From: Bacteroides sp.
GTDB lineage: Bacteria; Bacillota; Clostridia; Lachnospirales; Lachnospiraceae
Assembly (NCBI GenBank): GCA_023666705.1
Contig: JAMPBO010000011.1
Span: 1 to 64,000, forward strand
Direction: 5' to 3'
DNA: 64,000 nt
Shown: positions 1 to 64,000 of the stretch, piece after piece
Numbering within the stretch: the stretch's first letter is position 1
Layout of the letters: every line of letters starts with the position of its first letter
Program-made: the position numbers and the translations under genes
Notes under the pieces: model-generated
What the model was told of the DNA's origin: nothing
Database searches by the model: none
Seen by the model: only the letters and a program-made list of their open reading frames with translations

Positions 1-48
1 TATGGCAATGAAAAATGACAGCATTCCTTTTATCCTGTGTTTTTTCAT
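1..48 (-). CDS. N-terminus of a gene leaving the window, signal-peptide-like start
   Basis: Reading the minus strand, a strong ribosome site (GGGAGGG) lies eight bases before an ATG at 48. The sixteen visible codons give MKKHRIKGMLSFFIAI, a basic start followed by a hydrophobic run, as in a signal peptide or a first membrane helix. It follows the gene at 84-905 by about 35 bases in the same direction, so the two are probably co-transcribed. The product cannot be named because the rest lies outside the window. Confidence 0.55.
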   Translation of the reverse strand, partial: MKKHRIKGMLSFFIAI

Positions 49-83
49 ATCGTATTACCCTCCCAGTCAATAATTCTGATTTT

Positions 84-905
84 TTATATAAGACCGTATC
101 CTCTCAATATCTCCGTGTTTTCCCGCCTGCGGCTTTCAAGTTCTTCCATAAGTATCCTGTTATTCTCGGGGTTATTGGCATATTTTTCAAACAGGGCAAT
201 GTCTGCCTTGAGCCTCCTGTCCCTGTCTGCCTTCTCAATCTCAAACTCCTCCATGGTCATCCTGCCCTCTTTTACATCCTGCAAATCCCTTTCATCTGCC
301 CCTTTAAATCTGTTTTTTTCCCTGTCAGCATATTCCTCAGCCGTAAATACCTTAAACTGCAAAGGACCGTCATCATAATCTGCATGTTTCCGTCTGTTCC
401 AAAAATCCTCATGTATAAATATCTGACTATGTGCATAATGATTATAATGCTCTATACATGCTTTATAATCCCTGACTTCATCAAGATGGGGCAGCATAAT
501 TTCCTCCACATGTTGAAAGGACTTTTTCATTGCTTCAATCAGGGAATTTTCATCTGTGGAATCATATACATATTCATACATCTCATTAAATCTTTCCTGC
601 GGTGGTGCATCCGGATGTGTCCTTCGGTATATGGTAAGATTATCTTTCATCCAATTACCGTTATGCCGCGGTGGTATGTCCAAATCTATTTTCGGTACAT
701 AAACCGTCTCCACCCCACACTCAATATCAAACGCCTTATATTTCCCCGAAACAATCATAGGGGTGTTTATATATGTAATCACATGTACAATCTCTTCCCC
801 TATCACCCTTGCAAAGTATGGGTATTTGCCCTTTATTTTCTTGAACCCGTATGGCTCAAGTGCCTCTCCGTATACCTTTTTAAACGCTGTGTTTAATGAC
901 ATCAT
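84..905 (-). CDS. Hypothetical protein, possibly DUF4304-like
   Basis: The product is 273 residues and I do not recognise it with certainty. I place the start at the ATG at 905 (MMSLNTAFKK), because AGGATAGGAACC precedes it; the frame stays open a further 22 codons upstream without a better site. The N-terminus (AFKKVYGEALEPYGFKK followed by a short beta-rich stretch) resembles DUF4304-type proteins, of unknown function. The C-terminal third (about residues 190-265) is strongly charged and probably helical, rich in E, R and K. There are no membrane segments or signal peptide, so it should be cytoplasmic. It follows ispE by about 70 bases on the same strand. Confidence 0.6.
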   Translation of the reverse strand: MMSLNTAFKKVYGEALEPYGFKKIKGKYPYFARVIGEEIVHVITYINTPMIVSGKYKAFDIECGVETVYVPKIDLDIPPRHNGNWMKDNLTIYRRTHPDAPPQERFNEMYEYVYDSTDENSLIEAMKKSFQHVEEIMLPHLDEVRDYKACIEHYNHYAHSQIFIHEDFWNRRKHADYDDGPLQFKVFTAEEYADREKNRFKGADERDLQDVKEGRMTMEEFEIEKADRDRRLKADIALFEKYANNPENNRILMEELESRRRENTEILRGYGLI

Positions 906-974
906 GGTTCCTATCCTGTAACTCTTATGGTTACTTTTCCTTCCCCTGCATGTGCAGAAATTTTTATGCATTCC

Positions 975-1889
975 TTAACCATTTACGGGATTTGTTACAA
1001 ATATATCGGTCGCAAGCTCAAGCTCACCAATATGAAGTGCCGCTGACCATGCCTGTTCCGGGTCCTCAAAAATACCAAATACAGTCGGTCCGCTGCCGCT
1101 CATTATTGCATTTAATGCTCCGCATTTTTTCATGGCATCCTTTATTTGATTTATTTCAGGATATAGCTCTGTAGTAACGGTCTCCATAACATTTTCCATT
1201 GTTGAAGCAACCTTACCTACATTATGTTCCTGAAGTGCCTGAAGCATACTGTCTATATCGGGGCGTGAAGTAAGTGCTTCACATTGAATGTTGTTATATA
1301 TGAGTGCAGTACTAACACCAATAGGCGGCTTAACCACAAGCACCGGGCAATCCGAAAGCCCTGTCACGGGTGTAAGTATTTCCCCGATACCCTCAGACAA
1401 TGCGGTTTTGCCAAGCACACAAAAAGGAACATCCGCCCCAAGCTTAACTCCCAGCTTCATCAGCTCATCTGTTGTAGCATTGAGTGAAAATATATCATTC
1501 ATAGCCTTAAGTGCTGCTGCACAATCTGAGCTTCCTCCTGCCATACCTGCTTCAATGGGAATATTTTTCGTCAGCTTTACATGAACATTTCCACTTATGT
1601 TATATTTCTGAAACATAAGACGAATCGCCTTATAAATAAGATTGTCGCCATCCGTAGGAAGCTCCGGTTTGTTCGTCTCTATCTCAATGTTGTAGTTTTC
1701 ATCATCGGAACCGGTTGAAGCAGCTCCCACAGATTTAAAATTTGAAACCGTAAATGTAAGCTCATCATATATATTTAAATTTTGCATGACCATGCGTACC
1801 TCATGGTATCCGTCAGGTCGCTTTCCAAGTACGTCAAGTGCAAGGTTTACCTTAGCATATGCCTTGTAGGTTTTTGTAATCGTGTCCAT
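975..1889 (-). CDS. ispE: 4-diphosphocytidyl-2-C-methyl-D-erythritol kinase
   Basis: IspE phosphorylates the 2-hydroxyl of 4-diphosphocytidyl-2-C-methylerythritol with ATP, in the MEP (non-mevalonate) route to isoprenoid precursors. The 304-residue length is normal. The N-terminus YAKVNLALDVLGKRPDGYHEV is the family substrate-binding signature, PIEAGMAGGSSD (about residues 112-123) is the glycine-rich ATP loop of GHMP kinases, and IMSGSGPTVFGIF near residue 265 is the third GHMP motif. A ribosome site (ATGGAGG) lies just before the ATG at 1889. It is a soluble enzyme, and is probably the first gene of a short minus-strand unit with the hypothetical gene behind it. Confidence 0.96.
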   Translation of the reverse strand: MDTITKTYKAYAKVNLALDVLGKRPDGYHEVRMVMQNLNIYDELTFTVSNFKSVGAASTGSDDENYNIEIETNKPELPTDGDNLIYKAIRLMFQKYNISGNVHVKLTKNIPIEAGMAGGSSDCAAALKAMNDIFSLNATTDELMKLGVKLGADVPFCVLGKTALSEGIGEILTPVTGLSDCPVLVVKPPIGVSTALIYNNIQCEALTSRPDIDSMLQALQEHNVGKVASTMENVMETVTTELYPEINQIKDAMKKCGALNAIMSGSGPTVFGIFEDPEQAWSAALHIGELELATDIFVTNPVNG

Positions 1890-1992
1890 ATTGCCTCCAT
1901 AAATTAAGATGTTTTCATAGTAGCAGTTTTAAATTATTTTGTCTAGAAGAAGCCAGGTAAAAATACTGTTACAATTGCTTCCCTCAGAAGAC

Positions 1993-2088
1993 CTTCATAA
2001 AACTTGTAAATTGGTACAAATAAGTGATACAAAAACATGCAAAAAGGTACAAATAACTTTCATAAGAACTTGTAAATTGGTGCAAATA
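1993..2088. repeat. Two-copy direct repeat in the ispE upstream region
   Basis: Two near-identical stretches of about 30 bases, 1993-2022 and 2058-2088, share ACTTGTAAATTGGT and CAAATAA, with a third short echo (GGTACAAATAACTTTCAT) between them. They lie between the ispE promoter side and the terminator of the next gene. No gene is visible here. They may be degenerate regulatory repeats or simple duplication products. Confidence 0.5.
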
Positions 2089-2100
2089 ACTTTCCCCGTT

Positions 2101-2135
2101 ATAAAATAAAAAAGAAGCTGTCACACTAAGACAGC
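2101..2135 (-). terminator. Intrinsic terminator after the SipL-like gene
   Basis: On the minus strand GCTGTC-TTAGTGT-GACAGC forms a hairpin (2117-2135) followed by a T-rich run (2101-2116). It lies about 24 bases past the stop of the DUF3794/LysM gene and should end its transcript before ispE. Confidence 0.8.
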
Positions 2136-2158
2136 CCCTTGTATTTCCATTATGCTCC

Positions 2159-3760
2159 TTATGACTTTACTACGATAAGTCGGTCTCCCTCCTTAATGAT
2201 ATCCGACTCAAGATTATTTACCTTTCTGATTGACTCCGTTGTAGCATAATACTTTCTTGCGATTGACCATATGGTGTCGCCTTTTTTTACTATGTATCCC
2301 ACAATTCCCGGCATGGATGCCTTTTTCTCATAATCGATATCGCACAGCTTCATGTCAGTTATGACCTTGGAGGATGTCTTCGCAAATACTGATATTCCAA
2401 GACTTACCTGTGCCTTAATTTCCAGCTCTTCGCTGTTAAGAAGATTTGCACCAAGCTGATCTAAGCCCGGAACAATTCGTATCGACTCATCACCGCAGAG
2501 CGGAACTGTTTCCACCACATATTCAAATGGGACATGAATACTCATACAGCTCATTGGATCGTCACTGTTTGATATGTATAATACATTGCACTTAACGACT
2601 CCTGAAATAAATATACTTCCGCCTACTTCCGCACCGCCTTCTCCGCCGTCTGCATCCACCGCTTCTGCAGGCTTTTCCGTCCTTACATCGTCTATGTCCA
2701 CACTTCCATATACATGACATATCTGCAACAGCTTCGTGGTTTCCCCATTAATCCGCTTCCTGTGGCTTACCTTTGCCTTTGCCACATTTCGCATCAAAAG
2801 ATTTTCATACTCAAATACTTCCGTTTCAGGCTCACATTCCACCTGCGGGGAATAGAGGTCACTCAAAATCGTTACCTCTTTATCTTCATACATTTTTATG
2901 CTCATGTCAACGCAGTATTCAACCCCTATAATTCTAGGCTCTCCGTCTGAATCCTGCCTTACGACAACATCACCCTTGCCAAGGGTACAGTTTGACTCCA
3001 GTATCATACCTTCCTTCGCACCCTGGCACTCTATTTCCTTTGTGATTGACCTTACGGAAAACAGATATTGGATAGGCAAATGCTCATCCTGCCCCTTATA
3101 AACAACAAATATTTCTACCTCGCCTCTTATCAGAAGTGAATTGTCTCCCGCTTTTGTTTCCATATTGCGAAGCTCTACCGACGACCAAAGCACATTACAT
3201 ATATTTGGCTTGCTTTTCGGTATATCGATATCCTCTTTGATTCGGAACACATCATGCTTGCATATGGCAGTTTCAGTAAATGCTGTTTTCTTATACTGAC
3301 ATTCTATTCCCTGTGCATTTTCCAAATTGACAGCCGCATTTACCTTATCCTCCTTGAATACGCACACCTCATTTCCAATCAGACCGCGAACCTCAAGCTT
3401 ACGTGAATTAATAACGCTTACCGTCAAATCCTCTATCTGGCACCTGCTCTCTACCCGGTTTGCTTTTGTCACACCGTCAACATTTACAATATCTTCAAAT
3501 GGTATTTCTCCTGCATATACCTCCAAATTTTGTTTATCCTTGTCTGTCTTGTACAATGCCTTAAAGAAAACCGTTCCCACGACCCGAACCTTTCCTTCAT
3601 CGGCAATTACATCATCGACTACAACACAGCCATCCGTCGCAATTATTTTTTCTATGTCATCCTTATAATCCGGAATATTGAAATCATCATCTATCGTAAG
3701 CTGAGAGTATTTTGAAGCCTTCAAAATACTGGTATGTATATCTTTCCTTATAAAATCCAT
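2159..3760 (-). CDS. DUF3794 (SPOCS) and LysM protein, SipL-like spore morphogenesis factor
   Basis: The product is about 533 residues, beginning MDFIRKDIHT. I chose the ATG at 3760 rather than the one 27 bases upstream because TATGGAGGTCGT directly precedes it. Most of the protein is repeated beta-rich DUF3794 (SPOCS) sequence, for example VVVDDVIADEGKVRVVGTV and a second similar module in the middle. The last 45 residues are a LysM domain (VKKGDTIWSIARKYYAT, then NNLESDIIKEGDRLIV). This architecture is that of Clostridium difficile SipL, which links the coat protein SpoIVA to the forespore membrane. The family match suggests a spore-forming ancestor, but sporulation itself is an inference. 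The gene appears monocistronic, with its own terminator. Confidence 0.85.
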   Translation of the reverse strand: MDFIRKDIHTSILKASKYSQLTIDDDFNIPDYKDDIEKIIATDGCVVVDDVIADEGKVRVVGTVFFKALYKTDKDKQNLEVYAGEIPFEDIVNVDGVTKANRVESRCQIEDLTVSVINSRKLEVRGLIGNEVCVFKEDKVNAAVNLENAQGIECQYKKTAFTETAICKHDVFRIKEDIDIPKSKPNICNVLWSSVELRNMETKAGDNSLLIRGEVEIFVVYKGQDEHLPIQYLFSVRSITKEIECQGAKEGMILESNCTLGKGDVVVRQDSDGEPRIIGVEYCVDMSIKMYEDKEVTILSDLYSPQVECEPETEVFEYENLLMRNVAKAKVSHRKRINGETTKLLQICHVYGSVDIDDVRTEKPAEAVDADGGEGGAEVGGSIFISGVVKCNVLYISNSDDPMSCMSIHVPFEYVVETVPLCGDESIRIVPGLDQLGANLLNSEELEIKAQVSLGISVFAKTSSKVITDMKLCDIDYEKKASMPGIVGYIVKKGDTIWSIARKYYATTESIRKVNNLESDIIKEGDRLIVVKS

Positions 3761-3843
3761 ACGACCTCCATACTGCCCAATTTTCATTCTCTATGATTTA
3801 TATATATTCCCAAATATTTTCTTTTATTCTTAAAATAAATTGC

Positions 3844-4290
3844 TTAGTCAACATTAAACACAACCGGCTTATTTATTTTTTCACACTTAATGACGATATA
3901 CGGATACATGGATGGTGTTCCGATATTATTTGAAGCGTCTGTTTTCGTTCCTTCCTCCGTCCTTAAGTCTGCATCAAAATAAAGTGCATTTTCCGTTAAA
4001 AATAAGTCATTCACAATAACACTGTAGGTTGCCCTGCTATGTTCTCCATATCCTACGGCAATGTAAAGATATTCCCCGCTTATATATGTCAGCTTAAACA
4101 TTTTCCCCTTTTTTTCTTCTATTATCTGTCTAAGCTCATCCGGCAGTCTGGTATCATCACACACCGTAAATTCTATGTCCTTTCTCACCTCCTCATTTCC
4201 CATGCCCTTGCATCCTGCCAATAGCACTGACAGGATACACAACAAAACAACGAAAGCTTTTTGAATCCTTTTTTTAATGTTAATCGCCAC
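3844..4290 (-). CDS. Lipoprotein with PrcB-type C-terminal domain
   Basis: This 148-residue protein has a basic start, a hydrophobic stretch and a lipobox LLAGC (Cys about 27), so it should be a lipid-anchored surface protein. The C-terminal two thirds contain LYIAVGYGEHSRATYSV, the pattern of the PrcB C-terminal domain, first seen in a subunit of the dentilisin protease complex. No protease gene is adjacent. The start is uncertain: the only start in frame at the right distance is GTG at 4290, with a poor ribosome site. It is about 80 bases downstream of the SipL-like start, in the same direction. Confidence 0.7.
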   Translation of the reverse strand: MAINIKKRIQKAFVVLLCILSVLLAGCKGMGNEEVRKDIEFTVCDDTRLPDELRQIIEEKKGKMFKLTYISGEYLYIAVGYGEHSRATYSVIVNDLFLTENALYFDADLRTEEGTKTDASNNIGTPSMYPYIVIKCEKINKPVVFNVD

Positions 4291-4397
4291 CCTTATGGTT
4301 CACTATCCTTTAAACCATAATATGACTGATGAACGAAAATCATTCCATTTTATATGCGTAGCTGCATCTGCGGGTAATTCATTTATTCGTGATAGCA

Positions 4398-6275
4398 TCA
4401 GCCCTCAATAATCTCCAACAAATTACCTGTAATATCTGCCATGTCAGAGGATACTGCCTTTGTGTTGTGGGAAATCTGTACATTTTCCTCCACAACATCA
4501 GATATCTGACCCAACTGGCTTACAGCACGTTCCACGATATCCACATTTTTCTGTACCATACTTGATATTTGTTCCACATCCTGTCTGGAATGCTCAATAT
4601 TTTCTACAACAATACCAAATGTACTTACGGTTTCTTCAGTAATCTTCTGACCTTCCCGTACTGCATGCATAGAGTTGGTAATCAGCTCGTTTGTTTCTCT
4701 TGCCGCCTGTGAGCTTCGTGCTGCAAGTTCACCTACCTCTGTCGCTACCACGGCAAAGCCCTTACCTGATTCACCTGCTCTCGCAGCCTCAATCGATGCA
4801 TTGAGGGAAAGCATATTTGTTTGCTGTGCAATCGAGTTAATTTCATCGATTATCTTCTCAATTGCCATGGACATATCACTGATTTTTTCCATTGACTCCT
4901 GAAGTCTTGCCAGCTGTGACTGTGTCTCCCTGATTTTCTCTGTCGTCTTTCCGGTTGCGGCAGAAATATCAGTAGAGCTGTCTGCACTTTTGTTCAACTC
5001 CCGCGTAAGCTGCTCCATGATTTGTTTTAAATCAGAAACAACCTGCTCCTGCTTACCCGTGCCATTATATATATTGTCTGCATTTTCCAATGTTTTTCCT
5101 GATACCTGCCCAAGTTCCTTGCAGATATCCTTTACATTTTGTATTAAAACATGGTTGCTCTCCACATCTGCTTCCTGCTGCCTAATCAAATCTTCATTTT
5201 CCTGAATGCTGTGGCGGATGCTGACTACCATTTTATTAATACTGTCCGAAAGCTGCTCAAACTCAGGATTACCGCTCTCATTTACGGTAATGTTAAAGTC
5301 CCCATCTGCAATTCTCTTCATGGAATCCGTAATACGGTTTATTCCACTTACAATCTTGTCGTCTACCATTCGGTTAATTGTGATAAGCAGCACACCGAAA
5401 ATCAGCAGCATACTAAGGGATACGATTAATGTTTGGTTGCGGCGTGTAGCATAATATTCAGAGGATGGCAAAAAGGTTCCAAGAATCGTATCTCCATTTG
5501 CTTCTGCATAATAATATCCTCTTTTTCCATCTATCTTTGCCTTTCCATTGCCCTCAAAATCCTTCGGAAAGCCTGCATCTGTCGCTGACTTTCCTATCAG
5601 CTCACTGTTTGGATGTGCAAGAATTTCTCCACTGTTTTTATCAATCGCATAGATATAACCATTGTTACCAAAATCAATTTCATTTAACACGACTGATATT
5701 TCAGTGCCTGCAAGCACCTCCTCAAGAACCTCCGGACGCACACCTACCTGAACCAATCCCTTTGCATCGGTTCTCGGAACTCCGATATACTGCATCATAA
5801 TGCCCTCGGCGGCATTTAGCTGAGGCTCCTGAACAATTTCTATGGAAGGATCATCAACAATGACCATAAATGCATTTGACTGTTCTCCACTTTTCATGTC
5901 AAAACCAATATAAGCATCAACTGAACTGCTTGTGATAATTCCGTCTTCATCAATAATATGTACTTCATTTACCATGAGCCTGTCCTTAATTTCATATAAC
6001 CGCTCCTGGTCATTTGCAATCGATGGCTCAGCTGCGAGCATATCTGCAAATGCCCTTGCCTTCGCAAGGTTATTTTGACCTAGATTTTCCGTAAGCTGTG
6101 CAATGGTTTCCTCATTGCTTGCAAGCTTATCTCTTACATCTGCAAGCTTACTTTCACTGGATTCCATGTTATTGTGTCTGGTAGTAACTGTCTGTAACGT
6201 GAATATGGCAACGATTGTAACTACCAATGCTGCAACCATATACACAAAGAGCCTTTCCGTAAAAATCTTTTTCAT
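4398..6275 (-). CDS. Methyl-accepting chemotaxis protein
   Basis: The product is about 625 residues starting [20 protein letters not shown] lies before the ATG at 6275, which favours it over the longer frame. Order of parts: membrane helix (residues about 9-31), extracellular sensor of about 240 residues with a Cache-like character ([31 protein letters not shown]), second membrane helix (about 283-305), HAMP linker ([16 protein letters not shown]) and a cytoplasmic signalling domain with the hairpin-tip motif [20 protein letters not shown]. It would sense a small ligand and signal to CheA/CheW. No other chemotaxis gene is nearby, so it is an orphan receptor. Confidence 0.95.
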
Positions 6276-6407
6276 GCTGATTCTCCTCCCAACCAATTCG
6301 CTTTGTGTCAAATATTTTTATTTAGACAAAAACCATGTCGATTTTCATTATAGCATGAAACCCAGTGTTTGGTAAATTAAAAACTACATTATTATCACAT
6401 TATAAGC

Positions 6408-7169
6408 CTAAAAGGATTTATCAACGAAAGGGATTGCCTTATGAATTAATGTTATGTCCTCTGTTTTATCATATGTTACCGCAATATTTACATTTACTTT
6501 TTCGCCATCCTGATAAACATATTCATTGATATCACTGCTGTATGCATAAACACATATGCCATCCTCAAGGTCAATCCGCTTGATTTCCGTGGCATCCATG
6601 CTCTTGATAAATTCGCTTATCTCTGTTTCAAGCTCTGCGTCCACAAGTTTCCCCTTTTTCTGTGTGCATACATAAATATTTGTGTTTGCCTTCATCCCTA
6701 AATCATCGCACAGCTTCGCAAGCTTTTCCTTGTAGTCATATACAGCCTGTCCTGCAGATCCCTTAAGCTCAATGTCAATCAACACATAATTTTCCCAGCT
6801 CTGCTGCCCGTAATCATCTGCCACCGCAATGGAAATAAGTCTTATGGTTGTATTTCCCTGCTTTCCCTGCTTAGACAGCTCTGTTGTCTCATTATCCTTA
6901 TCACTTCTATGATTGATTTCATAGCCTGACGTGATCCCCAAATTTCTGGCAAGCTTTTTTACCATTGTCTCCTTTGCGGAAACTCCAATTTCTTCCTCGC
7001 CATAAAAGGCATATGCCCTTACACTTCCCTCCGTCAGGTTTTCAACACCTTGGCTCATAACCTCCGTAACCATCCGCTTTTCCCTGTTCACCGATGCATT
7101 AATAAATAACTGAATTAAAACTGCTGCCCAGATAAGGGCAAGTAAGTATATTTTTGATCTCCTATTCAA
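6408..7169 (-). CDS. YwmB-family (TATA-box-binding-protein-like fold) membrane-anchored protein
   Basis: I place the start at TTG 7169 (MNRRSKIYLLALIW), because GAGGAGG lies eight bases upstream and would otherwise be coding. The product is 253 residues with one N-terminal membrane helix and an extracytoplasmic part. Sequence features such as YVCTQKKGKLVDAELETEI and GICVYAYSSDINEY fit the YwmB family, which has a TBP-like fold and unknown function in Firmicutes. It is divergent from rsmG, sharing a 100-base intergenic region. Confidence 0.7.
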   Translation of the reverse strand: MNRRSKIYLLALIWAAVLIQLFINASVNREKRMVTEVMSQGVENLTEGSVRAYAFYGEEEIGVSAKETMVKKLARNLGITSGYEINHRSDKDNETTELSKQGKQGNTTIRLISIAVADDYGQQSWENYVLIDIELKGSAGQAVYDYKEKLAKLCDDLGMKANTNIYVCTQKKGKLVDAELETEISEFIKSMDATEIKRIDLEDGICVYAYSSDINEYVYQDGEKVNVNIAVTYDKTEDITLIHKAIPFVDKSF

Positions 7170-7219
7170 AACAAAAACCTCCTCATTTCTACTTTTGATA
7201 TAAAGATTATTGACACTTG

Positions 7220-7248
7220 TTTTCAAAAAAATACATATATGATATACT
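7220..7248 (+). promoter_or_regulatory. Probable rsmG promoter
   Basis: TATACT (7243-7248) forms a -10 box with TTTTCA (7220-7225) 17 bases upstream. A better -35 sequence, TTGACA (7210-7215), is present but lacks a good -10 box at the right distance. The spacing to the rsmG start is suitable. Confidence 0.45.
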
Positions 7249-7269
7249 GTTGGCAGATAGGAGTTATTT

Positions 7270-7986
7270 ATGGAACGATTAAGAGCTTATGTAGAAAATA
7301 TAACAAACGGCAGGCATACACTTACTGATATGCAGCTTGCACAATTTAACACATTTTATGAAATGCTCATCGAGCAAAATAAGGTTATGAACCTGACTGC
7401 AATAACAGACCGTGATGACGTTATTTTAAAGCATTTCATAGACAGCATTGCTCTTGCAGGATATTTTGACCTTTCAAAGGGCATGCATGTTATAGATGTA
7501 GGAACGGGAGCAGGTTTTCCCGGACTTCCCCTTAAAATAGCCTTTCCATGGCTAAATGTTACCTTGTATGACTCTCTCAATAAACGGGTTAAATTTCTTT
7601 TAAATATTATCGATGCACTGTCCCTGACAGACTGCGTGGCTTTACATGGCAGGGCAGAGGACGGTGGAAAGGACAAGCAGCTTCGGGAGCATTTTGACTT
7701 GGCTGTTTCGCGGGCAGTGGCAAACTTGTCCATATTGTCTGAATATTGTCTTCCTTTTGTAAAGATGAACGGATATTTTATACCATACAAGACGGATTCC
7801 GTTACAGAGGAGCTTGAACATGCAAAAAAAGCTATAGCAATTCTCGGCGGAGCACATGAAAAAACAATTACCCTTACACTTCCTTCCTCCGATATTGGAA
7901 GAAGTCTTCCATTTATAAAGAAAATTAAAAAAACCCCTGCTGCCTATCCACGGAAAGCAGGGACAGCAAGCAAACAGCCCCTTTGA
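7270..7986 (+). CDS. rsmG: 16S rRNA (guanine-527-N7)-methyltransferase RsmG (GidB)
   Basis: RsmG methylates N7 of G527 in 16S rRNA using SAM. The 238-residue length is normal. The SAM-binding loop HVIDVGTGAGFPGLPLKIAF (about residues 75-94), the segment AVSRAVANLSILSEYCLP and the conserved tail YPRKAGTASKQP identify it. TAGGAG precedes the ATG. In many Firmicutes this gene lies in mnmE-mnmG-rsmG next to parAB; here it stands alone, 16 kb from parAB, without mnmE or mnmG. Its stop codon lies inside the hairpin that ends the transcript. Confidence 0.96.
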   Translation: MERLRAYVENITNGRHTLTDMQLAQFNTFYEMLIEQNKVMNLTAITDRDDVILKHFIDSIALAGYFDLSKGMHVIDVGTGAGFPGLPLKIAFPWLNVTLYDSLNKRVKFLLNIIDALSLTDCVALHGRAEDGGKDKQLREHFDLAVSRAVANLSILSEYCLPFVKMNGYFIPYKTDSVTEELEHAKKAIAILGGAHEKTITLTLPSSDIGRSLPFIKKIKKTPAAYPRKAGTASKQPL

Positions 7987-7999
7987 TTAAAGGGGCTGT
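7974..7999. terminator. Bidirectional terminator hairpin between rsmG and the exonuclease gene
   Basis: ACAGCCCCTTT and AAAGGGGCTGT form a perfect 11-base stem with a four-base loop. The two flanking genes converge here, so it can serve both. Neither side has a long T-run, which weakens the call. A second small hairpin (CCCTGCT/AGCAGGG) lies just upstream inside rsmG. Confidence 0.65.
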
Positions 8000-8003
8000 C
8001 TGC

Positions 8004-8975
8004 TTACTGTTCGGATAATTGTCTTTTCTTTTTTATATGTCTTTTTTCCTGACGCTTTTCTCTTAGTTCATTTTGTCTTTCCTTGATATTTTCCATTCCC
8101 ACTTTATCGGTTGGAAGCATTGTCTTTATTGCAAATACTTTACCATCCTTCGTCTGTTTAAACCGAATTCTGCCTGCCACCAATCCATGATACCAGCAAC
8201 GTCCTACACATGCATAGGTATTTTGCGAATTCACAAACCATTTTACCTTTTTCGAAGCCTTCTTGCCACATTTATAACACCTGATTGTAAGTAACTCCTT
8301 GTCAGACAATGCCTCTGCCTTGTCCTCAAACACCCTTGTAATATGCTCCATATAATGCTTATGATAGGATATAATTTCATCATCCTTTTCTGTAGGAACA
8401 TTGTAAACATCATAGGTATACCGGTCTTCCAAATCCTTCGGTTTTATTTCTGCCAAAATTCTTCCTGTATAGTATGCATCATTTACCGCCGAATGGAATG
8501 GTCTGTCTATTTCCAGATTCATATGGGCAACCGCCTTCTCCAACTTGGATATCTGACCATCCTCACTTGCAACATCTGCATATATCTGCTGGACATTGTA
8601 ATATTTGAGCGGCTTCTCCAACTGCTTCATGTAGTAATAATCCATATTATTCTGCAGGTAACTTAAATCCATGGTTCCCCATGTACAGAATATATAATCC
8701 TCATCGCACCATTTTATAAATTCCCTGCAAACCATATCAAAAGGACGACCTTTTTTCAATGTGGCTTCATCGTAATTTAATATCGCCTTAATATGCGGCT
8801 GTAGCTTTTTGTACAATCTCGGCTTTATTATACTGGAGTAGGAATCTGTAATATTAAATTTTTCGTCGAGCTTCACAGCTCCGATTTCGATTATCTCGAA
8901 TGGCATTCTAGGGTTTTCATGTTCATGTCCCCCATAGCATTGATTCCATTCAAGGTCTAAAACTATATAGTTCAT
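8004..8975 (-). CDS. DEDDh 3'-5' exonuclease with C-terminal zinc ribbon
   Basis: The first 180 residues form an exonuclease domain: YIVLDLEWNQ supplies the first acidic pair (D7, E9), CTWGTMDLSYL the second Asp, and FHSAVNDAYYTGRI the His and Asp of motif III. This is the fold of RNase T, DNA polymerase epsilon and KapD-like enzymes, acting on 3' ends of RNA or DNA with two metal ions. After about residue 230 comes a zinc ribbon (CYKCGKK, then CVGRCW) and a basic tail rich in K, R and E, which may bind nucleic acid. The substrate is unknown. The gene is 20 bases downstream of the repeat-rich membrane protein and probably co-transcribed with it. Confidence 0.85.
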   Translation of the reverse strand: MNYIVLDLEWNQCYGGHEHENPRMPFEIIEIGAVKLDEKFNITDSYSSIIKPRLYKKLQPHIKAILNYDEATLKKGRPFDMVCREFIKWCDEDYIFCTWGTMDLSYLQNNMDYYYMKQLEKPLKYYNVQQIYADVASEDGQISKLEKAVAHMNLEIDRPFHSAVNDAYYTGRILAEIKPKDLEDRYTYDVYNVPTEKDDEIISYHKHYMEHITRVFEDKAEALSDKELLTIRCYKCGKKASKKVKWFVNSQNTYACVGRCWYHGLVAGRIRFKQTKDGKVFAIKTMLPTDKVGMENIKERQNELREKRQEKRHIKKKRQLSEQ

Positions 8976-8996
8976 ACATCATTCCTGCCATGTGGA

Positions 8997-10646
8997 CTAT
9001 AATTCCATCATCCGCAAATGTGGATATTGTGCCACTCCTTGTTCTTTATTGTCTGTCTTAGATTGTTGGTAAATATCATTAATCTCTGTCTGTGCCTCAT
9101 TCAGCCTTCGGTAAATATCGTCCAGCTCTGTATTTTCATCACCAAGCCGCTGATACCTTCCATCAAGTTCTGCATCATCATCCAGCCTTCGGTAAATACC
9201 ATCAAATTCTATATCTTCATCCAGCCGTTGATAAATTCCATCGAATTCCGTATCATTATCATCTGCTTTAAAATATCTTCTTTCACTTCCTGTATCATAC
9301 AGTTCCCGATAATCCCTGATGCCGTCTAAGTTTGGATAAATCTTCTCAAACATTGTATCATCAAACCTTCGGTACTCCTTCTCAGGGTTAACGGCTTCGT
9401 TTGATGGCTTGTAAGCCTCCTTTGTTGCTGCCTCTTCCGATTTTCCGTAGATGTCTCCAAGGTCATCACCCGACTGGCGGTAATCCCCACGAACACCTGC
9501 CCCGTCAGATTTTGGATACTCCTCCTCAAACCATATGTCATCATCGTCCAGCTCACGGTAGCTTTCTTCCGCACCCCGATAATGGCTGTCAAATTTTATA
9601 TCCTCGTCACTGAGCTCCCGATAATTTCCATCCGCTGCAAAGTCATCCCATTCCTGGGTGCTTTCTCCAAAATCCATACCGCCATCAGGGTTCCATGTAT
9701 CCTCGTCAACCCTCATATCATTATCTGATTTTGGGCTTTCCCCACTGACGTTACCATCATAATCCGAAGCTTGTTCTGCTTCCTCAAAATTCCTTTCATT
9801 ATCTGCGTTTGGATTTGGGGGTGTTTCTTCAAAACCCATTTCATCATTTGGCTTTGGGTCTACTTCCCCGAAATTCATGTCATTATTTACGTTTGGGGGC
9901 GTTTCTTCAAAATCCATTTCATCATTTGGCTTTGGGTCTGCTTCCCCGAAATTCATGTCACCATTTGGTTCTTGATGTTCTCCCTCGAAACCATCATCAT
10001 CCCTTAAAGCGTCCCGCTCAAGCTTTCTATGATTTTTCTGGGATTTAATTTCATCTTCAAGCTTCTGGTACTCATTTCCGAACTCTGCATATTCTGCATC
10101 AACAGCCGCCCGACTCTCCTCAAGGCGTTTCTGCATTTCATTTAATATTTCAATTGATTCATCCTGTGATTTTGCATTTGCCGATGCCATCTGTGCAAGA
10201 AGGACAGCAATTCTTTCATTGCTGTTAACCATCTTGGTGGTATTGTCCATGTCCTTTTTAATAAACAGCTTTGCCAACAGCTTATCCTGCTCCATAAGCT
10301 GCTCTGCCATTCTTTCATTTTCGTCCTTCATGTCAAGCACGACATCAATAATGGCTGACATACTCTGTCCTCTTGATATTTCCTCACGCTTTGCAACAGA
10401 GTATATTCCTTTTTCAACCTTTGTCAGCTCATTTTGCTTATCAATATTAATAGAAACAACTTCATCAACCTTTGCAAGAATTCCGTCAACAAGAAAATAG
10501 GTGTCCACAATAACAATGAGTGAAACAGCTATAATAAGCTCTATGTTAGAAGCCGCTGCAAATATTAAATACATATCAACCAAAAAAGCTGCAACAAATG
10601 CAACTGCACTAATTGTAAGTATTGATTGCGATCTGCCCGATTTCAT
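8997..10646 (-). CDS. Membrane protein with coiled coil and long acidic repeat tail
   Basis: I do not recognise this 549-residue protein. It has two N-terminal membrane helices (residues about 7-27 and 32-54), a coiled-coil-like stretch (about 60-215) and then over 300 residues of acidic low-complexity sequence. Two repeat types are visible: a PKPNDEMDFEETPP / NNDMNFGE unit repeated at about 230-300, and a C-terminal series of DGIYRRLDDD-like units (DGIYQRLDE, DGRYQRLGD, DDIYRRLNE). The DNA of the first repeat is itself nearly identical (around 9800-9965), so it is recent and may vary in copy number. GGAGGG precedes the ATG. A scaffold or membrane tether is plausible, but nothing shows its role. 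Confidence 0.7.
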   Translation of the reverse strand: MKSGRSQSILTISAVAFVAAFLVDMYLIFAAASNIELIIAVSLIVIVDTYFLVDGILAKVDEVVSINIDKQNELTKVEKGIYSVAKREEISRGQSMSAIIDVVLDMKDENERMAEQLMEQDKLLAKLFIKKDMDNTTKMVNSNERIAVLLAQMASANAKSQDESIEILNEMQKRLEESRAAVDAEYAEFGNEYQKLEDEIKSQKNHRKLERDALRDDDGFEGEHQEPNGDMNFGEADPKPNDEMDFEETPPNVNNDMNFGEVDPKPNDEMGFEETPPNPNADNERNFEEAEQASDYDGNVSGESPKSDNDMRVDEDTWNPDGGMDFGESTQEWDDFAADGNYRELSDEDIKFDSHYRGAEESYRELDDDDIWFEEEYPKSDGAGVRGDYRQSGDDLGDIYGKSEEAATKEAYKPSNEAVNPEKEYRRFDDTMFEKIYPNLDGIRDYRELYDTGSERRYFKADDNDTEFDGIYQRLDEDIEFDGIYRRLDDDAELDGRYQRLGDENTELDDIYRRLNEAQTEINDIYQQSKTDNKEQGVAQYPHLRMMEL

Positions 10647-10815
10647 CTGTACCCTCCGAATTCAGAGTTGTAGCAACTCTTCCTATTTAAATAAAACTAA
10701 TACTACAAATAATATCACAACCAGCTTAATTTTGCAATAAGTGCGTGAATGGTGGAATTTTCCCTTTTCGATAAACTGCACGATGTTTATAGAATAAGTT
10801 CATATTTATGGATTA

Positions 10816-10855
10816 CAATCCCAAAACTTTTTAATTTTCATAAGTTTTGGGATTG
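10816..10855. repeat. Perfect 14-base inverted repeat
   Basis: CAATCCCAAAACTT (10816-10829) and its exact complement (10842-10855) flank a 12-base loop. It lies between the stop of the XRE regulator gene and the start of the next minus-strand gene. Both flanks lack a proper T-run, so it is a weak terminator candidate or a structured leader. Confidence 0.6.
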
Positions 10856-10899
10856 CATATCAGTAATATATACCGTAGATTTCGGCAAAGATTCATTTT

Positions 10900-11775
10900 C
10901 TATTTCAAATCTACAACCAGCTCCGAAAATATTCCCGAAGCACTAAGCTCGTTTTCACCATCCGCAGTATTTTCATACTCTATGGCTGTATTTTCTTTCA
11001 CATAATAAACATTACATTTCCGCCCTCTGTTTGTAACATTTACCATATTTTCTTCCGGAATATGAACAATTGCTTTTGCTTTCCACTGGTTGATGTCCAA
11101 TCTTCCCGTAATTTTATCAATGGTAATATCGTAATTTGTTTTTGCAGTAAATTCCAGACTGCCACTGCTATCCGAAATCAGAACCTGCTCCGCATCACCA
11201 TCATATTCCAGCCGACGCAGGTGAAGGTTCTTTATCACAAGAAGCTTAACAGAAGCTGCAATCTCACAATGATCCGAATATTTTTCAGGAAGAATAATCT
11301 CAACCGTCAGGGAATCCTCCACCTCGTAGCGGCTTAGCTTATTCTTGTTCAGGCAATTGACATCCAGCTTGTTTTTCTTCTCGTCCAATTTTATTTTAAA
11401 CATTGTACCTAAATCTTCAAACGTTTCCGAGGACAGCTTGATATGGAGCTTTTCGTCTTTCCCCGATGACAGTATGATTGTAGCGGCGTCTCCGATATTA
11501 ACGTCAAAATGCTTCTCACAATCAATATCATAAATGGTTTCGCTGATATAAACCTGTGTATCCTGTTTTTGCCGTGCCGCAGTGTCACGAAGCAACTCAT
11601 CTAAAGAAGTTTTAAAAATTTCTGCTATGATTACCATATTTTCAACATCTGGTAAGCCCTTTCCCGTCTCCCATTTTGTGATAGCCTGCCTTGATACTCC
11701 GATTTTCTCGGCAAGCTGCTCCTGTGACAAGCCTTTATTTTTTCTTATTTCTTTTAATTTTTCAGAAAAATCCAT
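10900..11775 (-). CDS. XRE-family regulator with DUF4097-like beta domain
   Basis: Residues 5-60 are a helix-turn-helix of the XRE family (GLSQEQLAEKIGVSRQAITKWE). The rest, about 220 residues, is beta-strand rich (SGSLEFTAKTNYDITIDKITG) and resembles the DUF4097 beta-helix domains found in putative adhesin-like and regulatory proteins. AGGAGG precedes two adjacent ATG codons; I chose the second (11775) for better spacing. It is the last gene of a minus-strand operon with an ABC ATPase and permease (8-base gap), so it probably regulates that transporter, perhaps through the palindrome at 14852. Confidence 0.8.
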   Translation of the reverse strand: MDFSEKLKEIRKNKGLSQEQLAEKIGVSRQAITKWETGKGLPDVENMVIIAEIFKTSLDELLRDTAARQKQDTQVYISETIYDIDCEKHFDVNIGDAATIILSSGKDEKLHIKLSSETFEDLGTMFKIKLDEKKNKLDVNCLNKNKLSRYEVEDSLTVEIILPEKYSDHCEIAASVKLLVIKNLHLRRLEYDGDAEQVLISDSSGSLEFTAKTNYDITIDKITGRLDINQWKAKAIVHIPEENMVNVTNRGRKCNVYYVKENTAIEYENTADGENELSASGIFSELVVDLK

Positions 11776-11786
11776 CATAAACCTCC

Positions 11787-14030
11787 CTATTCCTTCAAAA
11801 GAGAATACGCTGTAATTTTTTTAATCGGAGCTGCCAAAAGTACGCTGATTAAAAATGATACGGCAGTAAACATAACTGCAAATGCAAGCAATATCCAAAT
11901 CGATACTTCAAAATAATTTTTTATGGCTCCAATCTGGCTCAAAATAAACTGATTCATTACAGGAAGATACCACACTCCTGCTACCGCTGCCAAAGCGGAG
12001 GACACAGCCACAACAGGTATAAAACGGGCTGCCGTCATTAAGGTAAGCTGCCTGCTTGTATAGCCGATTGCTTTATATATACCAAATTCCTGTTTGCGTC
12101 TGGTAATCATGGAATTGATAATTACATACAGCACAAGCAGTACCATCAGAACAGAAATTATAAATAAAGCAACTACCACAACAGAAACAATACCCGCATA
12201 CATTGTTCTGCCATTTTCATTTAACTGTTCATAATTTATGGAAGATGCAATCAAGGAATCATGAGCTTCCTCATACTCCTCTATAAACGCTTCCGCTTCT
12301 TTCTCATGCAGATAAACATTGACCGTGTTTATCGTTCCATCAATTCTTTCATATCCCTCACTTGTAAGCTCACATACCTTTCCTGCATTATTGACACTTT
12401 GGGTGTAACCGCTTACTACATAGACGGCTGATTTATCAGAGGAAGTAATCTCTATCTCACTGCCAATTGGGTAATCATCTGCAAGCATATTTCCCACTGC
12501 AATCTCGCTTTCATCAGCAGGATTTCGTCCCTCATAACATATATCATTTGTTACCTTTTCAAAATCTTCACACACAAAGGCAGTCAAACTTCCATCTGCA
12601 TAGCTCAAAGGTACCGAAGCGTATTCCAAAATAAGCTCTACCCGGCTGTCCTTTTGAAGAAGCTCCGTAATTTCCGGCATTTTGTCATCCTGCACCGTGA
12701 AAATAACGGAAGGTGCTTCTTCTGAAAGCGTCTTCATAAAATTATCAGGCTTGATACTCACATTGTAAAGAAGCCCGCCTGCAAAGGATAGCAGTACCAT
12801 TATACCAATTGACAAAACGGACAACAATATATTTTGTCCTGCTCCCCCATTTCCTTTGCTTCCTCTTATGGCACCCATCGGGTTTAATTTATATATTTTC
12901 ACTGCAGAAAGATAAGCAAACAAAACGATTGCAGCTACAAGTATTGCTACCACGATTAACAACGCAACTCCGTCAAAGACAGGCGTATAAGTAAATCCTG
13001 ACTGAATTGCCAGAACTGCCGCCACAAAAGGCAGGACTGCATAAGATAATGCTGTACCGATTGCCGAGGAAATGATACCTACCAATGTATACGGCAGGGT
13101 AACGGAACAAATAATCATATTACTTGTATAACCAATCGCTTTTAAAACCCCCATTTGTGCCAGCTCATCCTCAATTGTACTGCGTATCCGGAAGCTGCTA
13201 AGGAAAATGCTGACTGCCAAAATAATTACCGCAAGTGCCAGAAAAATAACAATAAGCAGGGTACATACCATCGTTCTGGTCTGCTTACTGGCATCCCTGT
13301 CATTGATATTTAATGCCGCAATTCCCTTATCACTTAAAATGTCCGTTATGGCATTTTTAATTTGGAGCAAATCAGCAGTATCCGTAACTTTTAATGAATA
13401 CTCTGCAATGACACGTTCCTTGTGTGCATCCGCAAATTTTTCATAAGCGGCAGACGGAAAATATCCGCCAATTAGTCCGGTACCATAATTTCCATATTGC
13501 ATTTCTGATACAATTCCGCCGACTGTATAAGTATAATCCTTGCCATCAACAGAATAGGTAATATCGCCATCTTTGGCAAACCCACCCAGTTCCTTCATAT
13601 ACAATGGGATATAAACCGTGTTTTCATTTTTGCTTTGATATTCTGAAACATCAAGCTGATTTATGGTTCTTGTGTCGTCAAGATTATAAAAAACCGTATT
13701 CATGTCAAAATCGGAATCCGCAAATTCACGAACTGTCGCAGAAACAAATACGCCATCATGCCGTTCAACTTCCAATACTCCATTTATTTTCCCAACCTCA
13801 TCAATGATTTCACTATCATCCTGAAGTGAAGGGATAATAAAATTAATATCAGCTGTATCAAGCTCATCAAACCGGCTGTCATAAGCACTGAATGTCTGAA
13901 ACGCAAGCACAAGTGCAATATTCATAATAAACGCTGTCAGACAAATGATAAAACCAAAGGAAAAATACTGCCCTTTTGTTTTTTTCAGATTATGTATGAT
14001 AAGTGCTACTATTTTGTTCAATCCTACCAC
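11787..14030 (-). CDS. FtsX/MacB-type ABC transporter permease
   Basis: The 747-residue permease has two FtsX domains. A first membrane helix (about 20-45) precedes an extracytoplasmic loop of about 200 residues; then three helices around 250-400, another extracytoplasmic part, and three or four helices at about 620-745. Segments such as LAQMGVLKAIGYTS and RKQEFGIYKAIGYTSRQ are the coupling motifs repeated in each half. Such pairs (YknYZ, BceAB, MacB-like) export or remove peptides, lipids or antimicrobials. It overlaps the ATPase stop by seven bases. The start may be GTG at 14030 or TTG at 14021 (LNKIVALI); neither has a strong ribosome site, so translational coupling is likely. Confidence 0.88.
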   Translation of the reverse strand: MVGLNKIVALIIHNLKKTKGQYFSFGFIICLTAFIMNIALVLAFQTFSAYDSRFDELDTADINFIIPSLQDDSEIIDEVGKINGVLEVERHDGVFVSATVREFADSDFDMNTVFYNLDDTRTINQLDVSEYQSKNENTVYIPLYMKELGGFAKDGDITYSVDGKDYTYTVGGIVSEMQYGNYGTGLIGGYFPSAAYEKFADAHKERVIAEYSLKVTDTADLLQIKNAITDILSDKGIAALNINDRDASKQTRTMVCTLLIVIFLALAVIILAVSIFLSSFRIRSTIEDELAQMGVLKAIGYTSNMIICSVTLPYTLVGIISSAIGTALSYAVLPFVAAVLAIQSGFTYTPVFDGVALLIVVAILVAAIVLFAYLSAVKIYKLNPMGAIRGSKGNGGAGQNILLSVLSIGIMVLLSFAGGLLYNVSIKPDNFMKTLSEEAPSVIFTVQDDKMPEITELLQKDSRVELILEYASVPLSYADGSLTAFVCEDFEKVTNDICYEGRNPADESEIAVGNMLADDYPIGSEIEITSSDKSAVYVVSGYTQSVNNAGKVCELTSEGYERIDGTINTVNVYLHEKEAEAFIEEYEEAHDSLIASSINYEQLNENGRTMYAGIVSVVVVALFIISVLMVLLVLYVIINSMITRRKQEFGIYKAIGYTSRQLTLMTAARFIPVVAVSSALAAVAGVWYLPVMNQFILSQIGAIKNYFEVSIWILLAFAVMFTAVSFLISVLLAAPIKKITAYSLLKE

Positions 14031-14785
14031 CCCATTTCAGAAATGAATTTTTCAAATCTTTCTGTTCTTTCGGTGTTATCCGGGGAAAATTTTCCCAAAT
14101 CGCACTCACCATAAATTTCACCATCTTTAATATAAAGAATACGGTTGCCCCTTAAAGCTGATTTTTTGTCATGCGTAACCATGACTATACTCTGTCCCTT
14201 CTCATGAAGCGAACTGAAAACATCAAGAACCGCCGTTCCATTTGCTGAATTTAATGCTCCTGTCGGCTCATCGGCAAACAGTACGTTCGGATTATTGATG
14301 ACTGCTCTCACAATACCCGCCCTTTGTGCTTCACCGCCAGAAATCTGGGATGGTGTTTTCTTCCATGTGGCTTCCGGAATATTTACCAGAGAAAAAAGCT
14401 CCTTTGCACGCTCCCTGATGTCTTCCTTGTTTTTGCTTGTAAGCACACCAGCTACAACAACGTTATCCATAAGGCTCATTTTATCAATCAAATAGATCTG
14501 CTGAAACACGAATCCACACTGACCCCGCCGAAAAACTGCCAGCTTGTCGCTATCCAGCTTTGTAATGTCTGTACCGTCAAAATCAATTTGTCCACCATTC
14601 GGCTTATCCATTCCCGATAAGGAATACATTAAAGTAGATTTTCCTGCTCCCGATGAACCCATAATCACCGTGAAATCCCCTTTGTAAATATCAATGTTCA
14701 AATCCGTGTAAATCGTCTGGATATTTTCTTTTTCGCCAAAAGCTTTTTTTAAGTGCTTTGCCGATATAACCGTCTCTTTACTCAT
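14024..14785 (-). CDS. ABC transporter ATPase, MacB/LolD type
   Basis: This 253-residue ATPase energises the permease encoded immediately downstream. It shows Walker A GSSGAGKST (about 43-51), the Q-loop FVFQQIYL, signature ISGGEAQRAGIVRA, Walker B VLFADEPTGALNS and a switch His in MVTHDKKSA. It is the first gene of the three-gene operon with the XRE regulator. GAAAGGCGG lies about eight bases before the ATG. The palindrome upstream suggests regulation by a DNA-binding dimer. Confidence 0.93.
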   Translation of the reverse strand: MSKETVISAKHLKKAFGEKENIQTIYTDLNIDIYKGDFTVIMGSSGAGKSTLMYSLSGMDKPNGGQIDFDGTDITKLDSDKLAVFRRGQCGFVFQQIYLIDKMSLMDNVVVAGVLTSKNKEDIRERAKELFSLVNIPEATWKKTPSQISGGEAQRAGIVRAVINNPNVLFADEPTGALNSANGTAVLDVFSSLHEKGQSIVMVTHDKKSALRGNRILYIKDGEIYGECDLGKFSPDNTERTERFEKFISEMGW

Positions 14786-14836
14786 AACGTAACCGCCTTT
14801 CCTTTTTCATAATGCCAGCATACTGTAAAAGACGGA

Positions 14837-14863
14837 GTTGTACTACCAACAGTTGTATACAAC
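14837..14863. promoter_or_regulatory. Palindromic operator candidate upstream of the ABC operon
   Basis: GTTGTATACAAC (14852-14863) is a perfect 12-base palindrome, and a related imperfect dyad GTTGTACTACCAAC (14837-14850) lies next to it. They sit about 55-80 bases before the ATPase start, on the promoter side. The adjacent XRE regulator is the obvious candidate to bind them, which is an inference. Confidence 0.5.
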
Positions 14864-15025
14864 GGATTGTTTTTATGCTACTTTCCGTTGCATACCCATT
14901 TCTTTACGATTAATCCTAAATTGTTTAAGCTTTCCTCTTCTGTTTTCAAACTTAAGGTCGCAAATTGTGACTTCGGATTTTAAGAATAACAATCTTTTAC
15001 TAACGAAAAAATTCGGCTGGTAATC

Positions 15026-15055
15026 TTGAAAATTATAGCGCACAGCTCTATAATT
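15026..15055 (+). promoter_or_regulatory. Promoter of the cytosine methyltransferase gene with overlapping dyad
   Basis: TTGAAA (15026-15031), a 17-base spacer and TATAAT (15049-15054) form a near-consensus promoter. AATTATAG (15031-15038) and CTATAATT (15048-15055) form a perfect inverted repeat across the spacer and -10 box, so a bound dimer would block transcription. Autoregulation by the methyltransferase or by another factor is possible. Confidence 0.65.
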
Positions 15056-15078
15056 AAAACAATTAAGGAGTAGGCTAC

Positions 15079-16068
15079 ATGATAAATATTAAACAAAAAT
15101 CTTTAACAGGTTATACTTTTATAGATTTATTTGCTGGACTTGGTGGTTTTAGAATTGCATTGGAATCCTTAGGTGCAAAATGTGTATATTCAAACGACTG
15201 GGATACTCCGGTTCAAAAAGTATATGCTGATAATTTTGGTGATACTCCCGAAGGAGATATCACTCAGGTAAATGAAAACACAATACCCGACCATGATATT
15301 TTATGTGCCGGTTTTCCTTGTCAGGCTTTTTCTATAAGTGGTAAACAAAGAGGGTTTCAAGATAGCCGTGGAACATTATTTTTTGATGTTGCAAGAATTG
15401 TCAAAGAAAAAAACCCAAAAGTTGTATTCATGGAAAATGTAAAAAATTTTGCAACCCATGACAATGGGCATACATTGGAAGTTGTAAAAGGAACTATGGA
15501 GGAGCTGGGGTATGTATTTTATCAGAAAGTTCTCAATGCTGTTGATTATGGTGTTCCACAAAACCGTGAAAGAATTTATATGGTATGTTTTAGAAATGAT
15601 CTTGCTATCGACTCGTTTGAGTATCCTAAATCATTCCCTCTTACCCGCCATGTAGAAGACCTTCTTCTTGAAGACGAAAATATTGTGAAAGATTTATATA
15701 TCGAACGCCCAGACACTTATTTTAATGGAGTTGTGGATAATAAATATAGCAACAAATCTATAAGATTGGGAATCGTTAACAAAGGAGGGCAAGGAGAAAG
15801 AATTTATAGCACAAAAGGTATTGCAATTACCCTTTCAGCGTACGGTGGAGGTGTTTTTGCGAAAACAGGCGGCTATTTGATTAATGGAAAAACAAGAAAA
15901 TTGCATCCACGAGAATGTGCTAGAATTATGGGTTATCCTGACTCCTATAAAATTTGTAAGAATGCCAATCAGGCATATAAGCAATTTGGTAATTCTGTGG
16001 TTATTGACGTCTTACAACTTATTGCTATAAATATTGGAAAAGTTATGGAGAAAAAGTGCAATGAATGA
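15079..16068 (+). CDS. DNA (cytosine-5)-methyltransferase of a type II R-M system
   Basis: The 329-residue enzyme transfers a methyl group from SAM to C5 of cytosine in its recognition site. Motif I FIDLFAGLGGFRIA (about 14-27), motif IV GFPCQAFS with catalytic Cys81, motif VI FMENVKN, motif VIII QNRERIYMV and motif X FGNSVVIDV are all present in order. The variable region before motif IX is short, so the recognition site is probably a simple palindrome, but its sequence cannot be read from the protein. AAGGAG precedes the ATG. It converges on the predicted endonuclease gene. Confidence 0.95.
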   Translation: MINIKQKSLTGYTFIDLFAGLGGFRIALESLGAKCVYSNDWDTPVQKVYADNFGDTPEGDITQVNENTIPDHDILCAGFPCQAFSISGKQRGFQDSRGTLFFDVARIVKEKNPKVVFMENVKNFATHDNGHTLEVVKGTMEELGYVFYQKVLNAVDYGVPQNRERIYMVCFRNDLAIDSFEYPKSFPLTRHVEDLLLEDENIVKDLYIERPDTYFNGVVDNKYSNKSIRLGIVNKGGQGERIYSTKGIAITLSAYGGGVFAKTGGYLINGKTRKLHPRECARIMGYPDSYKICKNANQAYKQFGNSVVIDVLQLIAINIGKVMEKKCNE

Positions 16069-16222
16069 GGTAGAATTTAGAAATTGGCTTGTCAATAAGG
16101 GATTGAATGAAAATATGAAAAGCTTCCCTGATGTTACATTTCCGATTGGAAAGTATTATATGAGTACATATCGTCATTCATTAAAGCTGTATGTTATTTT
16201 CTGTGAAGAAACACTACAATAA
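16061..16222 (+). CDS. Small protein overlapping the methyltransferase stop
   Basis: A 53-residue frame (MNEVEFRNWLVNKGL start) begins within the last codons of the methyltransferase gene, an overlap of eight bases that would couple translation; ATGGAG lies about ten bases upstream. Its stop overlaps the end of the convergent endonuclease gene by nine bases. It has no recognised domain. It may be an accessory protein of the R-M system or the truncated head of a longer gene. Confidence 0.45.
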   Translation: MNEVEFRNWLVNKGLNENMKSFPDVTFPIGKYYMSTYRHSLKLYVIFCEETLQ

Positions 16223-17023
16223 TTCAGTTTTAAATTGTACAAGGTCTGCTGCAACTTGTTCCTGTTTTACGTTAATAGTAAAAATAACATTTTTATTTCT
16301 AGTATTTGAAAGCTGTTTGACTTCAAAGTTTCCTACTGTCTCCTGCGGTGATAAATAATAGGTATAATTACCGAGTTCGAAACGAACTTTAGAGAGGCTC
16401 GAAGGTGCATTAACAAACAACTTTTTCTTTCTGTTAATAGTCTGCTTATAAATATCGGTAATGCCGTAGCGTTGACTCAATGCATCAATTACAGCATCAA
16501 CGTATTTTCCAGATGGTTCACTGGAACCACTTTTTTTAATCCTGAAACTAGCAGTCACCTCAAAATACTGACCAAATTTATCAATAGGACAAATAAGCAT
16601 ATTTCTTCTTTTGCTAATAACATATTTTACATTTTTCTCTTTGTAATGACCAATAATCCATTGTGTAAAAACATCAGAATCTATATCAAGCGTTTCACCT
16701 GCAGTTCCAGCTGAATTAAAACGATCATAATCTGCATTCATGTATGCGATCATAATTTCTGTCATTTTATTAGGTACACTTTTGTTTCGTGGTGAGAATA
16801 TAAAAGTTCTAGTACTATCATTAGGTAATAAAACGAATTGTCCTGATTGGGCAGCAGTATCCTTTGCTTCAATGAAAAATTTAGAACATCCATTAAGGAT
16901 TACTTCAATATCTGATCCTGTTGAATCCGCCGTATCGTGATGAATAAATTTTACATTATTGTTTTCATAGTTCCTTTTTAAGTATGCTAAGCTTTCTAAT
17001 TCAAATTTTTCTCCTGGTTTCAT
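16214..17023 (-). CDS. Predicted type II restriction endonuclease, PD-(D/E)XK fold
   Basis: I do not recognise the family, but position and motif support an endonuclease. The 269-residue product contains GSDIEV (Asp38) followed by FFIEAKD (Glu52, Lys54), the D...ExK catalytic arrangement of PD-(D/E)XK nucleases, with an upstream Glu8. The rest is basic and beta rich, with no membrane segments. It lies tail to tail with the methyltransferase, a frequent arrangement in type II systems. It would cut unmethylated DNA at the site protected by the partner enzyme. GGGGAA precedes the ATG. Codon use looks more AT-rich than in the housekeeping neighbours, as expected for an acquired cassette. Confidence 0.65.
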   Translation of the reverse strand: MKPGEKFELESLAYLKRNYENNNVKFIHHDTADSTGSDIEVILNGCSKFFIEAKDTAAQSGQFVLLPNDSTRTFIFSPRNKSVPNKMTEIMIAYMNADYDRFNSAGTAGETLDIDSDVFTQWIIGHYKEKNVKYVISKRRNMLICPIDKFGQYFEVTASFRIKKSGSSEPSGKYVDAVIDALSQRYGITDIYKQTINRKKKLFVNAPSSLSKVRFELGNYTYYLSPQETVGNFEVKQLSNTRNKNVIFTINVKQEQVAADLVQFKTELL

Positions 17024-17090
17024 TTTGAGTTCCCCGCTTTCATTTTTATCGGAGCATTAACAGAACTGCCATTTTGATTTGCAACCCCAG

Positions 17091-17133
17091 ATAAAAAATG
17101 CCGAAAACCCTGACACTCCAGTATTTTCGGCAT
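17091..17133 (-). terminator. Terminator downstream of tRNA-Arg
   Basis: ATGCCGAAAA (17098-17107) and TTTTCGGCAT (17124-17133) form a ten-base stem. Read on minus it follows the tRNA by about ten bases and is followed by TTTTTTAT. Confidence 0.85.
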
Positions 17134-17142
17134 TTCTTACAG

Positions 17143-17216
17143 CGTCGCTAAGAGGATTTGAACCTCCGGCCTACCGCTTAGGAGGCGGTCGCTCTATCCA
17201 GCTGAGCTATAGCGAC
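17143..17216 (-). tRNA. tRNA-Arg (anticodon CCT)
   Basis: On the minus strand the acceptor arms GTCGCTA/TAGCGAC pair, the D-arm AGCTCAGCTGGATAGAGC and T-arm CGGAGGTTCAAATCCTC are standard, and the seven-base anticodon loop CTCCTAA gives anticodon CCT, reading AGG. The discriminator base is G. CCA is not encoded. The 3' end faces the restriction-modification cassette. Confidence 0.95.
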
Positions 17217-17354
17217 ATATCATCAACCTTTATGTATTTTAAATTAATATATCCAAAAAGTAAATAGTAAATTAAAAAAACTGCTATAATATGTTATAAT
17301 TATTTTTAATTAAATTTCGAATCACTGATGTTCAAAAATCAGGAAGGAGTATAC

Positions 17355-18470
17355 ATGAGTCAGAACGAAAATCAAATTTTTGATAAACAAACAACATTAA
17401 TAATAGACAGAGCTGCCATCGCCCATAACGTTAAGGTCATCCGAAAAATTACAGACAAACAGATTATTGCCGTAATCAAGGAAAACGGTTATGGAATGGG
17501 ACTAAAGGCGGAATACGACCTGCTCAAGCAAAATGGTCTTAATTATTTTGCTGTTACCAACACAGCGGAGGCACTTGCACTCCGCAGCTTTGGATGCACT
17601 GAAACAATTCTTCTCCTGACCCCATGCATGTCATACGAGGAGGCAGTGCAGCTAAACAAGGCGGAGATTACATTTGTGGCAGGAAGCATGACACAACTCA
17701 ACCTATTAAAGAAGCTCGCCAATACCGAAAATCATAAACCACACATTCACATTGCAATAGACACGGGAATGGGCAGATATGGCTTTTTGTGGAGCCAGAT
17801 TCCTGATTTGTCAGATATCAATACCTATGTTCAGGTTGACGGCTGCTATACGCATTTGCACGGACGTCCTAAAAAATACGCTGAAAATGTTACTGTACAG
17901 CTTGAGCGTTTCAAAGCAGCCTTAAAGAGCTTAAAGTCACAAGGTATCAATACAGGAATGAGACATGTAAGCAATTCCCAGGCAACCGTTTTATTAGGTG
18001 ACCTTGGCATGGATGCGGTTCGTGTAGGCTCCGCAATTATCGGCAAAACCTCCTACCACCAAAAGAGACGCCTGAAATGTGCCATGTGGACAGAGGCACC
18101 GATATACCAGACAATGGAGCTGCCAAAGGGAAGTACGGTAGGTTACCTTGCAACCGCTAAGCTAAAGCGGGACTCCCGCCTTGGAATCGTGCGTGCAGGA
18201 CATGCAGACGGGATATTTTTATCCTACTCCGACATTCCTGACCAATTTTTAAGCGGTATCTTACATTTAATTTCACTTAAGCTCCGCCCGAAGCATCACG
18301 TGAGAACATTTATAATAGATGGCAAACATGTACCTATTGTGGGATGTGCAGGTGTTTCACATTTTACGATTGACCTTACAGACACAAATTTTAAGGTTGG
18401 CGACATGGTCCGCATAGAGTCAAATCCACTTATGGCTCATCCTGCCGTACCAAGAAAATTTATAAATTAG
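17355..18470 (+). CDS. Alanine racemase family protein, atypical
   Basis: The product is 371 residues starting MSQNENQIFD; AGGAAGGAG directly precedes the ATG at 17355. The N-terminal barrel carries IIAVIKENGYGMG, in which Lys42 is the expected PLP-binding lysine, and HLHGRPKKYAEN and MRHVSNSQATVLL follow as in alanine racemases. In the C-terminal domain TVGYLATAK supplies the catalytic Tyr, but the usual GYADG is GHADG and the usual GRICMDQ is replaced by VGCAGVSHFTIDL. It therefore belongs to the family but may use another amino acid or be a weak racemase. It is followed by a GNAT gene 109 bases away. The leader contains the recurrent CTGATGTTCA motif (17325-17334). Confidence 0.85.
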   Translation: MSQNENQIFDKQTTLIIDRAAIAHNVKVIRKITDKQIIAVIKENGYGMGLKAEYDLLKQNGLNYFAVTNTAEALALRSFGCTETILLLTPCMSYEEAVQLNKAEITFVAGSMTQLNLLKKLANTENHKPHIHIAIDTGMGRYGFLWSQIPDLSDINTYVQVDGCYTHLHGRPKKYAENVTVQLERFKAALKSLKSQGINTGMRHVSNSQATVLLGDLGMDAVRVGSAIIGKTSYHQKRRLKCAMWTEAPIYQTMELPKGSTVGYLATAKLKRDSRLGIVRAGHADGIFLSYSDIPDQFLSGILHLISLKLRPKHHVRTFIIDGKHVPIVGCAGVSHFTIDLTDTNFKVGDMVRIESNPLMAHPAVPRKFIN

Positions 18471-18579
18471 TCACTAAGCTAGATATACAATAAGAATTTG
18501 AGATGCAGCATCAACCCATTTACCAAAAACAAAGTTTGCTCATATCTAAAAGCTAATGTTCGTTTTAGGAGGTAAAAAC

Positions 18580-19074
18580 ATGATACAAACGATAATCAGA
18601 AACTATAGCAATGAAGATATTCTTTCCATGATTTCCATTTGGAATGAAGTAGTTCTTGAGGGCATTGCTTTTCCGCAGGAAGATTGTCTGACAGAGCAAT
18701 CAGGCAGGGCTTTTTTTGCGGAGCAAAGCTACTGTGGCGTTGCTGTTGAAAAAGAGACAGGCGAAATAAAAGGTATGTACATCCTGCACCCTAACAACAT
18801 TGGAAGGTGCGGACATATATGCAATGCCAGCTATGCGGTAGCATCCCACGCAAGGGGCTTACATATCGGAGAACAGCTTGTACTTGACTGTATAAAGCAG
18901 GCAAAACAGCTTGGCTTTCAAATACTACAGTTTAATGCTGTTGTTGCAACAAATGTACATGCCAGACATTTATATGAACGGCTTGGTTTTCAGCAGCTTG
19001 GCACAATTCCAAATGGCTTCCGCCTAAAGGACGGCAGCTACGAAGACATTTGCCCATATTATATTAGATTCTAA
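18580..19074 (+). CDS. GNAT-family N-acetyltransferase
   Basis: The 164-residue product starts MIQTIIRNYSNEDILSM; AGGAGG precedes the ATG at 18580. The acetyl-CoA loop reads ARGLHIGEQLVLDCIKQA and the late segment ATNVHARHLYERLGFQQLG is the classic beta-5/alpha-4 GNAT pattern. The substrate is unknown. Its end overlaps the convergent DUF3881 gene by eleven bases. It lies downstream of the racemase-like gene in the same direction, but they may have separate promoters. Confidence 0.88.
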   Translation: MIQTIIRNYSNEDILSMISIWNEVVLEGIAFPQEDCLTEQSGRAFFAEQSYCGVAVEKETGEIKGMYILHPNNIGRCGHICNASYAVASHARGLHIGEQLVLDCIKQAKQLGFQILQFNAVVATNVHARHLYERLGFQQLGTIPNGFRLKDGSYEDICPYYIRF

Positions 19075-19939
19075 CATACCCCTGAAGCCATACTTCGCCC
19101 CGAAAGCGTCTGCCCTCTTTCGGCTCACCCTGAAGGTCAATCTCATTAATACCAATACTGATTACAATATCATTTGCCTCAACCAACAGCTTGTAAACCT
19201 TTTCATCGGTAAATTCATTTGTAATCTTTTCAACCTTAAGTATATTTCCCAGTATCATGTAATGATCACACTCAACACCACATGGCATAAAGCTTGTATC
19301 CACAATGGAAAGGATATCTTCCCTGTGAATTCGTCCACTTACAGACGTGTAAATATCCATTTCCTCAAGTGTAAGATTTTCAATGGCATCCGTGTCCCCA
19401 TTTTTTGCCGCCGCAAGAAGCCGGTTCCTCAAGTCCCGCTGTTGTGCATCCACCCATTTCTGGTTTTTATCTCTCTGAACCCCCAACAGTATGGTTCCCC
19501 CAATGGAAAGACCCGACAGCTTAACATCCTTCAGGTGCCTGTTAGAATAATTAAGCCACTTGGACTTTGCATAATCCGCAATATTGAGCAGATAAAATAT
19601 AAGCGTCATCCCAAGCCTGTAATCATCACATACTCCTGCATAAGACTCCTTATCAGTCTGCTTTTCTATGGAAATGCCCTCGTACTCGGAAAATACCTCT
19701 CCCTTGAGATACGGATAATAATGTTCAATCGACAGGGCACCATTGATATCATATTCACCCACAAGTGCCAACCCAATCCCGGCGCCAAAATCCTTTTCAA
19801 TCTGAATCAGAGACGTATCAATACTTATAGTAGTGACAATCTTACGGTTCGGACTTCTCAGGGTACTATAATATATCTTTTCAAGTTGCTTTCTGGATTT
19901 GTACTGGCTAAAACCAATCGCTCTAAGATAAGAATGCAT
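19064..19939 (-). CDS. DUF3881-family protein
   Basis: The 291-residue protein begins MHSYLRAIGFSQYKSRKQLEK, matching my memory of DUF3881, a family largely restricted to Lachnospiraceae with no known function. It is soluble, with no signal or membrane segment. Segments such as SGRIHREDILSIVDTSFMPCGVECDHYMILG suggest a mixed alpha/beta fold. AAAGGAG precedes the ATG. It follows serS by 43 bases and is probably the last gene of the parAB-DUF4446-serS operon. Confidence 0.7.
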   Translation of the reverse strand: MHSYLRAIGFSQYKSRKQLEKIYYSTLRSPNRKIVTTISIDTSLIQIEKDFGAGIGLALVGEYDINGALSIEHYYPYLKGEVFSEYEGISIEKQTDKESYAGVCDDYRLGMTLIFYLLNIADYAKSKWLNYSNRHLKDVKLSGLSIGGTILLGVQRDKNQKWVDAQQRDLRNRLLAAAKNGDTDAIENLTLEEMDIYTSVSGRIHREDILSIVDTSFMPCGVECDHYMILGNILKVEKITNEFTDEKVYKLLVEANDIVISIGINEIDLQGEPKEGRRFRGEVWLQGYVRI

Positions 19940-19982
19940 AGTTACGTCTCCTTTCCTATCAAAAATTCTTTATTCGCTGTCT

Positions 19983-21269
19983 CTATGCCTTAGGACTTAT
20001 AACAGCCTTTCCTCCCATGTAAGGTCTTAACACCTCAGGTACATTAATGCTTCCATCCTCATTCAGGTTATTTTCAAAAAATGCAATAAGCATACGCGGA
20101 GGTGCAACAACCGTATTATTTAATGTATGGGCAAAATATTTTCCATCCTTGCCCTTAACCCTTATCTTAAGTCTTCTCGCCTGTGCGTCTCCAAGATTGG
20201 AGCAGCTTCCCACCTCAAAATACTTCTTCTGGCGGGGTGACCACGCCTCAACATCATATGACTTCACCTTAAGGTCAGCCAAATCACCAGAGCAACACTC
20301 TATCGTTCTTACAGGAATATCCATGGAACGGAACAAGTCAACCGTATTTCTCCAAAGCTTATGGAAATATTCCATGCTGTCCTCAGGCTTACATACAACT
20401 ATCATTTCCTGTTTTTCAAATTGATGAATTCTGTAAAGCCCTCTTTCCTCTATTCCGTGTGCGCCCTTCTCTTTTCTAAAGCAAGGAGAATAGCTCGTCA
20501 GTGTGTGAGGTAGCGTTTCCTCATCAATCATTGTGTCAATATATTTTCCAATCATGGAATGCTCACTTGTACCGATAAGATAAAGATCCTCACCTTCAAT
20601 CTTGTACATCATTGCATCCATTTCCGCAAAGCTCATAACACCTGTAACAACATCACTTCTAATCATAAACGGAGGTACACAGTAAGTAAAGCCTCTGTCT
20701 ATCATAAAATCTCTTGCATATGAAATAATTGCAGAATGAAGTCTTGCCACATCACCCATAAGGTAATAAAATCCATTTCCTGCAACCTTCCGTGCACTGT
20801 CCAAATCCACACCATTCAACCGCTCCATAATTTCCGTATGGTATGGAATTTCAAAATCAGGAACAACAGGCTCCCCGAATTTTTCAAGCTCCACATTTTC
20901 CGTATCATCCTTTCCTATCGGAACGGACTCATCAATAATGTTAGGAATCACCATCATAATCTTTTTCAGCTTTTCCTTAACCTCAGGCTCCTGCTTTTCA
21001 AGCTCAGCAAGACGGCTTGCATTCTTGGCAACTTCCTTTTTTGCCTCCTCTGCTTCCTCCTTCTTTCCCTGTGCCATAAAGGCACCAATCTGTTTTGCAA
21101 TCACATTTTTCTTCGCACGAAGGTCATCCGCCTCCTGCTGAATTTCTCTTGCCTGCTTATCCAGCTCTATCGCCTCATCAACAAGAGGAAGCTTCTCATC
21201 TTGAAACTTCTTCTTAATATTTTCCTTAACAATATCAGGATTTTCCCTGACAAATTTCATGTCCAGCAT
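19983..21269 (-). CDS. serS: Seryl-tRNA synthetase
   Basis: SerRS charges tRNA-Ser through a seryl-adenylate. The 428-residue length is normal. The N-terminal coiled-coil arm (about 30-100, rich in E, K and A) reads the long variable arm of tRNA-Ser. Class II motifs follow: motif 2 in SPCFRKEKGAHGIEERGLYRIHQF (shown here as the SPCFRKE and RIHQFEKQE segments) and motif 3 LNNTVVAPPRMLIAFFEN. GAGGAGGA lies ten bases before the ATG. It is five bases after DUF4446, in the parAB operon, a position common in Clostridia. Confidence 0.97.
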   Translation of the reverse strand: MLDMKFVRENPDIVKENIKKKFQDEKLPLVDEAIELDKQAREIQQEADDLRAKKNVIAKQIGAFMAQGKKEEAEEAKKEVAKNASRLAELEKQEPEVKEKLKKIMMVIPNIIDESVPIGKDDTENVELEKFGEPVVPDFEIPYHTEIMERLNGVDLDSARKVAGNGFYYLMGDVARLHSAIISYARDFMIDRGFTYCVPPFMIRSDVVTGVMSFAEMDAMMYKIEGEDLYLIGTSEHSMIGKYIDTMIDEETLPHTLTSYSPCFRKEKGAHGIEERGLYRIHQFEKQEMIVVCKPEDSMEYFHKLWRNTVDLFRSMDIPVRTIECCSGDLADLKVKSYDVEAWSPRQKKYFEVGSCSNLGDAQARRLKIRVKGKDGKYFAHTLNNTVVAPPRMLIAFFENNLNEDGSINVPEVLRPYMGGKAVISPKA

Positions 21270-21274
21270 TTAAC

Positions 21275-21847
21275 TTAATCCTCCTCTACGTCTATATCAA
21301 AACTGAATTCGTCATCGCCGTCCGCTTCGCTGGTTAAATCTTCAATTTCCTCATCCACGGTTTTTGCTTTTTCCAAAGCTTCTTTTTCCTCTTCGGATAA
21401 CGGAATATAAGACTCTCCCTTGATGATTTCCTTAGCATATGTAAAACAGCCTTCGCGGGAATGCATGGCATTAAATATTATACCCGTATTTTCATCATCT
21501 AACAAAGCCATTACAAAGCTAAGCTTTCCTGCCATCTCGTTAAAGGCATCATACTTAACAAGACTAACCTTGCTGATACATGACCCGATAAGCTTTTTTA
21601 TTTCCTTATGCTCCTTTGTTATACGCTTTGCATTTGCTTTAACCTGATCCATTTCCTTGAAACGAACCCGTATTATTTTTTCCAAATCAGCACCCTTTTT
21701 CCCACTCATAAGAACACTGTATTTTCTTGTCATAATGTTCATTTTATAAATTACAAATATGACAAGGAATATAAGCATAAATACTAACAACGTTAAGACA
21801 GTAATTACTGTCCTTGCCTCAATACCAAAAACAGTATAACCTGTCAT
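21275..21847 (-). CDS. DUF4446-family membrane protein
   Basis: The 190-residue product has one N-terminal membrane helix (about 12-36) and a cytoplasmic part with a helical stretch and the segment SKVSLVKYDAFNEMAGKLSF that typifies DUF4446. The last 30 residues are very acidic. Members are commonly encoded beside parB in Clostridia, as here (20-base gap), which hints at a role at the membrane near the origin or at division, but no function is established. Confidence 0.8.
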   Translation of the reverse strand: MTGYTVFGIEARTVITVLTLLVFMLIFLVIFVIYKMNIMTRKYSVLMSGKKGADLEKIIRVRFKEMDQVKANAKRITKEHKEIKKLIGSCISKVSLVKYDAFNEMAGKLSFVMALLDDENTGIIFNAMHSREGCFTYAKEIIKGESYIPLSEEEKEALEKAKTVDEEIEDLTSEADGDDEFSFDIDVEED

Positions 21848-21867
21848 TTTGGCTCCCTCCTAATATC

Positions 21868-22782
21868 CTATTCACCGGTACTGTACAGCATTTGGACGAT
21901 TCTATCCAAATCCTCCTGTGAATAGTATTCTATTTCAATTTTACCTTTATTTTTATTTTTCGATTTTATGGTTGCCTTTGTTCCAAGAATACCCTTTAAC
22001 TTTTCCTCAATATCCTTGTATAAAAAGTCAAGATTTTCTTCCGTTACCGCAACGTCCTCTTTTTTCTTCAGTTTACCTGACAAAAGCTTCTTCACATAAG
22101 CCTCCGTATCTCTTACACTAAGCTTCTTGTCAAAAATCATCATGGCAGTATCATATTGAAGCTCCTCATCCTCTATGGAAATGAGTGCACGCACGTGTCC
22201 CGTCGTAAGCATATCATCCACAAGCATCTGCTGAACCTTATCCGTAAGCTTCAGCAAACGGAGTGCATTCGTAATTGTTGTTCTGCTCTTGGAAACCCGC
22301 TCTGCAACTTCATCCTGCTTTAAGTTAAATTCCTTAATCAACCTTTCGTATGCCATTGCCTCCTCGATAGGGTTAAGGTCTTCCCTTTGGATATTCTCTA
22401 TAAGGGCAATTTCCACAATTTGCTGATCCGTGTAATCTTTTATAACAACAGGAACCTCTTTCAGTCCTGCCATTCTGGCAGCTCTCCATCTACGCTCACC
22501 TGCAATCAACTCATAATAACCTTTGCGTTTTGCAACAACAAGCGGTTCAATAACCCCAAACTGTTTAATGGAATCCGCCAGCTCCTCCAAAGCGTCCTCG
22601 TCAAACTTTTTACGTGGCTGCGACTTATTTGGTTCTATTCTATTAATATTTAAAGTTTGCTCAACCTTTTTTACTACCTCTTTCACCCCTGTTTTTTGCT
22701 TTTCAACCGCCTGAGCAGGCTTAACCTCCTCTGTTGGTATCAGATTATCAAGTCCTCTGCCTAACCCTCTCTTTGTAGCCAT
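21868..22782 (-). CDS. parB: Chromosome partitioning protein ParB (Spo0J)
   Basis: ParB is a CTP-dependent DNA clamp that loads at parS, spreads along DNA and recruits SMC. The 304-residue product has the start RGLGRGLDNLIP that stimulates ParA, an N-terminal domain with GERRWRAARMAGL (the CTP-binding box) about residues 94-106, a helix-turn-helix (DEVAERVSKSRTTITNALRL) and a C-terminal dimer domain. AAAGGAGG precedes the ATG. It is 32 bases behind parA. Its cognate sites are the five parS palindromes at 24.1-26.7 kb. Confidence 0.97.
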   Translation of the reverse strand: MATKRGLGRGLDNLIPTEEVKPAQAVEKQKTGVKEVVKKVEQTLNINRIEPNKSQPRKKFDEDALEELADSIKQFGVIEPLVVAKRKGYYELIAGERRWRAARMAGLKEVPVVIKDYTDQQIVEIALIENIQREDLNPIEEAMAYERLIKEFNLKQDEVAERVSKSRTTITNALRLLKLTDKVQQMLVDDMLTTGHVRALISIEDEELQYDTAMMIFDKKLSVRDTEAYVKKLLSGKLKKKEDVAVTEENLDFLYKDIEEKLKGILGTKATIKSKNKNKGKIEIEYYSQEDLDRIVQMLYSTGE

Positions 22783-22800
22783 ACATTTCCTCCTTTGAAC

Positions 22801-22826
22801 TGAACATCAGCCCATTACAAATTTGC
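22801..22826 (-). repeat. Leader motif copy before parB
   Basis: Read on minus, GCAAATTTGTAATGGGCTGA then TGTTCA runs from the last codons of parA into the parB ribosome site. It matches the thrS leader copy (GCAAATTTGGAATGGGCTGA then CGTTCA) at nearly every position. Confidence 0.65.
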
Positions 22827-23603
22827 ATAGAGCTTATTTTTAATAACCTCGTCTGCCAAATCCCGATATCCCTGTGCCCCCGCCGAACGACTGTCGTATA
22901 AATTTATTGGCAACCCAAAGCTTGGTGCCTCCGCCAGCCGAACATTTCTTGGTATAATTGTCTTGTATATGAATTGGTCAAGGTTACTTTTTACATTTTC
23001 CACAACCTCAAGGGAAAGATTTGTTCTGGCATCATACATTGTAAATACAACGCCTTCTATCTCCAACGCCTTGTTCAGCTTTTTCTTAATCAAATCAATT
23101 GTATAAATGAGCTGCGACAATCCATCTAAAGCAAAAAACTCACACTGTATAGGAACAAGAACCGTATCGGCGGCTGTCATTGAATTTACCGTTAATATTC
23201 CAAGTGCAGGCGGACAATCTACGATTATAAAATCATATTTTTCCTTTACACTGCTAAGAATATTCTTTAATATGTATTGCCTGTTATCAGTCTCAATAAA
23301 ATCAACTTCCGCTCCGGCAAGATTCCTTCCTGCTGGAATAAGACTAAGATTCAACTTATGGGAACCTAACGGATGAACAATCATGCATTCCCCAATATTG
23401 CACTCTCCACACATTGCTTCGTATATAGTAAGGGAAAGTTCATTTTTATCAACCCCCAATCCACTAGTCAAATTTCCCTGTGGATCCATGTCAACCGCCA
23501 AAACCTTCTTTCCCTTCTCAGCAAGACATGCCGCCAAATTAATTGAAGTTGTTGTCTTTCCTACGCCGCCTTTTTGATTGGCAACAGCTATAATTCTTCC
23601 CAT
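22815..23603 (-). CDS. parA: Chromosome partitioning ATPase ParA (Soj)
   Basis: The 262-residue Walker-type ATPase moves or segregates ParB-parS complexes and in Bacillus also controls DnaA. The deviant Walker A KGGVGKTTTSINLA begins at about residue 10, FIIVDCPPALG is the Walker A' region, and PRNVRLAEAPSFG is the conserved late motif. TGGAGG lies seven bases before the ATG at 23603, which I prefer to the TTG one codon upstream. It heads the parA-parB-DUF4446-serS operon and reads away from the parS region. Confidence 0.97.
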   Translation of the reverse strand: MGRIIAVANQKGGVGKTTTSINLAACLAEKGKKVLAVDMDPQGNLTSGLGVDKNELSLTIYEAMCGECNIGECMIVHPLGSHKLNLSLIPAGRNLAGAEVDFIETDNRQYILKNILSSVKEKYDFIIVDCPPALGILTVNSMTAADTVLVPIQCEFFALDGLSQLIYTIDLIKKKLNKALEIEGVVFTMYDARTNLSLEVVENVKSNLDQFIYKTIIPRNVRLAEAPSFGLPINLYDSRSAGAQGYRDLADEVIKNKLYANL

Positions 23604-23621
23604 CAATGTGCCTCCAGATAG

Positions 23622-23802
23622 TTAAACATCAGTCTATTATTGGGCAAGCTTCTTTAGAATGTTTTGTCCTCAGAGCATATGTCTATAGAAAAAGCCGTTT
23701 CCTATAAAACCAATTTGCTTTCAATAAATGGACTGACGAGTCTCGGCGGCTTTGCCACCGGACATACTGCATATTAAGTTTTCACAAAACCTAATGCATT
23801 TT
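23622..23802 (-). repeat. Composite hairpin element before parA
   Basis: This leader holds outer arms related to CATCAGTCTATT (23628 on) and AATGGACTGACG (23727-23738), then an inserted small hairpin (TCGGCGGC/GCCACCGGA) and a second hairpin around TTAAGTTTTC. The segment 23710-23738 matches the thrS element at 39645-39674 in most positions, and both are followed by the TTAAGTTTTC hairpin. It looks like one longer copy of a dispersed element. Confidence 0.6.
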
Positions 23803-24129
23803 ATTTCCCATATTTCAACATTATAACACTTACTTAGATCTTTCGCCATATCTAAATATAGCCATAAATCATTGATAACCACAATATATAGATTTTAATG
23901 CGGGGACATGGATAACAATTTCATTTTATATTACAAATGTTTTATTAATATATAATATATTGTCTAATAAATTCAAGATAAAAGTAAAATATGTTGCGTT
24001 TTAATGAGTTTTTATATCTTAATTGGGGGTTTTAAAATATACAGTAACAGAATTTTCCAAATGAATTCTTGTGCCCGAATTATTACTTTAAACGTTTTTA
24101 ATGGTCAATATTGCCTATGTTTAATAAAT

Positions 24130-24145
24130 TGTTTCACGTGAAACA
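24130..24145. promoter_or_regulatory. parS site 1
   Basis: TGTTTCACGTGAAACA is a perfect 16-base palindrome identical to the canonical Firmicutes parS bound by Spo0J/ParB. It lies about 530 bases upstream of parA. Confidence 0.97.
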
Positions 24146-24813
24146 TTGTCACTCATGCACTTGTTTTATCTTGGATTCTTATAGTTATCGACTGTCTTTA
24201 ATATATTGATATTTTGTCTTTTCAATTATGCGGGAACGGTCTGCTTCTTAAGTGCACGGCCATGCTACAATCGGTATGTGTATTTTGAATTACAGCTTTT
24301 AAAACTGCCAAAATACCTCGCATTTGGAATTTGCGATATTCGATTACATATTGCTCACACAAATCTCGTTTCGTTCAGACATCGCTATGCAGTACGTTTC
24401 ATCACAAATTATCAAATAGAACATTCTAAACAATCTTGTCGTCAAATTCAAAATACATATATCGATATGCAACATGGCTGTGTATAAGTTCAAGAGACTG
24501 CCCCACAAGCCATAACAGAACAAAGTTCGAATATTAACATGGCTCACAGAACCGTGCCAGCAGAAAACGTAGTTTTTGTCAGAAAATTAAAATATCTTAA
24601 TATACCTAGAACACAGATTACAAAAATAAAAAGGGGGCTTGTTACCGGTAAATAACCATATGCCTTAATTTCTTATTGCGACAGCTCCATTGAAACAACG
24701 TTTTTATTAAGCAATCTGATTCGATTTTTATATAAATATATCTTAAAATAACCGTTTTATATTATTATGAATTAAATTTTTATTTTAAACTATATTAACT
24801 TATTTATTGAATA

Positions 24814-24829
24814 TGTTTCACGTGAAACA
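24814..24829. promoter_or_regulatory. parS site 2
   Basis: This is an identical 16-base parS palindrome, 684 bases from site 1. Confidence 0.97.
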
Positions 24830-25289
24830 TTGTATTCATTTTCGTAATTATGTTATTAAGAATATACCTTAAGTGCACTCTAAGTCTTTAATGAATTATC
24901 TTGTTTGCCATAAGAGACATAATCTTGTATGATTTTATTTTCAAAATTCATTTTTAATCAAATCAATTGAACTTCTATATCAATAAACCACTTTACATTT
25001 ACCATATAAGTTTATCTTTATAAGATATACATCATAATAGGCAACAACATTTCAATTTAATCTATTCTATTGTCATTTAATGTATATTCTCTGGTGTATA
25101 TTAAGCACCGTGGTTTATTGATTTTATCCCATGAATTTTAATTTATATTAATAGTGTGCCAAATCCGTAATTTTATCTTTACATCAAAGCAAAGCCTCAA
25201 TTGTTAAAACCCTTCCAACATCTAAATCATTTCAAGATTATTTTTCTTTAACAATAGTTCAAGATACACATTATAAAAAACTATTAATA

Positions 25290-25305
25290 TGTTTCACGTG
25301 AAACA
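25290..25305. promoter_or_regulatory. parS site 3
   Basis: This is an identical 16-base parS palindrome, 476 bases from site 2. Confidence 0.97.
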
Positions 25306-25866
25306 TACTTTCATATATTTTTACATCATATATAATTTAAGTAGTCTATAAATCATATCGTAATCCGTTTATCAATTGTTTTTAATTTAAAACTAATCGA
25401 GGATTATTGGACGATTGGACAATCTTAGCTATTTAATGGAACGTTTAAACTTTTTAATTTTTTCCGAAGTATAATTGTTAATATAAAAAATTCAGCTATT
25501 AATTTCTCAGAATAAATTTCTACATCCGTATAAAAATGCATTAGATATCACAGTTCAAATAAAAAACTTCATATTAAAAACACTTTTTTACACTGTAAAT
25601 ATTTATTATACTTTTTACTCTAAAGGTAATCAAATTTCGTTTTTATTAATATAAGCAGTTTACTGTTATCTAAGAAGTCCTATATAAAAAAGTTATAGCG
25701 TGTTCAAAACATTATATTATAAAATATCTTTTATTTTAGTCAGGATTTTCCTATAATATTAAGATATTCATCTTGTATCCATATATTTATATAGCTATAA
25801 GTAAAACATTACTTTTATAAACTTTCGTTGTAGAATATTGACAAATCACCACAAGGCACACTTTCA

Positions 25867-26007
25867 TTATACGCCGCACATGACAGTGCAAAAGATACCC
25901 CTGTCCTCGAACGTCTGCTTCACATCCATCTTATGACATACAAAGCACTTGCTTGTAATATTGCATATGTTACACAACTGGATTTTAAAATACTGTGCTT
26001 TTTCCAT
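25867..26007 (-). CDS. Possible 46-residue cysteine-rich protein
   Basis: A short minus-strand frame begins MEKAQYFKIQLC and has six cysteines in pairs (CNIC, CFVC, CTVMC), a spacing that could bind zinc. It coincides with a less AT-rich island in an otherwise extremely AT-rich region, as expected of a maintained gene. TATAAT (26024-26029 on minus) with TTGGTA 18 bases before it would give a transcript starting only about ten bases ahead of the ATG, with no ribosome site, so it would be nearly leaderless. It may equally be the remnant of a longer gene. I do not recognise a family. Confidence 0.3.
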   Translation of the reverse strand: MEKAQYFKIQLCNICNITSKCFVCHKMDVKQTFEDRGIFCTVMCGV

Positions 26008-26100
26008 CTATACATATTTGTATATTATAATAATTAAACCGAATTTTTACCAAAGTCAATTTTTGTTATTACGAAAGAGTGGAAGCGTAAATGCTCAAGA

Positions 26101-26116
26101 TGTTTCACGTGAAACA
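26101..26116. promoter_or_regulatory. parS site 4
   Basis: This is an identical 16-base parS palindrome, 811 bases from site 3. Confidence 0.97.
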
Positions 26117-26400
26117 ATTTAAAAATCTTACTTTATATTTTACTCATAGTTCTAGTTAAAACAATATTTTTTACAAAAGATAAACACATTATTTTGATAT
26201 ATATGTATTCCTATAATGATATACTTAGATAAATCAACAAAAGCAATATTATCATTTTATTATTTTACAAACGAATTTTTTTCATTCTTATATTTAATGT
26301 TTAGAAAATACATCCATTATAATAAAACAACGCCAAAAACAAAAGTATGTTTTTTAGTATTATACATCATTTGAAATACTTAGATAAACAATGTTTTAAC

Positions 26401-26609
26401 AGAACAAAGTGCCTCCCAACATTCTTTATGCCACCACAACTTTAACGGCACATCGGGCACATCTTAACAGGGTTTTTAAGCCTACCTTATACGATAGTCC
26501 GGAGAAAATTCTTATAAAAGGAACAAAGTACCTTCAGCATTCCTCATACCCTCACAGCTTTAATAGTATTTTAGCCGAATCCTAGTATAATTTTAAGCCT
26601 GCACATAGG
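26401..26609. repeat. Imperfect tandem direct repeat of about 100 bases
   Basis: Unit 1 (26401-26502) and unit 2 (26520-26609) share GAACAAAGT, CATTC, ACAACTTTAA/ACAGCTTTAA and TTTTAAGCCT in the same order with many substitutions. A third fragment of the same start (AACAGAACAAAGT) occurs at about 24520. They look like old, decaying repeats, possibly ends of small degraded genes. Confidence 0.6.
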
Positions 26610-26704
26610 AAATTTTTAAAAAATAGATTTAAAATTTTTGTTTATATTCTAATTCAACAAAATGTCAGAGTATATAAATTTTATTTTAAATCACCAATAT
26701 TACA

Positions 26705-26720
26705 TGTTTCACGTGAAACA
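26705..26720. promoter_or_regulatory. parS site 5
   Basis: This is an identical 16-base parS palindrome, 604 bases from site 4 and 38 bases before a cluster of DnaA-box-like sequences. Confidence 0.97.
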
Positions 26721-26758
26721 CAATACAATGGCACACAGATATATGTTCATCGACCGAA

Positions 26759-26825
26759 AAATCCACATAGTTATTCACAGAATTGTTGATAACTTGGTGG
26801 CTTTTATACATGAGAATGTTGATAA
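26759..26825. promoter_or_regulatory. Cluster of DnaA-box-like 9-mers
   Basis: AAATCCACA (start about 26759), TTATTCACA (26771-26779) and TGTTGATAA twice (26784-26792, 26817-26825) lie within 67 bases. TTATTCACA fits the relaxed DnaA-box consensus TTATNCACA and the others differ by one or two bases. TGTTGATAACTTG (26784-26796) also occurs exactly in the dnaA-proximal origin (51718-51730). It could bind DnaA as a titration or regulatory site. That it is a second origin is less likely, because gene polarity switches at rpmH/dnaA. Confidence 0.45.
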
Positions 26826-27248
26826 CTTCACTTTCTACTCTGCATTTCTTTGACAAAATCATATTTTGTTTAGCAATAAAATACTACATATTGTATATAG
26901 AGAAATAATCATACAAATTATTGATGTACATTTATATTTTAAAACAATTTGTTTTAATCATTCTTTAATAAAGTATACTATATTTGAACACAAGGATCCA
27001 AGCGGCTGCGAATCAGACATTTGACGGTAGCATTATAAGTATGATATATAAAAATCAAATTGGCTCGTGCGTTAATGAAAACTTTGTTTTAAAATATGTA
27101 CGAACCACGATGAAACAATGCAAAATCATGTTATACCATTTATAGCATTAAATATTTCTAATAGCTCCGATATTATTAACTATAATAATCCCTTACTGTG
27201 GGCTACCACATCAAAAATATTGAACCATAGCATATAAAAACATATTGA

Positions 27249-27310
27249 TGTCATAACATAAGAAACACATTTAAAATATCGGTGCCATAACACAAGAAAC
27301 ACATTTAAAA
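27249..27310. repeat. 28-base direct repeat, two copies
   Basis: TGTCATAACATAAGAAACAC at 27249 and TGCCATAACACAAGAAACAC at 27283 begin two units that continue identically into ATTTAAAA, with a 34-base period. They lie just past the end of the membrane protein gene at 27338. Confidence 0.6.
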
Positions 27311-27337
27311 ATTGAAATTCTGACACAGAAAGCTTCC

Positions 27338-27850
27338 TTATAACTCCGAGGCACTAACCTCCATATCTTTCTTAAATTGGTTCTTCAAGGGCAGATAGTA
27401 GAGCAACGTCATGAACACCGGCTGCTGCCACGATAAACCCATGATATATTTAATCAAATTTATATTCGTAAATAAAATGCTGACAATAAAGACAAGAACG
27501 GAAGAAACAATAATTAACCATTTGGTAAATACAACCTCAGATTTAGTAACTACATCTTTCTTGCGGATTGTTGTTGCCCTGAGCAATATTGCAAAAACCA
27601 AAATAAATATCGTTGCAAACAACACAGTTAACCCAATCGTAAGAAACTTTGCCAATCCATTTGCTCCTGCAATTGTAAGATTAGCAAGTGGTGTGAAATC
27701 GGAGCCATCAATATTTATATCATCTACATACTTGATTGAATCCCCACCCAACATTACCGTATATATGTATCTCATAAATCCAACGGAAACTATCCAATTA
27801 AATATTGACACTGCAACCAACAGGACTCGCCTGACTATATTTTTGTTCAT
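27338..27850 (-). CDS. Small hypothetical membrane protein
   Basis: This 170-residue product starts MNKNIVRRVLLVAV; AAAGGA lies before the ATG at 27850. Four hydrophobic segments are visible (about residues 8-30, 62-88, 104-128 and 135-155), so it is an integral membrane protein. I see no catalytic motif and do not recognise the family. It stands alone at the edge of the parS region, divergent from the LUD gene. Confidence 0.65.
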   Translation of the reverse strand: MNKNIVRRVLLVAVSIFNWIVSVGFMRYIYTVMLGGDSIKYVDDINIDGSDFTPLANLTIAGANGLAKFLTIGLTVLFATIFILVFAILLRATTIRKKDVVTKSEVVFTKWLIIVSSVLVFIVSILFTNINLIKYIMGLSWQQPVFMTLLYYLPLKNQFKKDMEVSASEL

Positions 27851-28095
27851 TATGATTCCTTTCCGTCCTTGCACTTGTTTTTTATATTATTTCAGTATAA
27901 CAGACAACTGATTTGATTTCTACAACTATCCCTTTTTTTCTGTTATAAGCAAAAATATCTTTACCTGTTCAAATTATTGCAGTTACAAAATTTATATAGA
28001 AACCACACTGATGTTATGTTATCATTTTATCATAAGCATTTTTTAGTCCCAATTACACTACAAAGAAGTGCTTTCAGTAAGGAGGCGAACGAAAA

Positions 28096-28743
28096 ATGGA
28101 GTTTTCTAATGTTGAAAAGAATTTGAAAGCCAGAGGATATATAGTAACAATTTTTCAAACAGCTTCTGAAGCTGTAAAATACTTGAATGTTCAAATTGAT
28201 AATCAGACTGTCGGCTTTGGAGGTTCCATGACCCTTAAACAAATGGGGTTATATGAAATATTACAAACTCACAATACAGTTTTTTGGCATCAAAGAATAC
28301 CAAAAGGAAAAACAAGCAAAGAAATAAGACGTGCTGCCAATACTGCAACAATTTATATTTCTTCAGTAAATGGATTAGCGGAAACAGGCGAAATAGTAAA
28401 CATTGACGGAAACTGTAATAGGGTAGCATCTATTTTTTACGGACATGAAAAAGTATATTTGATAATCGGTAAAAATAAGTTGGCAAAAGACTACAACAGT
28501 GCTCTATATCGTGCCAGAAATGTAGCTTCACCTTTGAACGCAAAAAGGCTTGGTGTAAAAACTCCCTGTGCAGCGAAAGGCGATAAATGTTATGATTGTA
28601 AAAGCCCGGAAAGAATTTGCAGAGGACTTTCCGTTTTATGGAGTAAGCCAATGGCATGTGAATATGAAATACTTTTAATTAATGAAGATTGGGGGTATAA
28701 TGATTTTCGAAATCGCAATGCTGAAATATATGACAGGAAATAA
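28096..28743 (+). CDS. LUD-domain (LutC-like) protein
   Basis: The 215-residue protein has the LUD (DUF162) pattern: QTVGFGGSMTLKQMGLYE near residues 37-53, FWHQRIPKGK, and ISSVNGLAETGEIVNIDG in the middle. LUD proteins include LutB/LutC of lactate utilisation, and single-domain members like this one are common in anaerobes with unproven function. A Cys cluster (TPCAAKGDKCYDCKSPERIC, about 157-178) could bind a metal or Fe-S centre. AAGGAGG precedes the ATG. A small Cys-containing protein gene follows closely and is probably co-transcribed. Confidence 0.85.
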   Translation: MEFSNVEKNLKARGYIVTIFQTASEAVKYLNVQIDNQTVGFGGSMTLKQMGLYEILQTHNTVFWHQRIPKGKTSKEIRRAANTATIYISSVNGLAETGEIVNIDGNCNRVASIFYGHEKVYLIIGKNKLAKDYNSALYRARNVASPLNAKRLGVKTPCAAKGDKCYDCKSPERICRGLSVLWSKPMACEYEILLINEDWGYNDFRNRNAEIYDRK

Positions 28744-28773
28744 CGTATGGAAGTAGATAATCAGGGAGGAAAA

Positions 28774-29028
28774 ATGTCTCACAGCAAATATACAAAACGT
28801 GGGTTTTCATTATATCTGGATAAATGGAACCCGTCTGCAAAAAAGTACATAAACGTATGCTCCATATGCGGGTGCAAAGGATACAGTCCCGTCATCGAGC
28901 AGGAAGGGTTTTGTTATAAAATGGAAAACCAGACGATTTACAACGAATTAACAAAAACACTGCACAAGATGGAGTTGGATGACTTTGGAAGATGTGCAGA
29001 TTGTGCAAAAGTACAAGATGGAAAATAA
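28774..29028 (+). CDS. Small Cys-rich hypothetical protein
   Basis: AGGGAGG lies just before the ATG at 28774, so I use it rather than the upstream ATG at 28747. The 84-residue product has CSICGCKG and, near the end, CADCAK, which may form a zinc-binding pair. It is basic in the first half and has no membrane segment. It lies 30 bases after the LUD gene in the same direction. The family is not recognised. Confidence 0.6.
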   Translation: MSHSKYTKRGFSLYLDKWNPSAKKYINVCSICGCKGYSPVIEQEGFCYKMENQTIYNELTKTLHKMELDDFGRCADCAKVQDGK

Positions 29029-29136
29029 AGCCGCTTGAAAACAATGGTATTTACATCCACAGCTTCAACCGGCTTTCATTATCACGATACAAATTATTTT
29101 AATCCGGCAGTCTATCTTGTGCTGCCACGGTTTTGC

Positions 29137-30834
29137 TTACATTCGTTCCGGACATTCTATACCAAGAAGCAGCATCGCATCCTTAATTGTACGCTTTGTT
29201 ATATATACAACCGTTGCTCTTGCTTTTTTTACAGCCTCGTCATCAACATTGATTCTGTTGGAATTATAAAATTTGTTAAATGCCTGTGCAACGTCCACTG
29301 CAAATCTTGCAACAACCGATGGTTCATATTTTTCTGCCGCATCTGCAACAACCTTTGGGAAACGGGATAGTTCCTTCAGCAGTGCCAATGCATCCCCATC
29401 ATCAAGTACGCTATAATCAATATCCGCATCCGCATCCGCATGAAAGCCCTCCAGCTTCCTTAATATGCTCGCACATCGTGCATACGTATATTGAACATAT
29501 GGACCTGTCTCTCCATCAAAATTCAACAGCTTTTCCCATTTAAAGGATACATCCTTTATTCTCTGGTTATACAAGTCGTTGAAAATAACTGCTCCAACAC
29601 CTATTTTCTTTGCTGTTTCTTCCTTATCCTCAATATCAGGATTTTTTTCTTCAATAATTTCTTTTATTTTGGCAACTGCCTCAAGCAAAATATCTTCCGC
29701 ATATATAATATTTCCGCTACGTGTAGAAAGTTTCGCACCCTCCAGACTTACCAGACCATATGGTATGTGAATCAGCTCATCCTTTGCCCAATCATTCCCG
29801 AGAAGCTCCACAACCTTGAATACCTGTGCAAAATGAAGCTTCTGCTCCTGACCCGTAACGTACAAACACTTAGAAAATTTATATGTCTCCTTTCGATAGA
29901 AGATAGCAGCAAGATCTCTTGTTGCATAAATGGAGCTTCCGTCATTTTTTAATATCAGACACGGTGCCATATCATATTCATCCAAATTGACAATTTGGGC
30001 ACCGTCACTTTCCGTTAAAAGCTTTGCCTCCCTCAACTTATCAACAACCGCATCTGTCTTGTCACGGTAAAAGCTTTCTCCCAAATAGTAGTCAAAATCC
30101 ATACCAAGTAGGTCGTAGGTTCTCTTATATTCCACAATGCTGATATCCTTAAACCACTGCCAGATAGCAAGTGCATCCTCGTCTCCATGTTCCATTCTGC
30201 TAAACCATGCACGGGCTTCATCATTCAGTTCCGGATTTTTTTCTGCCTCCTCGTGAAACTTAACATACAGCTTCATAAGCTCCGCAACGCCATCCTTCTT
30301 AACAGCGTCCTCATTTCCCCATGCCTTATATGCGACAATCAGCTTACCAAACTGCGTTCCCCAGTCACCAAGATGATTAATTCTCACAACCTCATATCCA
30401 AGCTTACTATATATCTTATACAATGAATTTCCGATAATGGTTGTCCTCAAATGTCCTACATGAAAGTTCTTGGCAACGTTCGGAGATGAGTAGTCGATAC
30501 AAATGGTTTTTCCATTTCCAACAGTTGACCCGCCAAAATTTTCCTCCAATGCAGCATGAACCATATTTTTAATGTAAAAGGTTTTGTTGACAAAAAAGTT
30601 AAGATATGCCCCCTGTACATCAATTCTATCAATAAAATCTACGTCACCTATTTTTTCCTTTATGTCACCCGCAATCATTTGCGGAGCCTTTCTCATTGTC
30701 TTTGCAAGCCGAAAGCATGGAAAAGCAAAGTCGCCAAGCTCAGGCTTCGGCGGTATTTCTATCAAAGTAAAAATATCTTCCCTTGACATCCCCTCAACAT
30801 TATTTGCAATTAAATCTGTTATCTTATTTTTCAT
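29137..30834 (-). CDS. argS: Arginyl-tRNA synthetase
   Basis: ArgRS charges tRNA-Arg; the 565-residue product is a normal length. The N-terminal additional domain is followed by the class I HIGH-type motif in SSPNVAKNFHVGHLRTTIIG (about 121-140). The KMSKS-type region reads GAKLSTRSGN, and the anticodon-binding domain ends with the usual LLGIECPERM. A GACCA hairpin (30848-30868) stands in the leader before AGGAGA. It is a soluble housekeeping enzyme, transcribed alone or with the kinase-like gene upstream. Confidence 0.97.
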   Translation of the reverse strand: MKNKITDLIANNVEGMSREDIFTLIEIPPKPELGDFAFPCFRLAKTMRKAPQMIAGDIKEKIGDVDFIDRIDVQGAYLNFFVNKTFYIKNMVHAALEENFGGSTVGNGKTICIDYSSPNVAKNFHVGHLRTTIIGNSLYKIYSKLGYEVVRINHLGDWGTQFGKLIVAYKAWGNEDAVKKDGVAELMKLYVKFHEEAEKNPELNDEARAWFSRMEHGDEDALAIWQWFKDISIVEYKRTYDLLGMDFDYYLGESFYRDKTDAVVDKLREAKLLTESDGAQIVNLDEYDMAPCLILKNDGSSIYATRDLAAIFYRKETYKFSKCLYVTGQEQKLHFAQVFKVVELLGNDWAKDELIHIPYGLVSLEGAKLSTRSGNIIYAEDILLEAVAKIKEIIEEKNPDIEDKEETAKKIGVGAVIFNDLYNQRIKDVSFKWEKLLNFDGETGPYVQYTYARCASILRKLEGFHADADADIDYSVLDDGDALALLKELSRFPKVVADAAEKYEPSVVARFAVDVAQAFNKFYNSNRINVDDEAVKKARATVVYITKRTIKDAMLLLGIECPERM

Positions 30835-30847
30835 GTGTCTCCTATAT

Positions 30848-30868
30848 GACCATCACCCTCAGGTGGTC
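30848..30868 (-). promoter_or_regulatory. Small leader hairpin before argS
   Basis: GACCACC and GGTGATGGTC-like arms pair around a CTGAG loop just upstream of the argS ribosome site. It may modulate translation. It does not have T-box features. Confidence 0.3.
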
Positions 30869-30906
30869 AACGTCCCCTTTCTTACTGAACTATTAATATT
30901 ATATTT

Positions 30907-32052
30907 TTACTGTTCGCGGACAGAAAAAGAAAATGCAACATGAGTACCTGCCTCAGCACCCTCGGATATATCCATTTTTCCACCAAGCAAATGAATAATT
31001 TCACGTGCCTTATGGAGACCACTGTACCATGGGCTGTCCTTTAAATAATTTTCCTTTATGCCAACTCCGTTGTCATCAATTTTAACATCAATTACATTTG
31101 GGCTTACCGCTGCCGTAACCTCAATACGCGTACAATCTGCATGTGAAAATATATTACTGAAAACTATATCCAGCAGTCTGAATAAATTGATTGTAAACAC
31201 AGGATGCAGTATCATTTCAAAATCCGTACATTCCATATGTGCATCTATAATTGCTTCCGGGTGCTCATCCCGCTGTCCCATGACATAATCATCCAACAGA
31301 GAACTAATCGGCTTGGTGCTGTCTATGTTGGAATTCATTTTTTCACAGACATTGTCCACATAATCCTTGATTTCATCAGAGCAGCCTGCAATTTCCTTAA
31401 CCGTAAGCTTCGCCCGTTCTACATCCGTTCCAATCAGATAGGAGAGTACATCAAGCTTATGGTTAAGATTTGACAATCCATCCTTTACATCTTTATCCAA
31501 TAACGTCGCATAAAAGGTTCTCTCAAATGCATCAAGCATCAAAATATTATACCCATGATTCTCGTAACTCTCATCATTTGAAGCAGGCTCCTCACTGACA
31601 AACTGGAAACCGTTTTCCTCTATATTCCCAGCGTCATCTGCATTACTGCCAAGCTCCAGTGCCAAGTCGGTGATTGCGTCTCCCGCATCATTTAATACTT
31701 CCAGTCTCTTTTTCAATGATTTAAGAGAATTGTCAAGACCCATTATTTTAATTTCAAGAGAAGACCTTACCTCATTCAAATCCTTAATCTGCCTGTCAAT
31801 TAACTTTCCACGCTCATCATTATCATCAACCGTGACAACCGGGGTAAATACACTTTTCTTTGAATTGGATTTGAATGCATAAATTTCCTTCGTCTTCTCA
31901 AGCTCATCTATCTTAATATCCAGCTCAAACATGCGGGTCTTTAATTCCTGTATATCCTCAAGTTGGTTAATAAAATTACTATTAAAATAATCCAGCATTT
32001 CTTTATTCGCTTTTTGAATTAATTTAATCTTATCCTTTTGCTGATTACCCAT
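30907..32052 (-). CDS. Cytoplasmic sensor histidine kinase-like protein (DegS/GHKL type)
   Basis: The 381-residue product has a long N-terminal coiled coil (about 5-140) and a C-terminal GHKL ATPase domain: LLDIVFSNIFSHADCTRIEV is the N-box region and DVKIDDNGVGIKENYL the G1 box. There are no membrane helices, so it is cytoplasmic like DegS. A phospho-accepting His is not obvious; LNHKLDVLSYLIG (about 195) is a possible equivalent. No response regulator gene is adjacent. GGGAGGA precedes the ATG. It could be a kinase with a remote partner or an ATPase of another GHKL function. Confidence 0.7.
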   Translation of the reverse strand: MGNQQKDKIKLIQKANKEMLDYFNSNFINQLEDIQELKTRMFELDIKIDELEKTKEIYAFKSNSKKSVFTPVVTVDDNDERGKLIDRQIKDLNEVRSSLEIKIMGLDNSLKSLKKRLEVLNDAGDAITDLALELGSNADDAGNIEENGFQFVSEEPASNDESYENHGYNILMLDAFERTFYATLLDKDVKDGLSNLNHKLDVLSYLIGTDVERAKLTVKEIAGCSDEIKDYVDNVCEKMNSNIDSTKPISSLLDDYVMGQRDEHPEAIIDAHMECTDFEMILHPVFTINLFRLLDIVFSNIFSHADCTRIEVTAAVSPNVIDVKIDDNGVGIKENYLKDSPWYSGLHKAREIIHLLGGKMDISEGAEAGTHVAFSFSVREQ

Positions 32053-32216
32053 AGTTCCTCCCTATTACCATTCACACATAAATTTATCCATAAACATACT
32101 AACAGACAATACTCTTTTAATTATCCTATAAATTGCGAAAAAAAACAAGAAATAATTATAGGCACCTGTAATTTTTAAGATTGCCCTAATGTATTTCTGA
32201 TGTTAAAATAACTATT

Positions 32217-32294
32217 ATGTCAGCCCCTTGCTGAAATTTATTTGATATAAATATTCTTAGTACAGCAGCTTCCTGTTAAGTGATAGGCTGACAT
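32217..32294 (+). repeat. Inverted repeat leader element before trmB
   Basis: ATGTCAGCC (32217-32225) and GGCTGACAT (32286-32294) are perfect complementary arms about 60 bases apart. The right arm with TCA following is the GGCTGACATTCA version of the recurrent leader motif, right before the trmB ribosome site. Confidence 0.6.
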
Positions 32295-32318
32295 TCAATA
32301 GGATGGATGGTGATAACT

Positions 32319-32960
32319 ATGCGATTACGAAATGTGAAAGGCTCCCGTGAAACAATTGCGGCAAACGAATTTGTTGTTCACGATGAGGAAGCTGCCAAGG
32401 GACATTGGCATGAAATCTTTGGAAACGACAGACCGATACATATTGAGATTGGAATGGGAAAAGGACAGTTTATCATGGAGCTTGCAGCCCAAAACCCTGA
32501 CATAAATTATATTGGAATAGAGAAATTTTCCAGCGTTCTCGTCCGTGCCATAGAAAAGCAGGAGCTTAAACAGCTTCCTAACCTCAAATTCATAAGAATG
32601 GACGCTGAATACATAGAAAATGTTTTTCAAAAAGGAGAGGTTGACTACATTTACCTTAATTTTTCTGACCCATGGCCGAAGGACCGGCATGCAAAGAGAA
32701 GATTAACCTCACACCAGTTTTTAAACCGGTATGGAAATATTCTCTCAGATGCAGGCGGCGTCACTTTTAAAACGGACAATACGGAACTGTTTGATTTTTC
32801 ACTTGCAGAGCTTGAGGTGGCAAAATGGGAGCTTGTAAATTCAACCCGTGATCTCCACAATTCCAAGTACAACGAGGGAAATATCATGACAGAATACGAA
32901 AAACGTTTTTCCGGGATGGGAAATCCAATTTGCCGAATGGTGTGCAAGCCCATGAAATAA
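32319..32960 (+). CDS. trmB: tRNA (guanine-46-N7)-methyltransferase
   Basis: TrmB methylates N7 of G46 in tRNA variable loops with SAM. The start MRLRNVKGSRE at 32319 fits family members and has GGTGAT close before it. HIEIGMGKGQFI is the SAM loop (about 41-52), YLNFSDPWPKDRHAKRRL the catalytic family signature, and TKYE-like segments close the protein (MTEYEKRFSGMG). The length, 213 residues, is normal. It is divergent from the kinase-like gene. Confidence 0.96.
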   Translation: MRLRNVKGSRETIAANEFVVHDEEAAKGHWHEIFGNDRPIHIEIGMGKGQFIMELAAQNPDINYIGIEKFSSVLVRAIEKQELKQLPNLKFIRMDAEYIENVFQKGEVDYIYLNFSDPWPKDRHAKRRLTSHQFLNRYGNILSDAGGVTFKTDNTELFDFSLAELEVAKWELVNSTRDLHNSKYNEGNIMTEYEKRFSGMGNPICRMVCKPMK

Positions 32961-33079
32961 CGTTAAACTTCGTCCTATTTTTTGAATATACTATATAAAA
33001 GATTACATCGGCAAATTTGATTTATAGGCACATTCCAAAAGAATGGGCTAAGCAATGGGCTGATAAAGGATTATAGTAT

Positions 33080-33238
33080 ATGGGAAAAAATAATTTAAAG
33101 TATAAGCTGAAATCAGCAGTATATAGTTGTCCTAAAATTAATAAAGATTTGCTGTGTCTTTCGTGTAATATTCAACAACTGAAATGCATGTTAAACAGCA
33201 ATATTCCTAAAAATAAGAAAAAATGTAAAAAATTTTAA
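33080..33238 (+). CDS. Small basic Cys-containing protein (52 residues)
   Basis: The frame starts MGKNNLKYKLKSAVYS and contains five cysteines (SC, CLSC, KC and KKC) and many lysines. AAAGGA lies nine bases before the ATG, and the recurrent leader sequence AATGGGCTGAT (33054-33064) lies directly before that ribosome site, as it does in front of known genes nearby. This makes a real gene more likely than its length alone would. The function is unknown; a small zinc-binding or nucleic-acid-binding protein is possible. Confidence 0.45.
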   Translation: MGKNNLKYKLKSAVYSCPKINKDLLCLSCNIQQLKCMLNSNIPKNKKKCKKF

Positions 33239-33246
33239 AAATATAC

Positions 33247-33275
33247 TTGCATTTATTAAATTGTTGATATATAAT
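33247..33275 (+). promoter_or_regulatory. tRNA-Lys promoter
   Basis: TTGCAT (33247-33252), a 17-base spacer and TATAAT (33270-33275) lie about 50 bases before tRNA-Lys. Confidence 0.7.
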
Positions 33276-33324
33276 AGCCTTTGTTCTGAAAAAGAAAACA
33301 CAGAATGTTCACACAATTTGATAC

Positions 33325-33397
33325 GGGCCGCTAGCTCATTTGGTAGAGCACCTGACTCTTAATCAGGGTGTGCGGGGTTCGAGCCCCCGGCGGCCCA
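33325..33397 (+). tRNA. tRNA-Lys (anticodon CTT)
   Basis: Acceptor arms GGGCCGC/GCGGCCC pair, the D-arm reads AGCTCATTTGGTAGAGC, the anticodon stem CCTGA/TCAGG encloses CTCTTAA (anticodon CTT, reading AAG), and the T-arm is GCGGGGTTCGAGCCCCCG. The discriminator is A and CCA is not encoded. Confidence 0.96.
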
Positions 33398-33407
33398 CTC
33401 GTAAAGG

Positions 33408-33445
33408 CATCGGTTTTGCAGGTATCTGCGGAGTCGGTGTTTTTT
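33408..33445 (+). terminator. Terminator after tRNA-Lys
   Basis: CATCGGTTTTGCAG (33408-33421) pairs with CTGCGGAGTCGGTG (33426-33439), counting G-U pairs, and six T residues follow. Confidence 0.75.
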
Positions 33446-33451
33446 CGTGTA

Positions 33452-33530
33452 TATGTCCGAGCCGCAGGCGAAGCGACCCATATGTTCGAGCCGCAGGCGA
33501 AGTGACCCATATGTCCGAGCCGCAGGCAAT
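33452..33530 (+). repeat. 29-base GC-rich tandem repeat, 2.7 copies
   Basis: Units start at 33452, 33481 and 33510; each begins TATGTCCGAGCCGCAGGCG (one T variant), and the last is cut short. They are much more GC-rich than their surroundings and stand between the tRNA-Lys terminator and the next gene. The units are contiguous without spacers, so this is not a CRISPR. Such units may be copies of a dispersed genomic repeat. Confidence 0.8.
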
Positions 33531-33549
33531 TTATTCCAAAGGAGTTCAT

Positions 33550-34584
33550 ATGTTTTTTAACGATATTATTAAATCTGAAAACAGCAGTACATACTATGAT
33601 AACTGGGCAGACTATCGGACAGGGCTTACCACACTGATATCCGATAGCATAGAAGATTATTACAGGCTTTCGCATCTCCGAAACGAAAAAGCGATACGGT
33701 CCAGCAAAGATTTTTTTCCAACTGACAAAAAAACGTCTCTTGCCATATGGGGAGCAGGAAGCTGCTCAGATATCGATATTTACACTCTTGCCAGGCATTT
33801 TAAACTTGTGCTGATTGACTGCGAACTAGACACCATTCTGGCTGCCCGTTCCAAGGCTTTCGAGTACCAATCTGACATTATCTGTGTCAATATTCCGTTT
33901 TGGGATATTCCTCACGATACCTATGAACTGTACGAGGCAATGCTGAATGACAAGACTCCCATGGAACAAATTGTTCTATATTTAGATGAACATATTAAAA
34001 AAATGACCATGCCTGACTACGACACACTTCCACATTTTGATTTTAGCGTGGCGGTTGGACTGTCAAGCCAGTTATGCTCCAGATTTGTTGCACTTTTTTC
34101 CTATTACAAACATTTGTATTCTGATGCTGACTGCAACGCACTATACCATTATTTTTCAAGACAAAATATATTGGCTGCCAATCGGTTGCTTCACGCCCTT
34201 AAAGTCATGACAACCAGGCTTCTAATTATCGGTTACGAGCTAACGACCTATACCCCTGAAACCTTTTTCCTTGAATCGGAAGCCAAGGCATACGTTGATG
34301 ACTTTTTTCATACAACAGAACCTTCCCCATTTCCTACAAATACTGCTTTTGTCGAACGTGAAGCTATTGAAACAACAGCCATACCCGCATCTTTTGAAAA
34401 TATCAGTTTTACAAATAGCCTGCCCATCTCCGACATTGATGGAAATGCCGTGCTTCAGAATAAAATAAAGCTGTGGTTAGATGAAAATACCGCAAGACTT
34501 TTGACCCAAAATTCCCTGATATGGGATTTTAATGACAAAAAACATTACCTTATGCATTTTATCTCCTTAATGTTGGATATTTGA
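33550..34584 (+). CDS. Putative SAM-dependent methyltransferase-like protein
   Basis: AAAGGAG lies six bases before the ATG at 33550, so I discard the open frame that continues upstream through tRNA-Lys. The product has 344 residues. SLAIWGAGSCSDIDIYTLA followed by LVLIDCELDTILAA (about residues 60-95) looks like the SAM loop and acidic second strand of a class I methyltransferase. The rest has no motif I recognise. It is soluble. No pathway context is visible; it is flanked by tRNA-Lys and zinc-ribbon membrane genes. Confidence 0.6.
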   Translation: MFFNDIIKSENSSTYYDNWADYRTGLTTLISDSIEDYYRLSHLRNEKAIRSSKDFFPTDKKTSLAIWGAGSCSDIDIYTLARHFKLVLIDCELDTILAARSKAFEYQSDIICVNIPFWDIPHDTYELYEAMLNDKTPMEQIVLYLDEHIKKMTMPDYDTLPHFDFSVAVGLSSQLCSRFVALFSYYKHLYSDADCNALYHYFSRQNILAANRLLHALKVMTTRLLIIGYELTTYTPETFFLESEAKAYVDDFFHTTEPSPFPTNTAFVEREAIETTAIPASFENISFTNSLPISDIDGNAVLQNKIKLWLDENTARLLTQNSLIWDFNDKKHYLMHFISLMLDI

Positions 34585-34683
34585 CCTTTTTCATACATCA
34601 TTCACCTTGAAAAGAAATGCCAAATATGTTACTATGTTGATTATAGCGTAAGCGAATTATAATTGTTTTTAGGAGGATTTATT

Positions 34684-35508
34684 ATGCATTGTACAATGTG
34701 TGGAGCAGTAGTTCCTGACGGGCAATCTGTCTGTCCAACTTGTGGAAATGCTGTTACATCAGGTGCTCCGGCACAGCCTGCGAATCAGCAGGGTGGTCCA
34801 CAACCTATGAATCAGCAGATGGGCGGTCCTATGGGTCAGCCAATGGGCAGTCCACAGCCTATGAGTCAGCCAATGGGCAATCCACAACCAATGGGTGGTC
34901 AACAGCCTATGATGAATCAACAAATGGGCTATCAGCAACAGCCTATGATGAATCAGCAGATGGGCTATCAGCAACAGCCTATGATGAATCAGCAGATGGG
35001 TTATCAACAACAGCCTATGAGACAACAGGGTCCGGCAATCTCCGTTAATGTAGGTGGCATCAAATCCATGATGAATGGCGACTTTGTTAAACTGTTAGGC
35101 TTTATCGGTGCATTTCTTATCACCTTGGCACCTTTCCTTAGCTGGTTTAATTCAACAGAGTATTTCAAGATGTCATTCAACCTTTTTGGATACGGTAAGT
35201 CAAACGAGGAGGGCGGCATAACCGTTTGTGCAATATTTATCCTCATTTTCGGTTTGTTCCTCATCACCTTGGAAATGGCTGACTACATAAAGTCCTTAAG
35301 CGGCATTAAATCCGTTACATCAACTATTCCTTATGTTGAAGTTATAGTTGCTGCAATCGCATTAATCCTCTTAATTGTATGTTTCTTCAACGGCGACTTA
35401 AAGGATGCTGCAAAGGAAGATGGTGTAAACCGCGGTATCGGCTTTTTGTTCGGACTGATTGGTTGTCTTTCATCGGCAGCAGCCAACATGTTAAGACGTG
35501 TAGGATAA
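34684..35508 (+). CDS. Zinc-ribbon membrane protein with Q/M/P repeats
   Basis: The 274-residue product starts at 34684 after AGGAGG. CTMCGAVVPDGQSVCPTCG is an N-terminal zinc ribbon. Residues about 30-118 are Gln/Met/Pro/Gly-rich, with MNQQMGYQQQPM repeated three times, reflected in a 36-base DNA repeat (around 34909-35025). Four hydrophobic segments follow (about 140-158, 182-205, 222-240, 250-268). Such zinc-ribbon/low-complexity/membrane proteins are common in Lachnospiraceae and of unknown function. It is followed by a terminator and two related membrane genes. Confidence 0.75.
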   Translation: MHCTMCGAVVPDGQSVCPTCGNAVTSGAPAQPANQQGGPQPMNQQMGGPMGQPMGSPQPMSQPMGNPQPMGGQQPMMNQQMGYQQQPMMNQQMGYQQQPMMNQQMGYQQQPMRQQGPAISVNVGGIKSMMNGDFVKLLGFIGAFLITLAPFLSWFNSTEYFKMSFNLFGYGKSNEEGGITVCAIFILIFGLFLITLEMADYIKSLSGIKSVTSTIPYVEVIVAAIALILLIVCFFNGDLKDAAKEDGVNRGIGFLFGLIGCLSSAAANMLRRVG

Positions 35509-35553
35509 TATTATTAAATTTAATGTAAACATTTTGTTTAATATATGATAGAA

Positions 35554-35584
35554 TGAGACTGTCACCTTGTGATAGTCTCATTTT
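35554..35584 (+). terminator. Terminator after the Q/M/P-repeat gene
   Basis: TGAGACTGTCAC (35554-35565) and GTGATAGTCTCA (35569-35580) form a stem with one mismatch, followed by TTTT. Confidence 0.75.
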
Positions 35585-35663
35585 AAATTTAACAAAGGTT
35601 TCTATTATAATGAAAGAACATTTTGTATCAGCCACTTGCTGATGTTCAAAAAGGAGGGTTTAT

Positions 35664-36359
35664 ATGCAGTGCAGTAACTGTGGAAAAGAAATAAAGGATG
35701 GCATGGACTACTGTATGGAATGTGGTGCACCGATAGAGGAGCCTGCCGTACTCAGCAAAGAAACAATTAAAGCATCGCAAAAAAAGGCACCACAAATGAT
35801 TGAGGAGCAAGGTTCATTTTTTGACCTGTCGGGATATGTAGATAAGCTAAAATCCTCCATTACCATTTTGCTTGCCTTCATTGGTGCGTTATTGCTTTAT
35901 TTTTCTTCCTTCTCATCATGGATATGGAGCAGACTGTTTGATGATAAAACTTCCGCAAACCTGTTTGACCTTGGCAGTAAATCGCAGGAACTGTATCTTG
36001 GTTCATCAAAATTTCTTATATTGGGCATCCTGACATTTGCAGCAGGTCTCCTAATGCTTATTATGTCAGCCTCCACCTTTATAAGACCACTGAAAAAAAT
36101 AAGCACAAATAAGCTTTTGGCATTAATCCTGAAGCTTTTACCTGTTATTATCTCAATTATTGTACTCATTTTGATACTGAAGGATAATGCCTACAGTACA
36201 GCATACAACAATATCAAAAGTCAGATTGAGCTTGCAAAATCATTGGGTGCCTCCTCAAACTTTGATGGCGGCAGAGGGCTTGGTCCTATCCTTTACATTG
36301 CGGGCACATGCATATATGCCGTTTCCGTTTTAATCGATATACTCGAAAACAGGGAGTAA
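35664..36359 (+). CDS. Zinc-ribbon membrane protein
   Basis: The 231-residue product starts MQCSNCGKEIKDGMDYCMECG, a zinc ribbon; AAGGAGGG precedes the ATG. After a polar linker come four hydrophobic segments (about 66-90, 115-138, 153-175, 208-226), arranged like the C-terminal part of the gene at 34684, so the two look like diverged paralogues. The leader has the small hairpin ATCAGC/GCTGAT and the recurrent GCTGATGTTCA motif (35638-35648). Confidence 0.7.
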   Translation: MQCSNCGKEIKDGMDYCMECGAPIEEPAVLSKETIKASQKKAPQMIEEQGSFFDLSGYVDKLKSSITILLAFIGALLLYFSSFSSWIWSRLFDDKTSANLFDLGSKSQELYLGSSKFLILGILTFAAGLLMLIMSASTFIRPLKKISTNKLLALILKLLPVIISIIVLILILKDNAYSTAYNNIKSQIELAKSLGASSNFDGGRGLGPILYIAGTCIYAVSVLIDILENRE

Positions 36360-36398
36360 AATAAATAACCGTTTGCCAAACGAAAGGAACAACATTAT

Positions 36399-36881
36399 AT
36401 GAACAGAAATAAACCTTGGATTTTTAACCCCAGCACAATTTTAGGACTTTTATCGGCAGTATTACTTACACTGGGGATGACCTTACCTGCAATTGACTTT
36501 TCCCATTTTCATAAAAGTGTTGATATTCAATATAATCTTATGAAAATATGTGAAAATGTCGGACTTATTTCAAGTCTGTGGACGGGAATACCATATGGTA
36601 TCATAATCGGTATTGTAGCACTTGTCATATTGTCATTTACAAAAATACCTGTTTTGAAAATACTTCCCTCCCTGCTTGTAACAGCAATGGTTGTGCTTAT
36701 GCTTGTGGACATGGAAAATGTAATAAGCTGGGTAAGCAATGTACTACAAAAATTCAGTGCCACCCAAAGCATTAAGGTAGATATTCAGGAGGTATTCAAA
36801 AGCTTTATGCCAGGCATATATCTTCTTGCCTGCGGAATATTAACAAGCTATATCAGTTGTTTCTTCAAAATAAAGGAATAA
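36399..36881 (+). CDS. Small hypothetical membrane protein
   Basis: The 160-residue product has four hydrophobic segments (about 13-31, 62-82, 88-105, 134-154) like the two preceding genes but lacks a zinc ribbon. AAAGGA lies before the ATG. It is 39 bases behind the zinc-ribbon gene, so co-transcription is likely. It ends at a strong terminator shared with the convergent gene. Confidence 0.65.
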   Translation: MNRNKPWIFNPSTILGLLSAVLLTLGMTLPAIDFSHFHKSVDIQYNLMKICENVGLISSLWTGIPYGIIIGIVALVILSFTKIPVLKILPSLLVTAMVVLMLVDMENVISWVSNVLQKFSATQSIKVDIQEVFKSFMPGIYLLACGILTSYISCFFKIKE

Positions 36882-36929
36882 TATTATACATATAATCTTT
36901 CTAAATAAAAAGTATATGATTCAGAAATA

Positions 36930-36965
36930 AAAAATACCCAGAACATAATGTTCCGGGTATTTTTT
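36930..36965. terminator. Bidirectional terminator
   Basis: AAAAAATACCC and GGGTATTTTTT arms with an inner GAAC/GTTC stem stand between two convergent genes and give a T-run in both directions. Confidence 0.9.
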
Positions 36966-36982
36966 GTTTGTACCTTAAAGAA

Positions 36983-37531
36983 TTATTTCTTCTTAAATAC
37001 CATGTCTACACCTTCCGCAGTAAGTGTAATTGTCTTTTCCGAGCTGTTATACTTTCCTTCAAGGGTACTGCTTCCGTCATTTTCTGTGATAATAACCTTG
37101 TCACCATCAAACTTAATCTTAGCAACACCGTTACCCTCAACGCCCATATCTGCCATATCAGCAGAAAGCTCAACCTTGCCAAAGGAAACCTTAAGTGACA
37201 TATCAATCTTCTGACCTGCCTGCTCCTCAAACTCCTCAGCAGTAAATTTCAAACCAAAAGCTGATATTTCTGAAAGCTCATAGGTACCATTGTACTTAAG
37301 CTTCGGAACTAAAAGTACTGCCGCTACAGCTATCACTGCTAAAATAACAACGACCGCTATAATAGGACCTGCTGCACTTTTCTTAGCTGGTGCTGATGCA
37401 GTAGGAGTAGGAGTTGATGAAAATAATGCATCACTTGCTCCGCCCTGACTTGGTGCATCAATTGCATTACCACAAGCAGCACACCAAGTTGAACCCTCTG
37501 GCAACTCTGCTCCACAATTTGGACAATTCAT
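36983..37531 (-). CDS. Zinc-ribbon, single-pass membrane protein
   Basis: The 182-residue product begins MNCPNCGAELPEGSTWCAACG (zinc ribbon), then has a Ser/Thr/Ala/Pro linker, one membrane helix (AAGPIIAVVVILAVIAVAA, about 53-73) and an exported beta-rich domain of about 100 residues. That domain resembles small lipocalin-like or DUF-type domains measuring accumulation of simple repeats such as KIKFDGDKVIITEN. The ribbon would be cytoplasmic. The function is unknown. GAGAGG precedes the ATG. It is convergent with the membrane gene cluster. Confidence 0.7.
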   Translation of the reverse strand: MNCPNCGAELPEGSTWCAACGNAIDAPSQGGASDALFSSTPTPTASAPAKKSAAGPIIAVVVILAVIAVAAVLLVPKLKYNGTYELSEISAFGLKFTAEEFEEQAGQKIDMSLKVSFGKVELSADMADMGVEGNGVAKIKFDGDKVIITENDGSSTLEGKYNSSEKTITLTAEGVDMVFKKK

Positions 37532-37661
37532 AAATGTAACCTCTCTTTCGTCGTACTTTTATAATAACCAACAAAAACTATAACATAAATACGGCAACTT
37601 GTATAGTACAAAAAATTAGAAATATGTTTTTTCTGTGAACAATATCTAACGCTATATCATT

Positions 37662-39599
37662 CTATTGTATGATTTTATCATCAATTTCCTTAACAAGGTC
37701 TGCAATAAACTTCTCTGTATCCATGCTTCCCATGTCACCGTCTTCTCCACGTTTTCTGACTGATATCGTTTTGCTCTCCTCCTCATTTGCTCCGATGATA
37801 AGCATATACGGTATTTTTTGGAGTCTTGCCTCCCTGATTTTGTAGCCTATCTTTTCTGCACGGGAGTCCATGGTTACACGTACACCTGCTGCCTTAAGCT
37901 TATCCACAACAATGCCTGCATAATCAATGTGCTTATCAGAAATCGGAAGGACACGAACCTGCTCCGGTGCAAGCCACGTAGGAAATGCACCTGCATATTT
38001 TTCAATCAGCCATGCAAGGGTTCTCTCATAGCAGCCCATTGATGTTCTGTGGATGATATATGGTCTCTTCTTTTCGCCGTCTTTATCAATATAATACATG
38101 TCAAACTGTTCCGCGATAAATGCATCCCACTGAATGGTAATCATGGTATCTTCCTTGCCGTAAACATTCTTTGCATTGATATCTACCTTTGGTCCATAGA
38201 ATGCAGCTTCGCCCACATCCTCGGTAAACGGTATATTTAATTCATTTAAAATATTTCGGATATCCTGTTCTGTCTGCTCCCAGACCTCAGGCTCTCCGAT
38301 ATATTTTTCCCTATTGTCAGGATCCCATTTAGACAGGTGGTATGTTACATCCTCCTCAACACCAAGTGTCTGAAGACAATATTGTGCAAGTGCAATACAA
38401 TCCTTAAACTCGGAAACCATCTGATCTGGTCTTACAATCAAATGACCCTCTGATATGGTAAACTGGCGGACTCTTGTAAGTCCGTGCATCTCTCCGGAAT
38501 CTTCGTTTCGAAAGAGGGTAGACGTCTCGCCATATCTGCATGGCAGGTCACGATAGGATTTTTGGCTTGCCTTATATACATAATACTGGAATGGACAGGT
38601 CATAGGACGAAGTGCGTATACTTCCTTATCAACCTCCTCATCGCCCAAAACAAACATTCCTTCCTTATAATGATCCCAGTGTCCTGATATTTTGTACAAA
38701 TCACTCTTTGCCATAAGCGGAGTTTTTGTTCTCATGTATCCACGTTTTTCTTCCTCATCCTCAATCCATCTTTGAAGCGTCTGCATAATCTGCACACCCT
38801 TTGGCATGATAAGAGGAAGTCCCTGACCAATAACATCAACGGTAGTAAAAAGTTCAAGCTCGCGACCGAGCTTATTGTGGTCCCTCAGCTTAATGTTTTC
38901 AAGAAACTCCAGTCTTTCATCTAAATCTGCCTTTTTTGTGTAGGCAGTTCCATAAATACGTGTAAGCATCTTATTGTCTGAGTTTCCCCTCCAATAAGCT
39001 CCCGATGAGGATGTAAGCTTAAAGTATTTTACAACCTTGGTATTCATTACATGAGGTCCCGCACAGAGATCCGTAAAATCTCCCTGCGTATAAAAGCTGA
39101 TTACGGCATCCTCAGGAAGGTCATTGATAAGCTCAACCTTATATGGCTCATCCTTTTCCTCCATGAGCTTGATTGCCTCCTCCCTTGAAAGCGTAAAGGA
39201 AGTAATATCATCACCCTTTTTTACTATCTTTTTCATTTCTGCTTCAATATTATCAAGGTCTTCCCTTGTAAGAGACGGCATATCAAAATCATAATAAAAA
39301 CCATTGTCAATTGCTGGTCCTATCGTGCATTTTGCATCAGGATACAGATGCTTTACTGCCTGTGCAAGAACATGACTTGCCGTATGCCAAAAGGTTTTCT
39401 TTCCTGCCTCATCATTGAATGTAAGTATGTTAAGATTTACATCCTTATCTATAATTGTTCTAAGGTCAACAACCTCACCGTCAACTTCACCTGCACATGC
39501 CATGCGGGCTAATCCTTCACTGATATCAGAAGCGATATCTATCACTAACATTGGCTGCTGATATTCCTTTGATGAACCATCCTTTAAAGTAATAATCAT
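37662..39599 (-). CDS. thrS: Threonyl-tRNA synthetase
   Basis: ThrRS charges tRNA-Thr. The 645-residue product has the N-terminal TGS domain, an editing domain with FWHTASHVLAQAVKHLYP (HxxxH) and YDFDMPSL, and the class II core: motif 2 in FRNEDSGEMHGLTRVRQF (about 370-387) and motif 3 in GCYERTLAWLIEKY. The anticodon-binding C-terminus ends normally. AGGAGG precedes the ATG. A T-box leader with its own promoter lies upstream, so expression rises when tRNA-Thr is uncharged. Confidence 0.97.
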   Translation of the reverse strand: MIITLKDGSSKEYQQPMLVIDIASDISEGLARMACAGEVDGEVVDLRTIIDKDVNLNILTFNDEAGKKTFWHTASHVLAQAVKHLYPDAKCTIGPAIDNGFYYDFDMPSLTREDLDNIEAEMKKIVKKGDDITSFTLSREEAIKLMEEKDEPYKVELINDLPEDAVISFYTQGDFTDLCAGPHVMNTKVVKYFKLTSSSGAYWRGNSDNKMLTRIYGTAYTKKADLDERLEFLENIKLRDHNKLGRELELFTTVDVIGQGLPLIMPKGVQIMQTLQRWIEDEEEKRGYMRTKTPLMAKSDLYKISGHWDHYKEGMFVLGDEEVDKEVYALRPMTCPFQYYVYKASQKSYRDLPCRYGETSTLFRNEDSGEMHGLTRVRQFTISEGHLIVRPDQMVSEFKDCIALAQYCLQTLGVEEDVTYHLSKWDPDNREKYIGEPEVWEQTEQDIRNILNELNIPFTEDVGEAAFYGPKVDINAKNVYGKEDTMITIQWDAFIAEQFDMYYIDKDGEKKRPYIIHRTSMGCYERTLAWLIEKYAGAFPTWLAPEQVRVLPISDKHIDYAGIVVDKLKAAGVRVTMDSRAEKIGYKIREARLQKIPYMLIIGANEEESKTISVRKRGEDGDMGSMDTEKFIADLVKEIDDKIIQ

Positions 39600-39629
39600 T
39601 TCGTTTTCTCCTCCTATTTCTGAGCTTTT

Positions 39630-39705
39630 GAACGTCAGCCCATTCCAAATTTGCTTCCAGCAAATGGGCTGACGCTACATGTTAAGTTTTCAGGGAAAAC
39701 TTAAC
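39630..39705 (-). repeat. Double hairpin element between the thrS T-box and its ribosome site
   Basis: CGTCAGCCCATT (39633-39644) and AATGGGCTGACG (39663-39674) form a 12-base stem; GTTAAGTTTTC (39681-39691) and GAAAACTTAAC (39695-39705) form a perfect 11-base stem. The pair resembles the element before parA and lies outside the T-box proper. Confidence 0.7.
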
Positions 39706-39713
39706 ACATTAAT

Positions 39714-39981
39714 AAAAAATCCCCAGCATACTTTCGTATGCTAGGGACGATATATCGCGGTTCCACCCTAGTTCTGCGGCAGCTTTTATCTGCAACAGCA
39801 CTTCATTCCAGATTATAACGTAATCAACGGCTTATATTTTGTATAAGCAGCTCCGAGGTAGTTTTCAGATAAGCGTAAAATAAATTTTCTTTCAGCACAT
39901 TCGAAAATTCTCTCTGTAAATTCGTTTTTATCCTACTCGTCTCATCATAGCTATTAGACTATAAATTTGTTTTATAAAACT
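39714..39981 (-). promoter_or_regulatory. T-box leader of thrS
   Basis: On minus the leader has the Stem I start GATGAGACGAGTAGGATAA, a specifier region with ACTACC (39857-39862, Thr codon ACC or ACT), and the T-box sequence AGGGTGGAACCGCG (39756-39769). The terminator hairpin around CCTAGCATAC/GTATGCTGGGG (39721-39748) with TTTTTT (39714-39720) follows. Uncharged tRNA-Thr would favour the antiterminator. Confidence 0.95.
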
Positions 39982-39987
39982 GTACTA

Positions 39988-40016
39988 ATTTTAAAATCAC
40001 CAATTTGAAATGTCAA
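39988..40016 (-). promoter_or_regulatory. thrS promoter
   Basis: On minus TTGACA (40016-40011), a 17-base spacer and TAAAAT (39993-39988) place transcription start just ahead of the T-box Stem I. Confidence 0.8.
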
Positions 40017-40074
40017 GAGCATATTTTTTATTGCCATAATTTCACTTGCTGCATTATAGTTTGGCTGAAATATG

Positions 40075-40914
40075 CTAATTGATTCCATCAATTTCTTCCT
40101 TACATTTCTTTCCATCTGCCAAAAGTTCACGCAGCCTTTTTGCATCATTGTTTTCCATTGCTTCCTTATACTCGGTCATTGATTTCAGGAATACATCAAT
40201 TTCATAAAGCAGATGCTCTTTATTTTCAAGAAAAAGCTCTGTCCACATGTCTTCATTCAGCCATGCAACTCTTGTCAAATCCTTGTAGCTTCCTGCGGAA
40301 AATCCTACATGCTCCCTTGCGGTCGGACTTTTTACATATGCATTTGAGACAACATGTGCCATCTGTGATGTAAATGCAATCATGGCGTCATGCTTGTCAG
40401 CAGAGCACACTGTTATTTTTCCAAACCGAATCGGAGCCAACAGCTGCTTTGCCTTGTTGATAACCGCTTCGTCATTCATATTTTCAGGAACAAGCACCAT
40501 AGATGCACCGTCATACATAGTTTTTGTGCTGTATTTGATACCTGAAAAATGTCTTCCCGCCATGGGATGCCCACCTATAAATGTAAATCCATATTGCTTT
40601 GCTATAGGAAAACATTCCCTGCAAACATCCTTTTTTATACCGCAGCAGTCAATCACCACGGTTTTTTTGTCAATATATGGAGCCATTTTTTTTATATAAT
40701 CAATGGAAGCTTTCGGATAAAGTGCTACAAGTATCAGATTACACTCTGCAATATTATTTTCGGAAAGCTCCCCATCAATTATTTTTTGTTCATAAGCGGA
40801 TGCCATAACCTCTTTGCTTATATCATAGCCAAGACATTTATGCTCATCATTATCGCTAAATGCTTTTGCAAATGACCCACCGATAAGTCCAAGTCCTACT
40901 ATACCAATTGTCAT
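40075..40914 (-). CDS. tyrA: Prephenate dehydrogenase (TyrA-like)
   Basis: The enzyme oxidises prephenate to 4-hydroxyphenylpyruvate with NAD(P)+ in tyrosine synthesis. The Rossmann loop IGIVGLGLIGGSFAKAF opens the protein, GGHPMAGRHFSG (about 112-123) carries the catalytic His region, and FTSQMAHVVSNAYV and SFSAGSYKDLTRVAW-like sequence (VGFSAGSYKDLTRVA) follow as in the family. The length, 279 residues, fits a monofunctional enzyme without an ACT domain. It is 13 bases behind jag and probably reads through from that operon, an unusual companion. Confidence 0.9.
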   Translation of the reverse strand: MTIGIVGLGLIGGSFAKAFSDNDEHKCLGYDISKEVMASAYEQKIIDGELSENNIAECNLILVALYPKASIDYIKKMAPYIDKKTVVIDCCGIKKDVCRECFPIAKQYGFTFIGGHPMAGRHFSGIKYSTKTMYDGASMVLVPENMNDEAVINKAKQLLAPIRFGKITVCSADKHDAMIAFTSQMAHVVSNAYVKSPTAREHVGFSAGSYKDLTRVAWLNEDMWTELFLENKEHLLYEIDVFLKSMTEYKEAMENNDAKRLRELLADGKKCKEEIDGIN

Positions 40915-40927
40915 TTTACATACCTTC

Positions 40928-41551
40928 TTACTTTTTAAGATATATTACAACCTTGCGGTATGGCTCTTCTCCCTCACTTCTTGTTCCTACATATTTGTCA
41001 TTTTGCAGGGCAGAGTGAATAATTCTTCTCTCATAAGGGTTCATAGGCTCAAGCGTAAATGACCTTCTTGTCCTCTTAACCTTAAATGCAATATTTTTAG
41101 CAAGATTTTCAAGGGTATCCTTTCTTCTGGAACGGTAATTCTCGGTATCAAGCTTAACCCTGATATAAGACTCACTCTTTTTGTTTACATATAAGCTAAT
41201 CAGGTACTGAAGTGAATCAAGCGTCTGTCCACGCTTTCCAATCAGAATACCCATATTGGGTCCTGATACCTCAATATCCATGTTTGAGCTTTCCTCGTCA
41301 AAGTTTACCTCAACACTTGCCTCAATATCCATAACCTTAAATAACTGGTTTAAGTATTCATAAATATCATCAATAAATGAATCCTTTTTCTTTGCTTTTA
41401 TAACGGCAGGCTTTGAGCCTATTCCCAAAAATCCTGAGGAACCTTTCTCAACAACCTCATAATCAAGCTCTGTACTTGCAACACCCAATTCCATGGAAGC
41501 TGCAGTGATAGCTTCCTCAACCGTTTTTGCTTTGAATTCTCTATACTCCAT
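40928..41551 (-). CDS. jag: RNA-binding protein Jag (KhpB/EloR)
   Basis: The 207-residue product has a Jag_N domain (about 1-50, ending GFLGIGSKPAVI), a KH domain with NMGILIGKRGQTLDSLQYL (about 96-115) and a C-terminal R3H domain (PMNPYERRIIHSALQ). It binds RNA and in streptococci controls cell elongation with KhpA. It lies 16 bases behind yidC, the usual place. AGAGGT precedes the ATG. Confidence 0.95.
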   Translation of the reverse strand: MEYREFKAKTVEEAITAASMELGVASTELDYEVVEKGSSGFLGIGSKPAVIKAKKKDSFIDDIYEYLNQLFKVMDIEASVEVNFDEESSNMDIEVSGPNMGILIGKRGQTLDSLQYLISLYVNKKSESYIRVKLDTENYRSRRKDTLENLAKNIAFKVKRTRRSFTLEPMNPYERRIIHSALQNDKYVGTRSEGEEPYRKVVIYLKK

Positions 41552-41567
41552 TGTACTTACCTCTTAT

Positions 41568-42836
41568 TTACTTTTTATTGTTATTGTTGTCATTGTATCT
41601 TTGTAAAAGGTTTGCCTTTGCTGCAAGGCTGCCCTCCCTATACTTCTTAACCTCACCACCTGTATTCATGGTATTGGAAGTATAGCTTTTTAAGCTTGTG
41701 GAAGAAACCTTATTGTTAAGCTGGGTACTCTGTCCCTCAGCCTGTCCCATGGCTGCTTCCTGCATTCTTTCCATAAATGATTTCTTTCCTGAAGCTTTTC
41801 TCTTTGCATTTTTCTTTGCTGCTTTTGCTTTACATTTTTCCACAACCTTTTCCATGTCACACTTACTGAAATAAGTATTGATGCAGATTGTAGTCAAAAA
41901 GCTTAAAAATGATCCTGTTGCCCAGTAAAGACCAAGACCTGCAGGAACATTTACACAGACGATAAATGACATAACTGGAAAAATCTTCATCATCATGTTC
42001 ATTGTTTTCATGGTTGCCTGCTGCGTAGGATCATCGCTTGCCTGTTGTGGTGTTACTTTCATACTTAAATACTGGAACACCATGGAAAGAACAGGTATTG
42101 CAAAGGCAGCAGTCAGTGCAAAGCCCGGAGCAGTTGATAAATCTATGCCTCCGATAAAGCTGTACACATGCTTAATATTTTCAGCATTACTGTTTATTGC
42201 ATTTATAATGTCAGGATTTCCTGCAAATAATGTTTTGAGTGAATCAAGTGCATCTGCAGGCAGCTTTGCTAGTACATCGATAAAGGTATCAACATTTGAT
42301 GTGTCAAGGGTAATTGCCTTTATTGAGGCTGCATACTCTCCATTCTGATGAAACTCCTGAAACGCTTTAACAGCACTGTCGTCTGCTTTAATAGCCTGAG
42401 CAATCGGGCTATAATAATCATAAATCTTACTGACATACGCAGGGAAATTTTGTATAACCCTGTATAATGCAAGGAAAATAGGCATCTGGATAAGGGAAGT
42501 AAGACATCCTCCTGTCATGCTTACACCGTATTTGTCCTGCAACTCACGAAGCTCATTTTGTTGCTTAAGAACAGATTCCTGATCTTTTTTTCCTTTATAC
42601 TTCTTATTAATCTTGTTGACCTCAGGCTGAATATAATTCATTACCTTTGTAGATTTATTCTGCTTAATTAAAGGTACAAGCAGACATAACCTTGCCAACA
42701 CCGTAAAAAGAATAATTGCAACACCTATATTTACTATTCCTATATTAGTAAGTGCATTATAAAGCACATTCAGAATAGCACCTAAAAGCTTTGCAATCGG
42801 TTTGATAATAAATCCACCTTGCTGCGTTAATAACAT
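41568..42836 (-). CDS. yidC: Membrane protein insertase YidC (SpoIIIJ)
   Basis: YidC inserts proteins into the cytoplasmic membrane, with or without SecYEG. ATGGAGG precedes the ATG at 42836, so I prefer it to the ATG four codons earlier. The 422-residue product has five hydrophobic segments; NIGVAIILFTVLARLCLLVPL holds the conserved hydrophilic-groove Arg, and QMPIFLALYRVI is the family signature. A roughly 100-residue insert lies between helices 2 and 3, longer than in Bacillus. The basic C-terminus may contact the ribosome. It has no lipobox. Confidence 0.95.
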   Translation of the reverse strand: MLLTQQGGFIIKPIAKLLGAILNVLYNALTNIGIVNIGVAIILFTVLARLCLLVPLIKQNKSTKVMNYIQPEVNKINKKYKGKKDQESVLKQQNELRELQDKYGVSMTGGCLTSLIQMPIFLALYRVIQNFPAYVSKIYDYYSPIAQAIKADDSAVKAFQEFHQNGEYAASIKAITLDTSNVDTFIDVLAKLPADALDSLKTLFAGNPDIINAINSNAENIKHVYSFIGGIDLSTAPGFALTAAFAIPVLSMVFQYLSMKVTPQQASDDPTQQATMKTMNMMMKIFPVMSFIVCVNVPAGLGLYWATGSFLSFLTTICINTYFSKCDMEKVVEKCKAKAAKKNAKRKASGKKSFMERMQEAAMGQAEGQSTQLNNKVSSTSLKSYTSNTMNTGGEVKKYREGSLAAKANLLQRYNDNNNNKK

Positions 42837-42847
42837 TTTTTCCTCCA

Positions 42848-43060
42848 TTATGGAACAGGATCATATCCTCCCTTTGAAAATGGATTACACCGCAATACTC
42901 TCCAGACTGTTAAAGCGGTTCCCTTAAAAAAACCATGCTTTTCATATGCCTCAATGGCATACTGCGAACAGGTCGGAGTATATTTACAATGACCATATCC
43001 AATAAAACGGGACAAATATTTTCTATAAAACTTAATTAAAGCAATACAAATTTTCTTCAT
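42848..43060 (-). CDS. yidD: Membrane protein insertion efficiency factor YidD
   Basis: The 70-residue product is complete and matches the family in [31 protein letters not shown], of which the segment [11 protein letters not shown] is diagnostic, and in [19 protein letters not shown] at the end. It lies between rnpA and yidC, as usual. Confidence 0.96.
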
Positions 43061-43113
43061 TCAATCACTTTCTTTTCTTAACATGTCAAGCCTTACTCAC
43101 CTGACATAATTTC

Positions 43114-43455
43114 TTATTCATCAACAATAATGTGATGAAGCCTGGACAAATGCAAAAAGGAGCTTTCTATCTCACGATATGATTTATCCTTTGCTGCAGC
43201 TCTTGCTATAACTACAATGTCATATCCCTGCTTCAGCCTGTCCTTATTAAGTCTATAGCTTTCTCTTATCAATCTTGTTATACGATGCCTGACCACACTA
43301 TTTCCAACTTTTTTACTAACAGAGATTCCAATTCTACTGTAATCTAAGCTGTTGGCACTTAGATACATCACTAAATATTTATTGGCAAACGATTCTCTAT
43401 GGTTATACACCTTGCCGAACTCTCTGCTGTTTTTTAGAGTAACGATATTTTTCAT
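43114..43455 (-). CDS. rnpA: Ribonuclease P protein component
   Basis: The 113-residue protein helps the RNase P RNA cut the 5' leaders of tRNA precursors. The signature RIGISVSKKVGNSVVRHRITR-like stretch (here ISVSKKVGNSVVRHRI, about 43-58) followed by RLIRESYR is the RNA-binding RNR motif. AAGGTGAT precedes the ATG. It is separated from rpmH by a terminator, which would lower its expression relative to L34. Confidence 0.96.
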   Translation of the reverse strand: MKNIVTLKNSREFGKVYNHRESFANKYLVMYLSANSLDYSRIGISVSKKVGNSVVRHRITRLIRESYRLNKDRLKQGYDIVVIARAAAKDKSYREIESSFLHLSRLHHIIVDE

Positions 43456-43514
43456 TTAATCACCTTGTGATTTTAATTTGCAAAGGACCATGCCAATAGG
43501 AAACTTATTTTCCT

Positions 43515-43548
43515 ATTAAAAACAAAAGGTCACAACGAATTGTGACCT
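43515..43548 (-). terminator. Terminator/attenuator directly after rpmH
   Basis: On minus AGGTCACAA and TTGTGACCT form a nine-base stem with loop TTCG, then TTTTGTTTTT. The rpmH stop TAG overlaps the stem. It should stop most transcripts before rnpA. Confidence 0.9.
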
Positions 43549-43681
43549 ACGCTGACAATCTTTTTCTTCCCTTTGCTCTTCTTGCGGCCAATACTTTTCT
43601 TCCATTGGAAGTGCTCATTCTCTTTCTGAATCCATGAACCTTTGATCTCTGTCTCCTCTTTGGCTGAAATGTCATTTTCAT
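43547..43681 (-). CDS. rpmH: 50S ribosomal protein L34
   Basis: The 44-codon gene reads [19 protein letters not shown] and continues [19 protein letters not shown] to RKRLSA, an unmistakable L34. GAAAGGAGA precedes the ATG. It is the last minus-strand gene before the polarity switch, as expected next to an origin, but it is separated from dnaA by 8 kb of accessory sequence. Confidence 0.98.
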
Positions 43682-43738
43682 AATAGCTTATCTCCTTTCT
43701 ATAAATTTATTGTCCTCCATGAGAGAACATCAGCCCTT

Positions 43739-43767
43739 ATTATATTGAAAAAGCATTCTTACGTCAA
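43739..43767 (-). promoter_or_regulatory. rpmH promoter
   Basis: On minus TTGACG (43767-43762), a 17-base spacer and TATAAT (43744-43739) are followed immediately by AAGGGCTGATGTTC (43725-43738), so the recurrent leader motif would lie at the very 5' end of this transcript. Confidence 0.85.
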
Positions 43768-43904
43768 GAAGTTTTTGCTATTTATTAGATATTTATTAGA
43801 TAGAAAATTTAAAAACAATCGCAAAAAATTATGATATTTTATACACATTTGTTCAATTATTAATATTTCCGTCCAACTGGTGAAATCTGCCCAGTACTAG
43901 GACA

Positions 43905-43942
43905 ATGTACTTATTTACATGGGTGTTTTGGTATTTTATAAT
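43905..43942 (+). promoter_or_regulatory. Promoter of unit A with dyad over the -35 box
   Basis: TTTACA (43914-43919), 17 bases and TATAAT (43937-43942) form the promoter. ATGTACTTATTTACAT (43905-43920) is a dyad with five-base arms covering the -35 box. The long leader (about 75 bases) reaches AGGAGG before the start at 44019. Confidence 0.75.
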
Positions 43943-44018
43943 TTATGTACGGCATATATTCATAAGCTACAGATTATATAATAATTGGAAGACACTTTTT
44001 ACTTTAGGAGGTATTTTC

Positions 44019-44384
44019 ATGAAAAGAAAGGTAATTGCTATTTTATTAAGCCTTATGCTATTTGGAGGTGCTGCATTGCAGACCTATGACAGTAAAGCTG
44101 CCACTTTAACAGTACAGTTAGCAAATGGACATAGTGGAGAAATGACATCTTCATCTAATAGTTCAGCAGTCTTGCAGGTAACTTGGTCTAATAAACAGGG
44201 AGAAAGCAAACTTACAGCCTTAAAAACAATAAATGCCATTACTGTAAATGTCAGCTTTGGCGGTTTTACCGCTTCAAAAAATCATCCATCGGATTTAACG
44301 AAAGGATTATCTGTAAGAGCAACAAAAGATGTAGGCTATGTTCACACCTATTTAAATGGAAGTGCTGTATATCAAATAAAATAG
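44019..44384 (+). CDS. Small secreted protein, unit A
   Basis: AGGAGG lies eight bases before the ATG at 44019; the longer open frame upstream is the leader. The 121-residue product has a signal peptide (MKRKVIAILLSLMLFGG, cleavage probably after DSKA at about 27). The mature part is about 94 residues, rich in Ser, Thr, Asn and beta-type alternation, with LQVTWSNKQGESKLTA and a C-terminal VGYVHTYLNGSAVYQI. It has no cysteine. I do not recognise a family. Size and neighbours would fit a bacteriocin-like or signalling protein, perhaps loosely like lactococcin 972, but that is a guess. Confidence 0.8.
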   Translation: MKRKVIAILLSLMLFGGAALQTYDSKAATLTVQLANGHSGEMTSSSNSSAVLQVTWSNKQGESKLTALKTINAITVNVSFGGFTASKNHPSDLTKGLSVRATKDVGYVHTYLNGSAVYQIK

Positions 44385-44459
44385 GTTCTAAATAATGATT
44401 TATATAGTCTGTAGCTTTATTAACTTTTAAGTATACTTGTTTATATTAGGAGATTGTAA

Positions 44460-45761
44460 ATGAAAATAAAACGAATAATTCCCATATTAATAGTTCTTGT
44501 TTTAATACTTGGTGCTTCCTTGTTTTTTATTATGAAAAAAAATAATAGTACTAACACCGGCAATAATACTTTGGTTTATCCGGATGAACATGGTGGGATG
44601 TATGGTGCTGCCACCCCTGACGGTGTTTTCTATGTATATATTAAAAACAATGGATATTTAGACTATTTTATCAGATTCATTGATTATGAAACAGGGCAGG
44701 ATATTGCCGTATGCAACAAACCGGAATGTTCACATGATACAAAAGACTGTAATGCATTTGTATGCAGAGCTGCTGCTGCACCTGATAATAAAATGGCATT
44801 TGACCTTTTTATGTTTAATAATAAATTATATATAACTGTTAGAGAGGGTGATGACGATGCCAGCGGTGTAAGCAGTATGTCATTATATGAGCAGGATTTT
44901 GACGGTGAAAACAGAAAACATCTTTTTACGCTGGACCATGAGCTGTTCCAGCAAATTGTAACCTTTGAAAATACAATTATTTTTTCAACTGCCTACACGG
45001 ATAAAACATTTATGAAACAATTTGAAGGTAAGGACATGTCACAGGTAACAGATGAAGATTATGAAGAAATGCAAAAACATAATTGTAATAGTCTATGGTC
45101 GTATAATACAGAAACCGAAGAACTTGTCAGGCTTCAGGAATCCTTTGGCGAACGTGAAAAAGAATATGCCATAGAATACATTATTGCATCCGATGATAGT
45201 CAGGGATTTTATTATGTTACTACCTTTGGTATTGATCGTTTCCAGTCATGGTATTATTATGACATTGCTTCCAATACATATGAAGAAATCATGACTGATT
45301 TTTCAAGTTGCGGTATATATTCCAAAATAAGAATTTATAATAAAAAGCTTTATTATTGTGACAAAGATACAGGTGATTTTTGTTGCTATGACATAAACAC
45401 AGGAGCAATAACCAAACTGGCAGCTTTGGACAATTATACAGATTCTTTCATATCTGACGATAAGCTTTTTTGGAATTTGGGCTACGGTGAAGATACAGAT
45501 TACGCAAAAACCTATCAGAGATGGGTTTACTTTGACTATAAAAAGGAAAAATTTTATATAGCGAAGGAAGGCGGACATTATCCGATTTACTCATCAGGGG
45601 AGAAAGGCATCGTCGATTATACGGATTATTACAGTATAGATACTTTACAATTAGAAAATGATGCATACGATTATCAGGTAACTGATATGAACCACTATTA
45701 TAAATCCTGTTATAAGGAATATGAAAATGAATATGCAGATGCATTATTAATCGCAAATTAG
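44460..45761 (+). CDS. Membrane-anchored extracellular protein, propeller-like, unit A
   Basis: The 433-residue product has one N-terminal membrane helix (about 7-26) and a large outside part. Repeated short blocks like LWSYNTETEELVRL, FYYVTTFG and DFCCYDINTGAITKLA suggest a beta-propeller of the kind found in DUF5050 and similar proteins. A distinctive CNKPECSHDTKDC segment (about 82-94) and another Cys pair (FCCY) could form disulfides or bind metal. It is 75 bases behind the secreted-protein gene and may bind, process or present it. The family is not firmly recognised. Confidence 0.75.
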   Translation: MKIKRIIPILIVLVLILGASLFFIMKKNNSTNTGNNTLVYPDEHGGMYGAATPDGVFYVYIKNNGYLDYFIRFIDYETGQDIAVCNKPECSHDTKDCNAFVCRAAAAPDNKMAFDLFMFNNKLYITVREGDDDASGVSSMSLYEQDFDGENRKHLFTLDHELFQQIVTFENTIIFSTAYTDKTFMKQFEGKDMSQVTDEDYEEMQKHNCNSLWSYNTETEELVRLQESFGEREKEYAIEYIIASDDSQGFYYVTTFGIDRFQSWYYYDIASNTYEEIMTDFSSCGIYSKIRIYNKKLYYCDKDTGDFCCYDINTGAITKLAALDNYTDSFISDDKLFWNLGYGEDTDYAKTYQRWVYFDYKKEKFYIAKEGGHYPIYSSGEKGIVDYTDYYSIDTLQLENDAYDYQVTDMNHYYKSCYKEYENEYADALLIAN

Positions 45762-45823
45762 TTTTTGACTATTACAGGAACCTTTCCCCTTCCAACTGGT
45801 GAAATCTGCCCAGAACTAGGACA

Positions 45824-45861
45824 ATGTACTTATTTACATGGGTGTTTTGGTATTTTATAAT
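45824..45861 (+). promoter_or_regulatory. Promoter of unit B with the same dyad
   Basis: TTTACA (45833-45838), 17 bases and TATAAT (45856-45861), with ATGTACTTATTTACAT (45824-45839) over the -35 box, repeat the unit A promoter base for base. Confidence 0.75.
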
Positions 45862-45937
45862 TTATGTACGGCATATATTCATAAGCTACAGATTATATAA
45901 TAATTGGAAGACACTTTTTACTTTAGGAGGTATTTTC

Positions 45938-46291
45938 ATGAAAAGAAAGGTAATTGCTATTTTATTAAGCCTTATGCTATTTGGAGGTACTGCATTGCAG
46001 ACCTATGACAGTAAAGCCATTAGCTTATCAGTATCAACAAACGGACCGCTTAATGGTAATGCTAATTCCTCCGGTACATTACAGGTATATTGGTCCAATA
46101 CGCAAGGAGAAAGTAAACTTACTGCTGGAAAAGATTTAAAAATAATTACTGTAAGTGTTAGCTTTGGTTCTTCCTATTCTTCAAAAAGTAAAGAGTATTT
46201 ATCAAGTGGAGATTCTTTAATAGCAACAAAAGATGTGGGATATAAACACTCATCATTATACGGGAGTTCTGTATATGAGATAAATAATTAA
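45938..46291 (+). CDS. Small secreted protein, unit B
   Basis: This is the 117-residue paralogue of the protein at 44019, with the same ribosome site and an almost identical signal peptide. The mature part keeps LQVYWSNTQGESKLTA, ITVSVSFG and a C-terminal KDVGYKHSSLYGSSVYEI but differs elsewhere, so the two probably act as a pair or with different specificities. It has no cysteine. It is followed by the unit B anchored protein 60 bases downstream. Confidence 0.8.
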   Translation: MKRKVIAILLSLMLFGGTALQTYDSKAISLSVSTNGPLNGNANSSGTLQVYWSNTQGESKLTAGKDLKIITVSVSFGSSYSSKSKEYLSSGDSLIATKDVGYKHSSLYGSSVYEINN

Positions 46292-46351
46292 TAAAAATCC
46301 TTTATTTTATATAGTCTGTAGCTTTATTATATTCAAAGTGAGGAAATTTAT

Positions 46352-47650
46352 ATGAAAACAAAACGAATCCTGTACATATTATTAACAATTTTTTTGTTGC
46401 TTGGCATTTTTCTGGTTTATGTTGTAAAAAAACAACATAAAACAAATACCGCCAATGAATCAATACTTTATACGAATGAACATGGTGGGATGCATGGTGC
46501 TGTTACACTTGACGGAGTTTTTTATATAAAGCTTGAAATTAATGGCTATATAGACTATTTTATCAGATTTATAGATTATAAGACAGGACAGGATATTGCC
46601 GTATGCAATAAGCCGGAATGTTCACATGATACAAGAGATTGCAATGCCTTTTTATGTAGGTCTGCACCTCCTGGTGAAGATAAAATGGCATTTCATATTT
46701 TTGTATTTAACAATAAGCTATACGTTTCGATTAGAGAAGGTGACGATAATGCTGCTGGCAGAAGCAGTATGTCATTATATGAGCAGGATTTTGACGGTGA
46801 AAACAGAAAACATCTTTTTACACTGGACCATGAGCTATTCCAGCAAATTGTAACCGTTGAAAATACAATTATTTTTTCTACTTCCTATACTGATAAAACA
46901 TTTATGAAACAATTTGAAGGTAAGGATATGTCACAGATAAGAGATGAAGAATATGAAGAAATCCGAAAACATGATTGCCATAGTTTATGGTCGTACAATA
47001 CAGAAACAGGTGAACTTGTTAAACTTCAGGAATCCTTTGGTGACCGTGAAAAAGAATATGCCATAGAAAACATTGTTGCATCCGATAATAAACAGGGGTT
47101 TTATTACGTAACTTATACAATAAATGACATTGAAGTATGGTACTACTATGACATCGCCTCCAACACATATAAAGAAATTATGACTGGCTTTTCAGCCTGT
47201 AATGTTTTTGGTGATATGAGAATTTATAATAAAAAGCTTTATTATTGTGACAAAGATACAGGTGATTTTTGTTGCTATGACATAAACACAGGAGCAATAA
47301 CCAAACTGGCAGCTTTGGACAATTATACAGATTCTTTCATATCTGACGATAAGCTTTTTTGGAATTTGGGCTACGGTGAAGATACAGATTACGCAAAAAC
47401 CTATCAGAGATGGGTTTACTTTGACTATAAAAAGGAAAAATTTTATATAGCGAAGGAAGGCGGACATTATCCGATTTACTCATCAGGGGAGAAAGGCATC
47501 GTCGATTATACGGATTATTACAGTATAGATACTTTACAATTAGAAAATGATGCATACGATTATCAGGTAACTGATATGAACCACTATTATAAATCCTGTT
47601 ATAAGGAATATGAAAATGAATATGCAGATGCATTATTAATTACAAATTAG
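46352..47650 (+). CDS. Membrane-anchored extracellular protein, propeller-like, unit B
   Basis: This 432-residue paralogue of the protein at 44460 has its own N-terminal helix (about 5-24), the CNKPECSHDTRDC segment and propeller-like blocks. Its last 140 residues are identical to unit A except one residue near the end. The middle differs at scattered positions. The ABC ATPase starts 13 bases after its stop, so unit B and the transporter are probably one transcript. Confidence 0.75.
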   Translation: MKTKRILYILLTIFLLLGIFLVYVVKKQHKTNTANESILYTNEHGGMHGAVTLDGVFYIKLEINGYIDYFIRFIDYKTGQDIAVCNKPECSHDTRDCNAFLCRSAPPGEDKMAFHIFVFNNKLYVSIREGDDNAAGRSSMSLYEQDFDGENRKHLFTLDHELFQQIVTVENTIIFSTSYTDKTFMKQFEGKDMSQIRDEEYEEIRKHDCHSLWSYNTETGELVKLQESFGDREKEYAIENIVASDNKQGFYYVTYTINDIEVWYYYDIASNTYKEIMTGFSACNVFGDMRIYNKKLYYCDKDTGDFCCYDINTGAITKLAALDNYTDSFISDDKLFWNLGYGEDTDYAKTYQRWVYFDYKKEKFYIAKEGGHYPIYSSGEKGIVDYTDYYSIDTLQLENDAYDYQVTDMNHYYKSCYKEYENEYADALLITN

Positions 47651-47663
47651 GGTGGTATATAAT

Positions 47664-48527
47664 ATGTTGGAAATTAAAAATTTAACGAAATATTACGGTG
47701 AACAATGTGCTGTAAATAATATTTCCATGCAGTTGTCGCCGGGAATCTATGGCTTTTTAGGACCGAACGGTGCAGGAAAAACAACCCTTGCCAATATGCT
47801 TGTAGGTAATTTAATTCCTACGGATGGTGAAATTTTATATGATGGATGTCCTATTTCAAAGCTTGGCAGTGAATATAGGGAAAAAATCGGTTTTATGCCT
47901 CAGCACCAAAGCATTTATGATTTTTTTTCAGGACGGCAATTTCTTTCATATATTGCAGAATTAAAAGATATACCTGAAAAAGAAATTAAAAATGAAGTAT
48001 TTCGTGTAATGACCTGGGTTAATCTCACAGAACAACTGGATATTAAAATTAAACATTATTCTGGCGGTATGAAACGCAGATTATTACTTGCACAGGCATT
48101 ACTTGGAAATCCCAAATTTATTATTTTGGATGAACCGACAACAGGGTTAGACCCAAAAGAACGGATACGAATGAAAAATGTTATTTCCAAATATGCAATG
48201 GATACCATTGTAATTATTGTAACCCATATTGTACCTGATATAGAATACATTGCAAAAGAAATTGTTCTTTTTAAAGAAGGAAAAATTGTAGAATGTGGCA
48301 CACCTGAACAATTGACGACCTCTATTGATGATAAAGTATATGAAATTTGTATTACCAATTCAGAATTAGATAATGTACAAAATAATTATCAAATCAGCAA
48401 TATAAGAAGAGAACATGAACATATTTATGTACGCATCATCACAGATGAGGAACCTGAAAATTTTCCATATGTAAAAGTAAAAGCTAATTTAGAAGAAAAA
48501 TATCTTTATGTTTTTGGAGAGGAGTAA
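47664..48527 (+). CDS. ABC transporter ATPase
   Basis: The 287-residue ATPase starts MLEIKNLTKYYGEQCA; AGGGTGG lies eight bases before the ATG at 47664. Walker A GPNGAGKTTLANML (about 34-47), Q-loop GFMPQHQSIYDFFS, signature HYSGGMKRRLLLAQAL, Walker B FIILDEPTTGLDP and switch VTHIVPDIEYI are all present. About 70 residues follow the core. The type is that of ABC-2 exporters for drugs, lantibiotics or polysaccharides. It pairs with the permease starting nine bases later. Confidence 0.92.
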   Translation: MLEIKNLTKYYGEQCAVNNISMQLSPGIYGFLGPNGAGKTTLANMLVGNLIPTDGEILYDGCPISKLGSEYREKIGFMPQHQSIYDFFSGRQFLSYIAELKDIPEKEIKNEVFRVMTWVNLTEQLDIKIKHYSGGMKRRLLLAQALLGNPKFIILDEPTTGLDPKERIRMKNVISKYAMDTIVIIVTHIVPDIEYIAKEIVLFKEGKIVECGTPEQLTTSIDDKVYEICITNSELDNVQNNYQISNIRREHEHIYVRIITDEEPENFPYVKVKANLEEKYLYVFGEE

Positions 48528-48535
48528 TATCCAAT

Positions 48536-50710
48536 ATGTTTAAAAAATCTATTTATCTAAGCATATATGATATGAAAAAGATTTTATCAAATAAAATATT
48601 CTGGCTCACATGTTGTATTAGTTTACTTTTTTTTATTATTGTGTGTTTTAATTATGGAAAAAACAAAGGATTTACCGACAAAAATTACAAATTATTAAAA
48701 AATTATATACAAACATATGATACAAACCAAATTCCAAATACAGATTCTGGAACAGGTGTAGATTATATAGTAAATACCTATAATAAAATAATTAAGGCAA
48801 AAGAAACCAACACATATATTCAAAATTATTCTTTTGTCAATACAGATTTTTCAGAAGAATATAACTTATTTTCATATATGAGAGCTGACATAGATGCCGC
48901 ATATTCCTATGCAGACTTTTTAAAAAATACAAGAGAAAATGCAGATTTAATTTCCAATATCTCAATTTTTTCGAAAAGTAAAAATGAATTTTCAAGACGA
49001 AATATTCAAAAAACAAAATCAGACTATGCTTCATTTTCTGAAGAAATTATATCATATACAGGAAGCCGTGGTATGTCAGAACTTTTACATATACCTGTTT
49101 ATCCTGTGATTATATTTGTTTTTTTATTTATATTAACAATTCTATTGGTAATCGATGATAGAAACAATCAATATAATAAACTTTATAACACTATGAAAAA
49201 TGGAAAAACTGTTTTATCTTTATCAAAAATTTGGATATTGCTATTCTTTTCTTTTGTATCCACATTTTTACTTACTTGTATATCATTGCTTATTTCAATA
49301 TTTCGTTATGGTTTTGTTGATATGACTTGTTCCATACAATCCTTTTTTGGCTGTTATAAAAGTATTTTTCACATAAAAATTATTACTTTTTTAGTTTTAT
49401 TATTTTTACTAAGATGGATTGGTGCTTTTATAATTGGCATTTGTCTTCTCGCCCTTACAAATATAATCTCAACCATCCAGATATATACCTTAATTTCAAT
49501 TTTAGTTTATGTAATTGGGCTTCTTTTACAAAATATAAAAGGCAATACACTATTTTCTTTAATGAAATATATTTCTCCTTTTTATTTGCTACAATCAATT
49601 GGATTTTTATCTGAATATAAAAATATAAATTTATTTGGTTACCCTATATTATTTACATATCCATCCTTTTTAGTATCTTTCATCATACTTGTGGTAATGG
49701 TTGTTCTTTTCATTATCGGTTATAACAAAGCTAATATCAAAGAGCCACTATTTCTTTCTTTTTCTTTGAGAAAAAAAACAGATAAAAATATTAAATTTAA
49801 AAGACATAGTATTTATTCATATGAAATGTATAAAATCCTTTTTGGAAGAAAATTATTACTTTTATTTCTATTAGTAGGACCATTATTCTATATTTATTTA
49901 ACACATACAACAAAACCTGAAAACTTTGACAGACAATATTATATGAGATATATGCATTCATATGAGGGAATACTTTCCGAAGAAAATATGAATCTGATTG
50001 AGACGGAATCTAAACGTTTAGAATCTGCATTTAAAAAACAGGAACAAATTCAGTCCCAATATGAAGCTGGAAATTTATCAATGTCAGAATATTTTCCTAT
50101 TATATCAAAATATCAGTCAATGACTATAAGCAGTGGGGGATTTTCGCTTGTAGAATCAAGACTGGATTATCTTTCAGAAAAAGATTTTACGAAATGGTTG
50201 GTATACGAGAAAGGTTGGTATATATTTTTAGGAATTGGAGGTTATGACCGTCAAAATTTTCTTATACTTGCATTTTCCTGTCTTTGTGTGATTATATCCG
50301 TATCAGGCATATTTCCTATGGAAGAAGAATGTCAGACTTCTTTCATTTTAAATACATGTAAACATGGTCAGAAAGATCTTGATAAAAATAAAATAAAAGC
50401 CAGTATCAGCTGCACTTTCATTTCATTTATAATAACATATTTGCCTTTATTTATATATTGTTGTCAATTATATGGCTTACACAGCTTTTTTGCTCCTACC
50501 CCATCACTTCCCCCACTGGAAAAAGTACCTTCATTTATTCCTATTTTCTTATTTACAATAATAGTTTTGACATTAAAATTTTTATTTTTATTATTTTTTA
50601 CAATATTTGTTTTATATTTATCAAAAAAGATGAAAAGTACACTAAAAACTTATATTACCGGAATATCTTTCCTTATAATACTAGTTGTTTGTTGTATTTT
50701 CATTACTTAA
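48536..50710 (+). CDS. ABC transporter permease, large ABC-2-like
   Basis: The 724-residue protein has about twelve hydrophobic segments in two halves. Each half begins with a helix and a large extracytoplasmic loop, for example residues about 40-180 and 460-570, followed by clusters of five or six helices. The halves look like two fused permease units, resembling large bacitracin- or lantibiotic-type and lactococcin 972-associated membrane proteins, but I cannot assign it to a family. It would export the small secreted proteins or protect the cell from them. The gene is strikingly AT-rich. Confidence 0.8.
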   Translation: MFKKSIYLSIYDMKKILSNKIFWLTCCISLLFFIIVCFNYGKNKGFTDKNYKLLKNYIQTYDTNQIPNTDSGTGVDYIVNTYNKIIKAKETNTYIQNYSFVNTDFSEEYNLFSYMRADIDAAYSYADFLKNTRENADLISNISIFSKSKNEFSRRNIQKTKSDYASFSEEIISYTGSRGMSELLHIPVYPVIIFVFLFILTILLVIDDRNNQYNKLYNTMKNGKTVLSLSKIWILLFFSFVSTFLLTCISLLISIFRYGFVDMTCSIQSFFGCYKSIFHIKIITFLVLLFLLRWIGAFIIGICLLALTNIISTIQIYTLISILVYVIGLLLQNIKGNTLFSLMKYISPFYLLQSIGFLSEYKNINLFGYPILFTYPSFLVSFIILVVMVVLFIIGYNKANIKEPLFLSFSLRKKTDKNIKFKRHSIYSYEMYKILFGRKLLLLFLLVGPLFYIYLTHTTKPENFDRQYYMRYMHSYEGILSEENMNLIETESKRLESAFKKQEQIQSQYEAGNLSMSEYFPIISKYQSMTISSGGFSLVESRLDYLSEKDFTKWLVYEKGWYIFLGIGGYDRQNFLILAFSCLCVIISVSGIFPMEEECQTSFILNTCKHGQKDLDKNKIKASISCTFISFIITYLPLFIYCCQLYGLHSFFAPTPSLPPLEKVPSFIPIFLFTIIVLTLKFLFLLFFTIFVLYLSKKMKSTLKTYITGISFLIILVVCCIFIT

Positions 50711-50738
50711 TTCATGGTATTTTCATTTAACTGGTACA

Positions 50739-50776
50739 ATGTACTTATTTACATGGGTTTTTGCTTATATTATAAT
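50739..50776 (+). promoter_or_regulatory. Third promoter with the shared dyad
   Basis: ATGTACTTATTTACAT (50739-50754) overlaps TTTACA (50748-50753); a 17-base spacer and TATAAT (50771-50776) follow. The sequence upstream starts ACTGGT, as in units A and B, but the 21 bases between ACTGGT and ACAATGTAC are missing. Confidence 0.75.
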
Positions 50777-50853
50777 AAAAATGATTTAATTTACATTTTA
50801 TTACAATTCTAAAATATAATAGTTTAATTAAAATTTTAAAGGATATTTTTAAT

Positions 50854-51225
50854 ATGAAGAAATTATTACTTTTATTATGTACTTTAACACTTTTGCTGTG
50901 CGGCTGCGGAAAAGATGATAAAAACACCACAACATCTGCAGCATCTTCCGATGATTCATGGACTTTCTCAAGCTCCCCTGATGAGGACAAGTCTGAATGG
51001 GATACTGTTTGTTCTACCTTAAAAAACGACTTACAAAATATGGAACATATTGAAAAAGTGGAAATTGAACCTGAAAACTATGATACTTACAAAGAACAAA
51101 AGAAGGCAACCATAACGTGTTATGTTGAAAACAATACTTCTCCAGACGAAGAAATAAAAAAAGGAATAAATGATTATGTCAAATCCATGAATTATTTTGA
51201 TGATTATTCTATTGTTTACGAATAG
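50854..51225 (+). CDS. Small lipoprotein
   Basis: The 123-residue product begins MKKLLLLLCTLTLLLCGCGK, with lipobox LLCGC (Cys19 predicted to be lipidated), then an acidic Ser/Asp-rich linker and a folded domain of about 75 residues without known motif. It shares the promoter dyad with units A and B, so it probably belongs to the same system, for example as an immunity or sensing lipoprotein. That role is inferred from context only. Confidence 0.7.
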   Translation: MKKLLLLLCTLTLLLCGCGKDDKNTTTSAASSDDSWTFSSSPDEDKSEWDTVCSTLKNDLQNMEHIEKVEIEPENYDTYKEQKKATITCYVENNTSPDEEIKKGINDYVKSMNYFDDYSIVYE

Positions 51226-51279
51226 AATAATTCTAATTCAGTTTAAATACTTTATAACAATAGTTTAGGAAGGGATTAT

Positions 51280-51507
51280 ATGTATACGATAATTTTATTA
51301 CTAACATCATTAGCAGGAGCTATTTTAGAAACACCTTTAACAGGCACTGAAACAACATCAAATTATTACTTTTATGAATCCGAAATACATGATTCAGAAG
51401 ACTTAACATTGATAAAAGAAGAATGTTTTTCTGGCGGTTTCTATTATTATGTTCCAGAAACGGATAATTCAAATATCTTTACAATAATAAAAGAACAATT
51501 AAAATAA
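51280..51507 (+). CDS. Small hypothetical protein
   Basis: The 75-residue product starts MYTIILLLTSLAGAILE with a short hydrophobic stretch and then an acidic, Tyr-rich part (YYFYESE, FYYYVPE). AGGAAGG precedes the ATG. It lies 54 bases after the lipoprotein gene and ends before the origin. It could be secreted or membrane-attached. No family is recognised. Confidence 0.5.
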   Translation: MYTIILLLTSLAGAILETPLTGTETTSNYYFYESEIHDSEDLTLIKEECFSGGFYYYVPETDNSNIFTIIKEQLK

Positions 51508-51607
51508 CTAAACATAAAATACATGTAAAAAATTATAACAACCTACATAAAATATAAATTAAAGAGCAAAATTCAATCTTTACATTGTATATTTATATTA
51601 ATTTATT

Positions 51608-51655
51608 AAATACTATCATATTAAATTTTATTATTAAGTATGATAGTATTTTTAT
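51608..51655 (+). terminator. Terminator at the end of the accessory cassette
   Basis: AAATACTATCATA (51608-51620) and TATGATAGTATTT (51639-51651) form a perfect 13-base stem followed by a T-run that merges with the first DnaA box. It would insulate the origin from cassette transcription. Confidence 0.8.
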
Positions 51656-51790
51656 CCACATTTTTTTTAATTTCCATAATGTATTTACATAATGTTATCC
51701 ACAAAATGTGTTTAACCTGTTGATAACTTGTAGAATTGTTGTTGATTTACATGCTTTACCCCTATTTTTCTACATTTTATAATTGTTGAT
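51652..51790. other. oriC: Replication origin region (oriC) upstream of dnaA
   Basis: Two perfect DnaA boxes TTATCCACA (51652-51660 and 51695-51703) and a near-match TGTTGATAA (51718-51726), then weaker TGTTGATT-type sites, lie in a very AT-rich stretch between the terminator and the dnaA promoter. Gene polarity changes across this region. The dnaA-dnaN gap (53332-53600) has a few degenerate boxes and may be the second half of a bipartite origin, as in Bacillus. Confidence 0.88.
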
Positions 51791-51867
51791 TACTTATTTG
51801 AAATAATCATTTAATTTACATAAAACCATTTCACATAATATGACCAGTTAATAATTTCTTAAAATTC

Positions 51868-51896
51868 TTGTAAAAAACCAAATTTTATAGTATATT
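51868..51896 (+). promoter_or_regulatory. dnaA promoter
   Basis: TTGTAA (51868-51873), a 17-base spacer and TATATT (51891-51896) lie about 60 bases before the dnaA start. The DnaA boxes upstream allow autoregulation. Confidence 0.7.
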
Positions 51897-51954
51897 ATAG
51901 ATAGTTATGCTCTCATTTTAAAATGAGTTTTTGGAGATAATTGGAGGAATGTAA

Positions 51955-53331
51955 ATGAAAGCTTTAATAGAAAGTAAATGGGAAGATATTTTATCTCTTT
52001 TAGAAACACAGTACGACATTTCTTCTATTATGATTAATACATGGATTCGTTCCTTAAAAATATACGAAGTAAAAGATAATACCATCTATTTTTTTGTTGA
52101 CGAAAAGCTTGGTGAAAATGCTGTCAAATTCCTACGAAGGAAAGAATTTGACTTATTTTTATTGTCTTCCATCAGGGAAACATTAAACGACAGCAATATC
52201 GAAATTATCATTGACGAAAAAAAGAATTTCTGTTCTAAAGAAGATACAGAGGCAGAAAAAAATACCCAGTCTGAATCTTATAAGGAAGCAATCAGCAGAA
52301 GTAATTTAAATCCAAGGTATACATTTGATACATTTATTGTAGGTGATGGTAACAAACATGCCCATGCCACATGTCTTGCTGTTGCGGATATGCCGGCTCA
52401 GGATAATTTTAATCCTTTATTTTTATATGGAAATTCAGGACTTGGCAAAACACATCTTATGCAGGCAATTGCCCATTACATTCTGCAAAAGGATGACAAT
52501 ATCAATGTTTTATATGTTCCATCAGAGGTATTTACAAATGAAATTATAGATGCCATAAGAAACCATACTACAACAGAATTCAGGGAGAAATACCGAAAGG
52601 TGGACGTTCTTCTCCTTGATGATGTTCAATTTTTGATTGGTAAGGAAAGCACACAAAATGAATTTTTCCACACCTTTAATTCATTGTATAATGATAAAAA
52701 ACAGATTATTTTATCATCGGACAAGCCACCAAAGGAAATAAAAACACTTGACCAAAGAATTATTTCAAGGTTTGAGTGTGGAGTTCCCATTGATATACAT
52801 GAACCTGATTATGAAACACGTATGGCGATACTAAAGAATAAAGCGGAAATGGATCACCTTAAGGGTATTCCGGATGAAGTTTTTTCTTACATAGCAGAAA
52901 ATATTACCAACAATGTCCGTGAGCTGGAAGGTGCCTTAAACAAAATCGGTATTTTCTCCAAGCTTATGAATGAGAATGTTACACTTGAAACTGCAAAGGA
53001 ATCACTGAAAGATATTATAAATAAAGATAATATCGTAGCCATAACCCCTGACATTATTATTAAGACAGTTTCCGAGCATATGAACATTTCTGTGGATGAT
53101 ATATGTTCCAAAAAGAGAAGTCAGGACATTGCTACTGCAAGACAAATTGTTATGTACCTTTGCAGGGAATACACGGTTCTTGCACTAAAATCAATCGGTA
53201 ACGCTGTAGGAGGAAAAGACCATGCTACAGTTATCAACGGTATAAAGAGAGTAGAGGAAAAGCTGCTGGTTGACCCTTCCTTCAAAGCTACCGTTGATAC
53301 AATTATAAAAAAACTGAATCCTAACAAATAA
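51955..53331 (+). CDS. dnaA: Chromosomal replication initiator protein DnaA
   Basis: DnaA binds DnaA boxes and opens the origin. The 458-residue product has the N-terminal interaction domain (about 1-75), a short acidic linker, the AAA+ core with Walker A GNSGLGKTH (about 162-170), Walker B VLLLDDVQF and the sensor region, and the C-terminal HTH with GGKDHATVINGIKRVEEK. TGGAGGA precedes the ATG. It begins the conserved dnaA-dnaN-S4-recF-gyrB-gyrA block. Confidence 0.99.
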   Translation: MKALIESKWEDILSLLETQYDISSIMINTWIRSLKIYEVKDNTIYFFVDEKLGENAVKFLRRKEFDLFLLSSIRETLNDSNIEIIIDEKKNFCSKEDTEAEKNTQSESYKEAISRSNLNPRYTFDTFIVGDGNKHAHATCLAVADMPAQDNFNPLFLYGNSGLGKTHLMQAIAHYILQKDDNINVLYVPSEVFTNEIIDAIRNHTTTEFREKYRKVDVLLLDDVQFLIGKESTQNEFFHTFNSLYNDKKQIILSSDKPPKEIKTLDQRIISRFECGVPIDIHEPDYETRMAILKNKAEMDHLKGIPDEVFSYIAENITNNVRELEGALNKIGIFSKLMNENVTLETAKESLKDIINKDNIVAITPDIIIKTVSEHMNISVDDICSKKRSQDIATARQIVMYLCREYTVLALKSIGNAVGGKDHATVINGIKRVEEKLLVDPSFKATVDTIIKKLNPNK

Positions 53332-53600
53332 TTATCAACTATATGTTAATTAATGTTATAAACAAGTATGTTATTTTGTTAATTACTTTATTATATTTTC
53401 TAAATCATATTTTTATAATTTTAATTATCCATAATTGATTCACATGAATATCAGGCTTTAACAACACTTATTTAAAGCTGATTTTTGGGACGGATAGGCT
53501 TGTATGGAGCTTTTTAACATATTAACACCTATTAATATGATTACGATTAATTTATTAATTATATATATTACATTTTCCAATCGAAAGGGGATAATTACGA

Positions 53601-54716
53601 ATGAAGATAACATGTTCAAAATCAGATCTTCTTGCATCACTTAATATAGTATCAAAGGCTGTTTCTACCAAAACAACCATGCCTATCCTTGAATGTATTC
53701 TTATAGATGTTTATTCAGATAGGATTAAGCTTACAGCTAATGACTTGGAGCTTGGAATTGAGACAAGTCTTAAGGGTAACATTGTTGAAATGGGAAGAAT
53801 TGCCATAGAAGCTAAAATATTTAATGATATTGTAAGAAAGCTTCCTGACAGTGAAATTACAATAGAAACTACACCTGACTACAAAACCATCATAAGATGT
53901 GAAAAAGCAAGATTTGTACTTTCTTCAAAATCAGGAGAGGAGTTTACGGAGCTTCCTGAAATAGAAAAGGAAAAGAAAATTACGATTTCACAGTTTACAT
54001 TAAAGGAAGTAATCAGACAGACTATTTTTTCAATTTCAGATAATGAAAATAACAAGCTTATGACAGGTGAGTTATTTGAGGTAAAGGATGGAAAGCTTAC
54101 GGTAGTTTCTCTTGATGGTCACAGAATATCACTTCGTAATATTAAGCTTAAGGATGGAGGAGACAACATAAGTGTTGTTGTTCCCGGAAAAACCTTAAGT
54201 GATTTATCTAAGATTATAAACGGCGGAGTGGATGATATGGTAAATATTTATTTTGCCGAAAATCATATTCTCTTTGAGTTTGATGATACGATAGTGGTTT
54301 CCAGACTGTTTGAAGGAGAATATTATAAGATAGTAAGTATGCTTTCGATGGATCATAAGATTAAGGTTGAGGTAAATAATAGGGAATTTCTTGATTGTAT
54401 AGACAGAGCTTCCCTTCTTATTAAGGAGTCTGATAAGAAGCCTATCATTGTAAGTATAAAGGACGATAATAACATGTATCTTAAGGTTGATACATTTATG
54501 GGTTCCATGAATGAGGAAATTGAAATCGATAAAGAGGGAGAAGAAATTATTATCGGTTTTAATCCTAAATTTATCATGGATGTGTTAAGGGTTATTGATG
54601 ATGAGAAAATCACTATTTATATGAGGGATGCCAAATCTCCATGTATTATAAGGGATGTTGAGGAAAATTATATTTACGTTGTTCTTCCTGTAAATATAAA
54701 TGCAGGAGCATATTAA
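53601..54716 (+). CDS. dnaN: DNA polymerase III subunit beta (sliding clamp)
   Basis: The 371-residue product forms the ring that holds DNA polymerase on DNA. The start MKITCSKSDLLASLNIVSKAV and the segments TMPILECILIDV and LSLDGHR-type VVSLDGHRISLR are typical. It ends YIYVVLPVNI, where the family usually has MPMRI/LP. AAAGGGG precedes the ATG. It stands 269 bases behind dnaA; that gap is AT-rich and has no gene. Confidence 0.98.
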   Translation: MKITCSKSDLLASLNIVSKAVSTKTTMPILECILIDVYSDRIKLTANDLELGIETSLKGNIVEMGRIAIEAKIFNDIVRKLPDSEITIETTPDYKTIIRCEKARFVLSSKSGEEFTELPEIEKEKKITISQFTLKEVIRQTIFSISDNENNKLMTGELFEVKDGKLTVVSLDGHRISLRNIKLKDGGDNISVVVPGKTLSDLSKIINGGVDDMVNIYFAENHILFEFDDTIVVSRLFEGEYYKIVSMLSMDHKIKVEVNNREFLDCIDRASLLIKESDKKPIIVSIKDDNNMYLKVDTFMGSMNEEIEIDKEGEEIIIGFNPKFIMDVLRVIDDEKITIYMRDAKSPCIIRDVEENYIYVVLPVNINAGAY

Positions 54717-54731
54717 AAAGGAGTAATTGTC

Positions 54732-54947
54732 ATGCATATTTTGAAGCTGAGAGAAGGAGAAGAATTTATAAAGCTTGGACAGGCTCTTAAGGCTACAGGA
54801 ATTGTTGATTCAGGGATAGATGCAAAAGAAATTATACAGCAGGGACTTGTGTTAGTTGACGGAGAAGTTGAGGTAAGACGTGGAAGAAAACTGTATGATG
54901 GAGCAGAGGTTTGTTATGATGAAGAAAAGATAAGCATTCAAAAGTGA
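54732..54947 (+). CDS. S4-domain RNA-binding protein (YaaA/RlbA type)
   Basis: The 71-residue protein is a single S4 domain: EEFIKLGQALKATGIVDSG, then GLVLVDGEVEVRRGRKLYDG, which is the RNA-binding loop. It is the usual partner between dnaN and recF in Firmicutes. It probably binds ribosomal RNA, by homology. A GGAG sequence precedes the ATG. Confidence 0.93.
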   Translation: MHILKLREGEEFIKLGQALKATGIVDSGIDAKEIIQQGLVLVDGEVEVRRGRKLYDGAEVCYDEEKISIQK

Positions 54948-54968
54948 TTGTTGAAAAGGAGACAAAGA

Positions 54969-56051
54969 ATGTTTATCGATAAGCTTGCACTTAACAATTT
55001 CAGAAATTATGATGAGGTGGATATTCAGTTTTCAAATGGCATTAATATACTTTATGGGGATAATGCACAAGGAAAAACGAATATACTGGAAGCTATTTAT
55101 ATGATAGCAACAACAAAATCCCATAGGGGAAATAAGGACAGGGAAATTATACAATTTGGATATGAGGAAGCCCATATAAGGGCAGATGTTATGAAAAGTG
55201 ATAGTTCCCATAGAATAGATATGCACCTTAGAACAAATAAAAGTAAGGGAGTTGCAGTAGATTTAATTACTTTAAAAAGAAGTGCCCAGCTTTTTGGAAT
55301 TGTAAATATCGTTTTATTTTCTCCTGAGGACTTGTCCATTATAAAAAACAGTCCTGCAGAAAGAAGACGATTTATAGATATGGAGCTTTGTCAGCTCAAC
55401 AAAATATATTATAGTGATTTATCCAATTTCAATAAGGCATTGAATCAAAGAAATAATCTTTTAAAAAAGATAGCCTTTGATGGAACGAATAAGGATACAC
55501 TTGATGTCTGGGATGAACAATTGGTAAAATATGGTATAAAGGTTATTTCTGAACGGAATAATTTTATAGAACTGATAAATGAAATAATAGGAAAAATACA
55601 TAGCAGTATTACTTCCAAAAAAGAAAATATCAAAATTATATATGAAAAAAATGTAGATGAAAATGATTTTCTTGAAGAATTAAAAAATAAAAGATTCGTG
55701 GATTTAAAATATCAATCCACGAGTGTAGGTCCTCACAGGGATGATATTTCATTTATTGTAAATGACATTGATGTTAAAAAATATGGTTCACAGGGACAGC
55801 AGCGGACAGCAGCATTATCCCTGAAGCTTGCAGAGATAGAGCTTGTAAGAAATATGATAAAGGATAATCCCATATTACTGTTGGATGATGTTATGTCAGA
55901 GTTAGATTCAACGAGACGAGATGCACTGTTGTCTTATATCAGTGAAATCCAAACTATCATTACATGTACAGGATATGATGATTTTATAAAGGAAAGACTT
56001 AGTATCGATAAGATATATAAGGTTGCCGGAGGTAAAATTTATGAGCAGTAG
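54969..56051 (+). CDS. recF: DNA replication and repair protein RecF
   Basis: RecF helps load RecA at gapped DNA. AAAAGGAGA precedes the ATG at 54969, which I prefer to the start 21 bases upstream. The 360-residue product has Walker [16 protein letters not shown] (about 30-44), the signature [16 protein letters not shown] and Walker [13 protein letters not shown]. It overlaps gyrB by eleven bases. Confidence 0.97.
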
Positions 56052-57960
56052 TAACGAAAATTATGGAGCTGACCAAATCCAGATATTGGAAGGTCTGGAA
56101 GCGGTAAGAAAAAGACCGGGAATGTACATAGGAAGTACATCAACAAGAGGTCTTCATCATTTGGTTTATGAGATTGTTGATAATGCTGTTGATGAAGCAC
56201 TTGCAGGTTTTTGTACGGAAATTCAGGTATTTATAAATGAAGATAATTCCGTGACAGTTATAGATAATGGTAGAGGTATCCCTACAGGTATACATGAAAA
56301 GGCAGGTATTCCTGCTGTTGAGGTTGTATTTACAATACTCCATGCCGGCGGAAAGTTTGGTGGTGGAGGATACAAGGTTTCAGGAGGACTTCATGGTGTT
56401 GGTGCTTCTGTTGTTAATGCACTCTCTAATTGGCTTGAGGTAGAGATATCAAGAGACGGAAAGATATACAAGCAGCGTTATGAGAGAGGACATGTTATAT
56501 ACAAGCTTAAGGAAATAGGAAAGACAGATAAGGTCGGAACCAAAGTAACCTTTATGCCCGATGATACTATTTTTGATGATGTTATTTTTGAATTTGACAC
56601 ATTAAAGAGAAGACTTAGAGAAATGGCATTTCTTACAAAGGGATTAAAGATTAGTCTTTTTGATAAGCGGGAAGGCATGGAAAATGAGGAGCATTATCAC
56701 TATGAGGGTGGTATCAAGGAATTTGTTCAATATTTGAACAGGCACAAAACAGCTCTTTATGACAAGATTATTTACGTTGAGGGAAATAAGGATGACATGT
56801 ATGTTGAGGTTGCACTTCAGCATAACGACTCCTACAATGAGGCAACCTTAAGCTTTGTAAATAATATAACGACGCCTGAGGGAGGTACGCATCTTACAGG
56901 TTTTAAGAGTGCCATTACGAAGGTATTTAATGATTATGCAAGGACAAATAAACTTATAAAGGAAAAGGATGAAAATCTTTCAGGTGATGATTTGAGAGAG
57001 GGACTGACTGCAATTGTAAGTGTAAAAATTCCGGAACCGCAGTTTGAGGGACAGACAAAGCAGAAGCTTGGAAATGCGGAGGCAAGAACTGCAGTGGAAA
57101 GCCTTGTAAATGAAAAACTTACTTATTTTCTTGAGCAAAATCCTCAGATTGCCAAGATAATTATAGGAAAGGCTGCACTTGCACAGAGGGCCAGAATTGC
57201 TGCAAGAAAGGCAAGGGATGTTGCTAGAAAGAGTACGCTTGAAAATAGTATGGCACTTCCGGGAAAGCTTGCAGATTGTTCAGACAAGGATCCTAAAAAT
57301 TGTGAGATTTACATTGTTGAGGGAGATTCCGCAGGAGGCTCTGCAAAAACTGCACGTTCCAGGGCAACACAGGCGATACTTCCACTAAGAGGAAAAATTT
57401 TAAATGTTGAAAAGGCAAGAATAGACAGAATTCTCGGCAATGAGGAAATAAAAGCAATGATAACTGCTTTTGGAACAGGAATACGGGAAAATTTCAATAT
57501 AGAGAAGCTTCGCTATGATAAGATTATTATTATGACAGATGCCGATGTTGACGGTGCCCATATTGCAACGCTTATGCTTACCTTTTTCTTCCGGTTTATG
57601 CCGGATTTGATAAGACAGGGTCATGTTTATCTTGCACAGCCGCCGCTTTATAAGCTGGAAAAGAACAAGAAAACATGGTATGCATACAGTGATGATGAGC
57701 TTGCAAAGATACTGGATGAAGTGGGCAGGGATAATAATAACAAAATTCAGCGTTATAAGGGACTTGGTGAGATGGATGCAGAACAGCTTTGGGATACGAC
57801 AATGGATCCTGAAAAGAGAATTCTTCTTCGTGTAGCAATTGACGAGGAAAGCGAGTCTGAGCTTGATATTGTATTTGATACCCTTATGGGTGAAAAAGTG
57901 GAACCAAGACGAGAGTTTATAGAGACAAATGCAAAGTTTGTTAAAAATCTCGATATCTGA
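56041..57960 (+). CDS. gyrB: DNA gyrase subunit B
   Basis: GyrB supplies the ATPase and TOPRIM parts of gyrase, which introduces negative supercoils. GGAGGT lies before the ATG at 56041, inside the recF end. The 639-residue product has the GHKL ATP site ([35 protein letters not shown]) and the TOPRIM motifs [10 protein letters not shown] and [11 protein letters not shown], and ends in the normal tail. GyrA follows 17 bases later. Confidence 0.99.
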
Positions 57961-57977
57961 TAGAAGGAGAGGAAAAA

Positions 57978-60542
57978 ATGGACGATAGTACAATATTTGA
58001 TAAAATCCATGAAGTGGATTTAAAGAAAACCATGGAAAATTCTTATATAGATTATGCCATGAGTGTTATCGCTGCAAGAGCCCTTCCTGATGTCAGAGAT
58101 GGTCTTAAGCCAGTACAGAGAAGAATCCTTCATTCCATGATGGAGCTTCATAATGGACCTGACAAACCACACAGAAAGTGTGCACGTATTGTCGGTGATA
58201 CAATGGGTAAATATCATCCGCATGGAGATTCTTCCATTTATGAGGCATTGGTAAAGCTTGCCCAGGAATGGTCAACAAGATATCCGCTTGTGGATGGTCA
58301 TGGAAACTTTGGTTCCGTTGATGGTGACGGAGCTGCGGCAATGAGGTACACAGAGGCAAGACTTTCTAAGATTTCCATGGAAATGCTTGCTGATATAGAA
58401 ATGGATACGGTTGATTTCGTGCCAAACTTTGATGAGACGGAGCGGGAGCCTGTAGTTTTACCAAGCCGTTATCCAAATCTTTTGGTAAACGGTACATCCG
58501 GAATTGCTGTTGGTATGGCTACGAATATACCGCCTCATAACTTAAACGAGATAATAAGTGCAGTTGTTAAAATCATTGACAATAAAGTATTAGAGGACAG
58601 GGAAACTGAGCTTGACGAGATAATGGAAATCGTAAAGGGTCCTGATTTTCCTACGGGTGCACAGATACTCGGAACCTCAGGCATTGATGAAGCTTACAGA
58701 ACAGGCAGGGGAAAAATAAAGGTAAGGGCTGTTACCGATATAGAACCTATGGCAAATGGAAAACAGAGAATCATTGTTACTGAGCTTCCATACATGGTCA
58801 ATAAGGCAAAGCTGATACAGAAAATTGCGGAGCTTGTCAAGGAAAAGAAAATAGATGGTATTTCTGATTTAAGAGACGAGTCTTCAAGAGAGGGTATGAG
58901 AGTTGTAATTGAGCTTAAAAAGGATTGCAATGCAAATATCCTTCTTAATCAATTGTTTAAGCATACCCAGATGCAGGATACATTTGGTGTAATTATGCTT
59001 GCACTTGTTAATAATGAGCCAAAGGTGTTAAACCTTCTTGAAATGCTTACATATTATTTGAAGCATCAGGAGGATGTTGTTACAAGAAGAACAAAATATG
59101 AACTCAACAAGGCAGAGGCGAGAGCACATATCGTAGAAGGACTTTTGATTGCACTTGATAATATTGATGAGGTTATCAAGCTGATAAGGGCTGCAAAAAC
59201 AGTTGCAGATGCAAAGCTTTCCCTTATGGAGAGATTTGGCCTCACAGATGCACAGGCATCCGCCATAGTTGATATGAGACTTCGTGTACTTACAGGCTTG
59301 GAAAGAGAAAAGCTTGAAAACGAGTATAGGGAGCTTATGGAAAGAATTGCAGAGCTTCGTGCAATTCTTGCAGATAAAAATAAGCTTTTGGGAGTCATTA
59401 AAGAAGAAATTCTTATCATTGCAACAAAATATGGTGATAAGAGAAGAACATCAATCGGAATAGATGTTGAAGACGGTATGACGGTTGAGGACCTCATAAA
59501 GAAAGAAAATATCGTTGTTGCCATGACAAAGCTTGGCTATATCAAGCGTATGACGGTAAATAACTTTAAGAGCCAGAACAGAGGTGGAAAAGGCATAAAG
59601 GGTATGCAGACGATAGAGGAAGACTTTATTGAAGACCTGTTTATGACGACAACGCACCATTATATTATGTTCTTTACGAATATGGGAAAAGTATACAGGT
59701 TAAAGGCGTATGAAATTCCTGAAGCGGGAAGGACAGCAAGAGGAACAGCAATCATTAATTTGCTCCAGCTCCAGCCAGATGAAAAAATAACTGCGGTTAT
59801 ACCAATCAGGCAGTACGTTGAGGGTAGATATCTGTTTATGTGTACAAAGAATGGTATTGTTAAAAAGACGCGGATTACAGAATATTCAAATGTAAGAAAA
59901 TCGGGTCTTGCTGCCATAACCTTAAAGGAAAATGATGAGCTGATTGAGGTAAAGGCAACCAACGGCAAAAAGGATATTATCCTTGTAACAAAGCATGGTA
60001 TGTGTATAAGATTTAATGAAAAGGATGTCAGAAGCACGGGAAGAACATCTATGGGTGTTATCGGCATGAATGTTGCAGAGGGCGATGAAATTATCGGTAT
60101 GCAGCTTGATACGCAGGGAGAGGCTTTGCTTCTCGTATCTGAAAACGGACTTGGTAAGCGTACACATATTGATGAATTTACCCCACAGAGACGTGGAGGA
60201 AAAGGAGTTAAATGTTACAAGATTAATGAGCGTTCAGGAAATGTGGTAGGCTTTAAGGCTGTCAATGATGATAATGAAATTATGATTATAACCAATCAGG
60301 GAATTGTCATAAGAATACTTTGTAAAGACATTTCCATGCTTGGACGTATCACAACGGGAGTTAAGCTTATCAATATGGATGTTGAGCATGATATCATCGT
60401 TGCCAGCATTACAAAGGTAAGACAAAAGTCTGCGGACGAATCAGAATCTCTAATTGCATTGGAAAAGGAGATGGAGGAAGCCGATAACGAGGAAGGCATC
60501 GTGGAGGAACCGGAAGAAGAAACAGACGAAAAGGAAGAATAA
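57978..60542 (+). CDS. gyrA: DNA gyrase subunit A
   Basis: GyrA cuts and rejoins DNA. The 854-residue product has the winged-helix region [20 protein letters not shown] (about 35-54), the catalytic Tyr in [10 protein letters not shown], the quinolone region [13 protein letters not shown] with Ser and Glu at the usual positions, and a C-terminal propeller carrying the GyrA box QRRGGKG (near residue 738). The last 45 residues are very acidic. GAAGGAGAGG precedes the ATG. Confidence 0.99.
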
Positions 60543-60570
60543 TTTGTTCAAAGGATAGGGGGAACATATT

Positions 60571-60774
60571 ATGACAGGTGAGAAATTAAAAGAGGGATTA
60601 GATGGATTAAGCAAAATAGATGGATTTGCTGATATATTATTCAGCACAATATATTGGCTGGTTGTTATATTTATCATACTTTTTGTTGCTTACATTTTCT
60701 CCTCCTTTGTGTGTTATTTGAACAGAAAACGCAGAGGTAACACAAATGATAATGATGATTTCCTTGATGATTAA
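60571..60774 (+). CDS. Small single-pass membrane protein
   Basis: The 67-residue product has an amphipathic start, one membrane helix (about 25-47, ILFSTIYWLVVIFIILFVAY) and an acidic tail (NDNDDFLDD). A GGGGGA ribosome site lies before the ATG. It follows gyrA by 28 bases and ends at a terminator. It is unrecognised and its role unknown. Confidence 0.6.
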   Translation: MTGEKLKEGLDGLSKIDGFADILFSTIYWLVVIFIILFVAYIFSSFVCYLNRKRRGNTNDNDDFLDD

Positions 60775-60783
60775 ATGATGCTT

Positions 60784-60818
60784 AGGGCTGTTGCAAAAAT
60801 TTAGCAGCAGCCCTTTAT
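60784..60818 (+). terminator. Terminator after the gyrA operon
   Basis: AGGGCTGTTGC (60784-60794) and GCAGCAGCCCT (60804-60814) pair with one G-U, followed by TTATT. Confidence 0.75.
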
Positions 60819-60845
60819 TGGTTGTGTCAGAGTAGGAGGTTTGTA

Positions 60846-61688
60846 ATGAGAACGATAAATACAGATGTTATCATAGATACAGTTCGTGACATGTGCATAA
60901 ATGCAAATTTATATCTTGCAGAGGATATGGAAAAAAAGCTGAAGGCTGCCGCTGCGGATGAGGACGGAGTACTGGGAAAACAAATTCTTGACCAGTTAAT
61001 TGAAAATTTAAAAATAGCAGGGGAAGAAAAAATACCGATATGTCAGGATACGGGAATGGCAGTTTTTTTTGTAAATGTGGGACAGGATTTACATATTGAG
61101 GGTATGAATTTGACCGATGCAATAAATGAGGGAGTAAGACGGGGATATAAGGAAGGATATCTTAGAAAATCGGTTGTGAATGACCCGCTTTTGAGGGTCA
61201 ATACAGGAGATAACACACCTGCAATCATTCATTATGATATCGTATCTGGTGATAAGCTTGAAATTACGATAGCACCAAAGGGATTTGGCAGTGAAAATAT
61301 GAGTAAGGTTTATATGTTAAAGCCTGCTGACGGTGAAGATGGTGTTAAGGAGGCTGTACTTGATGCAGTGAAAAATGCAGGTCCGAATGCCTGTCCTCCC
61401 CTTGTTGTCGGTGTGGGACTTGGAGGAGATTTTGAGCTTGCAGCTAAGCTGGCAAAAAAAGCTCTTACAAGAGATGTAAACTCACATTCAACATATGAAC
61501 ACATTGCAAGGATCGAGAGGGAGCTTTTAGAAACAATTAACGGTACGGGAATTGGACCGGGTGGTTTGGGAGGCAAAACGACGGCACTTGCAGTAAACAT
61601 TGAAAGCTATGCCACCCATATAGCGGGCATGCCGCTTGCAGTCAATATGTGCTGCCATGTCAACAGACATGTGACAAAGATACTGTAA
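60846..61688 (+). CDS. Fumarate hydratase class I, alpha subunit
   Basis: The product is half of a two-subunit [4Fe-4S] fumarase (or the closely related L-tartrate dehydratase), converting fumarate and malate. AGGAGG precedes the ATG at 60846. The 280-residue sequence has the conserved PICQDTGMAVFFV, GYLRKSVVNDPL, PKGFGSENMSKVYMLKPADG and GIGPGGLGGKTTALAV segments; Cys residues in CQDTG, CPPLV and CCHVNRH fit the cluster ligands. The beta subunit follows 77 bases later. Confidence 0.92.
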   Translation: MRTINTDVIIDTVRDMCINANLYLAEDMEKKLKAAAADEDGVLGKQILDQLIENLKIAGEEKIPICQDTGMAVFFVNVGQDLHIEGMNLTDAINEGVRRGYKEGYLRKSVVNDPLLRVNTGDNTPAIIHYDIVSGDKLEITIAPKGFGSENMSKVYMLKPADGEDGVKEAVLDAVKNAGPNACPPLVVGVGLGGDFELAAKLAKKALTRDVNSHSTYEHIARIERELLETINGTGIGPGGLGGKTTALAVNIESYATHIAGMPLAVNMCCHVNRHVTKIL

Positions 61689-61765
61689 CTGTCGGAACAT
61701 ATATATCAAACCATGAAATGTGCAGGAAGCTTTTGTTTTGAAATTTGGAATATAAAGGAGAATCT

Positions 61766-62371
61766 ATGGATAAGCATATTAAAGCACCGTTTAATAAAAA
61801 TGAGCTGGCAGATTTAACAGCAGGAGATTATGTATACATTTCAGGAACCCTATATAGTGCAAGGGATGCAGCACACAAGAGAATGTATGACGCAATTCTT
61901 GCGTCTAAGTACAGGGATGAGGATGGAAAAGTTTTGTATGAAAAGGGTGTTTTACCGATTGATGTGACGAATCATGTATTATATTATCTCGGACCTACTC
62001 CCGCAAGGGAAGGACAGGTGATAGGCTCTGCAGGACCTACAACAAGCAGCCGTATGGATAAGTACACGCCGCTTCTTTTAAGCAAGGGACTGAACGGAAT
62101 GATTGGAAAAGGAAAGAGAAGCGAACAGGTAATAAAATCAATCGTTGATAACAAAGCAGTATATTTCGCCGCAGTCGGTGGAGCAGGTGCTCTTTTGTCA
62201 AAATGTATCAAGCAATCTGAGGTAATTGCTTATGATGATCTGGGAACGGAAGCAATAAGAAAAATGGTGGTTGAAGATTTTCCTGCAATCGTTGTAATTG
62301 ATTCTAACGGCAATAATTTGTACGAAACGGCAATAAATAACTATTTTTCTTCACGTAATAATCTTGAATAA
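61766..62371 (+). CDS. Fumarate hydratase class I, beta subunit
   Basis: This 201-residue product is the C-terminal half of the class I fumarase/tartrate dehydratase. AAAGGAGA precedes the ATG at 61766. It has GDYVYISGTLYSARDAAHKRM, YLGPTPAREGQVIGSAGPTTSSRMD and GLNGMIGKGKRS, all family signatures, and the acidic EDFPAIVVIDSNGNNLYE end. With the alpha subunit it forms the active enzyme in the reductive or oxidative TCA branch. Confidence 0.93.
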   Translation: MDKHIKAPFNKNELADLTAGDYVYISGTLYSARDAAHKRMYDAILASKYRDEDGKVLYEKGVLPIDVTNHVLYYLGPTPAREGQVIGSAGPTTSSRMDKYTPLLLSKGLNGMIGKGKRSEQVIKSIVDNKAVYFAAVGGAGALLSKCIKQSEVIAYDDLGTEAIRKMVVEDFPAIVVIDSNGNNLYETAINNYFSSRNNLE

Positions 62372-62456
62372 TGTTTAGTGAGGATGTATACTTAAGCAGG
62401 TTATTATAATTTATGGGTCAGTTTATTTAAATAAAAACAATTATGAGGAGGTTAAT

Positions 62457-63386
62457 ATGAGTAAGGTTTGTTGTGGGATAACTTACTCCGAAAAAGACAG
62501 ATTTTGCCGTGTTTGCGGAAAACGTCTTGAGGATAACGAGGACAAAACAGTTTTAATCAATGAACAACAGATACAAAATGCAGTTGGGGATGATGAGCCG
62601 GGAACATCTGTGCTTACAGCAGATATGAGGGGTCCTATTAAGCATCCTGAAAATGAGGAACAGGCAGAAGATGAAGCAGATGCTTCAGAAAATGAGAAAA
62701 AGGATAGCATAACAGATAATAAGGACAGTAAGAGTGCAGAAAATTCTACGGATGGCAAGAAAGATAGTAAAGACAAAGATGCGGTAACTGATGATAAAGA
62801 AGATAGCAAGCGTGAAGAGGACACTGCTGATAATGACAAGGAAGAGAATAAAAATAAAGAAACGGCAGCAGATGATGAAGACAGTGTAACTGACAATAAA
62901 GGTGAAGACACTGAAGCCGATGACAGCGATGAGGATGATGAGGACTCAACTACATCCATACTTACGTCAGACATGAAGAAACCAACGCCGCAGACACCGC
63001 AAAATGGCGGATCAATGCAGCCGATGCCAAGTCAAATGCCACAAAATGGCAGACCAATGCAAGCAATGCCACAAAACGGCAGACCAATGCAAGCAATGCA
63101 GCAAAATGGCAGACCAATGCAAGCGATGCAGCAAAACGGTAGACCAATGCAACCTAAGCCAAAGAAATCTGAGGAGCAAAAGGCAAAATCAGCAAAGACC
63201 TGTGGTTTGATTTCATTAATTGTATCTTCCATAGGATTTGTAGCAGTTGGTGTTATGTTATTCTTCTTTGTATTAAATGCGGATTACAAAAAGTACGATA
63301 AAGAAGCAGAAAAGGGGCTGTACAATTCAACCCCAGCCACAGAAGCAGCATCCTTTGGTGATGCTTTAAGTAGTGAGGAGGAATAA
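62457..63386 (+). CDS. Zinc-ribbon, acidic repeat and NGRPMQAM-repeat membrane protein
   Basis: The 309-residue product starts MSKVCCGITYSEKDRFCRVCGK, a variant zinc ribbon. Residues about 60-165 are very rich in D, E, K, N and S; then come four near-identical copies of QNGRPMQAM (about 185-235), which is a 28-30 base DNA repeat at 63040-63150. A membrane helix (about 245-268) and a short tail end it. It resembles the zinc-ribbon genes at 34.7-37.5 kb in design. AGGAGG precedes the ATG. The next gene overlaps its stop (TAATG). Confidence 0.72.
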   Translation: MSKVCCGITYSEKDRFCRVCGKRLEDNEDKTVLINEQQIQNAVGDDEPGTSVLTADMRGPIKHPENEEQAEDEADASENEKKDSITDNKDSKSAENSTDGKKDSKDKDAVTDDKEDSKREEDTADNDKEENKNKETAADDEDSVTDNKGEDTEADDSDEDDEDSTTSILTSDMKKPTPQTPQNGGSMQPMPSQMPQNGRPMQAMPQNGRPMQAMQQNGRPMQAMQQNGRPMQPKPKKSEEQKAKSAKTCGLISLIVSSIGFVAVGVMLFFFVLNADYKKYDKEAEKGLYNSTPATEAASFGDALSSEEE

Positions 63387-64000
63387 TGATGAATAGAAAA
63401 AAATGGACAACAATAACAATTATTTCTCTCATAGTGCTGGCACTTGAAATTGTGGCAGTATTTGTAGTTATTCTTCCAAGTAAAAATTTGAATGATGTTT
63501 TTAAGGCACTTGAAGAGGGAAATCCGAAAAAAGCAGAGGCAGCATTAGATAAGCTTTCAGATAAAAATGAGGATAAGGCTGAAGAACTGATGGATGATTT
63601 TGCAACCTATCAGTGTAATCAATATGCACAGGGAGCAATGAGTTATGACAAGCTTCATTTGATACTCCAGTCAATTGACGCTCTAGATGACTATTATGGA
63701 TTTTCAAATGAGTTTCATACATATGCGGCATCTAAGGAAATAATAAGATTATGTGATGCGGCTTATGAGGAAAATAATACGAATGGAAAGTCAGCATCAT
63801 TTTATGAATATCAGAGCCAGGTGTCGGATATTTATTATAGCCTGAACGAAAAAACAGGTGTTGATCAGGCACTGAAAGACTTTATTGATGAAAAATATAA
63901 AAGCTTTTCTGATGGAAGCATGAGCTTTGATGAAATATCAGCGTATATGGATGTTGCGTCATACATTTTAGCAGGTGATGCCAGCTATTATGCGATAGAT
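63386..64000 (+). CDS. Membrane-anchored protein, 3' end outside the window
   Basis: A frame runs from ATG 63386 or 63389 to the window edge without a stop, so at least 204 residues are present. GAGGAGGA lies just upstream, inside the preceding gene, and the TAATG overlap suggests coupled translation. MMNRKKWTTITIISLIVLA leads into one membrane helix (about 8-30), followed by an extracytoplasmic helical part rich in D, E, K and Y. It is probably part of the same two-gene unit as the zinc-ribbon protein. The family is not recognised. Confidence 0.7.
   Translation, partial: MMNRKKWTTITIISLIVLALEIVAVFVVILPSKNLNDVFKALEEGNPKKAEAALDKLSDKNEDKAEELMDDFATYQCNQYAQGAMSYDKLHLILQSIDALDDYYGFSNEFHTYAASKEIIRLCDAAYEENNTNGKSASFYEYQSQVSDIYYSLNEKTGVDQALKDFIDEKYKSFSDGSMSFDEISAYMDVASYILAGDASYYAID

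Follow-up and report, generated by a model that had tools for sequence, protein, structure and literature searches.

Background

Lantibiotic producers protect themselves with LanI lipoproteins and LanFEG pumps. Lactococcin 972 (PF09683/TIGR01653; PDB 2LGN) is encoded by a three-gene operon, and the immunity and transport functions presumed for such loci are given as still unverified in a published account (PMC11796350). The closest characterised analogue of the locus described here that we found is mediterrocin of Mediterraneibacter gnavus (NF052268), presented in PMC12345188 as a 114-aa precursor with a 25-aa signal and an 89-aa mature part, sharing 18% identity and a similar predicted fold with lactococcin 972, from a cluster in which a DUF1430 protein is encoded together with an ABC protein. 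According to the same source its role in activity was confirmed through gene disruption, and synthetic mediterrocin did not reproduce the activity, which was blamed on folding.

Here we analysed a window of 64,000 nucleotides (the whole stretch of DNA under study, contig C2, positions 1-64000, of a 2.86 Mb genome in 31 contigs) carrying a cassette that resembles mediterrocin in bacterial family, in a Sec-secreted precursor of similar size, in the presence of an ABC protein and in patchy distribution. The partner of mediterrocin is however a DUF1430 seven-TM protein, in place of which the window encodes a propeller together with a fused ABC-2 permease. Unlike lactococcin 972, the cassette has an intervening propeller gene and a tandem duplication of small gene plus propeller, with no match to the lactococcin sequence models and no DUF1430 in its permease. 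As in LanI/LanFEG systems a surface (lipo)protein and an ABC pump lie beside a secreted, here predicted, antibacterial protein, but the window's pump has a single fused permease and its anchored protein is a propeller of 430 aa. Among the titles and abstract openings covered by our literature search, to which the statement is confined, there was no propeller serving for immunity in a bacteriocin ABC system, nothing explaining Formosin D and no paper joining 'formosin' with 'bacteriocin'.

Results

We identified eight genes, all on the forward strand, between two genes which we take from their sequence to be rpmH, on the reverse strand, and dnaA (Table 1). Exact DnaA boxes place the cassette between rpmH and the apparent origin; it has a GC content of 0.299 and the window as a whole one of 0.367. 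A sequence-only reading had listed in this interval two tandem pairs of a small secreted and an anchored propeller-like protein of ~430 aa, followed by an ABC ATPase, a 724-aa permease, a small lipoprotein and a 75-aa protein. An ORF check recovered all of them at the expected positions, and the two pairs are paralogous units. Each small gene most likely starts just downstream of an AGGAGG (Table 1), and longer mechanical ORFs (from 43905 and 45824) start within the promoter repeat.

Table 1 Coordinates of the cassette features and flanking genes in the window
Feature	Position	Strand	Basis or remark
rpmH, left flank, 44 aa	43547..43681	-	ORF
Unit 1 leader with promoter element	43869..44018	+	TTTACA from 43914, TATAAT to 43942, 17-nt spacer
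Small secreted protein 1, 121 aa	44019..44384	+	signal ~1-27; all-beta fold predicted for the mature part
Propeller protein 1, 433 aa	44460..45761	+	N-terminal TM anchor
C85-x4-C90-x-H92-x4-C97 site of propeller 1	44712..44750	+	motif conservation in alignments and profile matches
Tract identical in propellers 1 and 2	about 45327..45725	+	gene-conversion-like
Unit 2 leader	45788..45937	+	98.7% identity to unit 1 leader
Small secreted protein 2, 117 aa	45938..46291	+	ORF
Propeller protein 2, 432 aa	46352..47650	+	81% identity to propeller 1
ABC ATPase	47652..48527	+	start GTG 47652 or ATG 47664; PF00005 E 1.1e-29
Fused two-half ABC-2-type permease, 724 aa	48536..50710	+	Pfam matches in the family; half-versus-half alignment
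Promoter element, third copy	50730..50776	+	repeat comparison
Small lipoprotein, 123 aa	50854..51225	+	ORF; homologue in G205
75-aa ORF	51280..51507	+	no match
DnaA-box cluster	51652..51726	.	TTATCCACA at 51652 and 51695; one-mismatch box, - strand, 51718
dnaA, right flank	51955..53331	+	ORF

Both small proteins lack cysteine, as had been noted, and carry an ordinary Sec-type signal peptide, read by eye, with no lipidation Cys and no LPXTG-like end; the mature part is predicted to adopt an all-beta fold. Neither copy falls under a curated family of Pfam, NCBIfam or PHROGs, and neither matched PF09683, TIGR01653 or the mediterrocin model NF052268 at E<=10, in searches where positive controls were recovered (L250 and L258 with PF09683, L250 with TIGR01653, L249 at E 1.2e-36 and L257 at E 1.2e-38 with NF052268). 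Profile-profile comparison with mediterrocin-type and Lcn972-type alignments gave probabilities of 0.1% and 0.2%, but the control pair of mediterrocin-type and Lcn972-type, which are reported to be structurally alike, scored only 0.3%, so this comparison cannot decide the relation. The same weak test gave no link to the small families of L194 and L113/L116, and PDB sequence searches with small-protein and permease queries returned chance-level matches only. A cupin assignment (top Foldseek rank, E 0.007, TM-scores ~0.2) and an Usher assignment of small protein 2 (Pfam E 0.0036, far under the cut-off) were discounted. PF09683 had no match in 295 genomes of the order, where the controls were silent too, so its absence from the order cannot be concluded. 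In certain Lcn972/mediterrocin-type Lachnospiraceae loci (L249:2274-2723, L256:2063-2503, L257:4766-5257, L262:5440-5970) we observed an extra anchored protein of ~150-180 aa with a shared P-x-Y-L ... GNL stretch, a possible further immunity component.

The anchored proteins had rightly been called propeller-like: modelling predicts a beta-propeller fold (AlphaFold pLDDT 75.4, pTM 0.76), and a Foldseek search with the model matched 550 PDB chains (E<=1e-3); the 50 chains listed are titled or known as propeller proteins. Among the closest known proteins listed is EUBREC_1955 of Eubacterium rectale (PDB 3s25), a '7-bladed beta-propeller-like protein'. The window propellers lie outside all curated families of Pfam, NCBIfam and PHROGs. 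A C-x4-C-x-H..C motif, which may have a metal-binding or structural role, is present without exception in propeller alignments A2 (33 rows) and A7 (48 rows), although its constancy is partly built in, since rows were picked partly by C-x4-C-x-H and the pattern of our GTDB scan lies on the motif. It occurs within 280 residues in 188 of 203 propeller profile matches, and it is present in all 52 strong full-length ones; the 15 matches that lack it are mostly fragments, with long motif-less matches in L133 (437 aa), L137 (443 aa), L167 (368 aa, contig end) and L041 (830 aa). In a number of Clostridia MAGs (L136, L139, L140, L151, L152, L154) the propeller appears as two adjacent reading frames, the second of ~200-220 aa, either a putative split gene or an assembly effect.

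The window ATPase best matched drrA among NCBIfam models and also galliderm_ABC (TIGR03740, 147.2 bits, cut-off 309.75), each below its cut-off. The earlier description of a two-half permease was borne out by alignment of its N and C halves (hhalign E 1.5e-24, 24-sequence alignment). Of the ABC-2 membrane families, PF12698 matched six of the 24 family members (E<=0.1, best 2e-12) and PF12730 four (E<=0.1), with no match in the window permease itself, which is, as far as sequence comparison goes, an ABC-2 type exporter with two homologous halves. PF07242 (DUF1430) is absent from all 24 aligned permeases, the window's included, and from the whole window genome, and was matched in 22 of 299 family genomes. 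None of the eight cassette proteins matched a lanthipeptide or polymer-synthesis family in Pfam or NCBIfam. Anti-phage defence was also rejected: a PADLOC scan of six of the eight proteins returned ATPase cross-matches to parts of ATPase models only (best mad3, 2.1e-27) and one partial permease match (E 0.0033). In G205 the gene for a homologue of the small lipoprotein (L208:1501-1899) immediately follows those of an ABC ATPase and a permease, hinting that the lipoprotein may itself belong to ABC systems; a second G205 homologue (L213) has no ABC pair upstream, and there was no match in G234.

The window propeller alone found matches in 19 of 200 family genomes and 8 of 37 genus genomes (own genome included). 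Across the 37 genus genomes the window permease gave 17 matches. Sixteen of them (E<=1.5e-30) have a strong propeller match no more than 2.7 kb away; the seventeenth (E 1.9e-5) has none at that distance. Conversely, 18 of 21 places with strong propeller matches (E<=1e-60) adjoin a permease, and the other three (G202:C33, G202:C17, G203:C38) each adjoin a small secreted gene. A small-protein profile gave 15 matches in these genomes; each of the 13 strong ones has a propeller gene within 220 bp downstream and the two weak ones do not, with the qualification that ten of the 13 built the profile, leaving G219:C3, G202:C33 and G203:C38 as independent cases. Excluded were the two weak small matches, one weak permease match (G224) and propeller matches weaker than E 1e-60, mostly N-terminal fragments plus 677-696-aa relatives at ~1e-10, one of which adjoins another ABC system (L081).

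A scan of GTDB genomes with propeller alignment A4 gave 147 pattern matches, 115 of them confirmed, and neighbourhoods were counted in 79 of the confirmed loci, together with the window where stated. Within four genes of the propeller, an ABC gene and a permease were present in 61 of the 79 loci plus window, permease only in 10, ABC only in one and neither in eight, uncorrected for contig ends. By a crude hydrophobicity rule for signals, a small secreted gene lies directly upstream of 18 of 126 propellers in the 79 loci; the corresponding count is 16 of 482 for other genes, and none of the 68 ATPases or 84 permeases has such a neighbour. The co-occurrence of propeller and ABC pair, for which the sequence-only reading had proposed a survey, thus recurs as a gene order in other species and is not a chance arrangement. 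Genomes with the module bear titles such as Lachnospiraceae, Ruminococcus, Oscillospiraceae, Clostridium, Longibaculum and Erysipelotrichaceae, the locus closest to the window among those examined being L128 ('uncultured Lachnospiraceae bacterium').

Variants, named solely from motif, size and TM count, include a permease followed by response-regulator- and kinase-like genes, an extra anchored ORF of ~450-520 aa adjoining the propeller, BlaR1/MecI-like genes near a propeller array (L041) and propeller arrays, the longest with eight copies (L195). Three such arrays, each of six to eight propellers (L195:4666-15935, L181:7570-17261, L202:8791-18335), have permease-family genes on both flanks, an ABC gene after and no small secreted genes. 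In L041:5265-14664, propeller-type proteins of 830-840 aa have a small secreted gene nearby, as well as gene pairs that resemble BlaR1/MecI in size and TM count alone. The window genome itself holds another module, with regulator/kinase-like genes (motif-based labels) and no small gene (G000:C29, about 108000-114500).

A dnaA match was present in 30 congeners, and the rpmH-dnaA interval was fetched for 17 (16 plus G234). Among the 16, rpmH and dnaA are 404-506 bp apart in nine, the distance was unmeasurable in four with rpmH off the contig, and three hold a differently built cassette: G220 (4389 bp), G203 (4188 bp) and G233 (cut by a contig end). The window permease, small-protein and propeller profiles had no match in those three intervals. 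G234 (5433 bp) holds one small-plus-propeller unit with ABC gene and permease. The different cassette encodes a secreted protein of 140 aa, an anchored protein of 218-225 aa, two permeases and an ATPase whose best score is on a lantibiotic-protection model (177.6 bits, cut-off 309.75); its proteins other than the ATPase gave weak matches at most (NCBIfam, L113 proteins and L116 secreted protein; Pfam, ATPase omitted). The copies in the three congeners lie at L113:841-4296, L116:2588-6028 and L112:2975-5850, the secreted gene lying off the contig in L112. Exchange of whole cassettes at a fixed rpmH-dnaA site would be the simplest reading of these intervals.

A 48-nt element with TTTACA-17-TATAAT precedes each small gene and the lipoprotein gene in the window. 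At <=3 mismatches it occurs four times in 37 genomes, in the three window units and G234, and a reversed control gave none. A 45-nt copy (82% identity, E 2.7e-9) precedes the small gene of the different cassette in G220. The element was not found upstream of the G203 small gene or of seven other small-plus-propeller units compared, five of which share their own distinct leader; the small gene of G233 is off the contig and so outside this comparison.

Between the two window units leader and signal peptide are near-identical and the mature small proteins share 53% identity; the propellers have diverged over the first 300 codons and are near-identical beyond, a 3' tract that at sequence level looks like gene conversion. 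The signal peptide is better conserved than the mature part in all 12 paralogue/orthologue pairs compared, and dN/dS of the mature part is 0.25-0.81, so that the mature part changes fast with no positive selection detected by dN/dS in the 12 pairs. Among 36 segments from these pairs (three unmeasurable, masked codons of L073 skipped), codons 150-300 of the L073b/L161 propellers gave dN/dS 1.68, treated here as a curiosity.

Discussion

No strong family match in the HMM and structure searches places all parts of the cassette in a characterised system. By the tests made it appears to fall outside the lactococcin-972, mediterrocin and LanFEG families, and it may work like them. The sequence-only reading had proposed a toxin, signal or surface-protein export and immunity system, citing lactococcin 972; that proposal is supported in part, and membership of the lactococcin-972 type was not found.

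We favour an accessory, exchangeable, bacteriocin-like cassette of secreted small proteins, surface propellers and an ABC-2 pump for self-protection, a reading we hold to be about evenly poised between right and wrong and one that best covers the pairing, the co-duplication, the pairs without pump, the patchiness and the cassette swapping. The small proteins would leave the cell by the Sec route, fold as compact all-beta proteins and act on neighbouring bacteria, probably as toxins. The partner propeller, membrane-anchored on the cell surface, would bind the small protein, and propeller, ATPase and fused permease together would keep it off the producer's membrane or cell-wall precursors, perhaps by expulsion, in analogy with LanI/LanFEG. 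More tentatively, and with our own judgement leaning against it, the system could form a separate class of interbacterial conflict, in which each all-beta protein is matched to its own C-x4-C-x-H..C propeller, which captures it and feeds it to the fused pump, propeller arrays are immunity or receptor repertoires, and the rpmH-dnaA gap is an origin-proximal exchange site for weapon cassettes behind a shared promoter.

Modules without a small gene are common and some have two-component-like genes, which makes envelope-stress or antimicrobial-peptide sensing and resistance a real rival, in which the propeller would capture a foreign compound and hand it to the ABC-2 exporter, with the small protein as decoy, sensor or scavenger. 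Regulator/kinase-like neighbours with no small gene are found in L144, L145, L155, L165, L166, L171, L178, L183 and L200 and in the genus copies L069, L072 and L078 (short-motif labels only), and record titles show the family to be widely spread among Clostridia and Erysipelotrichia-type genomes. We nevertheless think this unlikely, as it leaves unexplained the joint duplication of small-plus-propeller pairs, the pairs without permease and the presence of a propeller with every strong small match in the 37 genus genomes.

The physical pairing of small and propeller genes would also suit surface display or assembly, with propeller and permease folding or anchoring the small protein or exporting a partner polymer, since ABC-2 exporters can move polymers and lipids. 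Against this stand the secretion signals and C-termini of the small proteins, which offer no lipidation or sortase-like attachment, the many permease modules without a small gene and the lack of polymer-synthesis families in the cassette, and we judge it quite improbable. Nutrient or metal acquisition with the propeller as ligand-binding component is very improbable: the C/H site could hold a metal and a ~450-520-aa anchored ORF, solute-binding by a guess from size, lies beside the propeller in L031, L034, L037, L047, L048 and L075, but ABC-2 permeases are exporters as a rule, the window cassette has no such ORF and cassette swapping at one site suits conflict genes better.

Conclusions

The gene system is recurrent and so far unnamed. 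If the bacteriocin-like reading is true, gut Firmicutes would possess in it an unnamed arsenal that has an immunity principle of its own, and the system would supply testable candidates for the immunity step that PMC11796350 gives as unverified in lactococcin-972 loci. An origin-proximal hotspot with interchangeable cargo would also be a good place for finding further such genes.
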